64,000 nt of DNA from Methanospirillaceae archaeon (GTDB lineage Archaea > Halobacteriota > Methanomicrobia > Methanomicrobiales > Methanospirillaceae). The DNA is taken from NCBI GenBank assembly GCA_016926505.1, contig JAFGOM010000048.1:1-64000 (forward strand), written 5' to 3'. The notes beneath the pieces were generated by a model that worked only from the letters and a program-made list of their open reading frames with translations, ran no database searches and had not been told where the DNA came from. The translations under genes were made by a program, and so were the position numbers. Positions 1 to 64,000 of this stretch are shown here, piece after piece (within the stretch, counting starts at the first letter, position 1; each line of letters starts with the position of its first letter).

Positions 1-272
1 CTTACTGAGAGGGGATGAAACAGGAAGGAGAACGGCTGTGCACTATTCTCTGTGAGAGGGAAGCGGAACGGATCGTGCTCTCTGGATTGGGTGCTGTCAA
101 TACACATTAGACAGTATCGTGATCCCGATATCTGTGTCATCATAGAGACAGACCTTTCCTTTATCGAGAGAGAGAGAGATGGAGTTATACCTGGCACTTC
201 TCCCCCGTGTTCCCGTTGATATTCTGATAATGATTCAGTATCGTTAATGGTAAAAAATCCCCGAGCCGGATT
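1..272. other. Gene-free left edge
   Basis: I see no convincing coding region here. The only oddity is a short GA dinucleotide run at about 166-179. The last 40 bases are AT-rich and may carry the promoter of the following toxin-antitoxin pair. Confidence 0.4.
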
Positions 273-827
273 ATGACGCAAAATGGCCATTTTTTTGATG
301 TCTCTTATTTCTATCAACAAGCCATTCATAAGGCATATCGATATTATTTTGTATGTGATAATCAAATGAGAAAGAGCATTGATCATATGACCTTTATGAG
401 TGACTACGGACAAATACAGAAAATATTTGCCGATTTTAAGATTCCACCTGAAGAACAGGATAATATAATAGGTATAATACAAGATTTATCTGAAAAAACA
501 CATATACTTGCGATATATCTGTATGGATCCTATGCCCGTAATGAGCCAAAACCATATTCTGATATTGATATCGCAGTTATCACCCAGATGGCCTGTCCTT
601 CCCGGGATCTTAAAGAGATCATTGGATCTTATTCTTCAAAAAAACTAGATGTCCAGGTTTTTTCTGATCTCCCTCTTTCAGCACAGATGCAGATCCTGGC
701 CCAAGGGATCCCACTGTATATCAGAAACGAGGATGCTTTGTGGTTGGTAATTAAATCAGTAAATGTATCCTATATGGATCTTGAACCAATGAGAGATCGG
801 TGGAGAAAACGAATTTTGGGTGTGTAA
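273..827 (+). CDS. mntA: MntA-like nucleotidyltransferase antitoxin
   Basis: This is a minimal nucleotidyltransferase of the kind that acts as antitoxin in MntA-HepT (type VII) pairs, where MntA AMPylates a tyrosine of the HepT toxin. The active-site signature is visible: GSYARN at residues 85-90, followed by SDIDIAV with the metal-binding aspartates D97 and D99. At 184 residues it is longer than usual because of about 40 N-terminal residues (Tyr/Phe-rich) without family character. The true start may be an internal ATG at 366, 387 or 396, which would give a more typical length. It is directly followed by HepT with a one-base overlap, so the two are co-transcribed and probably translationally coupled. 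The pairing makes the family call strong; the exact start is uncertain. Confidence 0.85.
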   Translation: MTQNGHFFDVSYFYQQAIHKAYRYYFVCDNQMRKSIDHMTFMSDYGQIQKIFADFKIPPEEQDNIIGIIQDLSEKTHILAIYLYGSYARNEPKPYSDIDIAVITQMACPSRDLKEIIGSYSSKKLDVQVFSDLPLSAQMQILAQGIPLYIRNEDALWLVIKSVNVSYMDLEPMRDRWRKRILGV

Positions 828-1237
828 TGGATAACCAAACAAGAATTCTCACGATTTGTTCTGATATTGACAGGTTTTTTCGTGATTATGAAAAAATTTC
901 TTCAAAAGGGGCTATACAGGATGATGACATTACACGGTTTCATGCAATATCAATGGTTCTTTTTACTATCCTGAACCTTTCTTTTGAACTTGGAGAAGAG
1001 ATTATTGGACAGAGGCAAGCGGGTCTGCCAAGCACGTATCGGGATATTTTTCGGATTCTTTGGGAAGAAAAGGTAATTGATGAGAACATTCGTGAAACAA
1101 TGTCTCGCATGGTGTATTATCGGAACCGTCTTGCGCATCAATATGCCGGTTTAAATCGTGAAGATATTGATGCAATTATCTCCAATATTGATGCAATAAA
1201 AGATTATATCGCCAGAATGAAGGACGCATTACGGTAA
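827..1237 (+). CDS. hepT: HepT-like toxin (DUF86/HEPN RNase)
   Basis: This is a 136-residue helical protein of the HepT/DUF86 HEPN family, the toxin partner of the upstream nucleotidyltransferase. The diagnostic RX4HXY motif is present as R99, H104 and Y106 in RNRLAHQY; the tyrosine is the residue modified by the antitoxin in characterised systems. I chose the ATG at 827, which shares one base with the stop of mntA. A longer reading from 800 would overlap mntA by 28 bases and adds nine residues atypical of the family. Both motif and neighbour are intact, so the pair should be functional. A decayed second pair lies at 7.6-7.9 kb. Confidence 0.88.
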   Translation: MDNQTRILTICSDIDRFFRDYEKISSKGAIQDDDITRFHAISMVLFTILNLSFELGEEIIGQRQAGLPSTYRDIFRILWEEKVIDENIRETMSRMVYYRNRLAHQYAGLNREDIDAIISNIDAIKDYIARMKDALR

Positions 1238-1490
1238 ATATCCTCTTTTTCGTAACTAGTCAGATGCACCATGAGATTTGGTACGCATACGGGGTTCACC
1301 ATTACATGCCCCTTTATCACTGCATGAGAGATCCGCCGTTTTGCTTACCCGTGAGATATCCAAGGCCTATCAGATATGTTCTCTGTATGTGAGAGAAAGT
1401 GGTGATTGGATCTGATCCCTCTTCCTGAGTCCGGGTCTGATTGTATCCTTTTCCAACCATCATGGTGCATCATATTCATTTCCCCGGTAA

Positions 1491-3725
1491 TTACGCTGCC
1501 CTGCACCGTGCATCCACGAAGCCTCCCAGTCCAAAGGAAGAGATACTGGTATCAAATCCTGCTGAAGCAATCCGCAGAGCATCATCGGTAAAGATACCAT
1601 TGGAGATGAGGCGGAGCGTGGTTACCGGGTTTACATCACTGCAGATCTGCAGCGGTTCTGCTCCTGAAGAACAGATGACAGCAGATGATGAACCGATTGA
1701 AGAAAGAGCAGATGCATCGCTCTCAAGCGTGACCGAGGCAGCCTCGTTGTCTTTATAGACCAGCATCTCATTGTATGACCACGGGGTATCATCACTGTGT
1801 GTCGTGAGGAGTTCATAGTTACCAGACAGGGCAGCTTCTCCGTTCTGCATCAGCTTGATAAGTGTCACCATCCAGGCAACCTGCTGACCAAGACCGGTAT
1901 CTGTATCAAGCGTTGTTGGATCAAAACCTTCCGAGAGCATGGACTCCATAACGACCAGGTAATTCTTCATGTAGTCTTCTTTGAGCTGCACCGCTTTTTG
2001 TTCAGGAGTATAATCTGCAGGGCAGGGCCAGCCTGCCACGACATCATAATCAGATGGGGCAGCGATGACATTTTGTATAAAATGTAAGACAGGGGGGGTA
2101 ACGCCCATAACACTAGCTGCAGCAACAACCTGGCTGTCTGCCGTCTGAACCATGGCTAATGCCTCCTCTACCTGTTTATGGACAGTCTGGGGATCAACGG
2201 CCTTTATCTCCCTGACAAAATTACCGAGCTTTTCGACCATTGCCTGGATATCGGGATCCAGGACATTTTCAAGATTTTCAAGGGCATCAAGATGACCGAC
2301 AAGATTACCGTTTTCATCAAATATCAGCCATACATCTTTATTGTTGGGATCAATCGCAGGAATGATGTAATAGGGAATATCTTTGACGGTGACCACCAGT
2401 CCGTCGTCAGGGTTGATTACGAAACCCATGTTCTGCAGCTGCAGGATGGTCGCTGCTATCCGCTCTGCAGGACTGAGATTTGAATCGGGCGGGGTAAAGG
2501 AGAACCGTTGCACCGAATTAAAGGCTGTCGGGGCAGTAGGGGCTATCGGGGGTGAGGGGATGACCGCAGGGGGAGTAGTGGTTGATGCACCGTGAATATT
2601 TACTGCTCCCCCGCCGGTAATGGTGCCATCGACATACACGCGGCCACCGGTACCTGCCGTACTCCCGCCTCCTCCACCTAAAGCTCCACCGGCAGCAGTG
2701 GCATCCACTGTCCCGCTGATGGTATCGGCAGAGACATAAATGGTTTCCGTGGGAGCATTGCCTCCATTCCCGCCAGTGCCTCCATTGCCGCCGGCACCAC
2801 CGCTGATATCAAGGGTCACCTCCGCATCCTTGGCGATATCGTCTGCCCACATGTAGATATGCCCACCATCTCCTCCATCAGCACCCTTGGCAGCCTCATA
2901 TGTGCCTGGTTTACCGGCATCACCGCCATCACCGCCGATGGCTTTAGCTGTGATTCTGGCATCTGATAACACGTCACCGGTAAACTGCATCCTGATGTCG
3001 CTGTACGTGGTCCGGGTACCCCCGGGACATAGTGTGCTGGAACCCCCATCACCACCATATTTATCATGACTAAACCAGCCACCGCCACCGGTACCTCCAT
3101 CACCACTGCTGACATCCACGGTCAGATCAATGGTATCTCCAATCGGTCCCGGGGTCTCAGCGGTATCAATGGTCCCGATATCTTTGGCAAAGACAAGGAC
3201 TGAACCCCCCTTACCACCGGCACCACCGACTCCGCCGTTACCTGTTTCTCCACCATCTCCGCCGTTTCCGCCGGTGGAGGTGAGCGTTGCATCGGCCTTC
3301 ATATCACCGGAAAGAATGATATTTGCGACCCCCGCATCTCCACCGGTACCTCCGGCTCCACCATCACTAACAGGCACAAAATCCCATACCTCATTCCCAT
3401 CATCATCCTTCCCTATATAAGAGAAGGCACCACCCTCACCACCGGTACCCCCGGCTCCGCCATTTGAGGTGATGGTAATCGATTCGGTCAGGTCATTCGC
3501 CCAGACCTGGCCCAGACCGCCAAGACCACCGGCTCCGCCAGAGCCTGCAGTTCCAGTCGCTGCAAACATGCCACCGCCACCACCAGAACCGCCTGATACA
3601 TCAATGGTCATCGATCCGTCAAGATTTCCCTCATTCACAAACTGGATCCAGCCTCCATCTCCACCACTGCCACCAGAGCCCGAGTTGCCTATGGTTTCAG
3701 GAGAGATCTTCTCGGGATATCCCAT
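1491..3725 (-). CDS. Giant glycine-rich (GGX-repeat) protein, C-terminal part after frameshift
   Basis: This is the continuation, in a different frame, of the GGX protein that starts at 6130. Its first 35 codons overlap the end of the upstream frame, and there is no signal peptide or convincing ribosome site at its first ATG. I therefore read it as the 3' part of one interrupted gene. Residues 1-360 continue the glycine-rich repeats (SGGSGGDGG, TGGAGGTGGDAG and similar). A Pro/Thr/Ala linker follows, then a roughly 350-residue non-repetitive C-terminal domain with no family I recognise. No C-terminal membrane anchor is visible. It could be expressed if the frameshift is a sequencing error or is bypassed; otherwise it is a pseudogene fragment. 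Confidence 0.65.
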   Translation of the reverse strand: MGYPEKISPETIGNSGSGGSGGDGGWIQFVNEGNLDGSMTIDVSGGSGGGGGMFAATGTAGSGGAGGLGGLGQVWANDLTESITITSNGGAGGTGGEGGAFSYIGKDDDGNEVWDFVPVSDGGAGGTGGDAGVANIILSGDMKADATLTSTGGNGGDGGETGNGGVGGAGGKGGSVLVFAKDIGTIDTAETPGPIGDTIDLTVDVSSGDGGTGGGGWFSHDKYGGDGGSSTLCPGGTRTTYSDIRMQFTGDVLSDARITAKAIGGDGGDAGKPGTYEAAKGADGGDGGHIYMWADDIAKDAEVTLDISGGAGGNGGTGGNGGNAPTETIYVSADTISGTVDATAAGGALGGGGGSTAGTGGRVYVDGTITGGGAVNIHGASTTTPPAVIPSPPIAPTAPTAFNSVQRFSFTPPDSNLSPAERIAATILQLQNMGFVINPDDGLVVTVKDIPYYIIPAIDPNNKDVWLIFDENGNLVGHLDALENLENVLDPDIQAMVEKLGNFVREIKAVDPQTVHKQVEEALAMVQTADSQVVAAASVMGVTPPVLHFIQNVIAAPSDYDVVAGWPCPADYTPEQKAVQLKEDYMKNYLVVMESMLSEGFDPTTLDTDTGLGQQVAWMVTLIKLMQNGEAALSGNYELLTTHSDDTPWSYNEMLVYKDNEAASVTLESDASALSSIGSSSAVICSSGAEPLQICSDVNPVTTLRLISNGIFTDDALRIASAGFDTSISSFGLGGFVDARCRAA

Positions 3726-4400
3726 TCTTCAGCCTGGTAGTCAAAAGCGTCACCGCCCGTCCCACCGGCTCCGCCGGTAGCTTTCCCGTTAAATGTACCG
3801 TCAGATGTCACTGTCGTCGGGCTGATGGCAATAATTGTACCGCCAAGACCCCCCTTTCCTCCGGAACCACTGGTGCCTGCAGTTGTTGTCGAGCCAGTGT
3901 TACGTTGTCCTGCCATACCGCCCGATCCTCCGGTTCCACCATTCGCCGTTGCATTGACGGTAGCGGCAATATCATCTATTACCAGGTCAATCTCGCCACC
4001 GGGGCCGCCAGCTCCACCGGAACCGCCGTTCCCGCTTTTACCACCATCTCCGCCGACACCCCCAGTTCCACCGATACCTCCTGCTCCGCCATCTGCTGTG
4101 AGTGCAGTTGTGCCACTGACCCCTTCAGCCGTCAGAACGATGTTGCCGCCTGCTCCGCCGTTGCCAGCTTCACCACCAATTAACATATCGTCCCCACCAT
4201 CTCCACCGGAGCCGCCATTGCCTCCCGAGACGTCGGCAGCCATTTCATTAGTGAGTTCCCCGTCGACTGAGATCGTTATTTCTCCTCCTTTCCCACCGCT
4301 ACCACCAGAACCGCCTGCTCCGCCACCAACTCCTCCTGACGCTCCGGCTCCACCTGCTCCACCGGTCGCGACGATCTCCGCTGCCCCATCTATTCCCTGT
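2640..4400 (-). repeat. GGX (poly-glycine) repeat region
   Basis: On the minus strand this stretch encodes dozens of blocks of the form GG-A/T/S-GG-x-GG, spaced by 15-30 residue beta-strand-like segments. On the plus strand it appears as repeated ccaccggtaccgcc-like triplets. Such GGX tracts can pack as polyglycine-II helices or lie at turns of parallel beta-helices; that structural reading is inference. The repetitive, slippage-prone DNA contains the frameshift near 3715-3725. Confidence 0.7.
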
Positions 4401-6130
4401 ACCTCCAGCTCGATGGTTCCACCATCTCCCCCAAAGGTACCGGCCAAGCCATCGTTGGAGGGCATTAACGTTGTTTCCGTTGAATACCCGTTCCCTCCTG
4501 ATGCAGCGAGGGTAACATCACCTTCGATAACCGTACCGGTTCCGGTTACGGAGATGGTCCCGCCTTTTCCGCCGGCAACGCCATCTTCTGTTGAATCAGC
4601 ACCGTTGGCGTCGATATCTATGGCTTTTCCCTCTGTGTTTGAAAATGTAGACCCCCTAAGGGTCAGGGTAAGATCACCCCCGTCTTTTCCATCCTTGATG
4701 GTTCCGGAAATCCCAGTTGTCCCGGTGAAGACGACGTCTTGTATGGTAACTTTCTGGTCGGTTGAAGGGGTTGTTGGACTTTTAATTGATATTGCTGCAC
4801 CATTCTCATCCGAACTCTCTACCGTATTACTATTATCTCCCAATATCAGGATATTGGTTGCATATATCCTGATAGCGGCACTGACAGATGTCGTGATCGA
4901 ACTCTGGAGAGAGAAGATGTCGCCCCAAGTCCTGTCAAACCAACCGTCATTCTCCCTGCCGATCTGGTAGAAGTCATTGTCAGGTTCTTCATCTGCATCA
5001 CCTCCATCCCCCCAATCCACCCATCCAAATCCCCAGTCATCGCTGTATGCCAGGTTGGTATTCGTGCCTGAAGGAGTTGAACTGGGATCAGCAGGATTCC
5101 AATCATTAAAATTAATAACCGGATCGCCCCAAAATTCTGTTTCACTGTCTTCCCCGCACAGGGATGACAGTTGATCGGACACCGTCTCCCCGGTTATTTC
5201 AGGGATCTCCCCGGTCATGGTGGTATCGGCAAGGACTGCTAGATGATCACCAGAAGGAGTTTCGGTACCATTCGAAGAGGAACCAACCTCATCAGGTACC
5301 GGTTCTTCTGATTCCTCTTCATCTTCTCCTTCTGGTCCGAACTCTTCCAGAGGAACCTCTTCTTGGTCATCCTGTGCCTCATCTTCGGTCTCATCCGACA
5401 AATCCAAAAAATCCTGTTCATCACCCACGGATTCGCCGGTACCACTTTCATCACCGGTCAGATCCCCATCATCCTGCATACCCGGGTTTTGAGACGATAA
5501 ATCTCCTCCTGACAATGTCAGCGGTTCTGTGGTTTCCTGACCATCGGCATCATCACTACCGGTACCGGATTGTGTTTCTACATTCGTGTCCCCAGATATA
5601 TCCGAATCAGGAGAGGATGATACTTCACCAGGGGATGGAGAGGAGGAAACACCGGTATCACCAATCAGATCCCCGTCATCCATTCCCGGGTTTTGAGACG
5701 ATAAATCTCCTCCCGACAATGTCAGCAGATCTGTGGTTTTCTGACTATCGCTATCATCACTACCGGTACCGGATAGTGTTTCTACATTCGTGTCCCCGGA
5801 TATATCCGTATCAGGAGAGGACGATACTTTACCGGGGGACGGAAAGGAGGAAACACCGGTATCTCCTGCAGAACCGGTGTCAGTGGATGATGCTTGTGTC
5901 TCAATAGCAGACAAGAAAGAGGAACTGTCACTGTCTCCGGCAGAATTTGTGCCGGCGAAAGAGGAAACAGATAAAACTCCTCCAGTATCGCCAGAAGAAG
6001 AACTGCTCTCAACCGGTGTTGCAGACACACTATCAGAGGCAGTATCATCAGCCGGGCAGGCTGTACCAACCATAAGCACAAGCAGAATGACAATAATGCC
6101 ATGTATAAAAATGAGCGAATAATTACCCAT
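3689..6130 (-). CDS. Giant glycine-rich (GGX-repeat) secreted protein, N-terminal part
   Basis: This encodes the N-terminal 813 residues of a very large secreted protein. It opens with a signal peptide (hydrophobic residues about 5-25, then ACPADD). An extremely acidic Ser/Asp/Glu/Gly-rich stalk follows to about residue 290, containing a 68-residue tandem duplication. Next comes a region resembling right-handed beta-helix/Pmp-type segments, then many GGAGGTGG-like tracts separated by beta-strand-like stretches. The polypeptide ends abruptly at 3689 after leaving the repeat pattern. The same repeat pattern resumes in another frame from 3725 downward, so a single-base indel near 3715-3725 probably splits one gene of about 4.6 kb. 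It is likely a cell-surface or sheath-associated protein; a molecular function cannot be read. The antisense strand carries long Pro-rich ORFs that are shadows. Confidence 0.75.
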   Translation of the reverse strand: MGNYSLIFIHGIIVILLVLMVGTACPADDTASDSVSATPVESSSSSGDTGGVLSVSSFAGTNSAGDSDSSSFLSAIETQASSTDTGSAGDTGVSSFPSPGKVSSSPDTDISGDTNVETLSGTGSDDSDSQKTTDLLTLSGGDLSSQNPGMDDGDLIGDTGVSSSPSPGEVSSSPDSDISGDTNVETQSGTGSDDADGQETTEPLTLSGGDLSSQNPGMQDDGDLTGDESGTGESVGDEQDFLDLSDETEDEAQDDQEEVPLEEFGPEGEDEEESEEPVPDEVGSSSNGTETPSGDHLAVLADTTMTGEIPEITGETVSDQLSSLCGEDSETEFWGDPVINFNDWNPADPSSTPSGTNTNLAYSDDWGFGWVDWGDGGDADEEPDNDFYQIGRENDGWFDRTWGDIFSLQSSITTSVSAAIRIYATNILILGDNSNTVESSDENGAAISIKSPTTPSTDQKVTIQDVVFTGTTGISGTIKDGKDGGDLTLTLRGSTFSNTEGKAIDIDANGADSTEDGVAGGKGGTISVTGTGTVIEGDVTLAASGGNGYSTETTLMPSNDGLAGTFGGDGGTIELEVQGIDGAAEIVATGGAGGAGASGGVGGGAGGSGGSGGKGGEITISVDGELTNEMAADVSGGNGGSGGDGGDDMLIGGEAGNGGAGGNIVLTAEGVSGTTALTADGGAGGIGGTGGVGGDGGKSGNGGSGGAGGPGGEIDLVIDDIAATVNATANGGTGGSGGMAGQRNTGSTTTAGTSGSGGKGGLGGTIIAISPTTVTSDGTFNGKATGGAGGTGGDAFDYQAEEWDIPRRSLLKP
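5466..5870 (-). repeat. Two-copy 204-bp tandem repeat in the acidic stalk
   Basis: Two consecutive units of about 204 bp (68 codons) share most positions. Each carries a DISGDTNVET block, a TLSGGDLSSQNPGM block and an SSSPSPGEV or SSFPSPGKV block. The period is a multiple of three, so the duplication preserves the frame of the signal-peptide-bearing half of the glycine-rich gene. Differences are mostly single bases, which indicates a fairly recent duplication. Confidence 0.75.
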
Positions 6131-6632
6131 TATATCCTTCCAAATGGTATGAGAGAAGGGGCAGACAAAACAGAACCGGATTTTTATTGTTGCAGTCTCC
6201 CCGACAAAATCCAGAAAAAACCGAAGCGGTGAGATAATTACGTCTGAAATAATTCTTCAGAAACGGTAACTGCCAAAAACCGGTCAAAAAACAATAATAA
6301 AAAAGATAATAATGTATCTTTTTCATCAATAACATAAGGACATGTATAGTTTAATTTACATTAATGTCATATAAGGGTGACGAAATTAGTTTAAAATTCA
6401 TGCTGATTTAAGGCATTTTATTCAGTTACCATCATTATACAGAATCAGGAGAATATCTGCATTTTTTATTCGCCAAACCCCCCTGCCTTCGAACCTGATT
6501 ATATCATTAAAAAATTACTCGTGCGAGGATTCTTGTAAACCCAACACAGCAATGATATCTGATTGTTTGCCTTTTAATTGTCGTCAAAGACGGCACCGAT
6601 ACGCTCATCATCCTGTATATCCATTCTTACCT
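6131..6632. other. AT-rich divergent intergenic region
   Basis: About 500 bases separate the glycine-rich gene (minus strand) from the zinc-finger gene (plus strand). The stretch 6290-6420 is strongly AT-rich and can hold promoters for both directions. Short ORFs here begin in or read across this sequence without family signal. I see no RNA gene. Confidence 0.4.
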
Positions 6633-7331
6633 ATGGCAAAACAGATACCCACACCAGGAATCTGCCGTATCTGCAAGGAAGATGTAACAAAAAGGACCAT
6701 TATCCCGCATCTGAAGAAGAAACACGGAGAACCGGGAAGCAGTGAGAAATATCTCATCCTTATTGACACTCCCTATGCATCCCCGTACTGGCTTGCCATT
6801 GCTGCGGATCCCGAGGAAACACTCGCAGATCTGGACCAAGTACTGCGGGATGTATGGGTAGAGTGCTGCGGACACCTAAGCTCGTTTATCATCGGAGGTA
6901 CTGAATACTCGATCGACGGCATGGGAGAAGACCTCGAAGACGATTTCGGGGAATCAGAATCCATGAATATCCCGCTGGATGCGGTTCTGGCCCCGGGGAT
7001 GAGATGTACCTACCTGTATGATTATGGATCCACGACCGAACTGAAGGTCAGGGTCAGCGATACGATTCCCTGCGATATAATCGGAGACCAGATTGTTGTT
7101 TTAGGTATCAACAACAAACCGGAAGCACAATGCACGAAATGTCAGAACAAGGCAGTATACCATTATACCGAATGGGATGACGAAACAGTACTCTGCAGAT
7201 CCTGTTCTTCTGATGAAGAGATTGATGAATGCTACCTGCTTCCTATCACCAACTCTCCCCGGTCAGGTATCTGCGGATACGAGGGCGGCCGGTTCGATGA
7301 GGAACCTGATTCTGAAGAGGATAAGATCTGA
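6633..7331 (+). CDS. Zinc-finger pRiA4b ORF-3-like protein
   Basis: This 232-residue protein begins with a zinc-finger-like motif (C11, C14, H26, H31). A domain resembling the plasmid pRiA4b ORF-3 family follows (about residues 38-160, with the pattern LADLDQVLRDVW and FIIGGTEYS). A second zinc ribbon comes near the C-terminus (CTKC ... CRSC), then an acidic tail. I place the start at the ATG at 6633, just before MAKQIPTP. The upstream 27 codons of the longer reading are His/Arg/Pro-rich and do not fit. The pRiA4b ORF-3 family has no established biochemical role. A larger relative with the same N-terminal design sits at 40926-42668. Metal binding is inferred from the cysteine and histidine spacing; the function is unknown. 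Confidence 0.75.
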   Translation: MAKQIPTPGICRICKEDVTKRTIIPHLKKKHGEPGSSEKYLILIDTPYASPYWLAIAADPEETLADLDQVLRDVWVECCGHLSSFIIGGTEYSIDGMGEDLEDDFGESESMNIPLDAVLAPGMRCTYLYDYGSTTELKVRVSDTIPCDIIGDQIVVLGINNKPEAQCTKCQNKAVYHYTEWDDETVLCRSCSSDEEIDECYLLPITNSPRSGICGYEGGRFDEEPDSEEDKI

Positions 7332-7627
7332 CCACTCAATGATGTGAGAAGATATAGCAGAGTAATCCATAATCCTTCAACTCCATCTCCCTTTTCCATT
7401 AAAGAAGAGAAAACTGTATTTCCATATCTGCAGGCAGGAGAAGAGCATTGCAATAATAGTCCTTAATTGTAGTCTTTCTGTAAATCCTCTCTCCCAGTGT
7501 TTTTTTGTGGGGACTTTTTTGGCTCTCCATTCGATAGTATCTACCCCCACTATAGAGCGGTAAGCCGTAAATAACCATACATATTTATTAATATATATAA
7601 ATAATTTTATAGAATCAAGCACGCTTC
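7332..7627. other. AT-rich stretch without a recognisable gene
   Basis: The interval is AT-rich, especially 7578-7612. A 92-residue minus-strand ORF across it shows no family signal and overlaps the remnant that follows, so I do not call it a gene. Confidence 0.35.
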
Positions 7628-7783
7628 TGGAAAATATTTCGCCATAAACCAGCATGTGCGGAGTTTCGAGTAGATCATATCACAGAGCAATCAATCAGCC
7701 CCTGTCTGGCTGTTACGATACACGATAATGCACAGGTAATTTATGAGAAACGGGGACTCTGCATACCTCCATCATATTCTTAA
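7628..7783 (+). pseudogene. Remnant of nucleotidyltransferase (MntA-like) C-terminus
   Basis: An uninterrupted stretch of 51 codons ends in a sequence typical of the C-terminus of MntA-type nucleotidyltransferases: NAQVIYEKRG, where family members usually have a 'K/GRVIYERD'-like segment. The catalytic GSxxRG...DxD part is absent upstream, so only the tail survives. Its last 13 codons overlap the start of a HepT-like fragment, as in intact pairs. I infer a decayed second toxin-antitoxin module. The fragment is short, so the assignment is tentative. Confidence 0.45.
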
Positions 7784-7889
7784 TGCTATACAGAGCATAG
7801 AGGATTTCGTGAGGGCATCTCTTCTGAAGCAGACATATTCAGGTTTCCAGCCCAACAATCAGGGGACACAGGAGAGTGATAATTGTTAA
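7743..7889 (+). pseudogene. Truncated HepT-like (DUF86) toxin remnant
   Basis: The reading frame starts with MRNGDSAYLHHILNAIQSIE, which closely resembles the N-terminus of DUF86/HepT proteins (usually M-R-x-D-x-x-Y-L-x-D-I-L-x-A-I-x-x-I-E). After about 25 residues the similarity stops and the frame ends at codon 49. The RX4HXY motif is missing, so the toxin cannot be active. It overlaps the nucleotidyltransferase remnant by about 40 bases, preserving the architecture of the module. It differs from the intact HepT at 827-1237 and looks like an independent acquisition. Confidence 0.5.
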
Positions 7890-7987
7890 AGCAATATGAG
7901 TGATCTGATAAGCATACGTATGTTAATCAGAGAGTAAATGGATGGAATCGCTTTAAAATTTTATATATTATCGTACTTACACCATTA

Positions 7988-8403
7988 TTAGATCAGGTCA
8001 TCAAGGATGAGGATCTCAATATCTTCAACCTTCGTAAACCCTCTATCATTTGTAATAAAGAGCTCCGCTCCATTAAGGATTCCAGTCACTAATTGAATGG
8101 CATCCTGCGTTCGTAATGAGTAGATGGCCCTCAAGCGTGCTGCTTCAATCGCAATTGCTCTATCAACCTCAGACAAGAAAAGGTGCGCTGAATCAGACAT
8201 GATTTCACTATATTTTTGGATTAATTCGGTATTATTTTCTTCCAGAGGCTTTGTGAGAACTTCAATAGGGTTATGGTTGAGGTGCAGGCATTGATATTGC
8301 CCCGGCTAATCTCTATAAATATCGGTTCAACAATCTGGATATACGCGGGGTTTTCTTCAATCAGATAGATAAAAGGAGCTGTATCCAGTGTGATTGTCGC
8401 CAT
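7988..8403 (-). pseudogene. Frameshifted PIN-domain toxin (VapC-like)
   Basis: This was a PIN-domain ribonuclease of about 138 residues. The first half (from the ATG at 8403: MATITLDTAPFIYLIEENP, with the first acidic residue D7) runs in one frame to a stop near 8221. The second half, containing RTQDAIQLVTG and FITNDRGF with the later conserved aspartates, is in another frame ending at 7988. The sequences join well if one base is restored near 8261-8268, where TTGAAG would be TTGGAAG. That gives a continuous LLEVLTKPLEENNTEL segment. The toxin is therefore broken, or the sequence has an error. Its antitoxin lies 23 bases upstream. Confidence 0.75.
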
Positions 8404-8426
8404 ATCCTTCAAAAGGAGTTGCAGAT

Positions 8427-8672
8427 TTAGTCCCATTCATTCCTCAGTCTCTTTATATATTCCCGAGGATCGGTATCATTCCATAAATCCTTCCCACAAC
8501 CTTTCAATTCAAGAATGTCATGCTTTTTGATAGGAGTTCTACATCCAATCTTCATAAGTCGTACAATATCCAGAATTTTTCTCTGGTAAGGAAGTGGCAA
8601 TTCTCTGATTTCACTCTGTAAATCCTGTTCCGTTACGTGTCTGATAAAAAATGGTGAGGAGTCAGACTGCAT
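8427..8672 (-). CDS. Antitoxin partner of the PIN toxin
   Basis: This 81-residue protein lies immediately upstream of, and in the same direction as, the PIN-domain toxin gene, with 23 bases between stop and start. The C-terminus ILELKGCGKDLWNDTDPREY resembles antitoxins commonly paired with PIN proteins, in which an 'ELKGxGK-W-D-YxxxxR' tail wraps the toxin. The N-terminal part, with a QSEIRELPLPYQRKILD helix, may form the dimerisation segment. No classic AbrB or ribbon-helix-helix signature is obvious. It appears intact although its toxin is frameshifted. The family name is inferred mainly from context and the tail. Confidence 0.6.
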   Translation of the reverse strand: MQSDSSPFFIRHVTEQDLQSEIRELPLPYQRKILDIVRLMKIGCRTPIKKHDILELKGCGKDLWNDTDPREYIKRLRNEWD

Positions 8673-8689
8673 GAGAGAATCGGCAATTT

Positions 8690-8960
8690 ACAGATGGGTA
8701 GGTGCACGGATTTATCTGACAGGAGAGGTGATACCGATGGAACAGCAGGAGGAAGAGTGGATCCGCCGTTTGCCCAGGTTTTTGTTTGCCGTAACCACTG
8801 ACCCGGGCATTTAGTTCCGCCGATAGAGACACGGGCTTGAGTTCCTTGAGAATTCCCGGCACCGCCCGATGCAGTACCGGTCATTATTCCGCTGATAGTA
8901 TCAGAACTGATGTTTCCGAATTAAAAGGAGCATTGCCATCACTACCGCATGGACTGCCCG
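8690..8960 (-). pseudogene. Remnant of a glycine-rich (GGX) protein gene
   Basis: In two frames on the minus strand I can read pieces that match one region of the giant protein encoded at 1491-3725. The pieces GSDGNAP, then SSDTISGIMTGTASGGAGNS, then a Thr/Pro-rich LPPAVPSVSP align in order with GGNAP, SADTISGTVDATAAGG and a TPPAVIPSPP linker of that protein. At least one frameshift separates them and no start exists. This is a decayed fragment of a paralogue, about 5 kb from the better-preserved copy. Confidence 0.6.
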
Positions 8961-9047
8961 TTAATCACTCCTGCCATCCGGCATCAAAGCAGCCCGAACA
9001 CTCATCTCCTGTTCCTTCAGGAGAGTTTTGATACCTGTCCCTGCAGG

Positions 9048-9615
9048 TCAGTACGTATAATAGTACCCGACAATCCGTACCCACTGCCTGACCACCAAAC
9101 ATCATACTCCCGTCAGAAGCACGGGATACATGCACGATATTCGGCGTTTTTACATCCGGGCCCCGGGCAAGCTGCATCGGATTACCGTCCCAGAGACCGG
9201 TACATGACAGGTAGTACCCAAACGCGGCATTTGCCGAGCCGGTCGCAGGATATTCAAGGTAACCAAAGGCAGGACCAAAAACTCTGACATAATAGGCATG
9301 ATCCGGGTTTTCGGTCTCTGATGTTGCAATATGAATTACCTCGATTGAATGGGAGAGAACAAAATCACGCAAGATCTAATAGTCTGGAGAACACCCGGAA
9401 CAGGATGATAAGGAACGGATAGGGACGATAAGGATCTTCTGACCTACCTGTACGACACCAGTGGGCCTTTTTGTATCAATATCTGTTACCGGAATGCCGA
9501 GAGCCCATGCGATATCTGACACTTCCAGGGACGCTTCAATACATACCGGGTGTGGGGCATGAACATAAACCGTTCCTTCCCTAAAGAGCCGGTTTTTTAC
9601 CGATAGAACGTATCC
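9048..9615 (-). pseudogene. Broken PhzF-family isomerase gene
   Basis: The minus strand encodes most of the C-terminal two-thirds of a PhzF (phenazine biosynthesis-like) epimerase/isomerase. The best landmark is the family motif R-x-F-x-P-x-x-G-x-x-E-x-P-A-T-G-S-A, here VRVFGPAFGYLEYPATGSAN. There are three defects. The N-terminal catalytic part is absent above about 9615. An in-frame TAG occurs at about 9375-9378. A one-base shift near 9088 separates FGGQAV from a plausible native end reading VRIVGYYYTY. The segment beginning GTVYVHAPHPV precedes the nonsense codon in the same frame. It is a degraded gene with no function expected. Confidence 0.7.
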
Positions 9616-9923
9616 CCTCCAAAAAAAGAAAGGATATAACTAAATTTTTCTATAATAGATAGAATGCGTTGCTTTTTCAATGAGGATTTTTGAAGTGTTT
9701 AATAACGTTACGGTGGGTACCATTTGTATTTCTATGGATTCTCTTTAGTTTTTCAACGTAAGAGTCAGGGCGTGGTTGAGTAATATAAATCTATTGTTCT
9801 TATTTATCTAAAGATAGATTACTATAATTCAGAATGCATGGATTTCTAACCTGACACTTCAGAGATAATCCCTTTCAAAATAATGGGATTTTCTTTGTTT
9901 TCCATGATCTTCCTCTTTTTGCA
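9616..9923. other. AT-rich intergenic region
   Basis: No gene or RNA is recognisable. The sequence is AT-rich with T-rich tracts, lies downstream of the C69 peptidase gene and may contain its transcription terminator. Confidence 0.35.
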
Positions 9924-11723
9924 TTATGTCTGATATGTCTGGATATAGGATACCGGATCCCCAGTGGTGTTTACCGTTTCACCAACATATATGACCCCTG
10001 ATATCTCCTGTAATCCCTGCATGTCATATACCCGGGGACCGTACTGGTACCGGGCATATTCGTACCACCAGTCAGGATACCCGATATTGATGATTGTCTT
10101 GCTCTGCACATCGTTGAAATTCCCGTTCCTGTAGGTAACGATCATCCTCCCCATGAGTGCTTTCCAGTCATGTAATGCATTCATAGCCGTCTCATTGGTA
10201 TATGCCGTCAGGAATTCACGCCCAGATCTCTCATTGGATCTGTAGAGTGCGAGTGCTTTAGCCTCAATTACTGATTGGTTTGCAATTGCAGCACCCTCGA
10301 TGCGTTCCTGTTCAGCCTTTATTTCTGGAGATATGTTATTGTACATAAGCCTTGCATAGTTCTGAAGCAATTCATATGGCCAGAAGGCAGTATTTAAGTC
10401 AAATTCCCAATGGGAGCCATGCAGATATGGGACCGGAAGATGATATACGCCGGCGTAGAAGGGGAGATAACAAGTCTCGGCAGGTGATGACAAGCCCAGC
10501 CAGCAGATCCCTCCGATTGGATCCGGAAGTGTCGATCTACCCTGGCAAATGTAGGAGTACCCACAGGGATCAGTTGAAATTGGTCGAGGCCATGCTCCCG
10601 GCTTGAGTTCTCCTTTGGTAGGAGCATCATGAAGGTCAAACGGACCCCATACCCGATATGGATCTCCAAATGGCCCACCTGCAGGAGGAGCAGTCAGATC
10701 ATACTCAGTCCCTTCGTAGTGATCACGGAAGATGGATAACGCATTCGTGATATTTACCGGGTTATCCGGCTTTATTGAGAAAGGATATGCCTTGGTGAAT
10801 GGTCCTTCCACATAAGGAGATAGGTTTAATGATGGGGCCAGACGGTCGAAAATTCTCCAGACTCTTCCCAATGAGTAATAGGGATGTGAATATTCACCAA
10901 TGCCAAACACCTGTGCCCAGTCAGGCGGACCGTCTTCAGGTTTCCACCATCCCATCTTTTGTGCATCTTCTTTTAGTTTTTTTCCAAAAATCTGCTGCGG
11001 ATTATCTTCAGACAGTTCCCTGATTCTGAATTCATTTGCAGCAACGAAGATTTCACCCGGGTTTATCTGCTGTGCTGCCCAGTATCCACCGGTATCATCA
11101 GGAGTCCCACCACACATCTCAATGACCCAGGCATCGGTGGGATCTGCAAAGATGAGGGTTTCACCAGTGCCGTAATATCCATAGGTGTCGATCAGTTCCC
11201 CGATAAGGACTATTGCATCTTTTGCGGTTTTACATCGTTCAAGTGCAATATTGGAGAGTTCAGAACTATAGAAGATCCGTTTGCCTTTCTCTGCCCCAGG
11301 ATGGATTTTTGCATAGTCAGTACATTCACCGGTCATCAGCTGGTGCTCGTTGATAATGCCATAACTACCGGTGATATAGGCATAGGTATGTTTTACCTGA
11401 GGTATCTCTCCGATGATGATGGTATCAGTATCTGATGCAGATGCTTCTCCGAGAAACTCGCCTCCACTGTTTGGATCATAAACAATCGGTCTCATTGCAC
11501 CTTTAGGGTAATCTTTTGCAATTATATGGCGAAATGCAACCATATCTTCTCGTATTTTGTGGCCGAGAAGACCTGGCCCGAACCCGTCATTTGAGTGCCC
11601 GACAAACGTAGAACCGTCTTCTGATACTTCATCAGTAACTACAAAGGTGGTACATCCCAACCCTGATGGAATAAAAACCATCAGAATAAGGAAAATTAGG
11701 ATACTTATCCTCCACACTATCAT
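9924..11723 (-). CDS. Secreted C69-family dipeptidase (PepD-like)
   Basis: This 599-residue protein is a peptidase family C69 (dipeptidase A/PepD) member, an Ntn-hydrolase that cleaves dipeptides. A signal peptide covers about residues 1-23 and is followed by CTTFVV. Removal of the leader would expose Cys24 as the N-terminal nucleophile expected for the family. Further family features are the GHSND segment shortly after the cysteine, and GSYGIINEHQL with AWVIEMCG downstream. Length and order fit extracellular archaeal C69 enzymes. It is the only clearly intact gene between the PIN toxin pair and the IS element. It probably works outside the membrane in peptide scavenging or processing; the physiological substrate cannot be told from sequence. 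Confidence 0.88.
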   Translation of the reverse strand: MIVWRISILIFLILMVFIPSGLGCTTFVVTDEVSEDGSTFVGHSNDGFGPGLLGHKIREDMVAFRHIIAKDYPKGAMRPIVYDPNSGGEFLGEASASDTDTIIIGEIPQVKHTYAYITGSYGIINEHQLMTGECTDYAKIHPGAEKGKRIFYSSELSNIALERCKTAKDAIVLIGELIDTYGYYGTGETLIFADPTDAWVIEMCGGTPDDTGGYWAAQQINPGEIFVAANEFRIRELSEDNPQQIFGKKLKEDAQKMGWWKPEDGPPDWAQVFGIGEYSHPYYSLGRVWRIFDRLAPSLNLSPYVEGPFTKAYPFSIKPDNPVNITNALSIFRDHYEGTEYDLTAPPAGGPFGDPYRVWGPFDLHDAPTKGELKPGAWPRPISTDPCGYSYICQGRSTLPDPIGGICWLGLSSPAETCYLPFYAGVYHLPVPYLHGSHWEFDLNTAFWPYELLQNYARLMYNNISPEIKAEQERIEGAAIANQSVIEAKALALYRSNERSGREFLTAYTNETAMNALHDWKALMGRMIVTYRNGNFNDVQSKTIINIGYPDWWYEYARYQYGPRVYDMQGLQEISGVIYVGETVNTTGDPVSYIQTYQT

Positions 11724-11845
11724 ATCACTGTATTTTTCTTTAGAACATATAAACTCAATGATAATGACAGAAGTGGTGGTGGAGGTAAAGACTTGTGAAT
11801 CAGGCTATGTGATATGCATTGAAAAAAAATTATATGATTACAGAC

Positions 11846-13556
11846 TGTGACATAACTTCCACATTTATAATGTGCACGATGCTCCAGCACTCCATCCTGG
11901 ATTACCAAACCTGACCCTTAAATGTTCATATTCATTATACATACCACAGGTAGGGCCCCAGATAAATCTATCTCTAGAATCAAACGGTGAACAAAATCCA
12001 TCATTCTTTTGGTTCTGCCACGAAGACGTCAAAAAATTAACTGATTCGAGATTCCGGACCTGCTCAATTGGCACACGGCTACAGATCACCCCAAGATTGT
12101 GTCCAATCGCATGAAGTATACGCTCTCCTTTCACCTTCTTTTTCCCTCGATGACGCAACGACATCCAGTGTTTATTTACTTTCAAATTCCCAAACAGTGC
12201 TTCTGAAACAGTTATCCGTTTGGCATATTCCTTCTTCCCCACGGGAGTTGCCAGCCTTGCTCTCATCTCGTCTTTCAGCTCTTCCTGAGGATGCCGTGTG
12301 ATTGCGCGGTGTGATGCTTTTGTACAACTCAAATGGATTGGACACCATGCGCAATTACCACGATACAGTCGTAAAGGTTGATTTTTAATATCTTTCTGAA
12401 TCCTGACAAAAGACATCCTCCTCCCGATAGGACAAGTGTACCTGTCATTTTCATGATCATACCGAAATCACGACTTCGGATAATATTTGGGTTTCCTATG
12501 AATCTCAATAAAATGCATGGAATCCGGAATTAGTCCATACAATTCTTTATCTTTCAGATCTGCATAGTTCTCAAAGGTGGCATATCCAGGATCAGCACTG
12601 ATAACTGTCGGTGCACGGGAAATATTCTTTACTACCTATTCAACCATCAGAATTAAGCGGATGATGATCGGTTTCTTCGGTCGTGGAGATCAACAGCAAC
12701 GATGATATTGGCCGTATCATCCACCGCTGTCTGTAAATTATATGCTGCAAGACAGGACTGTTTGCTTTTCATCAGATGTACACCCTCATAGATGAGATTG
12801 ATCCACTTTTCACCGGATGCAACAAGATGATTATATGCTGATGCAAGTTCCTCAATCTTCCTCATAAGATCAGGATCATTTACACATTCCTGGGGTATGG
12901 TGAAAGGAGAACCATTTCCGAATAGTTCGTCCTCTTCATTATCTGTACTTTCGCTTTATCAAGGAGTTTCTTGATCCTGCGCTGGAACTGCTCCTTGGTC
13001 ACAGATTTCTTTGAAGAAGCGTTTGCTTTTACTTTTGTGCCATCAAAGGCGATATGGTTCAGACCGATTGAACCGAGATCCTGGCAGATTGTGATGATCT
13101 GTTAAAAGAGCAGAATAAGATTATCAAAGAATCGGGTTCTAAAGCGGCTAATGGTTCGATAGGTTGGTTTCTGCATCGCGGCAAGATACAGGTAGGCAGT
13201 GTCAGTGTGAAGTTTGTTTTCTATCTCTCTGCTACTGAATACACCCTGAAAGGTGGCATAAAAGAGTACTTTAATTAGCATTTGAGGAGCATAAGCGTTC
13301 TGCCCAGTGGTTGTGTCATATGTTTGATAGATATCGGTGAGATCCATTTTGTCGACAACAACACTGATGATCCGGGCATTGTGGTCTGCCAGGATAAACT
13401 CTTCAAGAGAGAGAGGGAAGAGAAAGGTCTGTCCCTGATGGTATGGTTAAAATCCTCTTTCTGAACCATAATAACTTTCCCAGAACCTTTGATCGAAAAT
13501 TCCTGCATTTTATTAGTTTTTTATCTGATAAAGTACTTTTGCAGGGTTATGTCCCA
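11846..13556 (-). mobile_element. Degenerate IS1182-type insertion sequence
   Basis: A 1.7-kb element is bounded by matching inverted ends: TGTGACATAAC at 11846-11856 on the left and GTTATGTCCCA at 13546-13556 on the right (10 of 11 positions agree). Inside is a full-length but repeatedly frameshifted IS1182-type transposase on the minus strand. The size fits the family. I do not see an obvious target duplication in the flanks, which may have decayed. The element cannot move by itself. Confidence 0.7.
11865..13508 (-). pseudogene. IS1182-family transposase, multiply frameshifted
   Basis: The order of transposase parts is preserved. The N-terminal DUF772-like domain lies near 13100-13350 (MDLTDIYQTYD, APQMLIKVLFYA, SSREIENKLHTD, TISRFRTRF). 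A segment with FDGTKVKANASSKK follows at about 12990-13060. The middle part (ISADPGYATFENYADLKDK, then a YTCPIGRRMSFVRIQ zinc-ribbon-like stretch) lies at about 12400-12640. The C-terminal part is at 11865-12416 (CAWCPIHLSCT, KRITVSEALFGNLK, ILHAIGHNLG). At least four frame changes or stops interrupt it. The conserved order and motifs make the family call firm; activity is excluded. Confidence 0.85.
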
Positions 13557-14028
13557 ACCTGATACGATCTCCTTTCGTATGAATTCAATTCTTCTGTAGT
13601 ACATATCCAATACAAGTCGCTTGATCTGCATACGATCATCAGATAAGAGACATAAGAAAAAGATTCAGACTGCCTGAAAATTGAAGAGATGTACATATCG
13701 GTTTCATATCCGATTCTGAAAAGACCAGGATGCCCTATCTCATCGGTCCACATACGGTCTTCTCTATTCAACAAAACAGAGCACCAGGAGATGAATTCTC
13801 TTCCGCCTGACCAGAGTCTCATAAACCCTGCCCCGGACAGACCCTTTTTACTCCCTTTTAATCCTGCTCCGCTGCATCTATCTGATTATCACAGGTATGA
13901 GGGAATCCTGACCGTTTTTTGGATCTACCCCTAACAAAGAGATCGGTTCCTATCTGTACGTCATCATACGAATCTCCTGAACCCTAAAAACAGACCCTTA
14001 CTCCTGTAAAAATGAAAAAGAGCGATTA
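13557..14028. other. Region without a confident gene
   Basis: Two overlapping ORFs on opposite strands (91 and 81 codons) cover this interval and neither shows a clear family. The minus-strand one contains SGGREFISWCSVLLNREDR, faintly like the end of a PAS domain, and may be a scrap of a sensor gene. I see no RNA gene. Confidence 0.3.
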
Positions 14029-15972
14029 TTAAATGCCCGTATCCTCATGTGTCTTATACATGCCGGAACAGACGACGAACTCCCTTCCGTCACTGCCTCT
14101 CACGAGCTCGTACGCGGTTGTCTTCCAGAACAGACCGGTCTCTGCAGGGCTGCTGTACAGGTAATCCACCCATCCGGTACCGTTTGCAAGGGCACCCTGC
14201 ATGATCTCATCCCGGAAGGGTTTCCCGGTCACATCGGTCTTTCCCTGATAATTTGCCCCGACCATACTGGGGTTGGCAGCATGGGCAACCATGGTAGCGT
14301 TGGTATCATACACAAAGACATAGAGATCAGGCTGCTCTGCATCTAAGAACGGGGGACGACCTGCATTGATATCAGACAACGTCTTTTCCGCATCCCGGGA
14401 TAATGTATCGGCGGTATATGAAACCAGTTCCTGTACCTGCAGGGGAGTAATAACGGACGTTGCATAGCCGGGTTCGATATACCGGTACAGGATCCGTTCA
14501 TACATGCTCACCCCGTCCTGGTCCTTCTCTGTCTTAATGAGATCCAGAGTTTCCTGGAAAGCGGTAACGATCGGGGCAGGGACATCCCGGTTACATGCAT
14601 AGTAATATTCATGAGTGTCCAGTGTACAGAGCGGAACAATAGCATCAGGATCCTTTGCATACTGCTCTATCAGGCTCATTCCCGGAAGATATGCATAGGC
14701 AAAACCATCAATAGTCCCGTCCTCGAGTGCCGTAACAAGTGACGGAATATCCTGTGCATACAGGATATCACGATACCCGGCAGCACGGAGATCATCGCCG
14801 GAAATATCATCGGTTACCGCAGCAACCGTACCGATTCGTAACTTTTTTTCATCACAAAACCCGTTCCCGGTACTACCTGATCTGTTCAGACCAAAGATGA
14901 CTGATTTGTCAGTGATAACCGGACCAGCCCATAAAAAGAGATCGTTTCGTTCTTCTGACCGGGCGGTAGAGAAGAGAACCGTTCCCGGAGTATCAAGAAC
15001 CGTGTTATACCCGGTATCCCAGGGTCCATGGATGATCTTTGCTGCCCCGCTATCGGCACCGGTAAAAGAGAAGACTTCCCGAAGGATATCTGCTGATATC
15101 CCTGACACATCTCCGTTCTCTTTAAAGTTATACGGAGGATACTCCTCGGTGTAATAGGTTAAGGCTGACAGACCACGGGACGGTACCCAGGTACTGATAA
15201 TCTCATCAATCCTGCTCATCTCTCCGGCTGGCGGAGCCTGTGAGATCCGGTCTAGTGCATCAGTAAAGGAGTCTGTTACTGCATCAGGGGTATCTTTGTG
15301 AAACGCGAAATAGAGCGGGATGCTATCGATCTGGTATACGATCCGGTACAGACCCGGCCTCTGCCCAATCTCTCCGGCAAAATAATTCCCGGCAGCATCA
15401 CCGGTTGCCAGAAGATCAATGGTACCTTCATCAAGCATGGTAAAGAGGGAACGGGGATCGGGGTCGGTACGAAGAGAGCCCGGGTCCATACCCAGATCCA
15501 GAAGCATCTCTCCGGATACATCCCCGGTGACTGCCCCGATGGTATATGATCTGAGATCCTCTGCCTCCTTTATGGTAACGGGATTGGATCTCTTCGCATA
15601 CAGCACAATGTCATACGAAGTAAACGGGCCAACCCAGCGGTACAGGTCTTCCCGTTCAGGGGTCTTTGCCACTGAGAAGATAACCGTGCCAGGTGTCTCC
15701 CTGACGGTAGAAAGACCTTCCTGTAGCGGAACAAGGGAAATATCAGCATCTGTTATCAAAAAACCTGCTTCTTCTCCAATCGCATGCAGGATATCAGTGG
15801 TAAGACCGGTTACCACCCCGTCTTTGGCGAACTGAAACGGGGGGAACTCTTCGGTCAGGAACACGAGATCAGAAAGATTGTACTCATCAGATTCCCCATA
15901 GACCGGGAAAACCAGGCATGCAAGAACAATCCCTGCAATCACCGTATAATATCCCATGATACGTACGTTCAT
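14029..15972 (-). CDS. Secreted protein with two tandem solute-binding domains and a Cache domain
   Basis: The protein has a signal peptide followed by two consecutive family-3 solute-binding domains (SBP_bac_3), each with the FxxxxxPPxxFxxxGxxxGxxxDI opening: EEFPPFQFAKDG...LTTDIL and EEYPPYNFKENG...ISADIL. The C-terminal 140 residues look like a single Cache domain (YVFVYDTNATMVAHAANP, WVDYLYSSP, FVVCSGMY). No membrane segment follows the Cache and no kinase or chemoreceptor module is attached. I chose the ATG at 15972 because a GGTGAGG sequence and a TTTAAATA-like box lie upstream. A start at 16020 would add 16 residues. It probably binds small ligands outside the cell and delivers them or signals through a partner. 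No ABC permease or ATPase gene is adjacent. Confidence 0.8.
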   Translation of the reverse strand: MNVRIMGYYTVIAGIVLACLVFPVYGESDEYNLSDLVFLTEEFPPFQFAKDGVVTGLTTDILHAIGEEAGFLITDADISLVPLQEGLSTVRETPGTVIFSVAKTPEREDLYRWVGPFTSYDIVLYAKRSNPVTIKEAEDLRSYTIGAVTGDVSGEMLLDLGMDPGSLRTDPDPRSLFTMLDEGTIDLLATGDAAGNYFAGEIGQRPGLYRIVYQIDSIPLYFAFHKDTPDAVTDSFTDALDRISQAPPAGEMSRIDEIISTWVPSRGLSALTYYTEEYPPYNFKENGDVSGISADILREVFSFTGADSGAAKIIHGPWDTGYNTVLDTPGTVLFSTARSEERNDLFLWAGPVITDKSVIFGLNRSGSTGNGFCDEKKLRIGTVAAVTDDISGDDLRAAGYRDILYAQDIPSLVTALEDGTIDGFAYAYLPGMSLIEQYAKDPDAIVPLCTLDTHEYYYACNRDVPAPIVTAFQETLDLIKTEKDQDGVSMYERILYRYIEPGYATSVITPLQVQELVSYTADTLSRDAEKTLSDINAGRPPFLDAEQPDLYVFVYDTNATMVAHAANPSMVGANYQGKTDVTGKPFRDEIMQGALANGTGWVDYLYSSPAETGLFWKTTAYELVRGSDGREFVVCSGMYKTHEDTGI

Positions 15973-16145
15973 AGGTGAAAGGTTCCTCACCGAGGTATTT
16001 AAAAAAACTGGTTTGTTCACCGAAAAAATCCGGATTTTATTATGATGTGATCTGATTTTTTCTTTTTGCTCATAATAGTATCGAACACCGTTACTTTTTT
16101 ATAGCCTGATACCTATTGGAAATACATTGCGGGGGATCCGGATCC

Positions 16146-18230
16146 ATGAAACCGGTAATCAGTTCTTTCATTGTGGCGCTACTCATTCTCGCAGGAATCC
16201 TGCTTCTTGTGTACGGAGGGGCATCTGACGATGATTCAAAGTACGAAATTTGCCTGGAAAAAGCAGAGCAAAAAACCCCGGGTTCTTCTTCTCTGACGAG
16301 TTTACATCTCCCAGACCTTCCTCAACTCCAGACCGGGCCTGCTGCCCGGGTTGTCGGAAGGTACATCGTCTCAAAGACCGATCCTTACAAGGGAGAAGCC
16401 CCCCTGAAAGTACATATCTGGGATGAATCCCTCGCAAACAAGGAGGTAGAACCGGTTGGATGGAAATGGGATTTAGGAGACGGTGAAGTCTCAGAAGAAC
16501 GGGATCTGTACCATACCTATGAAGAACCGGGTGAATACACCATCATCCCGAGTGTTCTCTGGTCTGACGGACAACTACAGGAAGGAAAAAAGATCGTCAT
16601 TCCGGTATATGAACCAAAAGTATCATCAACTGCGTCCCTGACTGCCGGCCCCTCCAAAACTGAAAAAACCTCCCTTGTTCCGGTCTCTGATGAGTCACAC
16701 CAGGTTGCCATAAATGTATTTCCGTCAGAGGGATTCGCCCCGCTTGAGGTTGATTTTTCAGATGATTCAGAACGGGTAACCAGTCTGGCTGTAACCAACC
16801 GGTTATGGGAATTCGGAGACGGGACTACGTCATCTGATGCTTCAGGAATCCACCGGTATGTCCTCCCCGGTGATTATACCATCACCCTGACTGTTGCTTT
16901 TGAGGATTTCGTGGTGCGAACCGGCACAACTTCACTATCTGTCAGGGCAAAGGAACAGGTGCAGCAAAGTGTTCTACCCACTCCCCGGAAACCAGTTGCA
17001 ACACCAGCAATGCCAAAACCAACACCATCATCCGGGCAACAAACACCAGTAATACCTGAACTGACACCACCAACTCCCCAACAAACAACTTCTGAACATC
17101 AGGAACCGGAGAAAGAACCGTCATCAGGATTCTGTTCTGCACGACCCCGGCAGGGTCCGGTGCCATTGGAAGTCCTCTTTGAGATCGCACCTCCCCAACG
17201 TGAAGCAATTCCGGTCAGATTTGACGGGAAGATAGACGGTGTTTCTGTATCAGATGATGATCGCTTTACCCGTATCTTTACTACACCAGGCAGGTATCTC
17301 TGGACCGGTACGGTATCCTACTCAGATGGTACAATAGAGACTGATACCGGGACTATCCTTGCAGAAGAACCATTGGATGTTGAAAACTATATCGGCTGGC
17401 TGGTGCCTGATTCCAACAGAGGAGTATTTCCCCTCACTGTGGAGTTTACCGATCTCTCATACCAGACCAGTGATAAAGAGCCGGAAACGACCACTATTGA
17501 TTTTGATGATGGAGATTCCCCGGCATCAGGAGAGCGTAAAATATCCCATACCTATGATTATCCTGGAATCTATTATCCAAGACACACGGTCATCTTTGAT
17601 GACGGGGTGGCACTCGAAGGGTATCTGTACGTCCTTGTGGATAGCACGCCCTTGTATTATCCACAGATATATGCAGATACGCTCTCTGGTCCTGCTCCTT
17701 TAAAGGTCACCTTTGAAGATATCTCGTATGCGACCGGGGGACCATTCGTGACTGACCAACACTGGGAATTCGATGATGGAACAATTGAGTATAAAAAGAA
17801 GATTACTCACACCTTCTCTGAACCGGGGGTTTACGAAGTCTTCCTGTTTGTTACCTACTCAGATGACCATGAGGAGTATACCTCTGTCCCGGTTACGGTC
17901 TTTGAGAGAGAGCCCGAAGAGATCTATACCATCCATTATTGCATGGAACTGGCCGGTCCGACCGTCGGCCATGCCCCCCTGACCGTGTACCTGCAGGATC
18001 GATCCTACACCAATAATGCATCGGTGGTGTCGGTCACATCAACATGGGATGCAGGAGATGGGACGCCAACGCATACCGGTGATCTCGTGAGACATGAATA
18101 TACCAAAGACGGGATCTATGACATTACCCACACGGTCACGTTCTCTGATGGGTATGAAACAAATGGAGAGATCATCAGGATTTATGTCCTGAAGAGTGGT
18201 GCCCGGGAAGAGTCATTTGTCAGCAGGTGA
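16146..18230 (+). CDS. Secreted multi-PKD-domain surface protein
   Basis: A 694-residue exported protein with an N-terminal signal or membrane anchor (about residues 4-26) and about six PKD-like immunoglobulin-fold domains. Recognisable PKD cores are WDLGDG, WEFGDG, IDFDDG, WEFDDG and WDAGDG, each followed by an H-x-Y/F...PGxY motif. One unit at about 17120-17360 is degenerate. A Pro/Thr/Gln-rich linker at about 16960-17100 separates the second and third units. I prefer the ATG at 16146, next to GGGGGATCCGG, over the one ten codons earlier. PKD proteins are common on methanogen surfaces and mediate cell-cell or sheath contacts; the exact role is unknown. It converges with the CARDB gene, leaving 9 bases between their ends. 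Confidence 0.82.
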   Translation: MKPVISSFIVALLILAGILLLVYGGASDDDSKYEICLEKAEQKTPGSSSLTSLHLPDLPQLQTGPAARVVGRYIVSKTDPYKGEAPLKVHIWDESLANKEVEPVGWKWDLGDGEVSEERDLYHTYEEPGEYTIIPSVLWSDGQLQEGKKIVIPVYEPKVSSTASLTAGPSKTEKTSLVPVSDESHQVAINVFPSEGFAPLEVDFSDDSERVTSLAVTNRLWEFGDGTTSSDASGIHRYVLPGDYTITLTVAFEDFVVRTGTTSLSVRAKEQVQQSVLPTPRKPVATPAMPKPTPSSGQQTPVIPELTPPTPQQTTSEHQEPEKEPSSGFCSARPRQGPVPLEVLFEIAPPQREAIPVRFDGKIDGVSVSDDDRFTRIFTTPGRYLWTGTVSYSDGTIETDTGTILAEEPLDVENYIGWLVPDSNRGVFPLTVEFTDLSYQTSDKEPETTTIDFDDGDSPASGERKISHTYDYPGIYYPRHTVIFDDGVALEGYLYVLVDSTPLYYPQIYADTLSGPAPLKVTFEDISYATGGPFVTDQHWEFDDGTIEYKKKITHTFSEPGVYEVFLFVTYSDDHEEYTSVPVTVFEREPEEIYTIHYCMELAGPTVGHAPLTVYLQDRSYTNNASVVSVTSTWDAGDGTPTHTGDLVRHEYTKDGIYDITHTVTFSDGYETNGEIIRIYVLKSGAREESFVSR

Positions 18231-18239
18231 AAAACAGGT

Positions 18240-21200
18240 TTACCAGAGGAACTCCCTCTCCCACATTGCGATATTTTTCAGGTTCCGGTTCACATTAGAG
18301 AGAAGGACCTCCTCATCGTCCCCCAGGTAGGCTGACCGCTGGCGCAGAAGTGCCCTTTCCAGTTCACTAAAGGATCTCGCAAGCAGGTAATATTTCTCGA
18401 TATCTGAACGAGTGGGATTTTCCATCGTACCGATAATATGCAATTGTTCTGCCAGGTATGCCTGGTTGTACTCGGTTGTTCCCATGGACTGGTAGCAGGC
18501 ATCGGATTTTGAGAGACCCGTTTTCATGGACTCACTGGCCTTTTCGTATCCATACATTGGCAGATCAAGAGCCAATGAAGAACCTCCGGTCATATAAGCA
18601 TTCATACCCATGCTGATCCCTTTCATGAGCTCACTCTCTGATTTTGTTTCAGGCTGGGATCCAAGTATTGTTGCCATGGAACCGGCATAATTTGCAAGAT
18701 TTTTACCGACAGCGTCCATAACCTCTTGATTGTCGGCAAAGTCAGCAAACGATGAGATGGAAACGATATCATCGTAGTTGGAATAGAGGTTTGAGAGATC
18801 CTTTACTGTCATAACAAGGCCTACACCCTCTACTACCAGATCCCCTTTCTTAAGAAGTGACTGGTAGGTATCAGCATATCCCCGGTATGTCAGGTGTTCT
18901 CTGGCGGCATTGAATTTATACCTGGCAACATCTTCCCATGAGGTTGCATAAAAATACGCATATGACTCAACATTTCCATAGTATGCATCATTGTAGCGTT
19001 TTTCATTCTCCAAGGAGAGCCCTGAATACAAAATTCCGCTGGAGACAGGATTATCAAGATTAAATCTGCTTGTATCAAATGGTTCCTCAATCTCCTCCTC
19101 GGCTTCGGGTTCGGTTTCAGGTTCCTCAGGAGCTGAAATAGTAATCAGATCCGATACCACCCTGTTGTTATCCTCCCGCCCTTCACAGATTAATCCTTTT
19201 TCTGAACCATTATCAACCTCAACGATGAGATACCATGTGCCGGGAACCGTATCGGCAGGAATAGGAATACTGACCTTTTCATGAATATTTTTTGTTGATA
19301 TTCTTGAATGAAACAGAGTAAAGATTGGATCTGCTGATGAAGTAATCAGATCTGGTGCCTCAGAGAGGAATAACTTCACAGGGAATCCTTCCTCAACGAA
19401 AGATTCTCCGTTATTGTAAAGATCAAATTCAGCCTGTAATTCCTCTCCAGCCACAACAGTATAGGGAACAGTAACATGAGCAACCTGCAAATCAGGGAGT
19501 GGTGATTTTACTGCTGTAAGGTAAACTTTTTTCTGTATTCCCGCTTCAAATGTCTCTTTCTGTTCTACCGATAGGGATTTCTCTTCACATGAACGATCAG
19601 TCCATTCCATTCTGAATGTATGCAATCCCGGGCTTACCGTAATCTCAGGATTAACCTGAGGACTGAGCAGGTACTCGGCCTCTAAAACATTATCTACAAA
19701 GAGTCTCACCTGCAGTGAGGGGTAATCACGGGTTTTTAAAATAACAACTGCAGTGGCCGGTTTGGAGATAGAGATGGTGTCTTTACTCAATCCGGGATCA
19801 CCAATAGTTCCCGTATCACCTCTGGCATAGTCATGGACTGATGCAATAATGCCGCCATAATACTCTCCCGGTCCAATATCGGGAGGGAGGGTGAGATCAA
19901 TACTCATCCTTTGCCATTCACCTGCTTTTATCGGATCGACTCTCTTTTCATTCCCGATAAGTCGATCAGTATCGGTAATGGTTGTATCATTCGAGAGGCA
20001 TGCCTGAACAGTAAAGGGCAAAGTATCAGCATCCCCGTCATTTTCCAGGATAAAAGAGATGGTAACCGTATCTCCGGGTTTGGCATTCGGGGGGATGAAT
20101 AGTGAGTGGATAACAAGATGAGCCTCCTGCTCATCTGCTTCCGGTTCTCCTTCCGGCTCTTCAATTAACTGGACTTCAGGAGTGGGAGCAGGTGTTTGTT
20201 CGACTACAACTTCAATAACCGGGTGTATACAAAGCCGGGTTGTTGCATAACCGGTGTTGTTGTCCTCTGAGCTCTCCCCTATCTGTTTATAGGAATCGAC
20301 AATCACACCAGAATAATAATCCCCTTCCGGAGTAACTGAAGGGATAAGCAGGGTTTTTGAGTCAGATAGCGTCGCTTGTGCCGCCAAAGCATCATACCCG
20401 TAACTGCCCAGAGGAAAATCAGAATCAGTGATGATGGTATCCTGCGAGAGGTAAAACCCAACTTTAAAGGAGCCGGTACCTTGTGTACCGGTATTCTTTG
20501 CCGAGAATGATACCACGATATCAGAACCGGGGGCTGCGGTTCCTGGTGCGGTTACCGATAGTATCGTGAGATCCGGTTGTTTTCTTGTTTCAACAACATT
20601 ACTTTTTGTCACGGTCAGTGTATCAGAGGCGTAACCGGTGTTGTTGTCCTCTGAACTCTCCCCTACCTGTTTATAGGAATCGGCAATCACACCCAGGTAA
20701 TACTTTTCTTCCGGAGTAATTGAAGGGATAAGCAGGGTTTTTGAGTCGGTCAGCGCAGCCTCTGCCGCCAAAGCATCATACCCGTAACTGCCCAGCGGGA
20801 AATCAGAATCAGTGATGATGGTGTCCTGCGAGAGGTAAAACCCAACCTTAAAGGAGCCGGTCCCTTGTGTACCGGTATTCTTTGCCGAGAACGACACCTC
20901 AATATCAGTGCCCGGGGCTGCGGTTTTGGGTGCAGTTACTGATAGTACCATAAGATCAGGCTGAATTACCCCGATACGTTCTGATATCACTCCATGTTCT
21001 TCCTGCGGAACAGGGGTTGGCAGTATCTCTTCTTCATGGGGGATACTGATCTGAACAGAAAAAGCAGCATATCCTGCATTATTATCCTCTTCAGACTCGG
21101 TATACTCACGATACGTATCAGCAAGGACAAACACGTAATAATCACCAGCCGAAATTGTATCCAGGATATATACATTTCGTGAATCGGTAAATGTCTCCTT

Positions 21201-23954
21201 TGTCTTGAGAGGCTGATTGGTAAAGGTATGCAGTACGCTATCAGAATCATCAGGGACTGCATCCTCTGAAAGTGTGATATCAATCCTGAACGGACCGGAA
21301 TTCTTCTCTCCACGGTTAGCCAGAGTAAAGGTCACCGGCATTTCTGTCCCTGAAGAGATGGTTTTTGGAACATCCACCGATACTACCACAAGATCTGGTT
21401 GTATTTCCGCTACTTTTTCTGATATCACCCCTGTTGACTGCCCGGGAGTTGGTTGTACCATCTCTTTCCCCGCTTCTTTTCTGAGGGTTACCGGATCTGC
21501 GGTATATCCCGCATTATTATCCTCATTGTTCTCATCGTTCTGGTTTTTTGTGTCAGCAATCACTCCAAGGTAATACTCTCCTTCAGACTGAAACGATGGG
21601 ATAAAAAGGGTTTTTGAATCCTTCAGGGTATCTCCCGCTGCCAGCGGGTCATAACTGACTGTCTTTACAACAACATCTGATCCATCAGCTATCCTGTCCA
21701 TTGAGAGGGTAAATCCCAGTTTGAAGGGGCCTGAATTTCCTTCTCCCGCATTTGTAATGGTATATGAAACCTGCAAATCCGTGCCGGGTGATGCTGTCTT
21801 TGGGGCATTCACCGAGATAACAGCAATATCCGGCACAATATCTGCAGGATGCAGTTCTATCCCGGGAAGCAATACCACGGTTCCGGCGGTTGTCGGGGCG
21901 GGCGGTGGTACTGATCTTGGGAGGGGAGTCAATGTCTCTTCTGTGATAGTTCGTATCTCTACCGGTTCATTTGAAAACCCTGCATTATTATCATCGCGTA
22001 ATTCATCAAACCGGTCCTGTGAATCGATTACAATACCAATGTAATATTCTCCCTCTGATTGAAACGATGGGATAAGAAGGGTTCTTGTTTCACTCCAGGT
22101 ATCTCCGGCGGCAAGCGGATCATAACTGACTGTCTTGAGAATAACATCAGAAGTATCAAAAGCCCTGTCCTTTGAGAGGGTAAATGCAATTTTAAAAGGT
22201 CCGGAGATTGCAGTGCCTGCATTTCTGACTGATATAAAAACAGGCATCTCATTCCCCGGTTCTGCCGATTCCGGTGCATCCACCAATACAACCGAAAGAT
22301 CAGGTGCTCCTTCCGGGGTTTGCAGATCCTGCACAACAGGCTCTGTTTTTTGTACTGGCACCGTTGTTGTGGGAGTCGGTTGCGGCTGCATTGTTCCTGC
22401 AACGGTAACTTCATGAAAACAGGCATTATTTGTCTCATCTCCCTCTTCCAACGCATTTTTCGGGTCTGCCATCACCACAAGATAATACCTGCCCGGGGGA
22501 GTACTTTCAGGAATGCGGATAAACCTGAGATAATACATGGATGAACCGGACCCAAGCGAATCGTAAGGATTGCTTCCAAGGATACTATCAGAGAGATCAA
22601 TGCTGGTGTCAGATGAGAGATAAAAAGCAGTATCATACCTGCCGGAAGACACGCTTCCGGGATTGGTAACAGAAAATCCTACCTGAACAAGCTCCCCTGC
22701 TGTGACACTATCACTGATATCAAGTAAAGGAACTGCCAGATCCGGCAGGGCCTGTATTGGTGGTAATACCGTGATCTCTTCCGGGAGAGGTGTTTCCTCC
22801 GGGAGTGTGGGAACCGGAGTCAGGGTGGGGCCCGGTGCGGGGGCAGGTGAAACCGGAGCCGGTACCATCTCTTTAAGTGTTATCTGAGCATTTCCGGCAT
22901 TATTTGTTTCATCACCCTCGTCTATTGTATTTTGAGGGTCTGCCATCACCACAAGATAATACCTGCCGGGAGGATTGTCTTTGGGAATGGGCACAAACCT
23001 CAGGCGATAGAGTGAAGAGCCCGAACCCATTGAGTCATAGGTGGAACTGGCAAGGGAGATATCAGAGAGATCGACGATCATGTCCTGTGAAAGGTAAAAA
23101 CTAATTTTATATGAACCAGAAGCGATGCTCCCGGAATTTTGTATGACAAATCCCACCTGGACCAGTTCGCCGGGTTTTGACATCTCAGGAATATCAACCG
23201 ATGAAATGCTGAGATCGGCCTGTGATGTTCTGGTCAGGGCTGGAGCAGTGGATTCTTCCGGTACAGGTGTGACGGCAGAAGGGGGCGGGGTTATCGGTGA
23301 TGCGCCATTGGTGTCTGTCTGCGTTACAGCAATGGTTTCTTTCCCTGCAGGAGTCTCTGGTGGAGATGCCGGAACCGGGGACGGGGTAGGAGCAGGTGTG
23401 ACGGTGGATGGCAGGATATGGTCAAGGGTAATGGGGACAGATGCCACATTATTGGTATCATTTGTCTCATCGATCTCATCGAAGGGATCAGCGCGTATTC
23501 CAAAATAATACGTTCCGGGTGCGGTATCATCAGGGATGCGGATAAACCTGAAATAATAAAGGGATGACTCCGGTTCAAGTGAATCATAGGAGTAGGTTCC
23601 TAATAAAAGATCTGAACTCTCAGTGGGAGAGTCTGTTGAGAGATAAAATCCGATCGTATATCTCCCGGTAGCAATAATACCTGCATTTTCTCCGATAAAT
23701 CCGACCGGGATCAGTTCCCCGGGTTCTGCATCACTTGTGATATTTAAAGATGAGATGAAAAGATCCGGGAGCAGGGTTTGTTCCGGTAACGGTTGTTGTA
23801 ACGATCCCGTAATATCCGGGAACCGGGCAGTCTGCACCTCTGTCAGACCAGGGGCGTCAAATACATTCCGTTCTGAAAAAACATCCTGCGATGATGCACC
23901 TGCAGCAAGAACCAGTAAAACTACCGGGATCACCACCATCGTACGAATCGTCAT
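18240..23954 (-). CDS. Giant CARDB-repeat secreted protein (1904 aa)
   Basis: After a signal peptide (residues about 1-22) this protein carries ten CARDB (cell adhesion related domain in bacteria) units. Each begins with a D-L-x-V-x-x-V-x-x-P...PG motif followed by V-x-F-x-x-x-N-x-G. They also share an (E/D)-x-x-E-x-x-N-N-x-(G/A) turn and a GxYYxGxxxD strand. Pro/Thr-rich linkers separate the first five units. After unit nine there is a PEGA-like insert (SLQVRLFVDN, then ISV..PGLHTFRMEW). The last 300 residues, after an acidic Glu-rich linker, form a helical non-repetitive domain I do not recognise. Units 7 and 8 are nearly identical in DNA. The protein is probably a surface adhesin or structural protein. 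The gene reads toward the PKD gene, and both may contribute to the cell envelope. Confidence 0.85.
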   Translation of the reverse strand: MTIRTMVVIPVVLLVLAAGASSQDVFSERNVFDAPGLTEVQTARFPDITGSLQQPLPEQTLLPDLFISSLNITSDAEPGELIPVGFIGENAGIIATGRYTIGFYLSTDSPTESSDLLLGTYSYDSLEPESSLYYFRFIRIPDDTAPGTYYFGIRADPFDEIDETNDTNNVASVPITLDHILPSTVTPAPTPSPVPASPPETPAGKETIAVTQTDTNGASPITPPPSAVTPVPEESTAPALTRTSQADLSISSVDIPEMSKPGELVQVGFVIQNSGSIASGSYKISFYLSQDMIVDLSDISLASSTYDSMGSGSSLYRLRFVPIPKDNPPGRYYLVVMADPQNTIDEGDETNNAGNAQITLKEMVPAPVSPAPAPGPTLTPVPTLPEETPLPEEITVLPPIQALPDLAVPLLDISDSVTAGELVQVGFSVTNPGSVSSGRYDTAFYLSSDTSIDLSDSILGSNPYDSLGSGSSMYYLRFIRIPESTPPGRYYLVVMADPKNALEEGDETNNACFHEVTVAGTMQPQPTPTTTVPVQKTEPVVQDLQTPEGAPDLSVVLVDAPESAEPGNEMPVFISVRNAGTAISGPFKIAFTLSKDRAFDTSDVILKTVSYDPLAAGDTWSETRTLLIPSFQSEGEYYIGIVIDSQDRFDELRDDNNAGFSNEPVEIRTITEETLTPLPRSVPPPAPTTAGTVVLLPGIELHPADIVPDIAVISVNAPKTASPGTDLQVSYTITNAGEGNSGPFKLGFTLSMDRIADGSDVVVKTVSYDPLAAGDTLKDSKTLFIPSFQSEGEYYLGVIADTKNQNDENNEDNNAGYTADPVTLRKEAGKEMVQPTPGQSTGVISEKVAEIQPDLVVVSVDVPKTISSGTEMPVTFTLANRGEKNSGPFRIDITLSEDAVPDDSDSVLHTFTNQPLKTKETFTDSRNVYILDTISAGDYYVFVLADTYREYTESEEDNNAGYAAFSVQISIPHEEEILPTPVPQEEHGVISERIGVIQPDLMVLSVTAPKTAAPGTDIEVSFSAKNTGTQGTGSFKVGFYLSQDTIITDSDFPLGSYGYDALAAEAALTDSKTLLIPSITPEEKYYLGVIADSYKQVGESSEDNNTGYASDTLTVTKSNVVETRKQPDLTILSVTAPGTAAPGSDIVVSFSAKNTGTQGTGSFKVGFYLSQDTIITDSDFPLGSYGYDALAAQATLSDSKTLLIPSVTPEGDYYSGVIVDSYKQIGESSEDNNTGYATTRLCIHPVIEVVVEQTPAPTPEVQLIEEPEGEPEADEQEAHLVIHSLFIPPNAKPGDTVTISFILENDGDADTLPFTVQACLSNDTTITDTDRLIGNEKRVDPIKAGEWQRMSIDLTLPPDIGPGEYYGGIIASVHDYARGDTGTIGDPGLSKDTISISKPATAVVILKTRDYPSLQVRLFVDNVLEAEYLLSPQVNPEITVSPGLHTFRMEWTDRSCEEKSLSVEQKETFEAGIQKKVYLTAVKSPLPDLQVAHVTVPYTVVAGEELQAEFDLYNNGESFVEEGFPVKLFLSEAPDLITSSADPIFTLFHSRISTKNIHEKVSIPIPADTVPGTWYLIVEVDNGSEKGLICEGREDNNRVVSDLITISAPEEPETEPEAEEEIEEPFDTSRFNLDNPVSSGILYSGLSLENEKRYNDAYYGNVESYAYFYATSWEDVARYKFNAAREHLTYRGYADTYQSLLKKGDLVVEGVGLVMTVKDLSNLYSNYDDIVSISSFADFADNQEVMDAVGKNLANYAGSMATILGSQPETKSESELMKGISMGMNAYMTGGSSLALDLPMYGYEKASESMKTGLSKSDACYQSMGTTEYNQAYLAEQLHIIGTMENPTRSDIEKYYLLARSFSELERALLRQRSAYLGDDEEVLLSNVNRNLKNIAMWEREFLW
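20215..20945 (-). repeat. Near-identical 384-bp direct repeat of CARDB units
   Basis: Two successive CARDB units share long exactly matching stretches with a period of 384 bp (128 codons). For example, a block around 20281 recurs at 20665. Differences are few, so duplication or gene conversion was recent compared with the other eight diverged units. Confidence 0.75.
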
Positions 23955-24474
23955 ACTCCATGGTCACCTCATCCTTGTGATCAGGTTTCAGATCACCAGG
24001 GTTGATGAGGGTACCGACTTGACAATATTTAAGTTTTATTATGATCCCGAGTCTTTCTGATTAAGACAGAATCGTGGAATATAGCCAGATTTTTGATATC
24101 TCTCTTTATCGTGCACCGTTATTCAATCTCTTTTGAGGAGTATCCAGACAGAGAGGAGGAACTGCCTGCACCTTGCCTCTTTCCATCATAATTAATTCTG
24201 ATATAAAAGATGATATTGCCTGTCAGGTAATCCCGCTGATAGACAATAGCATAAGAGGAGATACCAAAAATCCGGTCTATTCATATTCCTCATGTAATTT
24301 TTATCGCGACTACACCGTCACAACCCGTTCACCTCCATCCCCCGGGTTACCTTTCAGAAACACCGGGTGTTTTTTAACAAACAAGGATCTTATATCTTTG
24401 ACAGAAGGTTATGCACAGAATAAATGACGGGTGTATCTGCCGCATCCTCTTAAAAAAAGAATAATTGATCTGAT
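23955..24474. other. Divergent intergenic region
   Basis: About 520 bases separate the CARDB gene (minus) from the antiporter (plus). An 84-codon ORF at 24173-24427 has no family signal and poor coding character. AT-rich patches near 24020-24060 and 24440-24470 are likely promoter zones. Confidence 0.35.
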
Positions 24475-25713
24475 ATGATGTTGTACGGGGATATTTCACT
24501 CTTTGCCACAGTCGAGTTCCAGATGACACTCCTGCTGCTCGTTGCAATCGGTGGCTACCTTATAGCATCATGGGTTCACCAGTCTGCTGTTGTCGGTGAG
24601 ATCGTCCTCGGACTCGTCGTCGGACCCAGTGTGCTCGGCCTTATCACCTATACCGATCTGGTAGAGATTTTTGCCCAGATCGGCGTTATCATCATGCTTT
24701 TTGTTATCGGGTTTGACTTTCATTTCAAGGATCTGCTCAACAGCAGGTACGTGGCGATTGCCCTCTCTGGTGTTGTTATTCCCTGGGTAAGCGGATTTAT
24801 CTTTGCAGTAACCTGGGGAATGAATCCGATAAATGCCATGTTCGTGGGTACTGCCCTTACCGCAACGAGTGTTGCAATAACGGCAAACGTCTTAAAAGAG
24901 ATGGGAAAACTTCATACCGGTGCGGCAAATGCAATTATTGGAACTGCGGTTATTGATGATATACTCAGTCTTATTGCACTCTCTATCACCACCGAGATAA
25001 TCTCTGATTCCTTTACTATTGGATGGCTTATCTGGACAATACTCAAGCCGGTCCTCTTTATCGTGATTGCAGGCCTGATCGGCATCTACATCGTTGACAG
25101 GATGCTCATTGTCATTGACCGGACCGCTTTTGCGGTCAGGTTCCCTGAATTTGTATTCCTCTGCGGCCTGATGACCGCATTTGTATACGCCCTGGCTGCC
25201 GAGATCGTCGGGGTTTCGGGTCTGGTTGGTGCATTCATTGCCGGAGTATCTTTAAGCAGGGTCGGACTCGTGCACTCGAAAAGCATCAAGAAGGGATCTG
25301 AATACCTGTACGTGCCCATGGCAGCAATCTTTTTCATCTCACTTGGCATCCTCGTCGATCTGCACCGGGTAACTGAAGAGATCCTCATATTTACCCTCTT
25401 TCTCACAATAATTGCGATCATCTCCAAGTTTGTCGGGTGCGGAATATCAGCCCGGCTGGTAGGGATGACCTCACGCGACTCGCTTATTGTCGGAGCAGGA
25501 ATGATCCCCCGTGGTGAGATGACCATGATCGTTGCTCTTTTTGCAGTCAGCATCGGGATAGCAGAGCAGGAACTTTATATTGCAGTCCTCTTAATGAGCC
25601 TGCTCTCTACCTGTATCACACCAGTCCTCTTTCATGAATGGCTGTATCGGAAGACGACCCACGAACCCGCCCTGCAGGACAGGGAGGGTCATTTCCTGCA
25701 TCACCACCCGTAA
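24475..25713 (+). CDS. Cation:proton antiporter (CPA2 / Kef-NapA type)
   Basis: A 412-residue membrane protein with about 12 predicted transmembrane segments of the monovalent cation:proton antiporter-2 family. Typical features are VGEIVLGLVVGPSVLG after the second helix, GTALTATSVAITANVL, and the double aspartate GTAVIDDILSL (D161, D162), the ion-binding pair of electrogenic NapA-like exchangers. The segment GMIPRGEMTMIVA near the C-terminus is also family-typical. No TrkA-N or TrkA-C regulatory domain is attached. It is most likely a Na+/H+ antiporter for ion homeostasis, important in a methanogen that couples to sodium and proton gradients. It stands alone, followed after 111 bases by sbcD. 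Confidence 0.87.
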   Translation: MMLYGDISLFATVEFQMTLLLLVAIGGYLIASWVHQSAVVGEIVLGLVVGPSVLGLITYTDLVEIFAQIGVIIMLFVIGFDFHFKDLLNSRYVAIALSGVVIPWVSGFIFAVTWGMNPINAMFVGTALTATSVAITANVLKEMGKLHTGAANAIIGTAVIDDILSLIALSITTEIISDSFTIGWLIWTILKPVLFIVIAGLIGIYIVDRMLIVIDRTAFAVRFPEFVFLCGLMTAFVYALAAEIVGVSGLVGAFIAGVSLSRVGLVHSKSIKKGSEYLYVPMAAIFFISLGILVDLHRVTEEILIFTLFLTIIAIISKFVGCGISARLVGMTSRDSLIVGAGMIPRGEMTMIVALFAVSIGIAEQELYIAVLLMSLLSTCITPVLFHEWLYRKTTHEPALQDREGHFLHHHP

Positions 25714-25824
25714 ATTCAATGCCTGGGTTTCCAAAAGCATCTGATGACGGGTTTTTCAGAGATTTTGTATCTCGCTGATAAAACCACCATTTAATGCAGC
25801 ATTCCACCTAAACATACAATAGAG

Positions 25825-27051
25825 ATGAAGATCCTTCACACTTCTGACTGGCATATCGGAAATACCCTGTATGATATACGACGATATGACGAGTTCTCTG
25901 CATTCTTTGACTGGCTGCTCTCCTGTATCACAACAAAAGAAGTAGATGTCCTGCTCGTTGCCGGCGATATCTTTGACTCAGGTACACCATCAAACCGGGC
26001 TCTTTCCCTCTATTACCGGTTTTTACACCTGGTCGCAGACTCCTGCTGCCGGCATGTTATCATCACCGCCGGAAACCATGATTCACCCTCGCTACTCTCT
26101 GCCCCCCGTGATCTGTTGCGGGCTCTTGACATCCATATCATCGGATCGGTAACAGAACAGCCGGATGATGAGGTCATTCTGCTCACGGCTGATGACGGTA
26201 CACCCGAACTTATTGTCTGTGCGGTTCCGTACCTCCGTGACCGGGATGTACGGACTGCTCAACCGGGTGAGAGTACTGACGAGAAGAGAGAAAACCTTGT
26301 GAACGGCATCAGATCCCATTACCATGATGTTGCAGAGCGTGCAGAGGATATCAGGCGTCATCTTGGCCAGCCAGTCCCCATCATCGCCATGGGGCATCTC
26401 TATACAGCCGGGGGAAACGCAGGAGACGGGGTTCGGGATCTCTATATTGGCACCCTTGGCCAGGTTGATGCCGGCATCTTCCCGTCCTCCTTTGATTACC
26501 TGGCACTTGGTCACCTGCACCTTCCCCAGATGGTAGGGGGATCCCCATACCGGCGGTACTGTGGATCCCCGCTTCCCATGGGATTTAATGAAGCAGGTCA
26601 GCAGAAACAGGTATGTCTCGTCAGGATAGAACCAGGAGAAGCACCAGTCATCACAACCTTACCAGTTCCGTCGTTTATCAGAATGGAGCGAATACGCGGG
26701 AATTACAAGACAGTTATCGCACAACTCCAGGAGCTGGCATCTGAATGTGAACCGGTTCTCACCGAAATTATCATAGAAGAAAGTCTCCCGCCTGCCGATA
26801 TCCAGGAAGAAATCAGGAAATTATCCTCTCATTCATTGGTTGAGGTACTTATCACAAAAACTACCACCCTTTCATCAGGCTTACTGCGGCCGGAAATTCC
26901 TTCTGAGTCACTGGCAGAACTGAGTGAAATCGAGGTTTTTCGCCGGTGCATGGATGCCCATAAGACACCGGAAGAAGACCGCCGGGAACTCATTGATGCC
27001 TATACCGAGATCCTGACCGGATTATTTGAAGAGGATACAAATGCACAATGA
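25825..27051 (+). CDS. sbcD: Exonuclease SbcD (Mre11-type nuclease subunit)
   Basis: This 408-residue calcineurin-like phosphoesterase is the nuclease subunit of the SbcCD complex, which processes hairpins and DNA ends. The metal-binding motifs are all present: TSDWHIG (D8, H10), AGDIFDSG, AGNHDS, MGHLYTAGG and LALGHLH. The C-terminal capping and DNA-binding region follows from about residue 280. It ends nine bases before sbcC starts, so the two form an operon. The pair is closer to bacterial SbcCD than to the usual archaeal Mre11-Rad50 accompanied by HerA and NurA, neither of which is nearby. Confidence 0.93.
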   Translation: MKILHTSDWHIGNTLYDIRRYDEFSAFFDWLLSCITTKEVDVLLVAGDIFDSGTPSNRALSLYYRFLHLVADSCCRHVIITAGNHDSPSLLSAPRDLLRALDIHIIGSVTEQPDDEVILLTADDGTPELIVCAVPYLRDRDVRTAQPGESTDEKRENLVNGIRSHYHDVAERAEDIRRHLGQPVPIIAMGHLYTAGGNAGDGVRDLYIGTLGQVDAGIFPSSFDYLALGHLHLPQMVGGSPYRRYCGSPLPMGFNEAGQQKQVCLVRIEPGEAPVITTLPVPSFIRMERIRGNYKTVIAQLQELASECEPVLTEIIIEESLPPADIQEEIRKLSSHSLVEVLITKTTTLSSGLLRPEIPSESLAELSEIEVFRRCMDAHKTPEEDRRELIDAYTEILTGLFEEDTNAQ

Positions 27052-27060
27052 GGCAAAAAG

Positions 27061-30000
27061 ATGAAGATCAAAAGAATTCATTTTAAAAATATCAACTCTC
27101 TTGCAGGAGTATGGTCTGTTGATCTTACCACTTCCTCGTATGATACCGATGGCATCTTTGCGATAACCGGACCAACCGGAGCCGGAAAGACCACTATCCT
27201 TGATGCGATCTCGCTGGCCTTATATGGCCGGACTCCCCGCCTTGACCGGATAAGCCAGAGCAGCAATGAAGTGATGACCCGGCATACCGGTGAGTGCTAT
27301 GCAGAGATTGAGTTTGAGACGAGAGAAGGGAGATTTATATCCCGCTTTAGTCAGAATCGTGCCCATAAGAGACCTGATGGGGAACTACAGCAACCAAAAT
27401 TTGAGATCAGTGATGTAAAAACCGGAGTCATCCTTGCAGAAAAAAAGGCAGAATATACCACGATAATTGAGAAACTGACCGGAATGACCTTTCACCAGTT
27501 TACCCGATCCATCATGCTTGCCCAGGGAGAATTTGCTGCATTTCTGGATGCCAGTGATGACGATCGGGGCCAGATACTTGAACAGATAACCGGAACCGGC
27601 ATCTATGGTGATATCTCCATACGGGTGCATGAGCGCGAAGTGCAGGAGAGAGCTGAGCTGGCTGTCATAGAGAATACCATAGACCAGATTCCGGTAATGA
27701 GCCGGGAGGAGGAGGTTGTACTCAGGTCAGACGGTAGTGAAAAGAAAGAACAGATGGAGCATCTGAAAACAGAAATAGAAGTACTTCGTGCTGATATCTC
27801 CTCTCATACAAAGATGGAGGAATACCGGCAGGAGATAATTCATCTGCAGAGGCAACAGGAAGATCTGGCAAAAAAAAGAGAAAATGCAGCTTTGGATCTC
27901 AGCCGACTCAGCCATGCTGAACGGGCACGGGGAGGAGAAGCAGCATATAATACAATCCTCAATCAGCGGGATAACATCACGTCAACACACCAGGAACATA
28001 AACTATGCACAGAACAGATCCCGCTCCTTACCCGTGCACAGGACCTTGCCAGAGAAGAAGAAGAAAAATCCAACACGATTTTTTTGCTGGCACGAAAGAG
28101 AGGGGCTGAGCAGGCACCGGTAATCAGAAAGGTCAGGGAATATGACATCAGGATTGCTCATGCACGTGATATCGTAAAAAGTTCCGGTGACGAGTGCAGG
28201 ACCATTGCAGAGAATATCTGCCGGTATCAGGATGAACTGCAGAAGAATCTCGCAGAAAAAAACCGGGTGCAGGAGATATATGAACGTGTTACAAAATTCC
28301 TGCAGGAGAACCAGAATGATGCCGGGCTGGAAACTCAATTTGAACCCATCTCAATCCTTGTCTCCGGCATTACCAGACAGAAAGAACAATACCAAAAGAA
28401 AGAGCGTGAACTGTCAGAGGGACAGGAAGCTTCTGTTTCTGCAGAAGAATCGAAGCAGGCTGCAAAAGCACGATACTGTGAAATATCCAGTAAAGCAGAA
28501 GAGACACAACACCAGCTCGAACGTGAAGAGAAACTCCTCTCTGACATCCTTTCAGATACCGATATCCCATCATGGAGAAGACGCCTGGAAGACGAAAAAG
28601 ACCGGCTGAAATCTCTACAGGATCTCAAATTAGTTGCTGATGACAAAAAAACGGCAGAAGATTCGCTCCGCTGCACAGGGGAAGAAGAGATGTTTCTTGT
28701 CGTACAGCAGCAGGAGATACAGCGTCTCATTAGTGACCGGGAACTACAGAAAAAAACACTGGCTGACCTGATTGCAGAACGGGAGATGACAGCCCGCCTG
28801 ATACAGCGGATTGCAGGATTTGAAGATGAGCGAAACCGCCTGATTAAGGGATCTCCCTGTCCACTCTGTGGATCGTGTACTCATCCATATCAGGAGGGAT
28901 GCATCCCTGTTGATGAGACGATTGATACGAGGCTTGCAGCTGACAAAGAGGAGATGAACCGTCTTATCGAGACGATAACAGGGTTTACGTCTGACCTTGC
29001 TGCCATAGGAAAGGAATGTGAAATCATCAGGAAAAAACAAAAAGATCTACAGGAACTCGTACCAACCCTGGTATCTGCCATGCAAAAAGGGGCTGCTGCT
29101 CTTTTACCTGATTCTGATATGACAGATCCAGATGTGATTACCCGGGAAACGGAACAGTCGAATGAAGCAATTACCCGGTATACCGATATCATAAAACAAG
29201 CAGAACTTCAGGAGAGAGCAGTCCGTCAGGCAGAGCTGAGTCATACACAAATCCTGGAGAAACGGGGAGCTGCAAACCTTGCCCAACAGGAGGCAACTAT
29301 CCTGTGGACACAGAAAAAAGGCGACATTGAGCGGTTGGAGCGAGAAATCGACGCTATTCGCACAGAAATACAGAAAACAGAAGAAGAACTTGACATAATC
29401 ACAAAACCGTTTTATCCGGCAGGTTGTACTGCAGATACTGCCGGAGAAGTTCTTTATATTCTTGAACAGAGGCGTGATCAGTACCGATCATGGAAGCGGG
29501 AGTGCGATGAGCAATATTACGCTTTAGAGCGGATTGAGCAGGATATCAGGGCAACTACCTCCCGCATGCAGGAAGCTGTGGATGCACACACAGAGAAAGA
29601 AAAGAGATACCTCGATGAGAAGAGCCAATGCAAGAGACTTGTCCAGGAACGGTATGATCTCTTTACAGATGCCGATCCGGATGAGGAAGAGAACACGCTT
29701 ACCCGTGCAATTGAATCAGCAGAAAAAGATCTAAAAGCTGCATCAGAAGTAAGGAACCGGGCAGAGAACGACCGTAACAATCTCGTGTCAAAAATTGCTA
29801 CGCTGCAGTCTGCGATTGAGAAGAATGCAATAATTCTTACTGATCTCGAGACTGCTTTCTCTCTCTGGCTGCCAAAAGCCGGATTTTTAGATGAAGCATC
29901 ATTTTGTGCAGCCCGGATGCCTGATGAGGAATACCGGAGGATACAAGCGGTTCAGGAAGAGATCGGAAACCAGGAGACGATTGTAACGACACGGATCTCT

Positions 30001-30735
30001 GCTCTTGACCAGTTTATTGAGGCTGATAAGGGAAAGATACACTCAAAAGAGCCGGTTTCTGTTCTCAGGCAGATCTTCGAAGAGAAGGAGTCAGAGCACC
30101 GGTCTCTTGCTGATGCATGTACCCTGATTGCAGATAAGCTTGCCAGGAATGAAAAACTGTCATTAGAGCGAGAAAAACTCTCACAGACGCGTATCGCACA
30201 GCAAAAAGAATATGATCGCTGGTACCGGCTAAACCGGTTGATCGGATCCCATGACGGTAAGGCCTTCCGGACGTTTGCCCAGGGACTGACCTTTGAGGTG
30301 ATGATACATCATGCCAACCGGCAACTTGCAGAGATGACGGATCGGTATATCCTCTCCCGTAATCCTGATCCCAAAAACCCGCTCTTATTATCAGTCATCG
30401 ACACCTACCAGGCAGGAATCGTCAGGACTACGAAAAACCTTTCGGGAGGTGAGCGGTTTATCGTGAGTCTTGCTCTTGCACTTGGGCTCTCATCCATGGC
30501 AAGCACCAATGTACAGGTCGATTCTCTCTTTTTAGATGAAGGGTTTGGGAGCCTTGATGAGACCGCTCTTGAGATGGCCCTCTCCACCCTTGCCGGTCTG
30601 AAACAGAACGGAAAACTGATTGGTATTATATCCCATGTCCCGGCATTAAAAGAGCGGATCCCGACACAGATTGTAGTCGAGAAGGGAACCGGTGGAAGAA
30701 GCCGGCTCTCCGGTCCGGGGGTAACAGGGGGGTGA
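27061..30735 (+). CDS. sbcC: Exonuclease SbcC (Rad50-type SMC ATPase)
   Basis: A 1224-residue SMC-like ATPase partner of SbcD. The N-terminal Walker A is GPTGAGKTT (residues 37-45). Two long coiled-coil arms flank a zinc hook CPLC (C600 and C603) that joins two molecules. The C-terminal half carries the ABC signature LSGGERF (about 1124) and Walker B LFLDEGFGSLDE (about 1157). The ATPase head opens and closes to control the nuclease. Length and layout are normal and no defects are seen. The gene follows sbcD by nine bases. The role in end repair, hairpin removal or defence against foreign replicons is known for the family and not specific here. Confidence 0.93.
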   Translation: MKIKRIHFKNINSLAGVWSVDLTTSSYDTDGIFAITGPTGAGKTTILDAISLALYGRTPRLDRISQSSNEVMTRHTGECYAEIEFETREGRFISRFSQNRAHKRPDGELQQPKFEISDVKTGVILAEKKAEYTTIIEKLTGMTFHQFTRSIMLAQGEFAAFLDASDDDRGQILEQITGTGIYGDISIRVHEREVQERAELAVIENTIDQIPVMSREEEVVLRSDGSEKKEQMEHLKTEIEVLRADISSHTKMEEYRQEIIHLQRQQEDLAKKRENAALDLSRLSHAERARGGEAAYNTILNQRDNITSTHQEHKLCTEQIPLLTRAQDLAREEEEKSNTIFLLARKRGAEQAPVIRKVREYDIRIAHARDIVKSSGDECRTIAENICRYQDELQKNLAEKNRVQEIYERVTKFLQENQNDAGLETQFEPISILVSGITRQKEQYQKKERELSEGQEASVSAEESKQAAKARYCEISSKAEETQHQLEREEKLLSDILSDTDIPSWRRRLEDEKDRLKSLQDLKLVADDKKTAEDSLRCTGEEEMFLVVQQQEIQRLISDRELQKKTLADLIAEREMTARLIQRIAGFEDERNRLIKGSPCPLCGSCTHPYQEGCIPVDETIDTRLAADKEEMNRLIETITGFTSDLAAIGKECEIIRKKQKDLQELVPTLVSAMQKGAAALLPDSDMTDPDVITRETEQSNEAITRYTDIIKQAELQERAVRQAELSHTQILEKRGAANLAQQEATILWTQKKGDIERLEREIDAIRTEIQKTEEELDIITKPFYPAGCTADTAGEVLYILEQRRDQYRSWKRECDEQYYALERIEQDIRATTSRMQEAVDAHTEKEKRYLDEKSQCKRLVQERYDLFTDADPDEEENTLTRAIESAEKDLKAASEVRNRAENDRNNLVSKIATLQSAIEKNAIILTDLETAFSLWLPKAGFLDEASFCAARMPDEEYRRIQAVQEEIGNQETIVTTRISALDQFIEADKGKIHSKEPVSVLRQIFEEKESEHRSLADACTLIADKLARNEKLSLEREKLSQTRIAQQKEYDRWYRLNRLIGSHDGKAFRTFAQGLTFEVMIHHANRQLAEMTDRYILSRNPDPKNPLLLSVIDTYQAGIVRTTKNLSGGERFIVSLALALGLSSMASTNVQVDSLFLDEGFGSLDETALEMALSTLAGLKQNGKLIGIISHVPALKERIPTQIVVEKGTGGRSRLSGPGVTGG

Positions 30736-31040
30736 GAGAGTGCATCGGCCTGCAGCATGAAGGCCCGCCGCTCTGCGTTGTGAGTGGCGAACGCGATGCA
30801 TTCGAGTTCTTCGAGAACCTTGATCGGCATTGCATCAAAAAGGGTAGGAGTCATGCAAACACCCCTGCCGGCTGAGTGAGAGTGACAGGCTGCACGAGGC
30901 AAATGACCGCAATGGGTGCATATTTCCGCTCCCCTTCGATCAGAAGAGTAAACCAGTTCCCTGCTCAGGGTAATGTGCGGGATTTGCCAAAAAACAATGG
31001 AAATCAGATGTCAGAAAAAAGAAGAAGAATCATGTTATTG
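30736..31040. other. Intergenic region with a possible gene scrap
   Basis: On the minus strand, from an ATG near 30853, the frame MTPTLFDAMPIKVLEELECI continues for about 30 sensible codons before it runs into the antisense of sbcC. It may be the end of a lost gene, but I cannot name a family. Nothing else is recognisable. Confidence 0.3.
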
Positions 31041-31937
31041 TTACGTGACGTTCCCGTTCTTGAGATACGAATGGATGCGATCACCGACATTCTCTCTCAG
31101 GTTCTCGTAAAAAATTGCATAGTCATACATGTGGTAGACACCCTCAGGGAAGGTGACACTGCTCGCAGGCAATTCTTCAGGGTTGGATATGTTTGTTATC
31201 ACCAGTGCATTGTCCACTACCTGAGCCGCTGCAAAGTTTGGATATCTGTCCGGACTTTCGGGATGCTCGTGTTTGAAAAATGCTGCTTCACTATTCAGGG
31301 AAGCAGGTGCAAAGGTGGTATCGGTCTTCCAGGTCAGAGGATTTACCACAAACGTTCCCGGAATGATTGTTGGCCCCTCCTTCTCCTTTCCTTCTTCATC
31401 GGATATGGTGTTGTATGCAATAAAACAGCCCGTTTCCGTCGCATTTTCACTAATCTTCATAAGCGGATTTAGATCCAGATCCGACTGCGTGATCGAATAC
31501 CCAATAACATACGCCGCCACCAGTCTCTTCAGTGATTCGACATCACCGGTCAGCAGTTCTCCTGCCTTTGACAGTTCAACGACCCTGACCGACCCCTGAC
31601 TGTGGGCCGCGAGGATAATAGGTCGTTCTGCCTTATTGAAATGTTCCAGGAAATAGTCAAACGCACGGATAAGATCCTGCTGCCCCAGATCAAAGATAGG
31701 TTTCGCATCGGTTAACATCTGGGGATTGATTTTGACATTGTTCTGCCGGTAAAATGGTGCATAAATATTTGCCTGACTGTCAAAGATACTGGCCTGTTCC
31801 ACCAGTGTCCATTGTGCTTTCTTTCGTAATACCGGATCACTGATATCCATTAGATAGGTCGTATTATCTGAGAGAATGGTAGGATATACCCAGAACACAT
31901 CAACAGGCTGCTCTTCATCGCTGAAATATACGGGCAT
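31041..31937 (-). CDS. DUF3089 alpha/beta-hydrolase, 5' end uncertain
   Basis: A 298-residue (from the first ATG) DUF3089 protein of the alpha/beta-hydrolase fold. It has the nucleophile elbow AAHSQGS and the preceding IYAPFYRQ and VDVFWVYPT segments typical of the family. Coding character continues upstream of this ATG to about 32018 in the same frame (EYLPDAPDYTNPDSWLT, a normal N-terminal sequence for the family). An in-frame stop occurs there without any start or signal peptide between. The gene is therefore either 5'-truncated or frameshifted, or uses an unusual start. Family members are often lipoproteins, and that leader is missing here. The substrate is unknown. Confidence 0.72.
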   Translation of the reverse strand: MPVYFSDEEQPVDVFWVYPTILSDNTTYLMDISDPVLRKKAQWTLVEQASIFDSQANIYAPFYRQNNVKINPQMLTDAKPIFDLGQQDLIRAFDYFLEHFNKAERPIILAAHSQGSVRVVELSKAGELLTGDVESLKRLVAAYVIGYSITQSDLDLNPLMKISENATETGCFIAYNTISDEEGKEKEGPTIIPGTFVVNPLTWKTDTTFAPASLNSEAAFFKHEHPESPDRYPNFAAAQVVDNALVITNISNPEELPASSVTFPEGVYHMYDYAIFYENLRENVGDRIHSYLKNGNVT

Positions 31938-32270
31938 GGTGAGCCAGCTATCGGGATTGGTATAATCCGGGGCATCCGGCAGGTATTCACAATTTAAGGC
32001 CGTAATCGATGAGGGGATTGCACACCGTTATTGGGATCTCATTTTTCCGGACCCCGTTTCCTTTTCCTGCTGTTTTTCTGATTATCAGTTCACCCTGGCA
32101 TATGCCGGATCAGAGAAGAGTGAGAGAGATCAAAGCAATCCTGATACCGGATACCGACCGGCGGCCTGTTCGATCGTATATGACGCTCAATTAATGAGAT
32201 ACATGAAATACTACCCTGCAATCATCAGGCAATCCGATCTCTGCCTGTGAAATTTTCCTCCCAACAGATA

Positions 32271-32290
32271 TCATTAAATAAAAAACAGGT
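32271..32290 (+). promoter_or_regulatory. Possible TATA box for the PAS receptor gene
   Basis: An AT-rich TCATTAAATAAAAAAC sequence lies about 30 bases before the ATG at 32312. That spacing would place transcription start close to the start codon. Confidence 0.35.
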
Positions 32291-32311
32291 AAGTATGGTG
32301 TACTGATAATT

Positions 32312-34219
32312 ATGGTTTACCATCGCCGGATTTTCAGGTCTCTTTCCGGAACCCTTGCTGCAGTAATTCTTATCCTCCTTTTTATCTCGTTCTTTGCCCT
32401 TACCTCATACTGGTACCTTGATGAGCTGAAGAATGTCGACCAGGATTATCAGGACAAGCAGATGATCACTCATGAAATCCTGAAACAGTCAGTCATCTGG
32501 ATAGATCGGGGTATATCCCTTTATGAACTGCAGTATGAGCCTGACCTCACAACCGCGATGGAGATGTATCAGCAGGAATACGAAATAAGCAGTGGAGATC
32601 CGGCACGGATTGATTATACCGGTCTTCAGGATCGGATTGAGCAAAGACTCAATGGTACATGGAACCTCTACCTGATCGATACCGGTGTGGTTACCCATAC
32701 CACGTTCCCTGATGACCGTGGACTTGATTTTACGCAGTATCCCTCCCTTTTTGAGCAGTATAAAGGTTTTATCAGGAACGGGAACCTGGTCATTGACCGG
32801 GGAGTCATGGGTTTTGCACCAGGAGCACCGACACGGAAATTTGCCTACCAGGGAACCCGGGACCGGCGGTATCTCCTCGAGATAAGCAGAAACATTGAAC
32901 AGTACCGCCCCGCTACAAAGGCCTCTTACCGTGAACTTGCCGGTACGGTCGGCGAAGTCAACCCATACCTGATCTCGGTTACCATCTACAACTCACAGGG
33001 AGATGTTGTTGCCGGGCAGTCACAGCCGGAAGAAGAGAGAGAATCCTCTTCTGATACCAAAAAACAGGTGAGAAAAACATTTTCTGCAAAAAATGATACC
33101 TGGAAACAGTATCCGGACAAAAAGAGAGAGGTTGCATATCTCTTCCTTCCGGTTGAAGAGACCGGAGCCCCCTCAACCCCGATGATGCATCTCGTGGCAA
33201 AGATTGTCTTTACGACCGAAAAAATGCAACACGACTGGTTCTGGTTAACCCTGCTCTATATTGCGCTTCTTACCATCACAACATGTGGAGGATTCCTTAC
33301 TGCATATCTGGTATCACGACACCTGACACGACCATTAAACCAAATCGGTGATGACGTGGATCAGATCGCAGCCGGTGATCTCAACCATCCCATCAGGTCA
33401 ACCGGAACCCGCGAGACCGAACGAATTGAGCATTCCATATCCCGCATGGTAGCAAATCTTAAAGAGAATATCGAATCGCTGAATCTCAGTCAGGATAAAT
33501 TAAAAAAAGAACTCTTTATGCGGAAAAAAGCAGAGGAACAATACTGGCATCTTTTTGATTCTGCCCGTGATGCGATATTTCTTCTCGAAGACGAGGTTAT
33601 TAAGGAAGCAAACCGTCAGGCACAAATCCTGCTCGGCAGGATGCGGGATAAATTCATCGGAAAGCCACTGTCTGATTTTACACAGATTCCCGAACATGCA
33701 GGCAGTGACGGTGTAACCGGAGACGAATCAGAATCCAAAAAAGAGAGCCTGAATCTATCCCTCCACCCTTTTCATACATCGGGATTTTTTAACCTTACCT
33801 TTATCAGGCCTGACGGGACCGTTGTTGAGACGAAAACCTCAATTAACACGATACAAATACGGGATGAGATTATTACCCAGGTTATCGTCAGGGATGTGAC
33901 AGAACTCAATGAATTATACCGGCACGAACATGATGCAATATCCAGACTTGAAGAGAACCTAGTACAACTTGCAACCATTAATGACAATATCCGAAATCCC
34001 TTAACGATTATTGCAACCATCGCAGGAATGCTGGATGAGGAGACCGAAGAGAAATTAACAGAACAGGTTTCCCGGATTGACCAGCTGGTCACCAATATTG
34101 ATCGTGGTTTTATCGGAACAGAGAAGGTACGGATGTATCTGCGCAAGCATTACAGCATCAGGCATCAGAGATTGGAAGACACCCCAGACAATAGTGAGAT
34201 AAAAGACGGAATTGAATGA
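32312..34219 (+). CDS. Membrane PAS sensor with HAMP and degenerate histidine-kinase dimerisation region
   Basis: The 635-residue protein has a transmembrane helix (about 13-32), an extracytoplasmic sensor region to about 305, and a second helix (about 310-335). A HAMP domain follows (SRHLTRPLNQIGDDVDQIAAGDL), then a PAS domain from about residue 408 (YWHLFDSARDAIFLLEDEV). After the PAS domain comes a HisKA-like helix pair containing NDNIRNPLTIIATIAG. In active kinases this position is H-D/E-I-R-N-P-L, so the phosphorylatable histidine is replaced by asparagine. No HATPase_c domain follows; the protein ends about 80 residues later. It may partner another kinase, as seen for partial sensors in methanogens, or be inactive in phosphotransfer. 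Confidence 0.78.
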   Translation: MVYHRRIFRSLSGTLAAVILILLFISFFALTSYWYLDELKNVDQDYQDKQMITHEILKQSVIWIDRGISLYELQYEPDLTTAMEMYQQEYEISSGDPARIDYTGLQDRIEQRLNGTWNLYLIDTGVVTHTTFPDDRGLDFTQYPSLFEQYKGFIRNGNLVIDRGVMGFAPGAPTRKFAYQGTRDRRYLLEISRNIEQYRPATKASYRELAGTVGEVNPYLISVTIYNSQGDVVAGQSQPEEERESSSDTKKQVRKTFSAKNDTWKQYPDKKREVAYLFLPVEETGAPSTPMMHLVAKIVFTTEKMQHDWFWLTLLYIALLTITTCGGFLTAYLVSRHLTRPLNQIGDDVDQIAAGDLNHPIRSTGTRETERIEHSISRMVANLKENIESLNLSQDKLKKELFMRKKAEEQYWHLFDSARDAIFLLEDEVIKEANRQAQILLGRMRDKFIGKPLSDFTQIPEHAGSDGVTGDESESKKESLNLSLHPFHTSGFFNLTFIRPDGTVVETKTSINTIQIRDEIITQVIVRDVTELNELYRHEHDAISRLEENLVQLATINDNIRNPLTIIATIAGMLDEETEEKLTEQVSRIDQLVTNIDRGFIGTEKVRMYLRKHYSIRHQRLEDTPDNSEIKDGIE

Positions 34220-34400
34220 ACAGGCAAATCCCCTGACCTTTTTGTATCACGAAAAAAGAGATTCATTATCAGGAACGATTCTTTACTGCAGAGCAGAACC
34301 ATTCATTACACCCTTCATAAAAAAGTTTAAACCCCATGTCGAATTGGGAGAATCGATTACTCTATCCCCCCTTCGACTTTAATGAATCGTGGACTGCCGT

Positions 34401-34417
34401 CATACTGCTGCAGTATG
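34401..34417. promoter_or_regulatory. Perfect inverted repeat, possible operator
   Basis: CATACTGC-T-GCAGTATG is an 8-bp palindrome with a single central base, about 140 bases upstream of the propeller gene start-up region. A dimeric regulator could bind it, but no regulator gene is adjacent. Confidence 0.35.
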
Positions 34418-34554
34418 AAATTTTACCATAACAAAGGATATTTCCCTTTCAAAATCCCTTATCAGTTCCAGGACGATAATCTTTGACACCCGGGAGAGAA
34501 TCAGCACAAACTGTTAATAGATTCAAAGAATATAAAAATATCAGGGAGACACGG

Positions 34555-34590
34555 ATGAAGCATCACTTTTATCACCGTATCATCACGTAA
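34555..34590 (+). promoter_or_regulatory. Eleven-codon His-rich leader ORF
   Basis: ATG at 34555 opens an 11-codon ORF (MKHHFYHRIIT) preceded at good spacing by AGGGAGA and by a TATA-like box about 20 bases further up. It ends 15 bases before the start of the secreted propeller gene. It may be a translated leader; its meaning is inference. Confidence 0.3.
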
Positions 34591-34605
34591 AGAAGTGGTA
34601 ACCCC

Positions 34606-35721
34606 ATGAAATATAGATATCAGGCAGCAGCCATCCTTCTTCTGGTCATCATCATCGGAACCGGTGTAGCATTTGCCCAACCACCCCAGGGACCAGGGAG
34701 TCAGGATCAGCAGGGAGCAGGACCCGGTATGCAGCAGGGTCCGGGGATGAGTCAGGGTGCACCCGGGATGCAACAAGGAAGGATTAAACTGGGATCTGAT
34801 AACGCCATAACCCAGGGACCGTATGTTCATTCCATTACCAGTGCCGTCAGTGCTGATGGGATTACCTACGCCACCAGCGGAACCATTATCCTGCAGCATG
34901 CCTCGGTTCCTGCAGCAGTTCTGGCACCTGATGGCCGTATCTTTCTGTACTATGTTGATGCCTCAGATATTATGCAGAATAAACCTGAATCAACTGAAAT
35001 TGCCATATCACAAGATGGTGGAATTACTTTTACACCATACGATCTGACTATTGAGGGTATCCCGACCGATAAGGCCCTTGATCCCGCTGTTGTCATCCTT
35101 CCCGATGGCAGGTACCGGCTGTATTATTATGCGTCAGACAAGGAACCTACAGGACAGAATGATGCACATGAGATCAGGTCTGCGATATCAGAAGACGGAA
35201 TAACATTCTCCGATGAGGGAGTTGCATTTCTCTGGCCGGGTCTTGTTGATCCCGACGTCTGGTGGAACGGTACAGCATGGAACATGTATGTCTACTCCAT
35301 TGCCCAGGGCCAGACGATCATCGCCACCAGTGATGACGGGGTACATTTCACCTACAAAGAACCTCTCGACCTGAAGAATATCGGAACAACAGGACCGGTT
35401 CTTCTTGATGACGGATCATTCCGGTTATATGCATTCGAACAGAACCAGGAAGGAAACATCATCAGTTTCCGGTCAGAGGACGGGATTACCTGGAATCGGG
35501 AACCCGGCGTCAGGATAGAAAAACCAAAATCTGCTATGATCTCTGACCCATCTGCCGTACACCTTCCAGACGGATCATGGATGCTCTTCTACAAACTCGC
35601 ACCCCAGCCAGCCATGCAGAACCAGCCTGTTTCAGAGGCTAAAGGTATCAGCCAGCAGGGTCCGGGGATGCAGGGGCAGAATCAGCCGGGGATGACAGGA
35701 CCGGGCGGAAGAGCACCATAA
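34606..35721 (+). CDS. Secreted beta-propeller protein (glycosidase/sialidase-like fold)
   Basis: This 371-residue protein has a signal peptide (about residues 1-24, ending AFA). A Gln/Gly/Pro/Met-rich low-complexity linker follows (about 25-65), then repeated strand motifs such as ISQDGGITFTPYD, AVVILPDGRYRLYYY, ISEDGITFSDEG and SEDGITWNREPG. These are Asp-box/GH43-like blades of a propeller. A second Gly/Gln/Pro/Met-rich tail closes it. The fold is typical of extracellular carbohydrate-active or binding proteins. I cannot locate a full catalytic triad, so enzyme activity is not claimed. It is a single gene with its own leader region. Confidence 0.72.
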   Translation: MKYRYQAAAILLLVIIIGTGVAFAQPPQGPGSQDQQGAGPGMQQGPGMSQGAPGMQQGRIKLGSDNAITQGPYVHSITSAVSADGITYATSGTIILQHASVPAAVLAPDGRIFLYYVDASDIMQNKPESTEIAISQDGGITFTPYDLTIEGIPTDKALDPAVVILPDGRYRLYYYASDKEPTGQNDAHEIRSAISEDGITFSDEGVAFLWPGLVDPDVWWNGTAWNMYVYSIAQGQTIIATSDDGVHFTYKEPLDLKNIGTTGPVLLDDGSFRLYAFEQNQEGNIISFRSEDGITWNREPGVRIEKPKSAMISDPSAVHLPDGSWMLFYKLAPQPAMQNQPVSEAKGISQQGPGMQGQNQPGMTGPGGRAP

Positions 35722-35782
35722 TACCTTTACCAGGTAAAACGATACCATTTTTAATCTTTTGACAATTTAAACAATTTTCCTG

Positions 35783-35811
35783 CCGTTCCTGGCATTATAT
35801 TCAGGGAACGG
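35783..35811 (+). terminator. Hairpin after the propeller gene
   Basis: CCGTTCC(TG) and (CAG)GGAACGG form a stem of at least seven pairs around an AT-rich loop, about 60 bases past the stop of the propeller gene. It may be a transcript-end hairpin or a regulatory stem. Confidence 0.35.
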
Positions 35812-35904
35812 TGATACCATACCAGATCAGGATAAATTCCTATCAGGGCGTGATTGCCCTTACCGGAATAGTATTATTTCAGTGAGCAGAGCATACTGCA
35901 GCTC

Positions 35905-36882
35905 ATGAGGATTACCATCCTTGGAACCGAGTCACTCGGGGTTCGGGGTCTGTGTTGCCGGATACAAACCCACAAACACGACATTCTCATCGATCCGGGT
36001 GTTGCTCTTGGATATCTTCGTCATGGCCTGCTTCCCCATCCCTGCCAGGTGGCAGTGGGTAATACAATAAGAAAAGAGATCATCTCTGCTTTTTCACACG
36101 CTTCTGATATTATCTTCAGCCATTATCACGGAGATCATGTCCCGCTTTTATGTGCAAATCCATACCAACTCTCTCTCAAAGAGGTATCAGGTACAACCGG
36201 CATTAAATTCTGGTGCAAAGGACCGGAGGCAATCTCACCAGTCTCCCGTAAGCGAAGAACTGACTGCCTTTCTACTCTGAAAGGGACACACATCGATGCC
36301 GAAGGGATTCGTCAGGATTGTTTCTTTTTTTCATCAGCAGTACCCCATGGCATATCAGGATCAGCCCAGGGCAGCGTGATGATGAGCGGTATCAGTGAAG
36401 GGAATACCCGGTTTGTCCATGCATCTGACATTCAGATGCGTAACAAGCAGGCAATCGAGTGTATTCTGTCATGGGATCCAACGATCGTGATCGCTTCAGG
36501 ACCCCCTCTGTATCATACCACGGTATCAAAACAGGATCTGCATCATGCAGAAAAGTTTGTGATGGCCATTGCTGATACCGCAGATACCCTGATACTTGAT
36601 CATCACCTGCTGCGAAGTGATAAAGGATGCCGGTGGTTGGATCAGATATCAGAAAAAGCAGGTGGTAATGTCATGTCTGCTGCAGAATTTTCGGGCAGGA
36701 GATTATTGCTCCTGGAGGCATACCGAAAAGCACTATACCAGGAGATCCCGGTTCCTTCCGGCTGGCATGATGCATATGCACAGGGAAGAATTGATTGCAC
36801 TGATTTCATGATACACCCTGAAATCCTTGAGAGGATATGTCATACCGCCAGAACTCGTGAATCCGGCTGTCAAACCGGATGA
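35905..36882 (+). CDS. UPF0282-type metallo-beta-lactamase-fold hydrolase
   Basis: A 325-residue protein of the archaeal UPF0282 metallo-beta-lactamase-like family. It opens with ITILGTESLGVRGLCC, carries the metal-binding motif SHYHGDHVPL (about residues 72-81), and has RFVHASDIQ and LILDHHLLRSD further along. Together these contribute the histidines and aspartates of the dinuclear metal site. The whole family length is covered. No partner gene is adjacent, and the biological substrate of UPF0282 proteins is not established. Confidence 0.82.
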   Translation: MRITILGTESLGVRGLCCRIQTHKHDILIDPGVALGYLRHGLLPHPCQVAVGNTIRKEIISAFSHASDIIFSHYHGDHVPLLCANPYQLSLKEVSGTTGIKFWCKGPEAISPVSRKRRTDCLSTLKGTHIDAEGIRQDCFFFSSAVPHGISGSAQGSVMMSGISEGNTRFVHASDIQMRNKQAIECILSWDPTIVIASGPPLYHTTVSKQDLHHAEKFVMAIADTADTLILDHHLLRSDKGCRWLDQISEKAGGNVMSAAEFSGRRLLLLEAYRKALYQEIPVPSGWHDAYAQGRIDCTDFMIHPEILERICHTARTRESGCQTG

Positions 36883-37274
36883 CGACAAAACCTGCGATTC
36901 CCTTACCTGAAAAATAGATTGTATCATCACCTCTTTACCGTATCACTACCACAAAATTCCTCATTCATCAGGAAACAAACGTTTTCTCCCCTTTCTCAAA
37001 CAGAGCAATTCCTGAGTATATCATTGGACAGCTCTGCCAAACGATTAAACGGCGCCAGATGAGAAAGAAGGATTGGATACCATCGAACGATAGCCCTGAA
37101 AAGTCACCATTATCAATACATCAGAAAAAACTGAAAGTCAATATAATCCGATCGGGGGGAGATGATCCTGATCTGTTACAATATCACTGTTTCGTCAGGT
37201 GGATAATCTTTGATAAATGCGGCATGAAATTAAAAACCAAGAGTATTATTACCATCTCATCCAATCCCCCTATT
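36883..37274. other. Intergenic region before the MFS gene
   Basis: A reading frame open from 37059 joins the transporter frame but its 72 codons are polar, Lys/Ile-rich and unlike a transporter N-terminus, so I treat the stretch as non-coding. The 36950-37050 part is AT-rich. Confidence 0.35.
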
Positions 37275-38468
37275 ATGACAAAACATTTCTCTCACGGACC
37301 ATTATACATCCTGCTCATATCGGTATTTCTGGGAATGCTTGGTCTGGGAATTGTTCTTCCCCTTCTCCCGATATTTGTTCAGGATTTCCAGGCAGACGTA
37401 TTCTGGGTCGGGGCTCTCTTCGCCGGCTACGGGCTTTCCCGGATCCTGTTTACCCCGTCTATCGGGAGTCTTTCGGATCGCTACGGAAAAAAATGGTTTA
37501 TTACCGGGGGACTCGGACTCTACACCCTTGTATCCCTCTGGTATATCTTCCCGGGCTCAATCTATGAACTCTTCGCGATCCGGTTCATTCACGGTATCGC
37601 ATCTGCCATGATAAGCTCGGTCTCGATGTCATATGTCGGAGACATCACCCCGAAAGGGAAAGAAGGAGCATACCAGGGGACTTTTTCTAATGCATTCTAC
37701 CTGGGACTCGGATGTGGTCCAATCATCGGGGGGGTCATCTACAGCACAATGAATATGACTATGGTCTTTGTTCTGATGGCCATTATGTCTTTTATCCCGT
37801 TCCTCCTCTGCATCAGGTTTTTACCTGAGTCAAAACCACAGTACCGTAACCCCCCGCAATTGTGGAAAGCATTGATCCATCCCCGGATGCAGGCAGTACT
37901 CTTCTTCCGATTCATGAGTACCATATCCTACTCTGCATTCATGGTCTTTATTCCCGTCCTTGCCGCCACTCAGGATGGATTTTCAACCACCATAGTGGGG
38001 ATCATCATCGCTGCAGAAGTGCTCTCCATGGCTATGGGCCAGCAGTTCTTTGGAAAGATGGCTGATCGACAGAAGCGATCGCATATGATAATTGTCGGTA
38101 CGGTGATGGTGTCATTCGGAACCATCGCACTAATCTGGGTAAAACTGCTTCCCGGGGTATTGGTGATAGCCCTGTTAATCGGGGTCGGCAATGCCATTGC
38201 CATCGCTGCCGCTACCACTGTTGTTGCACTTGACGGCCGGACACTCGGTCAGGGTGTTGCAATGGGGGCTTTTAATACCGTTATGAGCATCGGGATCGTA
38301 GTCCCGCCGCTCATCTTCGGGGTGGTTTTGACTGCCTGGGGAATTGATTCGGTCTTTCTTATCGCCGGCCTGGTCTCCCTTCTGGCTCTTCCTCCGTTCT
38401 GGCTGCTGGTACGTAGAAGCAGGCGGTTGTTGCCTCCCCTGCCCCGGGGGGAGAGAGGTCCTGAATAG
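37275..38468 (+). CDS. Major facilitator superfamily transporter
   Basis: From the ATG at 37275 the protein has 397 residues and 12 predicted membrane segments. The MFS loop motif GSLSDRYGKKW lies between helices 2 and 3 and a weaker repeat, FGKMADRQKRS, in the second half. SVSMSYVGDITPKGKEG between helices 4 and 5 is typical of drug/sugar-type MFS exporters. A longer reading from 37059 adds 72 soluble residues that families of this size lack. No regulator or partner is adjacent. The substrate cannot be predicted; drug or metabolite efflux is a common role. Confidence 0.85.
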   Translation: MTKHFSHGPLYILLISVFLGMLGLGIVLPLLPIFVQDFQADVFWVGALFAGYGLSRILFTPSIGSLSDRYGKKWFITGGLGLYTLVSLWYIFPGSIYELFAIRFIHGIASAMISSVSMSYVGDITPKGKEGAYQGTFSNAFYLGLGCGPIIGGVIYSTMNMTMVFVLMAIMSFIPFLLCIRFLPESKPQYRNPPQLWKALIHPRMQAVLFFRFMSTISYSAFMVFIPVLAATQDGFSTTIVGIIIAAEVLSMAMGQQFFGKMADRQKRSHMIIVGTVMVSFGTIALIWVKLLPGVLVIALLIGVGNAIAIAAATTVVALDGRTLGQGVAMGAFNTVMSIGIVVPPLIFGVVLTAWGIDSVFLIAGLVSLLALPPFWLLVRRSRRLLPPLPRGERGPE

Positions 38469-38550
38469 GAAAAAACTGATAAAGCACCAGCCATTCATGA
38501 AAAACGTTTCAATTGTGCATAATGTCTTCTGAAAAGAAATTATTATCATT

Positions 38551-39651
38551 ATGGCTTGCCTAAACCATTGCATGGATAAAAAAAGTTACCTGGTACTATC
38601 AGGCATAATGATATTCCTGATGATAACCGTGGCTGATGCAATGGTTCCTCCCTGCATTGTTTCTTCTAACCAGTACAACCCATATCACGGGCCGATGAAT
38701 CCGGGAGATATTATGAGTGTATTTTACCCGAGCGGAATGTATGACCTCTGGTATGCAGAGATACCATTAACCGTTACTGGTGCCGCAGATCAGGATTTTA
38801 CAACCTGGAACTGGCAGAAGATTCAGGATATCGAAATTAAGGCAAAAAAAGAGTTACATGTGCATCTGGGCCTTAAGGAAGAGGTTTCAGAACCACTTGA
38901 GTGGATACGCGGATATGAAGATAGTACAACCGCCACAGAAACCGGATCAATCCGTCTGTATGCCGGATCAAAGGAAAACTCATCAGGTTGGGCTTTCGTT
39001 CTCTGTAATACCGGTGCAGGACCGGAAAATTGTCTTGTGCCTGAAAGACTGACATATTATCCGGGTCAGCCCGTATTGGTCTGGTATCGGGGTTTACCAT
39101 CGTTTGACGATGATGCCTGGGTCGGCATTATCCCGACAGCCATCCCACACGGAAGTGAAGAGATAAATGACGAGAACGATGTAAGTTACCAGTATATCGG
39201 AAAAACCGGGAGTGGGAGCCTTACCTTTGAAGCGCCGGAACCAGGCCGGTGGGATCTTCGGATGTTTGACAGTGACGACTCTGATATCGGTAAAGAGATC
39301 TGTGCCGTTGAAATTTTGGTTATTCCGGCCGGAACAGGAGACGTAACCGATGACGGTATCAGGATAAACAAACTGGCTTTTTACCCGGGTGAAACCATAG
39401 AAGTCTGGTACCTTGGTTCATCCTCATTTTATGATGATGCCTGGATTGGTATCATCCCGTCAGCCGTCCCGCACGGAAGTGAAGAGATAAATGATGAGAA
39501 CGATGTAAGTTACCAGTATATCGGGAAAAAAGGGAGCGGAAGGCTCACCTTTGAAGCGCTGGAACCGGGCTGGTGGGATCTTCGGATGTTTGACAGTGAC
39601 GACTCTGATATCGGTAAAGAGATCTGCTCACTCAGTTTCACGGTTCTCTGA
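38551..39651 (+). CDS. Secreted protein with two near-identical C-terminal domains
   Basis: A 366-residue exported protein. The signal peptide is at residues about 10-30, and an alternative start at 38572 gives a more typical leader. The N-terminal 140 residues are of unknown type. Two consecutive domains of about 108 residues follow, each with the order YYPG-x-x-(V/I)-x-VWY, DDAWxGIIP, HGSEEINDENDVSYQYIG and RMFDSDDSDIGKEIC. This Y-x-x-G...W-x-G-I pattern with a closing LRMFDSDD strand resembles immunoglobulin-like/SKICH-type beta domains, but I cannot fix the family. The acidic turns suggest calcium binding (inference). It probably acts at the cell surface. Confidence 0.65.
   Translation: MACLNHCMDKKSYLVLSGIMIFLMITVADAMVPPCIVSSNQYNPYHGPMNPGDIMSVFYPSGMYDLWYAEIPLTVTGAADQDFTTWNWQKIQDIEIKAKKELHVHLGLKEEVSEPLEWIRGYEDSTTATETGSIRLYAGSKENSSGWAFVLCNTGAGPENCLVPERLTYYPGQPVLVWYRGLPSFDDDAWVGIIPTAIPHGSEEINDENDVSYQYIGKTGSGSLTFEAPEPGRWDLRMFDSDDSDIGKEICAVEILVIPAGTGDVTDDGIRINKLAFYPGETIEVWYLGSSSFYDDAWIGIIPSAVPHGSEEINDENDVSYQYIGKKGSGRLTFEALEPGWWDLRMFDSDDSDIGKEICSLSFTVL
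39106..39630 (+). repeat. 324-bp in-frame direct repeat
   Basis: Two copies of the domain-coding unit occur with a 324-bp period; for instance the GGAAGTGAAGAGATAAATGA block is at 39151 and recurs at 39475. Long runs are identical at the nucleotide level, so the duplication is recent. Confidence 0.8.
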
Positions 39652-39813
39652 TTTTTTTCCTTTTTCCTGATCTGATTCTGGAAAAACCACCAGGTCACCC
39701 ATAGGTCAGAAATAGTATCCGCTGTTCCTTTGCAGACAGGAGGCATATAAAAAGGATTTCTGCCATCAGTCTCTATAGAGACCTCCAATACCTTATAAAA
39801 CAGGTGTCGTTAC

Positions 39814-40396
39814 TTATTCACCGGGAGAACGGGAAAGAAGATTCATCACCGAACCCCGGACCTTCTCCTGCATCCCGGGGATGGTCCTGATATCCCGGAT
39901 CTGATCCATCGCTCCGATGAGTATTGGTTTTTCCGGTTCAATGTCGATATTTCTCATAAATGAGTTTATCGTGGTAACGGTGCACCCAAATTCCGTTTCA
40001 TTACTCTTCCCTGCAACAGCAAGCATTAGTCCCCGTTTCCTGCGGGGTACCGAAAAGAGGGTTTGCTCTGCGTGAAATGCCAAAAACCGATCCATCATCA
40101 GTTTCAGGCCACCGGGAACCGTGCAGGTATAGACCGGACTACAGATCACGATTGCATCAGCGCCCCGTACGGCATCAATAATTCCCTTCATGTCATCATC
40201 ATACACACACGAACCGGTATTATAGCACTGATAACAACCAATACAGCCGGATATATTCATGTCATGAGGATAAATGACCTGCACCGATCTCCCTGACTCC
40301 CGTGCAGTATCTACCACCCAGCCAGCCAGAATACTGCAGTTACCTAAATCCCCGTGGACTCCCCTGAACAACAACGAGATCTGTCAGGCAGGGCAC
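39814..40396 (-). pseudogene. Iron-sulfur flavoprotein / flavodoxin-like reductase, frameshifted at its start
   Basis: Residues from GNCSILAGWVVDTAR onward form a NADPH-dependent FMN reductase-like flavoprotein. It has the cluster-type motif CIGCYQCYNTGSC, the segment ADAIVICSPVYTCTVPGGLK and a total length near 190. The FMN-phosphate loop at its very start, LVVVQGSPRG, is encoded in a different frame just upstream (to about 40396, a possible GTG start). The join needs a one-base change near 40346. As written, the ATG-started ORF (40374) begins MLFRGVHGD and lacks the phosphate-binding loop, so FMN binding would be impaired. It is either a recent pseudogene or a sequencing error. Confidence 0.65.
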
Positions 40397-40727
40397 ATGA
40401 TGGCCTGAGGATCTCTTTTTTCTCTTCTCATGATACCAGATAAAATCCCGGGGAGCATTTCGTATCTTTTCTGTCCATGTAGTTAGGATATTCTCTGCCA
40501 CCCGCTCTGCATCATACGGTACAAGCGGGCAGTAACTCGTACGAGTTGGTTCTAAAGGTGGCAACCAGCGTATTGTCTGCGGTGGCTGTGACGGTATACC
40601 GCATCATCCCGGGATATATCATACTCAGATCCTCACGAAAAAGGGCAAGCTCAAAAACAATATCCTCTGAAATGATTGTTCCGGACCGGACACAATCCCG
40701 GAGAGGCTGCATCATGATATCTATCAT
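40397..40727 (-). pseudogene. Fragments including a lysophospholipid acyltransferase-like tail
   Basis: One frame reads PPLEPTRT, then DAERVAENILTTWTEKIRNA, then WYHEKRKKR. This matches the usual C-terminus of LpxL/lysophospholipid acyltransferase proteins. It continues without a stop into the flavoprotein start. No catalytic HX4D part is found upstream. A separate 71-codon ORF (40512-40727) in another frame, with FELALFREDLSMIYPGM, overlaps it. Its coding character is plausible but I do not recognise it. I read the interval as gene debris. Confidence 0.4.
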
Positions 40728-40925
40728 TCATTATCGTTTATAGAAAATGCGATCGCAGACCCCGGGCTGAAAATATCCCTGATATCCAGAAGAAAAACGT
40801 GCATTAATTGACTCGGGAAATCTTCCCGGTGGCACAATGATCTGTTATTTGCAGAACATATCTCGTATAATAGAAGGGATACATTATCCATGACACACAT
40901 ACCGGGAATACAATCAGGACGACGA

Positions 40926-42668
40926 TCAGATGACATCTCTCCTGATATGAAATATTCTCTCCAGATAATCAGGGTTTTTCTGGCGAAAGATCTCATTCTG
41001 TGCCCTTCTTATACGGGAAGAACCGCTCCTGACCGCGTCAGGCGAAACACCAAAAAATGAGGCGACTGACGCAGCAAAAGCCGTTGATTCTCCCCGCTTT
41101 ACTTTTCGGAGATCCTGGCTCACCTCGTAAATGATGGATCCTGCCCAGATAGCACAGTTCCCCTTCTTTAAAGGAGATTCGGAATACTCTGCCTGTTCAT
41201 GTAAATTCCTGATACATTCGGGGAGTATATCAGAAGAATTTTTCTCTTCACAGTATCGCTCAATACCCTTCCTGATTTCGATGTACCTGATAATGGGAAG
41301 CGGATCATAGACCTGCGTCGGTTTTTGAGGCTCTATCTCTTCCAGAACCGGCAGATGAACCCTTCCGGTCTTGTGAACAACCCGTGCATGATCCCGGGAG
41401 AGGGGATATACCATGGATTCCCGCGAAACCGGAGCCATCTCCTCTGCTACATCATGCGACAGTAACGGCGGATAAAACTGCAGAGACCACGACTCCAGGC
41501 AGTTTTTGTAAAAAACCTGATCATATTCATACAGGGCACTGATACACTCTTTTATCTGTGGTAATGATTCCTTCCCGGCAATTCTGTCAAAGAACCGGGC
41601 AAGGATCATGATGACGAGCTCGAGACAATAGGGCCAGGGTCGGGGAGACACGATCAGGTGTGAAGAGAGAATGGTAATTACCGTGGCCCCATCCCAATCG
41701 CTGATATCAGTCATGCCATACAGAACCATATACCAGAGGAACTGCAGGATTGCCTCGCGATAATAGAGAACAATAAAAGGATCCAGATCAGGAAATGCCA
41801 TAGCAAGTACAGAATCAATATCCCTGCCAAGCCAGGCATAGATAAACTGCATCCGGCAGTCATGCTCATCCCGGGAGGGAAACTCCTTCCAATCCCAATC
41901 ATCATCATCCGGGGGATACTGCATTCGGTACGTAACCAACACTGCATATAGCTCCAGTGGAACGATATCAGCCGCAGTCCAGCCGGGCGGATACCATCTG
42001 ACTGCCAGATCAGGCTTCTCACGATATCCGGTCAGTTCAGACAGCGGAGAATTTGCGATGACGGTGATTGCATCATAGTGACAGTCGTGGTCATTAAGGC
42101 ACGATTCACATAAAAAAGGGCCATGGCAACTAAAGAAGCATGATTCACAGAAATAATTGGCAGACCCTCCACAAAGTCCGCAATTATGAGGAGGACGTAA
42201 ATTCCTGGCAACAATGCAGACTCTTCCTGTATCAGGGATATCAGGGAACCGATCAGTTATAAAAAGATCAAGGACTATCGGCCTTTCTGATCTCAGGGTA
42301 TAGGTACAGAAGAGTCCCAGCCGGAAGACAGCACTGACCGGAATATCATGATCTGATCCCTCTAAAGGCGAAGGATACTCCCTGCCATCACAGAGAAATG
42401 ATCCAGGATAGATAGAATTTATCCATACATCCTCGAGAAGGGTTTTGATATCAAAAAACGTCGCATCAGGCCTGACTACAAGGAACATCCAGAAGGAAGG
42501 ATCGTTTCGTACCGTAACACGAAGAAGAAGTGATGACCCGATACCAGGATCCTTACCAGTACACAAAAAAAGATGCTTTGCTGCAGATTCAAAGGTTAAT
42601 GGACGTCTGCAGAGCAGACAGGTTCCTGTTTTTGATGAATGAGTCTGTTTCTGAGATGACGGTGACAC
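40926..42668 (-). CDS. Large zinc-finger pRiA4b ORF-3-like protein with DUF6398-like C-terminus
   Basis: A 580-residue protein with a GTG start at 42668. Domain order is as follows. A C2HC-type finger (C17, C20, H32, C36) comes first. A pRiA4b ORF-3-like domain follows (about 45-145, FFDIKTLLEDVW and FLCDGREY). A cysteine-rich treble or ribbon lies at about 163-196 (C163, C166, C174, C177, C181, C187, C190, C196). A helical middle region with LSELTGYREK and a His/Asp-containing DEHDCRMQFIYAW segment comes next. The last 115 residues resemble DUF6398 (KKGNCAIWAGSIIYEVSQD, AASVASFFGVS). The first part parallels the protein at 6633-7331, so the two are paralogues with different C-termini. The function is unknown; nucleic-acid binding through the fingers is inference. 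Confidence 0.72.
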   Translation of the reverse strand: MSPSSQKQTHSSKTGTCLLCRRPLTFESAAKHLFLCTGKDPGIGSSLLLRVTVRNDPSFWMFLVVRPDATFFDIKTLLEDVWINSIYPGSFLCDGREYPSPLEGSDHDIPVSAVFRLGLFCTYTLRSERPIVLDLFITDRFPDIPDTGRVCIVARNLRPPHNCGLCGGSANYFCESCFFSCHGPFLCESCLNDHDCHYDAITVIANSPLSELTGYREKPDLAVRWYPPGWTAADIVPLELYAVLVTYRMQYPPDDDDWDWKEFPSRDEHDCRMQFIYAWLGRDIDSVLAMAFPDLDPFIVLYYREAILQFLWYMVLYGMTDISDWDGATVITILSSHLIVSPRPWPYCLELVIMILARFFDRIAGKESLPQIKECISALYEYDQVFYKNCLESWSLQFYPPLLSHDVAEEMAPVSRESMVYPLSRDHARVVHKTGRVHLPVLEEIEPQKPTQVYDPLPIIRYIEIRKGIERYCEEKNSSDILPECIRNLHEQAEYSESPLKKGNCAIWAGSIIYEVSQDLRKVKRGESTAFAASVASFFGVSPDAVRSGSSRIRRAQNEIFRQKNPDYLERIFHIRRDVI

Positions 42669-42959
42669 AGGAGGTCCTCTTCTTGTTTTAGGAATATCCC
42701 CTTTAATGATATATGGGCCTGCCGATTTCAGAAACTACCGGGAGACGAAAATATCGGTTGCGAGAACTGTGCTACGGAACTAATTTATTCCATTATCAGA
42801 ATGGGAAACTCATCTTTTTCACTTCAGGTTACCGTAAAGCAGTGATCATTCTTTCTTTAAATTACAGAAATAGGGAATAATCCGCCAATCAATGTCTATA
42901 AAAACGAAAACGGGTAGCGATGCCGGAGTTGTTTCCGGTACGAAGCAGGAATATATTAC

Positions 42960-43280
42960 ATGATTAAAACAACTGACTACAGATCACAGATAATAACACC
43001 AGGCATTAAGAATCGTGGCATCTATCCGGTTTCAAGAATAGGATGCATAAACTCTACCGGTATAAAACCGAAGACAAAGAATCAGCGTTTTAATAAATTT
43101 CTTCCAAAACTACAGAACAGGGAGTCCAGCCAGACAAAAAACAGAGAATCTGGGAGTATCCTCGTTCTTCCTCCCGGAATGACAGATAAAGAATACGGGA
43201 AACTGACAAATCCGGGACCCTTTTACAAGATATCTCAGCCGCCAGAACCGCCAGCACCCCAGCCAACCCCAAACAATTAA
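42960..43280 (+). CDS. Small hypothetical protein, doubtful
   Basis: A 106-codon ORF with a weak AGGA at suitable distance from the ATG. The product is basic and Asn/Lys/Gln-rich, with a Pro-rich end (PPEPPAPQPTPNN). There is no signal peptide, domain or relative I recognise. The opposite strand holds a 95-codon ORF of similarly poor character. It may be a genuine lineage-specific gene or noise; the preceding 42669-42959 is AT-rich and holds no gene. Confidence 0.3.
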   Translation: MIKTTDYRSQIITPGIKNRGIYPVSRIGCINSTGIKPKTKNQRFNKFLPKLQNRESSQTKNRESGSILVLPPGMTDKEYGKLTNPGPFYKISQPPEPPAPQPTPNN

Positions 43281-43391
43281 TATCTTTTATCCATGAATAA
43301 AGCCTGATAACCGTATTATGTGTTTCTTTAAAAAAACTACTGATACCCTCCCCATACCAACATCTAAACCCGCACACAGCCAGATCTCTGT

Positions 43392-44030
43392 ATGCGACTG
43401 TTCATCGCAGCAACAGCTCTCCTCATTATCGCAGCGGTAATCATCTCAATAATCCTGTACCCGTCTCTCCCTGACCAGATCCCGTCTCACTGGAATATTG
43501 CCGGTGAGATTGACGGGTACATGGATAAGGGGACCGGACTTCTTTTTATCCCGGCTCTCATGGTACTCATAGCCGGGCTCATGGTTCTTCTCCCACGAAT
43601 AGACCCGAAAAAAGAGAATTATCTCGCATTCCAGGATGCCTATGATGCATTCATCCTGCTCACAACCGTATTTTTATTCTCTCTCTTTGTACTGACGATC
43701 CTTGCAGCATATGGAATAGAATTCCAGATGAACCGTGTGATATCGCTCATCTTTGCTCTCCTCTTTACCGGAATCGGAATTCTTATCGGGAAGGCAGAAC
43801 CGAACTGGTTTGTCGGCATAAAGACCCCCTGGACACTCGGGGATGAGGCCGTCTGGCATGATACCCATCGCCTGGGAGCACAGGTATTTCTTGTATGCGG
43901 ATTTATCTGCCTTGGCGGGGTCATCCTCCCGGAATATGCCTTTGCATTCATCCTTGCACCGGTACTTACAGGAACGGCTGCCTGCATCATCTACTCCTAC
44001 TACTCGTACCGCTCCTATCATCCTGCCTGA
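43392..44030 (+). CDS. SdpI/DUF1648-family membrane protein
   Basis: A 212-residue membrane protein with about six helices. The DUF1648 pattern is present between helices 1 and 2: LPDQIPSHWNIAGEIDGYMDK. The SdpI-like C-terminal half has IGKAEPNWFVGIKTPWTLGD and VWHDTHRLGAQVF. In Bacillus, SdpI gives immunity to the SdpC peptide toxin and controls a repressor. Archaeal members are common without SdpC and their role is not established. No toxin precursor or ArsR-type SdpR gene is adjacent here. It converges with the UbiB gene (61 bases between the stops). Confidence 0.8.
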   Translation: MRLFIAATALLIIAAVIISIILYPSLPDQIPSHWNIAGEIDGYMDKGTGLLFIPALMVLIAGLMVLLPRIDPKKENYLAFQDAYDAFILLTTVFLFSLFVLTILAAYGIEFQMNRVISLIFALLFTGIGILIGKAEPNWFVGIKTPWTLGDEAVWHDTHRLGAQVFLVCGFICLGGVILPEYAFAFILAPVLTGTAACIIYSYYSYRSYHPA

Positions 44031-44091
44031 TCCTCTTCCCCCTACATGGGAGGAATCGGATCTGGTGGAAATGGAGAGAGATTCCTTAAAA

Positions 44092-45735
44092 TCAGTGCCG
44101 AAAGAGCCGCACATACGAGAGGACCGCAAGGAAGATGGCAAAGAGATAGAGTGACAGTGCCAGCCAGAAAATCCCCTCGAAGTCCTGAATGTAGGGCACG
44201 TTCATCACAAGTGATGAACCGACAACCATGGACGCGATGAGAAGAGCGGCCACGAGCTTGTCAGTTGAGTCCTGAATCGATCGGGTCATCCTCGTGACAT
44301 CGTCAGATACCACGTCAAGGCGGAAAGACCCTGATGAGAGGGTTTTTACCACCTCGTTTATCGCCTTCGGGACTCCTGCTATCCCTTCTGTCATATCAAA
44401 GAGCAGACGGGGGATGTTTTTGAGGGATCGTGCAGTAAGATACCGCTCCTCGATGATGATCTTTATGTACGGTTTGACCCGGTCATTGAAATTAAACCCG
44501 GGATCGAGCAGCATTGCTACATCATAGACCATCCAGATGACCTTTAATACCTGCATAAGAGACGACGGGAACCGGACGTTATATTCCTGCAGTTTCTCCA
44601 TGGTACCGGTCATCGCAGACCCGAAGTTTAACTGGTGCAGGCGGGTTGACCGGGAACTCACAAAGGCATAGTAAATCTGGTCAGTGAACTCCTCAACCGA
44701 GGTATCAGGTATCTTCATGCCAAACTTTCGCAAACAGTTCACAAACTCAACCGCATCGGTATCAACGATTGAGAGAAGGGCACGAAGCATCAGTTCCTGC
44801 CGTTCCGGCCTGACCATAGAGACCATCCCGAAATCAATAAAAACGAGCACACCTTCTTTTGTCACCATCAGGTTTCCGGGATGGGGATCGGAGTGAAAAA
44901 AACCGTCAACAAAGATCTGCTGCAGGTACGACTGGAACCCTGCTTCTGCTATCTTTTTGGGATCAACACCCCATGACCTGATAACCTCGACCCGGTCAAT
45001 CCTGACTCCCTCTATGAACTCCATGGTAAGCATCAGGGGCCCTGAATACTCCCAGTAGATAAGAGGTGCCTTAATCACAGGATTATCACGAAAATTTTCA
45101 TTTAACAGATCGGCACTCTGCCCGTCAGATACAAAATTCAGTTCCTTATAAATCTGGGTCACGAACTCATCAATAAGACCGGTGAGATTGTACAGGGCCA
45201 GGTTTGGATCGAGTCGTTCAAGCCGTCCCGCAAGCCGCCGTAAGATCGGAAGATCCAGGTCAATGACATCCCGAATTCCCGGACGTTGGATCTTGACCGC
45301 TACCGGGGTTCCATCAGGAAGCACGGCACGGTGTACCTGTGATACCGATGCAGCTGCTATTGGTTGCGTATCAAACTCTAAGAATGCATCATCCACCGGC
45401 CCACAGTACATCTCAATAGTCGGCCGAAGCACCTCAAACGGGAGGGGAGGTACTTTGTCCTGGAGTTTTTCAAGTTCCTGACAGAATTGTGGTGAGATAA
45501 GTTCACGGCGGGTACTGAGGATCTGGCCGAATTTCACAAATGTCGGTCCGAGTTCCTCTACTGCCATCCTGATCCGCTCATACAGCGAATAAGAATGCAA
45601 TTCCGGATGGAAACGGCTCTGGAGATCCATCTTTGCAAGCCCGGGAGAGAGTTCTTCAAGGAGGTAGGCGCTAAATCCGTATTTTAAGAGTATCTCGTAG
45701 ATCTCATGGTACCGTTTCAGTTCTGCAGTCCCCAT
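44092..45735 (-). CDS. ABC1/UbiB-family atypical protein kinase-like protein
   Basis: A 547-residue member of the UbiB/ABC1/ADCK family. The N-terminal family signature KFGQILSTRRELISPQF is present. The Ala-rich replacement of the nucleotide loop is QPIAAASVSQVHRA, followed by the VAVKIQRPGI lysine and a FVSDGQSADLL glutamine/aspartate helix. The catalytic-like HSDPHPGNLMV and DFG (FIDFGMV) segments follow. Two membrane helices close the chain (about 490-545). In bacteria and eukaryotes, UbiB proteins support ubiquinone synthesis; methanogens lack ubiquinone. The archaeal role may concern isoprenoid lipids or methanophenazine-like compounds, which is inference. It is a single gene with a divergent neighbour at 45858. 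Confidence 0.88.
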   Translation of the reverse strand: MGTAELKRYHEIYEILLKYGFSAYLLEELSPGLAKMDLQSRFHPELHSYSLYERIRMAVEELGPTFVKFGQILSTRRELISPQFCQELEKLQDKVPPLPFEVLRPTIEMYCGPVDDAFLEFDTQPIAAASVSQVHRAVLPDGTPVAVKIQRPGIRDVIDLDLPILRRLAGRLERLDPNLALYNLTGLIDEFVTQIYKELNFVSDGQSADLLNENFRDNPVIKAPLIYWEYSGPLMLTMEFIEGVRIDRVEVIRSWGVDPKKIAEAGFQSYLQQIFVDGFFHSDPHPGNLMVTKEGVLVFIDFGMVSMVRPERQELMLRALLSIVDTDAVEFVNCLRKFGMKIPDTSVEEFTDQIYYAFVSSRSTRLHQLNFGSAMTGTMEKLQEYNVRFPSSLMQVLKVIWMVYDVAMLLDPGFNFNDRVKPYIKIIIEERYLTARSLKNIPRLLFDMTEGIAGVPKAINEVVKTLSSGSFRLDVVSDDVTRMTRSIQDSTDKLVAALLIASMVVGSSLVMNVPYIQDFEGIFWLALSLYLFAIFLAVLSYVRLFRH

Positions 45736-45812
45736 AACTCTGTATTTGCTTCTTACACAGATAAATCAGGATGAAGCAGAAACTGATTTTCGTTTTCCCC
45801 TGTTCAATAAAG

Positions 45813-45824
45813 GATGATATATAC
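45813..45824 (+). promoter_or_regulatory. TATA-like promoter element
   Basis: GATGATATATAC lies 35-45 bases before the ATG at 45858, followed at proper distance by the ribosome site GAGGTG (45846-45851). The arrangement fits a standard archaeal promoter for the small membrane protein gene. Confidence 0.5.
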
Positions 45825-45857
45825 TTCCCGGTTGATTATCTATCATGAGGTGCTGTC

Positions 45858-46046
45858 ATGGTTGACTGGCTGGGAGTCGGACTGCTGGGTATCGGGTTTC
45901 TCTTTGCGTTTGCCGGGATCTCACTGATATTTGAGATACCCCAGATTATGATCCTCCTCTCGCAGTTCTTTGGAATAATCCTGCTCTGTATCGGTGGAGG
46001 GATTGGGTATTTCGGATACAAACTGGTACGGCTGGCTGAAGGATAG
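45858..46046 (+). CDS. Small two-helix membrane protein
   Basis: A 62-residue protein with two hydrophobic helices (about 5-25 and 31-54) separated by a short EIPQ turn and ending in a basic KLVRLAEG tail. A good ribosome site (GAGGTG, spacing six) and a TATA-like promoter support expression. Small two-helix proteins of this type occur widely in methanogens; I do not know its function. It stands alone between ubiB (divergent) and thiD (convergent). Confidence 0.6.
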   Translation: MVDWLGVGLLGIGFLFAFAGISLIFEIPQIMILLSQFFGIILLCIGGGIGYFGYKLVRLAEG

Positions 46047-46179
46047 GAAGGGCAGTACCCCTTTTTAAGAGACCGGTGCTCTTATTCTGTCCCGTTTTTG
46101 GATATTTTTAAATCCTTTGGTTCGATAACACTCTCATATAGCGGGATATACGCATCCTGGATACACTTTTTTTTAAGTA

Positions 46180-46986
46180 TCAGGATACGGGACCGGGATG
46201 TAAGATATAACGACCGAGTAGACCGGGGGTTGCCTGTTCTATCGCAGTTGACAGAAGCTCTTTTGCCTTTCTGCAGGCGGGAAAAAGATCCATCCCTTCT
46301 GCAAGGAAAGCCGTGATCGCTGCAGAGAGACAGCAACCCGATCCATGCACATCATAGGGGGCCCGCGGTGCTGAGAGAAAGGAAACATCATCACGGGTAA
46401 TGAGTATATCAACTGATTCAGGGCCATCTCCGTGCCCTCCGGTCATAAGAACAGCACAAGGTCCCATATCAAGGATACTTCTGCCGGCCTGTATGATATC
46501 ACCACGGGTGCAGAGATGATACTGTCTGGTTATTATCTCAGCTTCCGGGATATTCGGCGTGACCACCGTGGCCAGCGGTATCAGTTCCTCGACAAGAACC
46601 GGTACTGCATCAGACCTCGTCAGACTATATCCTGTTGTTGCTGCAAGGACCGGATCGACGACGAGGGGAATCGGGCGCGGTAACGCCTCTGCAACTGCTG
46701 ATATGATATCTGCAGAGGCAAGCATCCCGGTCTTTATGGCGAGAGGGGTTATATCCTGTAACAGCACGGCAATCTGCTCCCTGATAAGATTTGCAGGAAC
46801 CGGAACCGAACGGGTCACGGTTAGACTGTTCTGGGCAGTAAGAGCGGTGACGACTGCCTGACCCCATACCCCGCAGGCAGCAAATGTTTTGAGATCCATG
46901 GCAATACCGGCTCCTCCGCTTGGATCAAGACCGGCAATGGAGAGGGCAGAAGGGAGGATCCGCGGATTTTCAACTTGTTGTACCAT
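46180..46986 (-). CDS. thiD: Hydroxymethylpyrimidine/phosphomethylpyrimidine kinase
   Basis: A 268-residue ribokinase-fold enzyme that phosphorylates HMP and HMP-phosphate in thiamine synthesis. Diagnostic motifs are SIAGLDPSGGAGIAMDLKTF, then GVWGQAVVTALTAQN, IKTGMLAS, VVDPVLAATTG, VVTPNIPEA and the anion hole/base VHGSGCCLSAAI. I chose the ATG at 46986, preceded by GGGGAACTGG, because the 81 codons before it are not conserved. The archaeal ThiN extension sometimes fused to ThiD is absent; the protein ends shortly after the kinase domain. No other thi gene is adjacent. Confidence 0.9.
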   Translation of the reverse strand: MVQQVENPRILPSALSIAGLDPSGGAGIAMDLKTFAACGVWGQAVVTALTAQNSLTVTRSVPVPANLIREQIAVLLQDITPLAIKTGMLASADIISAVAEALPRPIPLVVDPVLAATTGYSLTRSDAVPVLVEELIPLATVVTPNIPEAEIITRQYHLCTRGDIIQAGRSILDMGPCAVLMTGGHGDGPESVDILITRDDVSFLSAPRAPYDVHGSGCCLSAAITAFLAEGMDLFPACRKAKELLSTAIEQATPGLLGRYILHPGPVS

Positions 46987-47264
46987 ACCAGTTCCCCGGG
47001 ATATTATGATTATTTTTAAAAAATCAACTTTTTGGGATTTATTAAATTTCTGAGTCAGGAAGACAGGAAGACAAAGAACTCTTTTGTACACCTCTGTGTT
47101 CAGGCAATAAAAGATCTCACTACCGGCATACAGAATAAAAAACCGGCACATCCCTGCAATCCCTATTTTCCTGACATAACCTGACCCTCTTTTACAGAAT
47201 TGATCCGAAAAGATAAACATCCCGGTCACAAGATCGTGTACACGTACAAGGGGTGTGCATTGTT

Positions 47265-49100
47265 GTGAAGAGAAGAATCGTGATATCAGGATTTGTAATC
47301 ATTTTTCTGACTGGTATCCTTGGATCAGGAAGTGTCATAACAGATCAACAAAATTCGACACTTCCCATTCAGGGAACCGTGATTCAGCTGACCGATGGAA
47401 ACCATCTCCGGTCAAATCCCGTGATTGGTGATCGCTATATTGTCTGGGAAGATTACTGCAATGATATCAGGGGTCGTGACTGGGAACGAAATACTGATCT
47501 GTACGGGTACGACTGGATCTGGAATAAAGCCATCACACCGATAAAGAGACCATCACGCCAGACAGAACCTGTCATCTCCGGTTCAAGCGTTGTGTGGCAG
47601 GATAACAGCCGTACCAACTGGGATATCCGGATGTCTGATATAAAGACCGGGTATGATCTTGATATCTGCCGGTTATACGGAGACCAGATGAATCCTGACA
47701 CTTCAGAATGGACTGTCGTATGGCAGGATAAGAGAGATTACACCACAGATATTTACGGGTACGACCTGGTGAGACTAAAAGAATTCCCCGTATGTATCGA
47801 TATCGGGGAGCAGACAGAACCTCAGATCTCCGGAACCCGTGTTATCTGGTCAGATGACCGGAACGGTAACCCGGATATCTACGGATATGATATCGAAACA
47901 ATGATTGAGTTTCCGGTATGCCGTGACCTGACAGCCCAGCTGCATCCGGATATTTCTGGCGATATCGTGGTATGGGAAGATTACCGGTCTGGAAAAAGTC
48001 AGATTTACTCCCACGACCTAACAACCGGGGAAGAGAAGGCGGTATCACCATCCGGTGGCGGACAGTATAACCCGAAAATTCACGGAAACCGGATCGTTTT
48101 TGAGGATGACCGGGACGGTGATAAGGACATCTATCTCTTTGACCTAAAAGAGAACAGGCTGTACCAGGTAACCTGCAGTTCTGCAGAGGAAGTTACCCCA
48201 GATATCTTCGGGGACCGGATCGTCTGGGTCGGGGAGCATAAAACAGCGATACCGTCATCTGACGTCTTTTTGCTTGTTCTCGATTTTATGTACCAAAAAG
48301 CGGATATCTACCAGGAGGAGATGATCCGTAGCACAGGTTGCTGTTCTGATACGACTCTGTCAGCCGCTTTTGTATCTGATACAAGAAAAGGTCCGGTACC
48401 TGCCAACATCAGTTTCACTGATATCTCCTGCGGACAACCCGACCAGTGGATCTGGCGGTTCGGGGATGGCGGGTTCTCCATCGATCAAAATCCCACCTAC
48501 GTCTATCAGAATCCGGGATCCTACACCGTCTCATTTACGGCTGTTACCGGGAATACCAGCGATACCGTAGTCATTCCAGACTACATCATCGTAACTGAAA
48601 AGGCAGCGATCCCAGCTTGTGGAAACATCACAATACACAAAGGATGGAACCTCATATCACCACCCCGGTCACCTGCAGAAGGATTTGACACGATGCAGGT
48701 CTTTTCCGGTGTCGGTTCAGACGGTCATTCCCTCTTTGGATATGATGCAGGCAATGCAACATGGACCCGCCTGACACCTGCTGATCGTTTATCTCCGTAT
48801 CACGCATTCTTCATCTTTTCAGGAGAAAAAACCGATGTCGGGATATGCTATAGGGAAACGGAAACGGATGAGACCCGGGAATTTTTCCCGGGCTGGAATC
48901 TTGTTGGGTTCTCTCAAAAGATCGATTCTGATGCTGAGGATTCCCTATCCGCAGGAGTAAAGCTGCCACCAGGCTGGCTCTACTGTATCGGATTTAACGC
49001 AACCGAACAGAGATATAATGAGATATCTACCCCAGATACAGGAATCCTTCCCAAACCTGACCCGGCATCGGGGTACTGGATCTGGATCGATGCTGTCTGA
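47265..49100 (+). CDS. Secreted TolB-like beta-propeller with PKD domain
   Basis: A roughly 611-residue exported protein. After the signal peptide come seven or so TolB-like blades with the repeated pattern RIVWEDxRxGxxDIYGYDL (for example IYGYDIETM, IVVWEDYRSGK, GDRIVWVGE). A PKD domain follows (about 48370-48590, WIWRFGDGG then YVYQNPGSYTVSF). The C-terminal region has two WNLI/V repeats (KGWNLISPPRS and PGWNLVGFS), seen on archaeal surface proteins. I favour the GTG at 47265 because AAGGGG lies at proper spacing; GTG at 47253 is the alternative. The likely role is a cell-envelope structural or adhesion protein. Confidence 0.8.
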   Translation: MKRRIVISGFVIIFLTGILGSGSVITDQQNSTLPIQGTVIQLTDGNHLRSNPVIGDRYIVWEDYCNDIRGRDWERNTDLYGYDWIWNKAITPIKRPSRQTEPVISGSSVVWQDNSRTNWDIRMSDIKTGYDLDICRLYGDQMNPDTSEWTVVWQDKRDYTTDIYGYDLVRLKEFPVCIDIGEQTEPQISGTRVIWSDDRNGNPDIYGYDIETMIEFPVCRDLTAQLHPDISGDIVVWEDYRSGKSQIYSHDLTTGEEKAVSPSGGGQYNPKIHGNRIVFEDDRDGDKDIYLFDLKENRLYQVTCSSAEEVTPDIFGDRIVWVGEHKTAIPSSDVFLLVLDFMYQKADIYQEEMIRSTGCCSDTTLSAAFVSDTRKGPVPANISFTDISCGQPDQWIWRFGDGGFSIDQNPTYVYQNPGSYTVSFTAVTGNTSDTVVIPDYIIVTEKAAIPACGNITIHKGWNLISPPRSPAEGFDTMQVFSGVGSDGHSLFGYDAGNATWTRLTPADRLSPYHAFFIFSGEKTDVGICYRETETDETREFFPGWNLVGFSQKIDSDAEDSLSAGVKLPPGWLYCIGFNATEQRYNEISTPDTGILPKPDPASGYWIWIDAV

Positions 49101-49202
49101 CCCAGATGTCGGCCAATACACCCGGTGCCGATTTAAATTCCCGGTTCCGGTCACGGGTATAATGGGGTTTTTCTTTTAGAACAACTGACAGGTATAGGAG
49201 AG

Positions 49203-51383
49203 ATGAAAGCAGATAACTGCTCTATATGGGATCTGTATAACGGGGCAAAACAGTATGTCGTGCCATTATTTCAGCGCTCTTATGTCTGGTCATCAGAACA
49301 GTGGGAGACACTCTGGGGCGATATCATGGATCAGTACCATCTCTCTGCCGGGAAAAACCGCAACGAGATCCCTTCCCGGTTCTTAGGTCCTGTCGTTGTT
49401 GTCAGGGAACGGGAGAAGAACCTTGACAAGTTCACCATCATCGACGGACAGCAGCGTATCATCACCATCAGTATTATCCTTGCTGTTATCAGGGCTTTTG
49501 CAAAGGAAAAGCATCACGAGGAATTATATGAACAGGTAAACGACTTCCTCAAGAACAGGCCAAAGAGCGGTGAGGGCAGGTACATCGTCATTCCGACCCA
49601 GGCGGACAAGGAAACATTATACAATATCTTTGACGAGTGTTACGTCTTCTCACAGGACTCACTCATATTAGAGTGTTTTGACTTTTTCTGGCAGAAGATA
49701 GACAGCATACCGGATCTCTGTCTGGTTACACTGCAGGAGATCCTGACCGAGAACTTCTGTGTTGTCTATATCGAACTGACCCAGGATGAGAACCCGAACC
49801 AGGTCTTTGAGTCGCTCAATTACCGCGGGGTACCTCTTGAGGAGTCAGATCTCATCAGGAACTTCTTCTTTATCAGGCTTGATTCAAAAGAGATAGCAAT
49901 AGCCCAGTACGAGCAGTTCTGGAAACCCATGGAGGAGCGTCTCGTTTATAGTGAGGAGAGTATCTCTGATTTTTTACGCATCTACTGTATGAAAAACGGC
50001 AGTGTCGTCAGGAAAGGCCAGATATTTGAAGAGATAAAGAGACGGTACGAGCAGGCCACTCCTGATGAGATCCTGGCACTTCTTCGTGATCTGGAGCGTT
50101 TCTCCTCGTATTACACGATGCTTGTGGCGCCACAGCAGATGTCAGTCACCGATAGTGAGTCGCTTACGATCCAGAAGATACTGGTTCGGTTACGGCTTCT
50201 CGGGCAGCATGAGATCTACCCATTTCTCCTCGACTGTTTCGCATGGTCTGACACCACACGTGCCGGTTCATCTCTCCTCTCCCGCGGTGAACTGAAAGTT
50301 CTCCTTGAGATTACCGAGGGATATCTCATCAGAAGAGCGGTCTGCAGAAGAAAAAGTCATGACTACGAGAAGATATTCGCAAACCTCTGCTCATTTTATG
50401 TTGAGGGAAATGCCCCGGTGCGACCTTTCGATCTCGTCACGTATCTGCAATCGCTATCAGGCCCGGGGAGTTATCCAAAGAACGGGGAGTTTGAGGATAA
50501 CCTGAGAAACGGCTGGTTGTACCACGAGAAATCAACCAATGCGTTTCTTTGGGCAATATTACTCGCACTCGAGGACTTCTTTGCCAGTGAGAGAAATGAA
50601 AAAGGAAAGACAGATCCCGGGATAAAAAGCGATACTCACACGATCAGTTGGTATATCCACGAGATACATCGTTTACGAATCGAGCATATCATGCCCGTAT
50701 CCCTCTCTCCCTGGTGGCGTGAACACCTGGGATCAGAGTGGCAGGAGGTCCATCACGATTATCTTCACCGGCTCGGAAACCTCACCCTGACCCATGCTGA
50801 CAACCCTGCCATCGCTGATGCTTCCTTTGATGAGAAGCGGGAATGGTACATTCACGATGGACTTTTCATGAACCAGTTCACAAAGTCACTCCGAATCTGG
50901 AAAAAATTCCAGATCGATCAGCGATCCCAGATATTCTCTGCGTTCTGCATGAAGATATGGCCTGATATTACCACACATAAAGAGATACAATCCGGCACCG
51001 GAACCGGGGATATTCCTGATAAGATAGATCCCCTGATTGCAGACAATTCCTCAGACGGGCATTGTTTCCGGACCGGTGAGATACCAAAAGGATACAAACC
51101 AACCTGCATTATTATCAGGGGAACCCGGGTTCCGGTAAGGTACTGGTACCAAGTTCTGGAAGTCACCATAAATGCCGCTTATGAGAACGAACCGGTTAAG
51201 TTCCACCGTATCGTCAGGAAATACCAGCATTACTTCAGTACCGATACCAAGGCCTATCGTTCTCAGGTAGGAGTGTACTCGTACCATTCACGGTTCGGCA
51301 GGTATCAGGTACGCGATATGTGCCTTGATATCATACGGACCATCGGATGGAACGAGAACGAATGGTGCCTGCTCTGTTCATGA
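49203..51383 (+). CDS. Single-chain GmrSD-type (DUF262-DUF1524) modification-dependent nuclease
   Basis: A 726-residue protein with the GmrSD architecture of type IV restriction enzymes, which attack modified phage DNA. The N-terminal DUF262 domain shows VPLFQRSYVWSSEQWETLWGDI (first half at residues 20-30) and the NTP-handling motif IIDGQQRIITI (DGQQR at 81-85). The C-terminal DUF1524 HNH-like nuclease has RIEHIMPVSLSPWW (about 493-506) and LGNLTLTHADNPAI. An additional domain of about 110 residues follows (GTRVPVRYWYQVLEV, VGVYSYHSRFGRYQV) that I cannot name; it may recognise DNA or a modification. It is a solitary gene with no methylase or other defence gene directly adjacent. Confidence 0.82.
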   Translation: MKADNCSIWDLYNGAKQYVVPLFQRSYVWSSEQWETLWGDIMDQYHLSAGKNRNEIPSRFLGPVVVVREREKNLDKFTIIDGQQRIITISIILAVIRAFAKEKHHEELYEQVNDFLKNRPKSGEGRYIVIPTQADKETLYNIFDECYVFSQDSLILECFDFFWQKIDSIPDLCLVTLQEILTENFCVVYIELTQDENPNQVFESLNYRGVPLEESDLIRNFFFIRLDSKEIAIAQYEQFWKPMEERLVYSEESISDFLRIYCMKNGSVVRKGQIFEEIKRRYEQATPDEILALLRDLERFSSYYTMLVAPQQMSVTDSESLTIQKILVRLRLLGQHEIYPFLLDCFAWSDTTRAGSSLLSRGELKVLLEITEGYLIRRAVCRRKSHDYEKIFANLCSFYVEGNAPVRPFDLVTYLQSLSGPGSYPKNGEFEDNLRNGWLYHEKSTNAFLWAILLALEDFFASERNEKGKTDPGIKSDTHTISWYIHEIHRLRIEHIMPVSLSPWWREHLGSEWQEVHHDYLHRLGNLTLTHADNPAIADASFDEKREWYIHDGLFMNQFTKSLRIWKKFQIDQRSQIFSAFCMKIWPDITTHKEIQSGTGTGDIPDKIDPLIADNSSDGHCFRTGEIPKGYKPTCIIIRGTRVPVRYWYQVLEVTINAAYENEPVKFHRIVRKYQHYFSTDTKAYRSQVGVYSYHSRFGRYQVRDMCLDIIRTIGWNENEWCLLCS

Positions 51384-51473
51384 TACAAAAAAACTGCCAC
51401 CCGGGGATTGCATACATGAAACGAAAGATGAATTGCAGATACCGGTATCAAGCGGTACAGGAGTATACGAGTT

Positions 51474-52424
51474 ATGTCATTTTACCCTGAAAATTACGAT
51501 GCCAGCGAACCGATACAAACAATTCCAAAACCATATACCATTAGTTACCCTGCCATCGTTGCTGTTGCAGACCAGGACGGCAGGACGGTAGAGTGCATCG
51601 AGTTCTTTGACTGCATCGGAGGTGCCATGTGGGCACATACCCATTACCAGAAGAGCCCGCTTGTCACCTCGGCACGGATCGTTGGCAGTACAAACCGGTT
51701 CATCCTCAATGTGGGAGATGCGGATCTCAACCTCGAGGGATCACGGTTTCCTGCAGGGATCACCGGAGCAGGTGTTTCTGATGAGACGATAACCATCAGG
51801 TACCAGGGCCTTGGGGGCGGGGGGGTCGGAGCTTCTGTCTGTCGTGCATCGGCACAGGGAGTACTCTCTGCAGAATATGACGAATCAGGAGGGGGAAGGA
51901 CTGCCGGATCCTGTCTTACCCTTCCGCGACGTGAGCGGGTGCTCATCGGTGTTGATGACACTGACACGCAGGAAGAGGGTGCAACCTGGACACTTGTCCA
52001 TAATATCGCAACAGCAGTTGCAGATGCAGGTTCGGTCTACCTCTCCCACACCATTGTCCAGCTCTTTCCGGTTGCGTTCCGGACAAAGAACTGTGTTGCG
52101 GTTGTCGCAGAGTTTGCATCAGCAGATCCTCAAAAACTCATTGCATCATTCTCCCGACTCCTTCTGAGATACACCCTCTCCCAAAATACCGGTATGGCAT
52201 CGTATGTCGGATTTTGTCCTGATGAACTCTTTTCTTTCGGATGGAACGTAAAGAGAGGAGAGGTAGATCCAAACGAAGTCTTTTCCCTCTCAGTTCCAGG
52301 CCTGCGTATCCATGCAGATGGCAGAGGTATCACAGGAGCGGTTGCAGCAATCCCCTTTTACACAAAGTACAACGATGCACTCACCCTTTGTGATGGGACT
52401 CAGGCCGACCACAATCCTTGCTGA
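51474..52424 (+). CDS. Methanogenesis marker protein 11
   Basis: A 316-residue protein matching the conserved methanogen-only family called methanogenesis marker protein 11. Landmarks are FFDCIGGAMWAHTHYQKSP near the N-terminus, the glycine-rich GLGGGGVGASVCRA, and IGVDDTDTQEEGATWTLVHN. The last resembles the ATP-binding part of TiaS-like DUF1743 proteins. The function is unknown; the family occurs only in methane-cycling archaea, so it supports the identity of the organism. An AGGAG about 10 bases before the ATG decides the start. It is a single gene with the restriction gene upstream. Confidence 0.9.
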   Translation: MSFYPENYDASEPIQTIPKPYTISYPAIVAVADQDGRTVECIEFFDCIGGAMWAHTHYQKSPLVTSARIVGSTNRFILNVGDADLNLEGSRFPAGITGAGVSDETITIRYQGLGGGGVGASVCRASAQGVLSAEYDESGGGRTAGSCLTLPRRERVLIGVDDTDTQEEGATWTLVHNIATAVADAGSVYLSHTIVQLFPVAFRTKNCVAVVAEFASADPQKLIASFSRLLLRYTLSQNTGMASYVGFCPDELFSFGWNVKRGEVDPNEVFSLSVPGLRIHADGRGITGAVAAIPFYTKYNDALTLCDGTQADHNPC

Positions 52425-52525
52425 TACATTCTTACCAGTACAGATAACCCGATAAAAGAGAATAAAACCACTAAAGTCAGGGTGAAATTCATCTCCCTGC
52501 CTGATGCGGGTGGTTTTTGGGATGT

Positions 52526-53134
52526 TTACCCGACGAAACCCATCTTCTCACTGATGGATGCAGCAAGGAGATCTATAGAATCGTCGGCAAGGAAGAGGAT
52601 AACCTCACCATCGATATCCTTTGCCTTTACACTGAATTGTGCATCAGCAACGATGATGGATTCTGACTCACCATAGACCGAATCAGGGAGGAGATGGTCA
52701 AGAGAGTCTTCATGATATTCAGGAGTATAAAAATGCAGCGTTGTGCCGAGATTATTTGAGATAGAACCCATCACCGCGTTAATGATAATATTTCCCACTT
52801 CCATGAGGGTTAATTTCCAGAGCTCTTCTGTCTCTTCCGATCTGCCTGTCTCTCCGGTCAGGAGTAAGAAGAGACTTGCGGCACTGGCCTGGGTAAACAT
52901 AAGAGCTGCTGTTCCCTCAAACGACCCGCTGTATCTCATATTCACAAGACAGTAAGGGATATTGGTATGAGGTATAAAATAACGAATCTCGTCTTTTTTA
53001 AGAAGAGAGACATGAGGTACTGAGATGGTAACATGGAATCCGGTCAGGGTGTTGAGACTTCCTGCGGATCTGCCGATACCCATCGTCACGAGTTCGCGAA
53101 TACCATCGATAACCGGTTCTGATACCTCTTTCAT
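52526..53134 (-). CDS. cheC: CheC-like phosphatase
   Basis: A 202-residue CheC/CheX-fold protein that dephosphorylates CheY-type receivers. The N-terminal helix GIRELVTMGIGRSAGSLN is family-typical and the ExxN phosphatase motif is present in LMEVGNIIINAVMG. The start at 53134 overlaps the stop of the upstream receiver gene by ATGA. A longer reading to 53227 would overlap that gene heavily and adds non-family residues. Being coupled to a receiver and near a kinase and a second CheC suggests a dedicated phospho-relay output rather than the main chemotaxis cluster, because no CheA, CheW or MCP gene is present. Confidence 0.85.
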   Translation of the reverse strand: MKEVSEPVIDGIRELVTMGIGRSAGSLNTLTGFHVTISVPHVSLLKKDEIRYFIPHTNIPYCLVNMRYSGSFEGTAALMFTQASAASLFLLLTGETGRSEETEELWKLTLMEVGNIIINAVMGSISNNLGTTLHFYTPEYHEDSLDHLLPDSVYGESESIIVADAQFSVKAKDIDGEVILFLADDSIDLLAASISEKMGFVG

Positions 53135-53496
53135 TCCGTACCCGAAAGGATTGAACGGATCACCGGAAGCAGCTCTTCTGCCTTGACCGGTTTGTTTAAA
53201 AATGCTTGTGCTCCGAGTGCCAGACACTCATCACGGGTCGTATCCTGGATATCAGACGTAAACATAACAACCGGTATCGTGTTATGTATCTTCTGCAGGT
53301 CATGCAGCACACTGACCCCGTCTTTTTCAGGCATCAGAATATCGAGCAGGATAAGGTCAGGTTTTTCTGCCTGTACCTTTAGAAGTCCGTCAGCTCCGTT
53401 TACTGCCTCGATAATCTCATATCCCTCTGCCACGAGCGGTGCACTGAGGATACGACGCTGGAATAACGAGTCATCCACTATTAAGATCCGGGTCAT
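53131..53496 (-). CDS. CheY-like response regulator (receiver only)
   Basis: A 121-residue stand-alone receiver domain. It has the acidic pair D8/D9, the phosphoacceptor D52 in LILLDILMPEKDG, a conserved Thr in VVMFTSDIQD, and the lysine in FLNKPVKAEE. No output domain is attached. The stop overlaps the CheC start (ATGA), so CheC is the likely phosphatase for this receiver. The kinase gene ends 98 bases upstream in the same direction. A relay of kinase to receiver with CheC resetting is the simplest reading (inference). Confidence 0.9.
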   Translation of the reverse strand: MTRILIVDDSLFQRRILSAPLVAEGYEIIEAVNGADGLLKVQAEKPDLILLDILMPEKDGVSVLHDLQKIHNTIPVVMFTSDIQDTTRDECLALGAQAFLNKPVKAEELLPVIRSILSGTE

Positions 53497-53593
53497 GCTT
53501 TCTCATATTTTATTACCGTATGTAAGGAAATAGATTCCCAATCCGGTTTTTTTTCCGGGGCAGAGAGCATGCGTGACTCAGATCAGTTCTGTA

Positions 53594-54727
53594 TCAGGAT
53601 ACCCCTTCGTCTCCATCCTGATACCGGTAATACCCGAATGGAACAAGAATGTCAAACCGTGCCCCGGCTCCTTCCTCACCGGTCTCACGGATCTGCATCC
53701 CGGTTATTCCAAGAATCTCCTTTACCAGAAAGAGACCCAGGCCGGTATTTGCCCCAAATCCCCTCTCAAAGATCCTCTCCTTCAGGTGTAGGGGAATTCC
53801 TCTCCCGTTATCCTCGATGCGAATCAGGATCCCGTCGTTATAATCCCTGCATGTTACCATAATAACCGAGGTATGCTCCCCGTGCCTGACCGCGTTTTCC
53901 AGCAGATTATAGACAGCCTTGCTGATCAGCGCATCTGCAAGAACCTCAAGGGTTCCGGTCTCGACAATAACAGTTACATCAGTAAAAAGAGGATTGGTGC
54001 TACAGGATGTAACCAGAGAGGATACCAGGTTCCAGGAGGGAAGAGCGTTTCCCATCTCCTGATAATCACGGGCAAACGCTATCTGACCCCGCATCACGTC
54101 TGCTGACTGCTTCATCTTCTCCAGATAGACCGATACCGTCTCGCCGGGTTGTTCCTTCTGCGCTAGTGCCAGGTACCCTACAAAGGCTGAAAGGATATTA
54201 TTCATATCATGCCGGGTTATCGCGGCCAGGGTGTTTAATTTCCCTATCGCGACAGCAAGTGCCTTTTCTGTCTTCTTCTTCTCCTCGAGTTCGTACTTTA
54301 TCTCGTCCTTGATAAGACGGTACCTGATGACCTGTTCCGTGACTGCGGTTACATCCTCGACTGCAATCATCGCCTGCAACTCCCCGGAGTCCAGTTCGAG
54401 CGGAGTTATCGAGATTCGCTGGACCCTCCCTTCATTCTGGCTCTCATGCATCAGGGGGAATAACCGGGGATGGAACCGGGACGAGAAGATTACCGGCCCG
54501 CCACCAGAGAAGATTACCTGTACCCGGTCTTTTATGAGAGGATCGGCAAAGAGAGGTACTACCTCAAAGACAGACTTCCAAAGGGCATCGGTGTTCCGTA
54601 TCCCGGTCCAGTTCTCAAGGGTCCTGTTCCATATGGCGATCCGATAATCGTCTCTGATGGTGCAGATGCCGACCGGAAGGGAATCAAGATACTGCGTGAC
54701 CCGCATTCTGGTTTCCGGTTCCATCAC
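53594..54727 (-). CDS. PAS-containing sensor histidine kinase
   Basis: A 377-residue soluble kinase. An N-terminal PAS domain (about 10-130, PVGICTIRDDYRIAIWNRTL) is followed by a short coiled coil. The methanogen-type dimerisation motif LAAITRHDMNNILSAFVGYL contains phosphoacceptor H173. HATPase motifs follow: N-box VYNLLENAVRHGEH, G1 EDNGRGIP, and GFGANTGLGLFLVKEI. There are no membrane segments, so it senses an internal cue through PAS. It starts with GTG at 54727 (or ATG at 54724), overlapping the stop of the upstream cheC. It probably phosphorylates the receiver at 53131-53496. Confidence 0.88.
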   Translation of the reverse strand: MMEPETRMRVTQYLDSLPVGICTIRDDYRIAIWNRTLENWTGIRNTDALWKSVFEVVPLFADPLIKDRVQVIFSGGGPVIFSSRFHPRLFPLMHESQNEGRVQRISITPLELDSGELQAMIAVEDVTAVTEQVIRYRLIKDEIKYELEEKKKTEKALAVAIGKLNTLAAITRHDMNNILSAFVGYLALAQKEQPGETVSVYLEKMKQSADVMRGQIAFARDYQEMGNALPSWNLVSSLVTSCSTNPLFTDVTVIVETGTLEVLADALISKAVYNLLENAVRHGEHTSVIMVTCRDYNDGILIRIEDNGRGIPLHLKERIFERGFGANTGLGLFLVKEILGITGMQIRETGEEGAGARFDILVPFGYYRYQDGDEGVS

Positions 54728-55338
54728 AAACCCTTCTCCATCGCTGTTCTGATGCAGATCCCGAGATGGGCATATGACTCACGGGTCAGGTGAATGAACA
54801 AGTCACCTTCTATCTCTTTTTTCTGCAACAAAAACCAGGTTCTGGCAATGATCCCGACGTCTGATTCAGGGAGGGTAAAGGGATGAACTGAATCATACGG
54901 ACCGGTCTGGTAACCGGGAAACTGAAACGAGAGCCGTGAAGTAAGAACAATACTGAGTGCACTCATCACAGAACCGGTGATGATATTTCCTACTTCAAGA
55001 AGGGTCTCAATCCGAAGAGCATCCATCTCATCAGGTGATCCTTCCTCGCCGGTAAGTATCATGACCAGATTCAGGGCGCTCGTATGAGGTATTATCAGGT
55101 AGAAAGAACCGGACAGAGCACCGGTAAATCTCAGGATAACCTGGGATATCTCCCCACGGGTCATACCCGAAAATACAGAACGGGCATAGAGCAGAGATGC
55201 TTCGTCAGATATGAATACATCAGGTACGGTAAGGGTTACATGTGCCCGGGTTAACCGGTTCAGCATTCCGGCCGAGTGACCAACACCTATCGTTATCAAC
55301 TCACGCAGGCCATCGAGGACTTCCAGTGAGACATTCAT
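54724..55338 (-). CDS. cheC: CheC-like phosphatase, second copy
   Basis: A 204-residue CheC-family protein and the first gene of the four-gene signalling group. It carries the DGLRELITIGVGHSAGMLN helix and the ExxN motif in LLEVGNIITGSVMSA. It is clearly related to the CheC at 52526-53134 but diverged, so the cluster brackets its kinase and receiver with two phosphatase-like proteins. Stop and kinase start overlap by four bases. The promoter must lie in the 240-base region shared with the divergent aks operon. Confidence 0.85.
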   Translation of the reverse strand: MNVSLEVLDGLRELITIGVGHSAGMLNRLTRAHVTLTVPDVFISDEASLLYARSVFSGMTRGEISQVILRFTGALSGSFYLIIPHTSALNLVMILTGEEGSPDEMDALRIETLLEVGNIITGSVMSALSIVLTSRLSFQFPGYQTGPYDSVHPFTLPESDVGIIARTWFLLQKKEIEGDLFIHLTRESYAHLGICIRTAMEKGL

Positions 55339-55382
55339 GCATTCATCTGTATCGGCATTCCGGCATTATCGTTTATGATTCA

Positions 55383-55412
55383 CCACATATAAGGCATAAT
55401 GCAGGTTTATAT
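55383..55412 (+). promoter_or_regulatory. TATA-like elements in the divergent region
   Basis: ACATATAAGG (55385-55394) and TTTATATGA (55406-55414) are AT-rich boxes placed between the cheC-kinase group (minus) and the aks operon (plus). Either could serve as a promoter in one direction. If the aks message starts just after the second box, it has a leader of about 140 bases. Confidence 0.4.
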
Positions 55413-55490
55413 GAAAAACCGGTATGCCGGGGATCATGACAACGGTGCCGTTCCCTCGTTTCTTCTTACCAAACCTATTTACCCGATGAT

Positions 55491-55520
55491 GCCGAAAATT
55501 CTGGTAACGAGATTTTCGGC
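55491..55520. promoter_or_regulatory. Perfect 9-bp inverted repeat ahead of the aks operon
   Basis: GCCGAAAAT (55491-55499) and ATTTTCGGC (55512-55520) are exact reverse complements with a 12-base spacer. The centre is about 75 bases before the first start codon of the operon at 55579. It could be a dimeric operator or an RNA stem-loop in the leader. If the radical SAM gene started at 55399 instead, the repeat would be coding; the family-like sequence begins only at 55579. Confidence 0.5.
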
Positions 55521-55578
55521 AACAAATTCAGAGAAATTATTCGGGAATTACCAGAGGTTTGGAAGGAATACGAGAATT

Positions 55579-56544
55579 ATGGACTGGATAGATAAAAAAA
55601 GCCTGCTTCTTGCAACCTGTGGTGCACACCTGACTGGTGTGGATGCGGATGAGTATATTACACGATCCACTGCAGGTCCGGGTGCCGGGGGCCCGGGAAG
55701 TTTCTTTCTTCTCGAGAACGGCAGACGGGTGCGGCTTTGTGTTGATCCGGGTTCAGAGGTGGTATGTATGCATCATGGAGGCGGAGCAGTAACCTGTGAC
55801 CTGGCAGGGGAGACCTTCTCTGCCACCCTTGAAAAGCCCGGTCTTCACTGCCCGCGACAGGCATACATCACGGTCACAGAGAGCTGCACCTTCTCCTGCA
55901 GGTACTGTTCGGTTCCGAAAGGAAGAGGAAGGAAAACAAAGGAGGGAATTGTAGCCCTGATAGAATCGGTGCTTTCTTCAATCGATGCCATCTCTCTTAC
56001 CAGTGGTGTTCTGAAAAGTATTGAAGAAGAGGAGGAGTACGTTCTCTCGGTAGTACGTGATATCAGGCGCTTTTCTCTTCCCATCGGGGTCTCGATCGTA
56101 CCGACACCGGCAGGTCCTCTCCGCATGAAAGAGGCAGGAGTATACGAGGTCAAGTTTAACCTTGAGACTGCAACAGATGCTCTTTTTTCCATGATCTGTC
56201 CCGGTCTTTCCCGGGCTGTCATCTTTGATGCCCTCAGGGAATCAGTCCCCCTTTTTGGAAGGGGACATGTCTTTTCCAACATCATCTTTGGTCTTGGTGA
56301 GACAGACGAAGAACTTGCTACCTGCATGAGGAGTCTGGCAGAGACGGGAATCATCCCCATACTCAGGCCTCTTTATCCTGCTGCCGCCCTTGCATCATTA
56401 AAGAGACCCGGCGCAGAGCGGATTAAGACGGTCTTTCTGATGCACCGGGATATCCTGTCTCGTTACGATCTTGATGTTTCAGCGGCACGTACCATGTGCC
56501 CGGCCTGTACCGGCTGTGACCTGATACCAGGGGTCGACTCATGA
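55579..56544 (+). CDS. Radical SAM protein, first gene of the aks operon
   Basis: A 321-residue radical SAM protein. The cluster-binding CX3CX2C is C103, C107 and C110 in CTFSCRYCSVP. It is preceded by an 85-residue N-terminal segment with further cysteines (C14, C54, C63, C73). The C-terminus carries CPACTGC (C307, C310, C313), which may hold a second cluster. FNLETATDALFSMICPGLSR and NIIFGLGETDEEL are barrel strands like those of lipoyl synthase/biotin synthase-type enzymes. I chose the ATG at 55579 because the 60 codons before it lack family character. The gene overlaps the TPP-enzyme gene by ATGA. Its place with aksA/D/E/F suggests a step in coenzyme B synthesis, possibly sulfur chemistry; this is inference. 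Confidence 0.8.
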   Translation: MDWIDKKSLLLATCGAHLTGVDADEYITRSTAGPGAGGPGSFFLLENGRRVRLCVDPGSEVVCMHHGGGAVTCDLAGETFSATLEKPGLHCPRQAYITVTESCTFSCRYCSVPKGRGRKTKEGIVALIESVLSSIDAISLTSGVLKSIEEEEEYVLSVVRDIRRFSLPIGVSIVPTPAGPLRMKEAGVYEVKFNLETATDALFSMICPGLSRAVIFDALRESVPLFGRGHVFSNIIFGLGETDEELATCMRSLAETGIIPILRPLYPAAALASLKRPGAERIKTVFLMHRDILSRYDLDVSAARTMCPACTGCDLIPGVDS

Positions 56545-57698
56545 ACGGAGAAGAACGGTTAATTCTTGACCTGAAACAAAACGCTGACCGCATGTATGGC
56601 ATCCCCGGGTACCCGGTAAGCGGACTGGTAGCGGGAACCGGTGCACAGTCAGTCATCAACGAGAAAGTTGCTTTAGAGTATGCTCTGGGGGACTCGCTTC
56701 ATGGCCGGCGGGCTGCAGTTATCGTCAAGCATGTCGGGGTAAATACCCTTGCAGACCCGCTCGTGAACGCTACCAGCCAGGGGCTTATCGGAGGGGTCAT
56801 CATTATTGCCGGTGATGATCCGCTGGTGACCAGTTCAACCGTCATCGAGTACTCAGCTTCCTTTGGCCCGGTTGCCGGGGTACCGGTCATCACCTGCAGG
56901 ACCAACGGTTCTGATGCCGTGAAAGAAGCATTCCTGGCCTCTGAACAGTTCAGCAGGGTGGCACTCCTCACGATTCAGCCACACGATCTCACAAGGGAGG
57001 TTTCAGACCCTCACCGATCCGGATCACCGGATACCGGAAACAAATCAGAAGAGAAGAGGAGTGCCGGGAGACTTGCCGATCCTGACGGGACCATGTACGG
57101 AAGGGCAGTAGCGGCATCTGAGTATTATGATGCTATCTCTTCTCGCGGAATGATACCGGAAGGCTGCAGATACCCGGTCCCGGAACCGGGGGGACGAAGA
57201 TCAAAGAAAGAGAGGGGGTATAGCCTTACCCTCTGTGCAGACTGCCCCTATCAACCACTCTTTTGTATCCTGCAGGAGAGAGGAGAGCGGGTCATCTGTG
57301 ATACCGGGTGCAGCATTCTTGCGATGAACGAACCATACCGGTTCGGATATGCCAGTTACGGGATGGGTAGTGCTGTTGCAGTAGCCGCAACAAGCACCGG
57401 CATTGCCCTTATCGGGGACTATGGTATGCTTCATTCCGGACTGTCTGCTCTCATTGATGTCTACGAAAAGAAACTTCCCCTGCTCTGCATCATCATGCAG
57501 AACAACTGCATGGGTATGACCGGGGGTCAGCCGGTTGTAAACCTCCTCCCGTACATCGGGTTTGCAGAACCCGTTGTCGTTTCTGCCGGAGATGCAACTG
57601 CACTAAAAAAAGCCCTTTCGAATCAAAAACGACCTTGCACGGTCGTCGTTTCAGGACAATGTCCACAGGAGATACACCATGAAACCTTTACATGTTGA
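56541..57698 (+). CDS. TPP-dependent 2-oxoacid enzyme (IorA-like core), candidate 2-oxosuberate decarboxylase
   Basis: A 385-residue thiamine-diphosphate enzyme. The N-terminal half resembles the pyrimidine-binding part of indolepyruvate oxidoreductase IorA: GIPGYPVSGL, then NEKVALEYALG with the catalytic-type E41, KHVGVNTLADPLVNA and IIAGDDP. The C-terminal half is the diphosphate-binding part: LCADCPYQPLF, GYASYGMGSAVAVA and GDYGMLHSG...MQNNCMGMTGGQ. The ferredoxin domain of IorA is absent and no iorB lies nearby, so oxidative CoA-forming chemistry is unlikely. A middle segment (57010-57200) is Lys/Arg/Glu-rich and probably a linker. Its stop lies inside the aksA start region, a 20-base overlap. 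Decarboxylation of 2-oxosuberate to 7-oxoheptanoate is the role suggested by context (inference). Confidence 0.8.
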   Translation: MNGEERLILDLKQNADRMYGIPGYPVSGLVAGTGAQSVINEKVALEYALGDSLHGRRAAVIVKHVGVNTLADPLVNATSQGLIGGVIIIAGDDPLVTSSTVIEYSASFGPVAGVPVITCRTNGSDAVKEAFLASEQFSRVALLTIQPHDLTREVSDPHRSGSPDTGNKSEEKRSAGRLADPDGTMYGRAVAASEYYDAISSRGMIPEGCRYPVPEPGGRRSKKERGYSLTLCADCPYQPLFCILQERGERVICDTGCSILAMNEPYRFGYASYGMGSAVAVAATSTGIALIGDYGMLHSGLSALIDVYEKKLPLLCIIMQNNCMGMTGGQPVVNLLPYIGFAEPVVVSAGDATALKKALSNQKRPCTVVVSGQCPQEIHHETFTC

Positions 57699-58800
57699 GA
57701 TATGTGATGTAACGCTGCGTGATGGGGAACAGACACCCGGCGTATCATTCACCTGTACTGAGAAGATGGAGATTGCATCGCTCCTTGATGAGATCGGTGT
57801 TGAGGTAATTGAAGCCGGATTTCCTATCATCTCTGATGATGAGAGATGCTGTGTCAGATCCGTTGCCAGGATGGGACTGTCTGCAAAATCCTGTGCTCTG
57901 GCACGGGCACTGAAAGGAGACGTCGATGCTGCCATCGATGCCGGTGTCGATATTGTCAGTATCTTTATCGCAACCTCTGACCTGCATGTGGCCGTGAAAT
58001 TTAAAAAACCACTTGCAGAAGTTCTGGCATCTGCCTGTGAAGTTGTCGAGTATGCGCATGACCATGGTCTCATTGTCAGGTTTGCTGCCGAAGATGCATC
58101 CCGGACAGCAATAGAGACCCTTGTCTCGGCTTACCGGCAGGCAGCAGAGCACGGGGCAGCATATGCAGGATATGCCGATACCGTCGGGTTTAATACTCCC
58201 CTCGAGATGGCACATGTGGTACAAACGATACAGCCCCGGATCCCGATACCCATGGCAATCCACTGTCACAACGACCTGGGATGTGCCACTGCAAACACCC
58301 TCACTGCTGCCGAATGCGGAGCGTTCCAGCTCCATACCACGGTCAACGGGATCGGCGAGCGGGTCGGGAATGCACGACTTGAAGAAGTCCTTGCCGGTCT
58401 GCGGTTAAAGTACGGCATCGACCGGTATGACCTGACCGTTATCCCCCGGCTTTCCCGGTATATCGAAGAGAGTACCGGTATCTACATGCCGGTCACAAAA
58501 CCGATCGTAGGGAAGAACGCATATGCCCATGAGAGTGGCATCCACATCGCTGCACTGATAAAAGACCCTGCTACCTATGAATTTGTCCCCCCTGAAATGC
58601 TCGGGCTTAACCGTGATTTTATCCTGGGAAAACATTCCGGAACAACCGCTCTTACTCATATCCTCAATAACCTCGGGATCTCTCTCAGTGAGATACAGGT
58701 TCATGAGGTGCTCGATGAGGTTAAGAAGAAGAGCGAAGGAAAATGCAGAATAACACAGGATGTCCTGTGTTCGATCATAAAAAAAGTAAGGGAGGAGTAA
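57679..58800 (+). CDS. aksA: Homocitrate synthase family protein AksA
   Basis: A 373-residue member of the isopropylmalate/homocitrate synthase family. It has the N-terminal DVTLRDGEQTPGVSF, an EVIEAGFPIISDDE strand, the metal-binding IPMAIHCHNDLGCATANTL (about 190-207) and TVNGIGERVGNARLEEV. It lacks the C-terminal LeuA regulatory domain, so it is short like AksA proteins. It condenses acetyl-CoA with 2-oxoglutarate and, in successive rounds, with 2-oxoadipate and 2-oxopimelate on the route to 2-oxosuberate for coenzyme B. The company of aksD, aksE and aksF supports AksA over LeuA or citramalate synthase. The start overlaps the end of the TPP-enzyme gene. Confidence 0.88.
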   Translation: MKPLHVEICDVTLRDGEQTPGVSFTCTEKMEIASLLDEIGVEVIEAGFPIISDDERCCVRSVARMGLSAKSCALARALKGDVDAAIDAGVDIVSIFIATSDLHVAVKFKKPLAEVLASACEVVEYAHDHGLIVRFAAEDASRTAIETLVSAYRQAAEHGAAYAGYADTVGFNTPLEMAHVVQTIQPRIPIPMAIHCHNDLGCATANTLTAAECGAFQLHTTVNGIGERVGNARLEEVLAGLRLKYGIDRYDLTVIPRLSRYIEESTGIYMPVTKPIVGKNAYAHESGIHIAALIKDPATYEFVPPEMLGLNRDFILGKHSGTTALTHILNNLGISLSEIQVHEVLDEVKKKSEGKCRITQDVLCSIIKKVREE

Positions 58801-58804
58801 TTCC

Positions 58805-60019
58805 GTGGCAACCCTCTCAGAACGGATACTGAATGCTCCTGCAGGTACCTGCATCGACGCACAGGCTGATCGGGCGTTCTGTCATGACGGGACCGGCGTG
58901 CTTACAAAGGTTGCCTGGGAAGAGATGGGGTCACCCCCGATAAAACAACCATTTCGTATATCCATCATCTTTGATCACATCGCTCCTGCCAATACCTCTC
59001 TTACAGCCCAGTTGCAGCATGAACTCCGTGAATTTGCCAGGGCACATACCATGCACTTCTCTGACATCGGGGGAGGAGTATGTCACCAGGTGATGAGCGA
59101 GGGATCTGCTCTGCCGGGCGAGTTAATCATCGGTGCTGACTCCCATTCCTGTACGCTTGGTGCGTTCGGGGCTTTTGCAACCGGTGTCGGGGCGACTGAG
59201 ATGGCTGCCATCTGGGCAACCGGGGGTACCTGGCTCATGGTTCCCGAGACGATTGCAATTACTATGAGCGGATCGCTTCCATCCCATGTCGAAGCAAAGG
59301 ATATTGCCCTTGCCTACTGTGGCAGGCTTGGTATGGACGGAGCAACCTACCGGGCCATCGAGTTTATCGGGGATGCCATGCCGAAACTCGACATGGCAGA
59401 TCGGCTTACGCTCTGTAATATGGCAGTAGAGACCGGGGCAAAGACCGGACTCTGCTATGCAGACGAGGTCACCGGTTCATATCTCGCCAATTACGGAACC
59501 CACATACCAGTACAGGAACCGGAACCGTGCACCTATGAGAAAGAGATACACCTATCTCTTGATGAAATGGTACCCCTGGTCGCGGTTCCTGACCGGGTTG
59601 ACACGGTCAGTCCCGTATCTGAGTACATGGGGACCCCGATTGACCAGGTTTTTGTGGGCACCTGTACCAACGGCAGATACAAGGATCTCGAGAGGTTTGC
59701 ATCCATCCTTTCCGATGATATGGTCATGGTGCGAACGATCATCGTCCCGGCATCCCGGGCAGTGCTCAGCGAGGCAGTACAGTCAGGAGTTTTGCAGACG
59801 CTTATAGAGGCCGGGTGCTCCATCGGTGTCCCGGGATGCGGTCCGTGCCTGGGGGCACACATGGGTGTTCTCGGTCCCGGTGAGATCGGGCTTTCGACTG
59901 CAAACCGTAACTTTAAGAACAGGATGGGAGTAGATGCACGCTACTTCCTCTCCTCGGTCACGACCGCTGCCTGCAGTGCGCTCGCCGGGGAGATAACCGA
60001 TCCAGGAGAGTTTTTATGA
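58805..60019 (+). CDS. aksD: Homoaconitase large subunit AksD
   Basis: A 404-residue aconitase-family large subunit. Cluster cysteines are visible at C287 (VGTCTNGR), C345 and C348 (GCGPCLGAHMG). DSHSCTLGAFGAFATGVGATE is the usual substrate/cluster segment. It starts with GTG after GGAGGAG, four bases past aksA, and overlaps aksE by ATGA. With AksE it dehydrates and rehydrates homocitrate and its longer homologues. The large subunit is very like LeuC, so the homoaconitase assignment rests on the operon and the small-subunit loop. Confidence 0.88.
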   Translation: MATLSERILNAPAGTCIDAQADRAFCHDGTGVLTKVAWEEMGSPPIKQPFRISIIFDHIAPANTSLTAQLQHELREFARAHTMHFSDIGGGVCHQVMSEGSALPGELIIGADSHSCTLGAFGAFATGVGATEMAAIWATGGTWLMVPETIAITMSGSLPSHVEAKDIALAYCGRLGMDGATYRAIEFIGDAMPKLDMADRLTLCNMAVETGAKTGLCYADEVTGSYLANYGTHIPVQEPEPCTYEKEIHLSLDEMVPLVAVPDRVDTVSPVSEYMGTPIDQVFVGTCTNGRYKDLERFASILSDDMVMVRTIIVPASRAVLSEAVQSGVLQTLIEAGCSIGVPGCGPCLGAHMGVLGPGEIGLSTANRNFKNRMGVDARYFLSSVTTAACSALAGEITDPGEFL

Positions 60020-60504
60020 GCAGCATTACCGGAAGAGGTCCTGCCGTCTGTATCGGTGATGATGTCGATACCGATCTCATCATTGCCGGGAGATACCTGC
60101 GGACAAAGGACAGATCTGTATTTCAGGAACATGTCTTTGAGGATCTCGATCCCACCCTTGCAGCCCGGTTACAAGGAGCCGTTCTCATCGCAGGAAAGAA
60201 CCTCGGGTGCGGTTCCTCACGGGAACAGGCGGTTGTCGCCCTGCAGCAGGCCGGTGTCCAGGCAGTTGTTGCACGATCAGCTGCCCGGATATTCTTCAGG
60301 AACTGCATCAATCGTGGCCTTCCTGTCTTTATCGTACCCGATCTTTTCTGCCATGAGGGGAACGAAATCCGGTTTGATACTGAAAAAAACGAACTTTCTA
60401 TTGCAGGAAAGGAAGTCCGCTCTCTTCCCCTCTCTGCCCGGATGAATGAGATACTCGCAGCAGGAGGGCTCGTTTCGTATATCAGGAGGGAGACCGGGAG
60501 GTGA
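60016..60504 (+). CDS. aksE: Homoaconitase small subunit AksE
   Basis: A 162-residue aconitase-family small (swivel) subunit. It has DDVDTDLIIAGRYLRTKDR at the start, then LGCGSSREQAVVALQQAGV and ARIFFRNCINRGLPVF. The loop YLRT (residues 27-30) is, as I recall, the type reported for methanogen homoaconitase, whereas isopropylmalate isomerase small subunits carry other sequences there. That favours chain-elongating homoaconitase. It starts inside the stop of aksD and its own stop overlaps the GTG of the next gene, which shows tight translational coupling. Confidence 0.88.
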   Translation: MSSITGRGPAVCIGDDVDTDLIIAGRYLRTKDRSVFQEHVFEDLDPTLAARLQGAVLIAGKNLGCGSSREQAVVALQQAGVQAVVARSAARIFFRNCINRGLPVFIVPDLFCHEGNEIRFDTEKNELSIAGKEVRSLPLSARMNEILAAGGLVSYIRRETGR

Positions 60505-61301
60505 TATTCCCAAAGTCCTGTAAGTTCGTCGGATATGCCGGTTCCCGGTTTCTCGGTGATACCACCTACTTCCTCTCGCAGTATCTCATCTGTGAGAAAA
60601 ACGGGGGGTTTCAGGTATGTGCAGTCAGCCTTGCAGAAGGCACCGGAATGATGAGAGATCTCGTCTCGTGTGAGGTTATCGCAGAGACACACGAGGTGAC
60701 CATGCACCCGGAACGGGTCAACCTGCACAACCGGGGAGACCTGATACAAAGAGCATTACAGAGCAGTACCCGCTGCACTATCTTTACCGGTATCGATGAA
60801 CATATGACATTTATCTGTGATCCTGACAGCACCAATCTTACGATTATCCATGTTTACGATGTGACCCCGCCAAGACCCCATCTTGCCGAGACGATAAAAG
60901 AACTTGAAAAGACCGGTATCTTTGGAGAACTCGAACTTTCATGGGAATTCCACATAAATGACCTTACCACCATTGCTGCTGATGTCTATCCCTGCCGTGC
61001 ATCAGGATTTGACCGGACCATCGATTCAGATCTCCTGCAGGGTGACGAAGCGGTTGCAGGGTGCATGACCGCCCGCCAGATCCTCTCTGAGTGTTATGGA
61101 AAGGAGTTCTCCTTCATCGATATCTGTCCTGCCAATGCAGTCAGAAAAGAGCCTTTTATTGCACGGTGCTGTCGGAGTGAACGAACCGGTTTTTGGGTAT
61201 TTGAGGGGAAAAGGGGTATTGTTGTCCATTGGGGGGATTCACCAAAAACGATTGCTGATGCCGTGTTTGCACTCGCCAATAGCTGGAGGGAACACGGATG
61301 A
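60501..61301 (+). CDS. Conserved protein of unknown function within the aks operon
   Basis: A 266-residue soluble protein with a GTG start overlapping the aksE stop by GTGA and preceded by GGGAG. It begins IFPKSCKFVGYAGSRFLGDT and includes HNRGDLIQRALQSST and NLTIIHVYDVTPPRPHLAET. It is rich in Cys and Asp, with CRASGFDRTI and CYGKEFSFIDICPANAV toward the end, and has no membrane segment. I believe related proteins of unknown function (DUF7714-like) exist in methanogens and haloarchaea, but I cannot verify this. Because it lies between aksE and aksF, it is a candidate for a missing or accessory step in coenzyme B synthesis. No catalytic motif can be named. Confidence 0.75.
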   Translation: MIFPKSCKFVGYAGSRFLGDTTYFLSQYLICEKNGGFQVCAVSLAEGTGMMRDLVSCEVIAETHEVTMHPERVNLHNRGDLIQRALQSSTRCTIFTGIDEHMTFICDPDSTNLTIIHVYDVTPPRPHLAETIKELEKTGIFGELELSWEFHINDLTTIAADVYPCRASGFDRTIDSDLLQGDEAVAGCMTARQILSECYGKEFSFIDICPANAVRKEPFIARCCRSERTGFWVFEGKRGIVVHWGDSPKTIADAVFALANSWREHG

Positions 61302-61366
61302 TTAGAGAGAAAACCGGGAGACAGAGAGACCGATTACAAAACGAGGAACAGATGTCATGCAGATAG
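61298..61366 (+). other. 22-codon bridging ORF between the unknown gene and aksF
   Basis: An ATG overlapping the stop of the preceding gene (ATGA) opens a 22-codon, Arg/Gln/Glu-rich ORF. It ends after the aksF start codon, overlapping it by ten bases. It may simply carry ribosomes across the 55-base gap (translational coupling); a functional peptide is unlikely. Confidence 0.25.
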
Positions 61367-62319
61367 TCGTAGCACCCGGTGACGGAATCGGGAAAGAGGT
61401 TATCCCGGTTGCCGAAAAAATTCTTCGTATTCTTCACCCGGACTGGGAGTATATACCGGTTCTTCTCGGTTATGATTGTTTTGTAAAGACCGGAACCGCC
61501 CTTCCCAAAGAGTCTCTTATGGCTCTTACGAGAGCTGATGCGATCCTCTTTGGAGCGGTTACCACCCCGCCTGATCCGGATTACTCAAGCGTCATCCTCT
61601 CCATACGAAAAGAGCTGGATCTCTATGCCAACCTTCGTCCCATAATCGGTCACGGGTTTGATATCATGATCGTTCGGGAGAACACGGAAGGCCTGTATGC
61701 CGGTATCGAGTGGCAGGAAAAAGACCGTGCCTGCAGCCTGCGGGTCGTTTCAGAGGCAGGAACCAGGCGTATTGCAAGAACAGCACTTGCTCTGGCGAAG
61801 AAGAGGAAGGGACATGTGACCATCGGGAACAAGGCAAACATTCTCAAATCTGATGCATATTTTAACCGGATCTGCATCGGGGAGGCAGAGGCATCCGGGA
61901 TCCGGTACAGCCTGAAGTACATCGATGCACTGGTTCTTGACCTGCTCCAGCATCCTGACCGGTACGATGTAATCCTTACCACCAACATCTTTGGTGATAT
62001 CCTTTCAGATGCTGCCGGCTACCTTGTCGGAGGGCTCGGATGTCTCCCGAGTGCCAATATCGGGGAGCGTCACGCCCTCTTTGAACCGGTGCACGGCAGT
62101 GCACCTGACATTGCCGGGACCAACACCGCAAACCCGGTTGCAGCCATAAGAAGCGCTGCCATGCTGTTGGAGCACCTCGGAGATACTGCCGGAGCAGCGA
62201 AGATACACGATGCAATCAATCAGGCTATCCATACAGGATGCAGAACACACGATCAGGGGGGATCATACACGACCAGCGGGTTTGGAGAGGAGATCGTGCG
62301 TTGGCTCACAAAGACCTGA
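61357..62319 (+). CDS. aksF: Homoisocitrate-family dehydrogenase AksF
   Basis: A 320-residue beta-decarboxylating dehydrogenase of the isocitrate/isopropylmalate family. Landmarks are VAPGDGIGKEVIPVAE, the substrate motif MIVRENTEGLYAGIEW, TNIFGDILSDAAGYLVGGLG and the NAD-binding EPVHGSAPDIAGTNTANP. It oxidises and decarboxylates homoisocitrate-type intermediates in each round of 2-oxoacid elongation. The start follows GAGGAACAG at normal spacing. It is the last gene of the operon; 61 bases follow before the convergent ATPase gene. LeuB activity cannot be excluded from sequence alone. Confidence 0.88.
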   Translation: MQIVVAPGDGIGKEVIPVAEKILRILHPDWEYIPVLLGYDCFVKTGTALPKESLMALTRADAILFGAVTTPPDPDYSSVILSIRKELDLYANLRPIIGHGFDIMIVRENTEGLYAGIEWQEKDRACSLRVVSEAGTRRIARTALALAKKRKGHVTIGNKANILKSDAYFNRICIGEAEASGIRYSLKYIDALVLDLLQHPDRYDVILTTNIFGDILSDAAGYLVGGLGCLPSANIGERHALFEPVHGSAPDIAGTNTANPVAAIRSAAMLLEHLGDTAGAAKIHDAINQAIHTGCRTHDQGGSYTTSGFGEEIVRWLTKT

Positions 62320-62380
62320 GGGAAGCCGGAAAAGAACAAAACGAGTATCAGGTACCGGCATTCAGATGCCGGTATACCTC

Positions 62381-64000
62381 TTACTCACAGATCCGGTTGA
62401 CATCAGTAAAGAGATGTTCACATTTCTCCAGGGTCTGGAACCCGACGATTGCGGGATCCTCAAATATCCGGTTACAGACCCGCTCGGCTACCCGCCACTT
62501 CTCAAAATATCCGGCCTCATTTCGCAGAAACAATGCTAAAAGCCTTGCTACGATTCCCCCCAGCTCCTCCTCCTGTGGAACAAAATGAAGATGAACCTGC
62601 GGATAGGTGTCCCTTACACAGGAGAGGTACAACTCCTCGTCAAAGATATCCTCAAGCGTGGCAAGGGGATTGTGCAGGTAATCCCCGATAAAAAGACACC
62701 GGTTCTGCCCTGAATCAAACAGGTGCTCTATTTGTTTCTTCAACAGCGGCAGACCGGGATCCGATCCCGAGAGGAGAACGGCTGCATCCACAAGGTTCCC
62801 TTTCAGCAGGGAGGCAAGTGGCATGATCGTTGAGAGACCACCTGAGGGGATGATCTTGAGATCCGGGCAGATCGTTTTTCTGCCTGCAAAATCCATGGCA
62901 TAATTAAGACCGAGAATGAGCCATAGATCTGATATATCCTCAAGAATCAACTGCTTTTTTGCAACGAAAAGACCCTGTGCCAGCTGAAAGGCAACCCCTG
63001 CCTGAATGGGAAAGAGCGAGTCGTGATCAAGCGGCCATTCATCTTCAGATATCCGGGTTCTGCCTTCATCTGACTCGTATACTGCCCTGACCCGCTCCAT
63101 GTGTTCAAAATCCACCATGAAGGGTGAATGAGTACTGAAGAAGAGCTGGTTTTTCTCAGCAATCCTCTCTAAAAACCTGACCGCCTTGTACTGGGCCGAT
63201 GCATGGAGTGATATCCCGGGTTCATCAAGGAGGATGATACTGTTTGAGAAGAGATCGCCTGCCTCGACAAGAAAGACCACAAAGAAAGAGAAGAAGTACT
63301 GCATACCGGCACTTCGCTGGTCAAGTTCGATCTCACTGGAATCGATATCATCTGATACCCAGATCCTGAAGAAATCACCATCAATGTCATACCGGAAGCG
63401 ATGTCTTCTCTGGTCCCACCAGTCGCGGAACTTCGATGTCATCAGGTTCGAAGCGGTTGAGAGAAGGATAGCCCGTTCATCAACCTGCCTTCTGATAAGG
63501 GGATTATCCTCATGTGAATGCTTGTGGGATCCCAGTTCCTCGATCATGGCGAGATTAAGGTTTACGTGCCGGAAGAGGCAGTTGGTGGCCCGAAGGCCGG
63601 GATGATTCGGATTCGCCTGCAGGGTGGCAATAAATGTCGGGATATGAACGGCACTGTCAAGCACGTTGTACTTATCAAAGTAGATGAACCGGGGAAGGTG
63701 ATCTATCACATACTTCTTGCCATGGACAAATGACTCATTTTTGATGACCTGTTCAAGCAGGCTATACACCGGCTCATAAAGCGGGTTTAAGAGCTCTTTC
63801 TGCCACTCTTCATTCGCATGACTGGCAACCTGGTTGACGATCTCTGCCAGCCGGCGTTTGTCACACCGCCCCTCTTCGGGGAGCTGTTCAATCTCCTGGT
63901 CAAAGAACCTGATGAGAACCTGCTTGATGCGTCCCAGTTCCTCTCCTTTTCCTTCAGGAGCAGTCATCTCACGAAGGGCAGAAATTGCATCCTCAAGATA
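62381..64000 (-). CDS. OLD-like ABC ATPase with TOPRIM-like domain (5' end beyond window)
   Basis: The visible 539 or so residues lack the N-terminal Walker A because the frame stays open to the window edge. Seen parts are the ABC signature-like LDQRSAGMQYFFSFF, Walker B SIILLDEPGISLHASAQY and FFSTHSPFMVDF. A TOPRIM-like region follows with KQLILEDISDLWLILGL, where the family has L-V-E-G-x-x-D; here ED-I-SD is a variant. This is the plan of overcoming-lysogenisation-defect (OLD) nucleases and related AAA proteins. Many act in phage defence or DNA repair, but without neighbours on the far side no system can be assigned. Confidence 0.75.
   Translation of the reverse strand, partial: YLEDAISALREMTAPEGKGEELGRIKQVLIRFFDQEIEQLPEEGRCDKRRLAEIVNQVASHANEEWQKELLNPLYEPVYSLLEQVIKNESFVHGKKYVIDHLPRFIYFDKYNVLDSAVHIPTFIATLQANPNHPGLRATNCLFRHVNLNLAMIEELGSHKHSHEDNPLIRRQVDERAILLSTASNLMTSKFRDWWDQRRHRFRYDIDGDFFRIWVSDDIDSSEIELDQRSAGMQYFFSFFVVFLVEAGDLFSNSIILLDEPGISLHASAQYKAVRFLERIAEKNQLFFSTHSPFMVDFEHMERVRAVYESDEGRTRISEDEWPLDHDSLFPIQAGVAFQLAQGLFVAKKQLILEDISDLWLILGLNYAMDFAGRKTICPDLKIIPSGGLSTIMPLASLLKGNLVDAAVLLSGSDPGLPLLKKQIEHLFDSGQNRCLFIGDYLHNPLATLEDIFDEELYLSCVRDTYPQVHLHFVPQEEELGGIVARLLALFLRNEAGYFEKWRVAERVCNRIFEDPAIVGFQTLEKCEHLFTDVNRICE

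Follow-up and report, generated by a model that had tools for sequence, protein, structure and literature searches.

A frameshifted gene for a glycine-rich, probably secreted protein and its intact paralogue in a Methanospirillaceae archaeon

The window analysed here covers 64 kb from the start of an 83.8-kb contig, part of the draft genome (2.94 Mb in 121 contigs) of a Methanospirillaceae archaeon, a methanogen of the Methanomicrobiales. Near its beginning lie two long ORFs, termed A and B, which are read from the same strand in frames that differ by −1, overlap by 37 nt and both have start codons in the ORF listing (Table 1). They adjoin, at 273–1237 of the forward strand, an MntA-like nucleotidyltransferase and HepT-like HEPN RNase pair (type VII toxin-antitoxin), which was recognized in overlapping frames through Pfam and NCBIfam.

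ORF A opens with a hydrophobic N-terminus (residues 6–24) followed by a Ser/Asp/Glu-rich region, which bears out the signal peptide and acidic stalk proposed in a preliminary description of this DNA. A conserved CPAD motif, common in the alignment to the window protein and to a paralogue described below, follows the signal peptide, and ORF A as a whole carries 139 acidic (D+E) versus 20 basic (K+R) residues; the hydrophobic N-terminus and this acidic composition would be compatible with export and an extracellular location. Beyond a beta-rich N-terminal domain, the two ORFs contain about 20 repeat units, each made of a two-strand beta-arch and a run of Gly-Gly-X (GGX) triplets. The unit consists of a 17–18-residue segment with alternating hydrophobic positions, which we interpret as a pair of short strands joined by a turn, and of 2–5 succeeding GGX triplets, and it recurs in all three proteins of the family (the window protein, its paralogue and a relative from a Methanospirillum MAG). 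There are 25 runs of at least two triplets (12 in A and 13 in B), and strict GGXGGXGG runs number 15 (7 and 8, respectively) versus a mean of less than 0.06 per half in 500 composition-preserving shuffles; glycine reaches 42% within one 100-residue block. The C-terminal domain is predicted by a low-confidence AlphaFold model to comprise helices and a small sheet. It has no match in Pfam and none above the cut-off in NCBIfam, in keeping with its earlier characterization as unique, and the protein as a whole shows no known domain and no canonical cell-wall or membrane anchor.

Table 1. Coordinates of the two ORFs, their protein regions, the frameshift interval and a decayed family member elsewhere in the genome
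Feature	Position	Strand	Size, basis or remarks
ORF A, coding for the N-terminal half	3689–6130	−	813 aa
ORF B, coding for the C-terminal half	1491–3725	−	744 aa
Shine-Dalgarno-like GGAAGGA, 4 nt ahead of the ORF A start codon	6135–6141	−	sequence
Signal peptide, residues about 1–24	6059–6130	−	Kyte-Doolittle peak 2.74, residues 6–24; paralogue alignment; cleavage site inferred
Acidic Ser/Thr/Asp/Glu-rich stalk with internal repeat of ~70 aa	5231–6049	−	composition, sequence
N-terminal beta-rich domain	4520–5242	−	elsewhere only in the paralogue (51% identity)
Beta-arch and GGX repeats, ORF A part	3761–4573	−	run counts, unit comparison
Beta-arch and GGX repeats within ORF B, with a predicted strand-pair repeat	2586–3677	−	run counts, AlphaFold
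C-terminal domain	1494–2522	−	343 aa; conserved in the paralogue (41%) and the Methanospirillum MAG (25–26%)
Interval bound to contain the frameshift	3689–3731	−	frame B TGA (3731–3729) to frame A TAG (3691–3689)
Third family copy, remnant on contig C63	L007:2260–2830	+	part of the C-terminal domain; frameshift, stop, several lesions

Searches of the same genome with each half separately led to the same second place, on contig C99 (L006:10172–15559), where one ORF of 1795 aa encodes the whole protein in order and in a single frame. ORF A aligns with residues 1–901 of this paralogue (34% identity, E 2e-113) and ORF B with residues 1059–1787 (44% identity), and the succession of signal peptide, stalk, N-terminal domain, repeats and C-terminal domain is common to both, the C99 copy differing in being intact and longer. 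The presence of this intact, colinear paralogue shows that A and B were once a single ORF. In the assembly, the frame of the window gene is disrupted by a −1 shift relative to its intact, single-frame homologue, as would be expected of a pseudogene. This upholds the original proposal that a frameshift split what had been one giant secreted protein. The arrangement that was to speak against it, with orthologues occurring as two separate genes of which the second has a signal peptide of its own, is not what we find, since the paralogue is a single ORF that matches both halves. G+C content by codon position is similar in A (59/56/43), B (61/51/48) and the paralogue (63/52/42), and moves with the frame.

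The 43-nt interval that must contain the shift is a unique linker between GGX blocks: none of its 10-mers recurs in the gene or the paralogue, its longest homopolymer is 3, and it holds neither an X XXY YYZ slippery heptamer nor a slippage-prone repeat. The break had been placed within repeat-rich DNA near 3715–3725, which does not agree with this uniqueness, and repeat-driven slippage was likewise rejected given the unique k-mers at the site. Decayed genes are clustered at ~8–14 kb of the window. These include a PIN-domain (VapC-like) gene split between two frames (about 8050–8400, reverse strand), whose C-terminal half matches positions 60–118 of PF01850, a PhzF fragment (8965–9372, reverse strand) and decayed DDE transposase fragments (11865–14000, reverse strand), a pattern that fits local gene decay. 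The ORFs at 24–64 kb look full length, which argues against an indel-rich assembly.

These observations bear on how the two ORFs arose. That they represent two independent genes, one for a secreted acidic glycine-rich protein and another for a separate glycine-rich protein, might be suggested by the presence of two ORFs with a start codon each; however, ORF B begins within the linker and, upon inspection of the sequence, lacks both a signal peptide and a Shine-Dalgarno-like site, and the paralogue, being one ORF, already contradicts such an arrangement, to which we accord the least credence of all. Scarcely more credible is programmed −1 frameshifting or phase variation that would yield the full-length fusion at some frequency: the −1 frame difference and the short overlap are of the expected kind, but the shift interval is unique, with homopolymers of at most 3 and no slippery heptamer, which makes programmed shifting unlikely, and no shift interrupts the paralogue, which is read throughout in a single frame. 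We accordingly rejected a programmed shift for this site. A sequencing or assembly error, under which the window gene would be intact and functional alongside its C99 paralogue, is a real though lesser possibility. Both halves are fully open with coding-type composition, the assembly is a draft of 121 contigs, and the gene, which is on the whole repetitive, is located 1.5 kb from a contig end. Against this stand the uniqueness and short homopolymers of the shift interval itself, the full-length-looking ORFs along ~40 kb of the same contig, and the decay of nearby genes, some of them with several lesions. The uninterrupted 744 codons of ORF B are expected under a very recent lesion and a one-base assembly error alike. 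Since the neighboring genes are also decayed while the 24–64 kb region appears intact, we judge it perhaps about twice as likely, short of proof, that the gene was genuinely and recently inactivated as that the assembly is in error.

We therefore consider it on balance likely that the locus is a single gene encoding a secreted surface or matrix protein of ~1,550 residues, disrupted by one frameshift in the linker between glycine-rich blocks, and that it is a probable recent pseudogene, with the function being carried by the C99 copy. In the assembly as given, ordinary translation would make only the secreted N-terminal half (813 aa, devoid of the C-terminal domain), which is the basis for regarding this copy as probably a recent pseudogene. 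The frameshift itself is ordinary and of minor interest; what deserves attention is a fold that may be hybrid, together with a C-terminal domain that has no name.

The repeat region of ORF B was modeled with AlphaFold from an alignment of three rows (ORF B repeats, ORF A repeats and the MAG protein, with the C99 paralogue left out), and the model (pLDDT 67.8, pTM 0.75) features nine strand pairs, with the GGX runs outside strand and helix. An earlier run on all of ORF B with two rows gave a model of poor quality (pLDDT 43) that yielded nothing informative in a PDB search. Foldseek searches of the PDB with the repeat model recovered no match at or below E 0.001. The best of the sub-threshold matches is the beta-helical Ca2+-dependent antifreeze protein 3p4g (E 0.0034, TM-score 0.22), the springtail PPII-bundle antifreeze protein 7jjv (E 0.0097) and the snow flea protein 3bog are also among them, and adhesins and tapirins appear further down; a search of a viral structure library gave nothing significant. 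By the measure of GGX triplets in runs of two or more, the protein qualifies as a candidate for a polyglycine-II (PGII)/PPII bundle, with all of its 25 runs, and a polyglycine-II conformation for these runs is plausible on the model. The preliminary description, which had invoked polyglycine-II bundles, was thus right about the runs; the sub-threshold matches point to beta-helices and PPII bundles alike. As for a beta-solenoid or beta-helix, no significant match to a known family or structure was found (none in Pfam; best Foldseek E 0.0034). The mixed nature of the structural matches suggests that the modeled region could be a beta-solenoid edged by polyglycine-II.

Two readings of this fold deserve weighing. 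A conventional right-handed beta-helix adhesin, in which the GGX runs would be flexible loops without polyglycine-II, is a serious candidate that falls somewhat short of probable, and it is independent of the frameshift question. The strand pairs recur regularly in the model, and among the PDB matches, all of them sub-threshold, a beta-helical Ca2+-dependent antifreeze protein ranks first and adhesins and tapirins follow lower in the list; however, flexible loops would not need a GGX triplet periodicity that is far above chance, and the matches also include the antifreeze bundles of springtail and snow flea. More tentatively, and with considerable doubt, we posit that the protein represents a family of archaeal surface proteins, as yet undescribed, whose fold would be a hybrid in which each turn of a beta-solenoid bears a polyglycine-II segment, thereby generating a beta-sheet face and a PGII face, with the novel C-terminal domain at the end.

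Among known glycine-rich systems, the PE_PGRS proteins of mycobacteria, to which the protein had initially been likened, have two defining domains, PE and PGRS, the latter modeled as PGII sandwiches (PMC10216338). They resemble the window protein, itself a putative surface protein, in displaying repeated GGX triplets on a surface protein and in their modular repeats, and the GGX segments of the two may behave alike. Yet they belong to a different organism and have different terminal domains: neither half of the window protein contains a PE domain (none in Pfam, and none in NCBIfam above the cut-off), its N-terminus being instead the signal peptide and acidic stalk. Moreover, while PGRS is an essentially continuous array of GGX triplets, here runs of 2–5 triplets alternate with regular beta-arches of 17–18 residues. 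Hence, membership in the PE_PGRS family was rejected, and the likeness fails in architecture as well. RTX calcium-binding repeats were similarly dismissed; tandem GGxGxDxUx nonapeptides are absent, with 3 isolated strict matches in A and 0 in B, and there is no Pfam HemolysinCabind hit. PPII bundles are known from antifreeze proteins and from gp38 of phage S16 (PMC13243192). The springtail and snow flea antifreeze proteins (7jjv, 3bog) have GGX triplets in common with the window protein and are weak structural matches to it, and GGX triplets are also shared by the glycine-rich gp38 adhesins of the S16 type; however, no sequence homology was found to either, beta-arches are interleaved in the window protein, and the latter is more than 10 times the length of the antifreeze proteins. 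Beta-helical adhesins and 3p4g share with it short strand pairs, here predicted, in a repetitive and, here putatively, extracellular protein, but no sequence family, and the TM-scores are low.

Glycine-rich tail-fibre adhesins that determine host range are known from haloarchaeal tailed viruses (PMC8651126) and parallel the window protein in glycine richness, adhesin-like character and archaeal setting. These are viral proteins, whereas no viral context is seen for the window gene, and viral and phage collections contained no relatives of it. The glycine content had been called unusual for an archaeal envelope protein, but because such archaeal-virus adhesins have been described (PMC8651126), it is not by itself without precedent among archaeal systems. 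The protein is best filed among glycine-rich repetitive surface proteins, as a member of an unnamed and narrowly distributed family.

This narrow distribution emerged from several searches. A profile of the C-terminal domain run against 232 genomes of the order and class recovered only the copies from the same genome and one protein from Methanospirillum MAG OWC_0037 (JAJRBL010000143.1), and against 394 genomes sampled across the phylum only the own-genome copies. A scan of 84,980 species genomes, which filters first on conserved peptide patterns and may thus miss distant relatives, again recovered the same MAG alone. This MAG is placed in the same family as the window genome, and its protein, truncated by the contig start, has a homologous C-terminal domain preceded by GGX/beta-arch repeats in the same order, with fewer GGX runs. 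The N-terminal domain was found nowhere but in the C99 paralogue. The repeat profile also retrieves only the window, C99 and MAG proteins, which indicates that the repeats carry a family-specific signal beyond glycine content. No conserved gene neighborhood was seen around the three places. No relatives were detected in IMG/VR viral contigs, phages or plasmids, and a viral or plasmid origin was accordingly rejected; a single PHROG entry of unknown function matched the repeats weakly (E 0.0037), probably through composition. PDB sequences yielded no convincing relatives of the C-terminal domain or the repeats. A DNA pattern for five GGX units, present in 108 of 231 genomes of the order, proved uninformative as a family marker, the places listed being mostly G homopolymers, glycine tracts and RGG-type repeats.

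Within the genome, the remnant on contig C63 is closest to the C99 copy (83% and 63% amino acid identity over two pieces) and indicates that copies of this family do decay here. The next gene downstream of it encodes a secreted protein of clostripain-like appearance, as judged by eye. Near the C99 paralogue, a Tyr/Pro/Ser-rich secreted protein (L006:7487–8587, forward strand) is a possible second surface protein.

Judging from its anatomy alone, the protein is probably a lineage-specific secreted stalk or adhesin with a stiff rod, intact on C99 and broken in the window. We envisage that it would be exported by the Sec route and retained at the envelope, where its acidic Ser/Asp/Glu stalk would support a long, repetitive rod of two-strand beta-arches stacked as a solenoid, with the GGX runs forming a flanking polyglycine-II-like layer. 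The C-terminal domain would potentially be displayed for adhesion or co-aggregation. If the fold is as modeled, it would place polyglycine-II segments in a cellular archaeal envelope protein, joined to a beta-solenoid, a combination not found among the solved structures searched. The family has no name in any library searched, and the coexistence of an intact, a broken and a decayed copy within the same genome offers a small natural example of surface-protein gene turnover. The window encodes another giant surface protein, a secreted protein of 1904 aa with eight CARDB stretches (18240–23954, reverse strand), which is adjoined by a gene for a protein with five PKD stretches (16116–18230, forward strand).

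Follow-up and report, generated by a model that had tools for sequence, protein, structure and literature searches.

Arrangement of the genes

The window analysed here is a stretch of 64,000 nucleotides of DNA from a Methanospirillaceae archaeon. Between positions 55579 and 62319 seven open reading frames follow one another, all on the + strand, in the order radical SAM protein (rSAM), TPP-dependent enzyme, aksA, aksD, aksE, DUF7714 and aksF. Neighbouring frames overlap at four of the six junctions, by 4, 20, 4 and 4 bp; at the remaining two, aksA and aksD are separated by a gap of 4 bp and DUF7714 and aksF by one of 55 bp. This agrees with a preliminary description of the same DNA, which had reported seven genes in one direction with overlaps at most junctions. 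Its placing of the rSAM start at 55579 is also upheld. The longest rSAM frame opens at 55399, but the homology of its relatives begins only near residue 58–61, and a purine-rich stretch resembling a ribosome-binding site lies just 5′ of the ATG at 55579, so that this ATG is the likely start.

To these seven genes, found again here as described, one has to be added which that description had missed. MMP11 (methanogenesis marker protein 11) lies at 51474–52424 on the + strand; in the window, four − strand signalling genes (two of CheX type, a response regulator and a histidine kinase) stand between it and rSAM. MMP11 abuts rSAM in 26 of the 27 genomes of the window's order, the sole exception being the window itself, and it belongs to the same module as the seven operon genes. 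We take the locus to be the operon for coenzyme B of class II methanogens, and MMP11 to be its upstream partner.

The encoded proteins and their relatives

AksA (57679–58800), a homocitrate-synthase-type enzyme, matches the Pfam families HMGL-like and HCS_D2 and scores 423 bits against TIGR02090. AksD (58805–60019), the homoaconitase large subunit, matches Pfam Aconitase and, with 467 bits, lies over the cut-off of TIGR02086. AksE (60016–60504), the small subunit, matches Pfam Aconitase_C, and AksF (61357–62319), a homoisocitrate-dehydrogenase-type enzyme, matches Pfam Iso_dh and scores 353 bits against TIGR02088. Among solved structures AksE matches 2pkp best, a homoaconitase small subunit (E 5.8e-34) with which it shares the residues YLRT in the substrate loop of the alignment, where 3vba has YLVY. 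This loop reportedly separates the homoaconitase from the isopropylmalate type, a meaning said to go back to Drevland in 2008. Scores fell short of the NCBIfam equivalogs for methanogen AksF, HacA and HacB (302, 412 and 141 bits against cut-offs of 540, 550 and 230, respectively), and AksD and AksE reached their models at subfamily level; the aks names therefore rest on homology, on the YLRT loop and on context.

Homologues of the LeuA, LeuC/D and LeuB types form a second, clustered set, and the window's genome contains two LeuB/AksF-type genes. The Aks pathway of Methanocaldococcus jannaschii (AksA, AksD/E and AksF) consists of the same enzyme families and has the same YLRT loop in AksE, but the aks genes of that organism are scattered in the genome, whereas those of the window are in one operon together with three unassigned genes. 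When the M. jannaschii AksE was used as a query on genome contigs, it returned mainly bacterial LeuD relatives, along with Methanococcales and Methanobacteriales genomes.

The TPP-dependent enzyme (56541–57698; Pfam TPP_enzyme_C) is related to IorA, the alpha subunit of indolepyruvate ferredoxin oxidoreductase, with which it has TPP and PYR domains as well as conserved motifs in common; E41, G292-D293 and N321 are invariant in the alignment. It differs from IorA in that the ferredoxin motif, present in 7/7 IorA proteins, is found in 0/31 of the TPP proteins, in that no IorB-type partner lies beside it in the window, and in the tree, where the IorA proteins form a clade of their own. Its score against TIGR03336 (IorA) is 107.5 bits, the equivalog cut-off being 650.9. 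An identification as canonical IorA was rejected on the motif and the tree. Sulfopyruvate decarboxylase (ComDE) was rejected as well, since its NCBIfam models gave no match at E ≤ 0.01. The nearest solved relative is oxalyl-CoA decarboxylase. Because the IorA-type TPP motifs are kept and the ferredoxin domain is missing, non-oxidative decarboxylation of 2-oxosuberate would fit this protein, and its best reading is as a predicted 2-oxosuberate decarboxylase.

The radical SAM protein (55579–56544) matches Pfam Radical_SAM (PF04055) above the cut-off, which places it in the superfamily. Its CxxxCxxC motif (C103, C107 and C110), a C-terminal CxxCxxC (C307, C310 and C313) and two further cysteines, C91 and C207, are all invariant in 27 aligned sequences. 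The nearest solved structures are lipoyl synthase and biotin synthase, and the radical SAM core is common to LipA/LipS2, biotin synthase and the window protein. The latter has, however, another pattern of auxiliary cysteines and falls far below all the equivalog cut-offs (51.7 against 270 bits for LipS2 and 22.5 against 225 bits for bioB). The class I genomes reached via named loci gave generic radical SAM matches only.

MMP11 matches TIGR03280 with E 1.3e-94 (316.6 bits, above the cut-off of 255.8). It carries a C-terminal TiaS-type ATP-binding domain with a DDTDT motif (Pfam TiaS_TCKD, E 6.5e-11), and its AF2 model (pLDDT 91) gives a Foldseek match to TiaS (E 5e-7, prob 1.00), the tRNA agmatidine synthetase whose TCKD domain binds ATP and shares the DDTD motif. 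This match is confined to ~150 residues in the C-terminal half; the other half of MMP11, the N-terminal one, has no match. A literature search combining MMP11 with coenzyme B synthesis found no report.

DUF7714 (60501–61301) is a member of PF24830 (E 7e-85, 285 bits, above the Pfam gathering score), and so is the bacterial XcbA encoded by Xaut_5051 (E 1.6e-87, 293.6 bits), the first gene of the xcbA-E operon of Xanthobacter autotrophicus Py2 (Xaut_5051-5055). Five invariant cysteines (C165, C188, C209, C223 and C224) are common to the archaeal and bacterial proteins in the alignment, and W244-G245 are among the other positions invariant between them. The two kinds of protein are nevertheless distant, the window protein being 21–26% identical to the bacterial ones and scoring 60.9 bits against NF052538, the XcbA subfamily model, for which the curated cut-off is 150 and the best archaeal score 91.3; and, unlike bacterial xcbA, archaeal DUF7714 sits with aks genes. 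A tblastn search of 72,556 plasmids matched five records. All four of those opened are coenzyme M operons, in which the DUF7714 gene lies beside genes for phosphosulfolactate synthase, a lyase and PLP proteins. A conserved hypothetical gene at the same place of the coenzyme M operon in mycobacteria has been noted as xcbF1 (PMC8727900), and XcbA would act in the thiolation/reduction part of coenzyme M synthesis (PMC11507031). The AF2 model of DUF7714 (pLDDT 92) had no match among PDB folds, and the protein had none in a viral library.

Linkage and loss across genomes

Linkage was surveyed in 158 genomes of the window's phylum, divided into lineage groups whose order and class names we infer. 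DUF7714 is present in 64 of them and McrA was detected in 62 of these 64, the exceptions, G047 and G054, being MAGs that are 70% and 61% complete. In 59 of the 64 genomes aksF lies within 300 bp of DUF7714 (26/27, 4/4, 6/6, 7/7 and 16/20 in five groups that include several families), so that the operon arrangement is not due to chance. In almost all genomes of the window's order rSAM, TPP and DUF7714 are contiguous with the aks genes, and TPP, sometimes with rSAM, adjoins them in two further lineages beyond it. The idea that the three extra genes travel with aks thus stands.

In 36 of 63 genomes no more than 8 kb separates the TPP gene from DUF7714 (26/26, 4/4 and 6/7 in three groups). In two groups, f8 and f22, the TPP gene lies away from the aks genes and adjoins MMP11 (20/20 and 6/6), and over the whole set the distance between MMP11 and TPP is at most 2.5 kb in 53 of 62 genomes. 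rSAM adjoins TPP in the window's order and in G054 and G029 and is mostly dispersed elsewhere. In G024 and G034, where McrA was undetected, the radical SAM partner of MMP11 is from another subfamily. DUF7714 was found in 0/36 genomes of the Methanothermococcus phylum, nor was it found in the M. jannaschii control, and in most of the same 36 genomes no TPP orthologue was found; seven of the genomes have strong TPP matches, which are proteins of IorA length, and appear to belong to Thermococcales. As the Methanococcales are without orthologues of DUF7714 and TPP, these enzymes are one of several solutions, and the earlier notion that the extra genes answer the missing chemistry does not extend to all methanogens.

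A composite query of the locus genes was also run over 28 genomes of a neighbouring family. In three small genomes of one genus (G224, G226 and G227) only DUF7714 is kept of the genes queried. The locus of G223, from the same genus, reads Ftr, MMP11 paralogue, MMP11, rSAM, TPP, aksA, aksD, aksE, DUF7714, aksF and ALDH, and that of the three small genomes Ftr, MMP11 paralogue, DUF7714 and ALDH, where the flanking Ftr and ALDH genes were named from their sequences. Exactly MMP11, rSAM, TPP, aksA, aksD, aksE and aksF have been lost from the locus. With the composite query rSAM, TPP and aksF were not found genome-wide in any of the three, and the 78% of G224 that was read directly contained no LeuA/AksA, LeuC/AksD, LeuD/AksE, LeuB/AksF or true MMP11. 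The retained DUF7714 is under purifying selection (dN/dS 0.07–0.18) and in the aks-less genomes has all five cysteines. MMP16/ComF is kept in G224, and coenzyme M genes besides MMP16 were not located there. An independent loss is seen in G136, from another family, where the deletion of TPP and aksADE has left rSAM and DUF7714 separated by 55 bp; an aksF orthologue was not found in this genome, and MMP11, rSAM and DUF7714 are kept. Gene content, family membership, linkage, co-loss and retention are in this way observed directly. Judged by the genes lost, all four organisms would be coenzyme B auxotrophs. Methanomicrobium mobile is a coenzyme B auxotroph that also needs branched short-chain acids (PMC10658910), and these growth needs fit a G224-like genome.

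Since TPP was lost along with aks in two independent deletions, we assign it to coenzyme B synthesis; co-loss assigns rSAM and MMP11 to it less firmly. The ties of rSAM and MMP11 to coenzyme B are weakened by their retention in G136, and that of MMP11 also by its pairing in G024 and G034. The nested deletion of G136 suggests either a recent loss or a place for rSAM and MMP11 later in the route than TPP. Retention without aks weakens the place of DUF7714 in coenzyme B synthesis too, and with its bacterial members in coenzyme M operons we rejected it as an enzyme of coenzyme B only. Of the proposal that the extra genes supply the missing coenzyme B chemistry, the part concerning TPP is supported by the double co-loss, and DUF7714 has to be taken out of it as a coenzyme-B-only enzyme.

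A possible route to coenzyme B

Both methanogenesis and the anaerobic oxidation of methane depend on coenzyme B, and to our knowledge none of the enzymes of its synthesis after 2-oxosuberate has been assigned to a gene. In the route that we propose, AksA, AksD/E and AksF would extend 2-oxoglutarate to 2-oxosuberate, which the TPP enzyme would convert to 7-oxoheptanoate by non-oxidative decarboxylation. DUF7714 would contribute to forming the thiol, either from the terminal aldehyde itself or from its thiolated form. rSAM and MMP11 would act later than the decarboxylation; MMP11 is probably a kinase or ligase that uses ATP and would finish the threonine phosphate amide. Beyond 2-oxosuberate all the reactions and their sequence are inferred, and we hold this reading as a whole with slightly better than even confidence.

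From its sequence relatives DUF7714 probably helps to make the thiol of coenzyme M, of coenzyme B or of both, and its membership of the XcbA family and survival where the coenzyme B route is lost make it probable that it also, or mainly, serves coenzyme M. An enzyme that forms the coenzyme M thiol and, in class II methanogens, the coenzyme B thiol too would explain the aks neighbours as well as the survival and the bacterial kin. It is possible, if somewhat unlikely, that DUF7714 serves coenzyme M only, that COG1900 sulfurtransferases make both thiols, and that its position beside aks reflects an inherited gene order or co-regulation of the two coenzymes. The COG1900 enzymes MMP16 and L-ASST have already been put forward for the step that forms the thiol of coenzyme M, and possibly that of coenzyme B, MMP16 is the coenzyme M synthase of M. 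acetivorans, and the genetics of that organism point to such enzymes for coenzyme M, perhaps also for coenzyme B (PMC12068725). In every plasmid record opened, the bacterial relative belongs to a coenzyme M operon, and DUF7714 stays where the coenzyme B genes are gone, as MMP16 does in G224. In the lineages beyond the window's taxonomic order, however, DUF7714 keeps with aksE/aksF while its other neighbours vary, which suggests selection for coenzyme B too, and among the neighbours annotated no coenzyme M gene was recognised beside archaeal DUF7714.

The thiol need not come from the aldehyde at all if rSAM puts sulfur straight into the C7 chain, as lipoyl and biotin synthase do with their substrates. 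LipA and BioB are its nearest solved relatives, LipS2 is among its closest named families, and the extra C-terminal CxxCxxC could carry an auxiliary cluster. Against this, White's tracer studies are said to lead the coenzyme B route through 7-oxoheptanoate, rSAM has paralogues and is still present in G136 without aks, and the class I methanogens searched, although they should be able to make coenzyme B, gave no orthologue of it; we consider direct insertion improbable. We regard it as very improbable that the TPP gene is a chance passenger in the locus whose product is either an ordinary decarboxylase of 2-oxoacids (aryl-pyruvates) or a remnant of IorA in amino-acid metabolism. IorA is its best-matching named family and related IorA proteins are common in archaea, but the absence of the ferredoxin motif, the separate clade and the lack of an adjoining iorB in the window speak against this origin. 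Nearly all of the 63 genomes, moreover, show the gene linked either with MMP11 or with aks/DUF7714, and it went with aks in both deletions while canonical IorA is still present in G224.

In a bolder form of the proposed route, which we think doubtful and offer as speculation, DUF7714/XcbA would be a new class of thiol-forming enzyme without a known fold relative. Bacteria and class II methanogens would share it, it would supply the sulfhydryl groups of coenzymes M and B alike, and MMP11 would be the ATP-dependent enzyme finishing coenzyme B. With the locus and its two natural deletions, four uncharacterised genes become ranked, testable candidates. In a reduced lineage the general methanogenesis marker MMP11 has disappeared together with the coenzyme B genes, and the methanogen DUF7714 is now tied to the making of coenzyme M in bacteria. 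The patchy occurrence of these genes predicts that different methanogen classes complete coenzyme B by different enzymes.

Surroundings of the module in the window

In almost every relative MMP11 and the operon are tightly joined; here four signalling genes on the minus strand (52526–55338; two of CheX/CheC type, a response regulator and a histidine kinase) separate the two. The module is bordered on both sides, by a large ORF at 49203–51383, which looks DUF262-like, and by an AAA_15/AAA_21 ATPase ORF at 62381–63967, an arrangement that resembles that of defence islands.

Radical SAM genes of the MSMEG_0568 type

An MSMEG_0568-type radical SAM gene pairs with MMP11 at two loci (L205 and L206), in genomes G024 and G034, in neither of which was McrA detected. 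In Methylocystis iwaonis, the coenzyme M operon is adjoined by a Nit1C-type cluster of MSMEG_0568 radical SAM, AIR-synthase-like and nitrilase genes (locus L246, 2564–7222).

A second MMP11-like protein

A second MMP11-like protein adjoins MMP11 (loci L283, L284, L285, L286, L287, L108 and L247). The copies scanned score about 200 bits against TIGR03280, under its cut-off, and among these loci the protein is retained where MMP11 has been lost.
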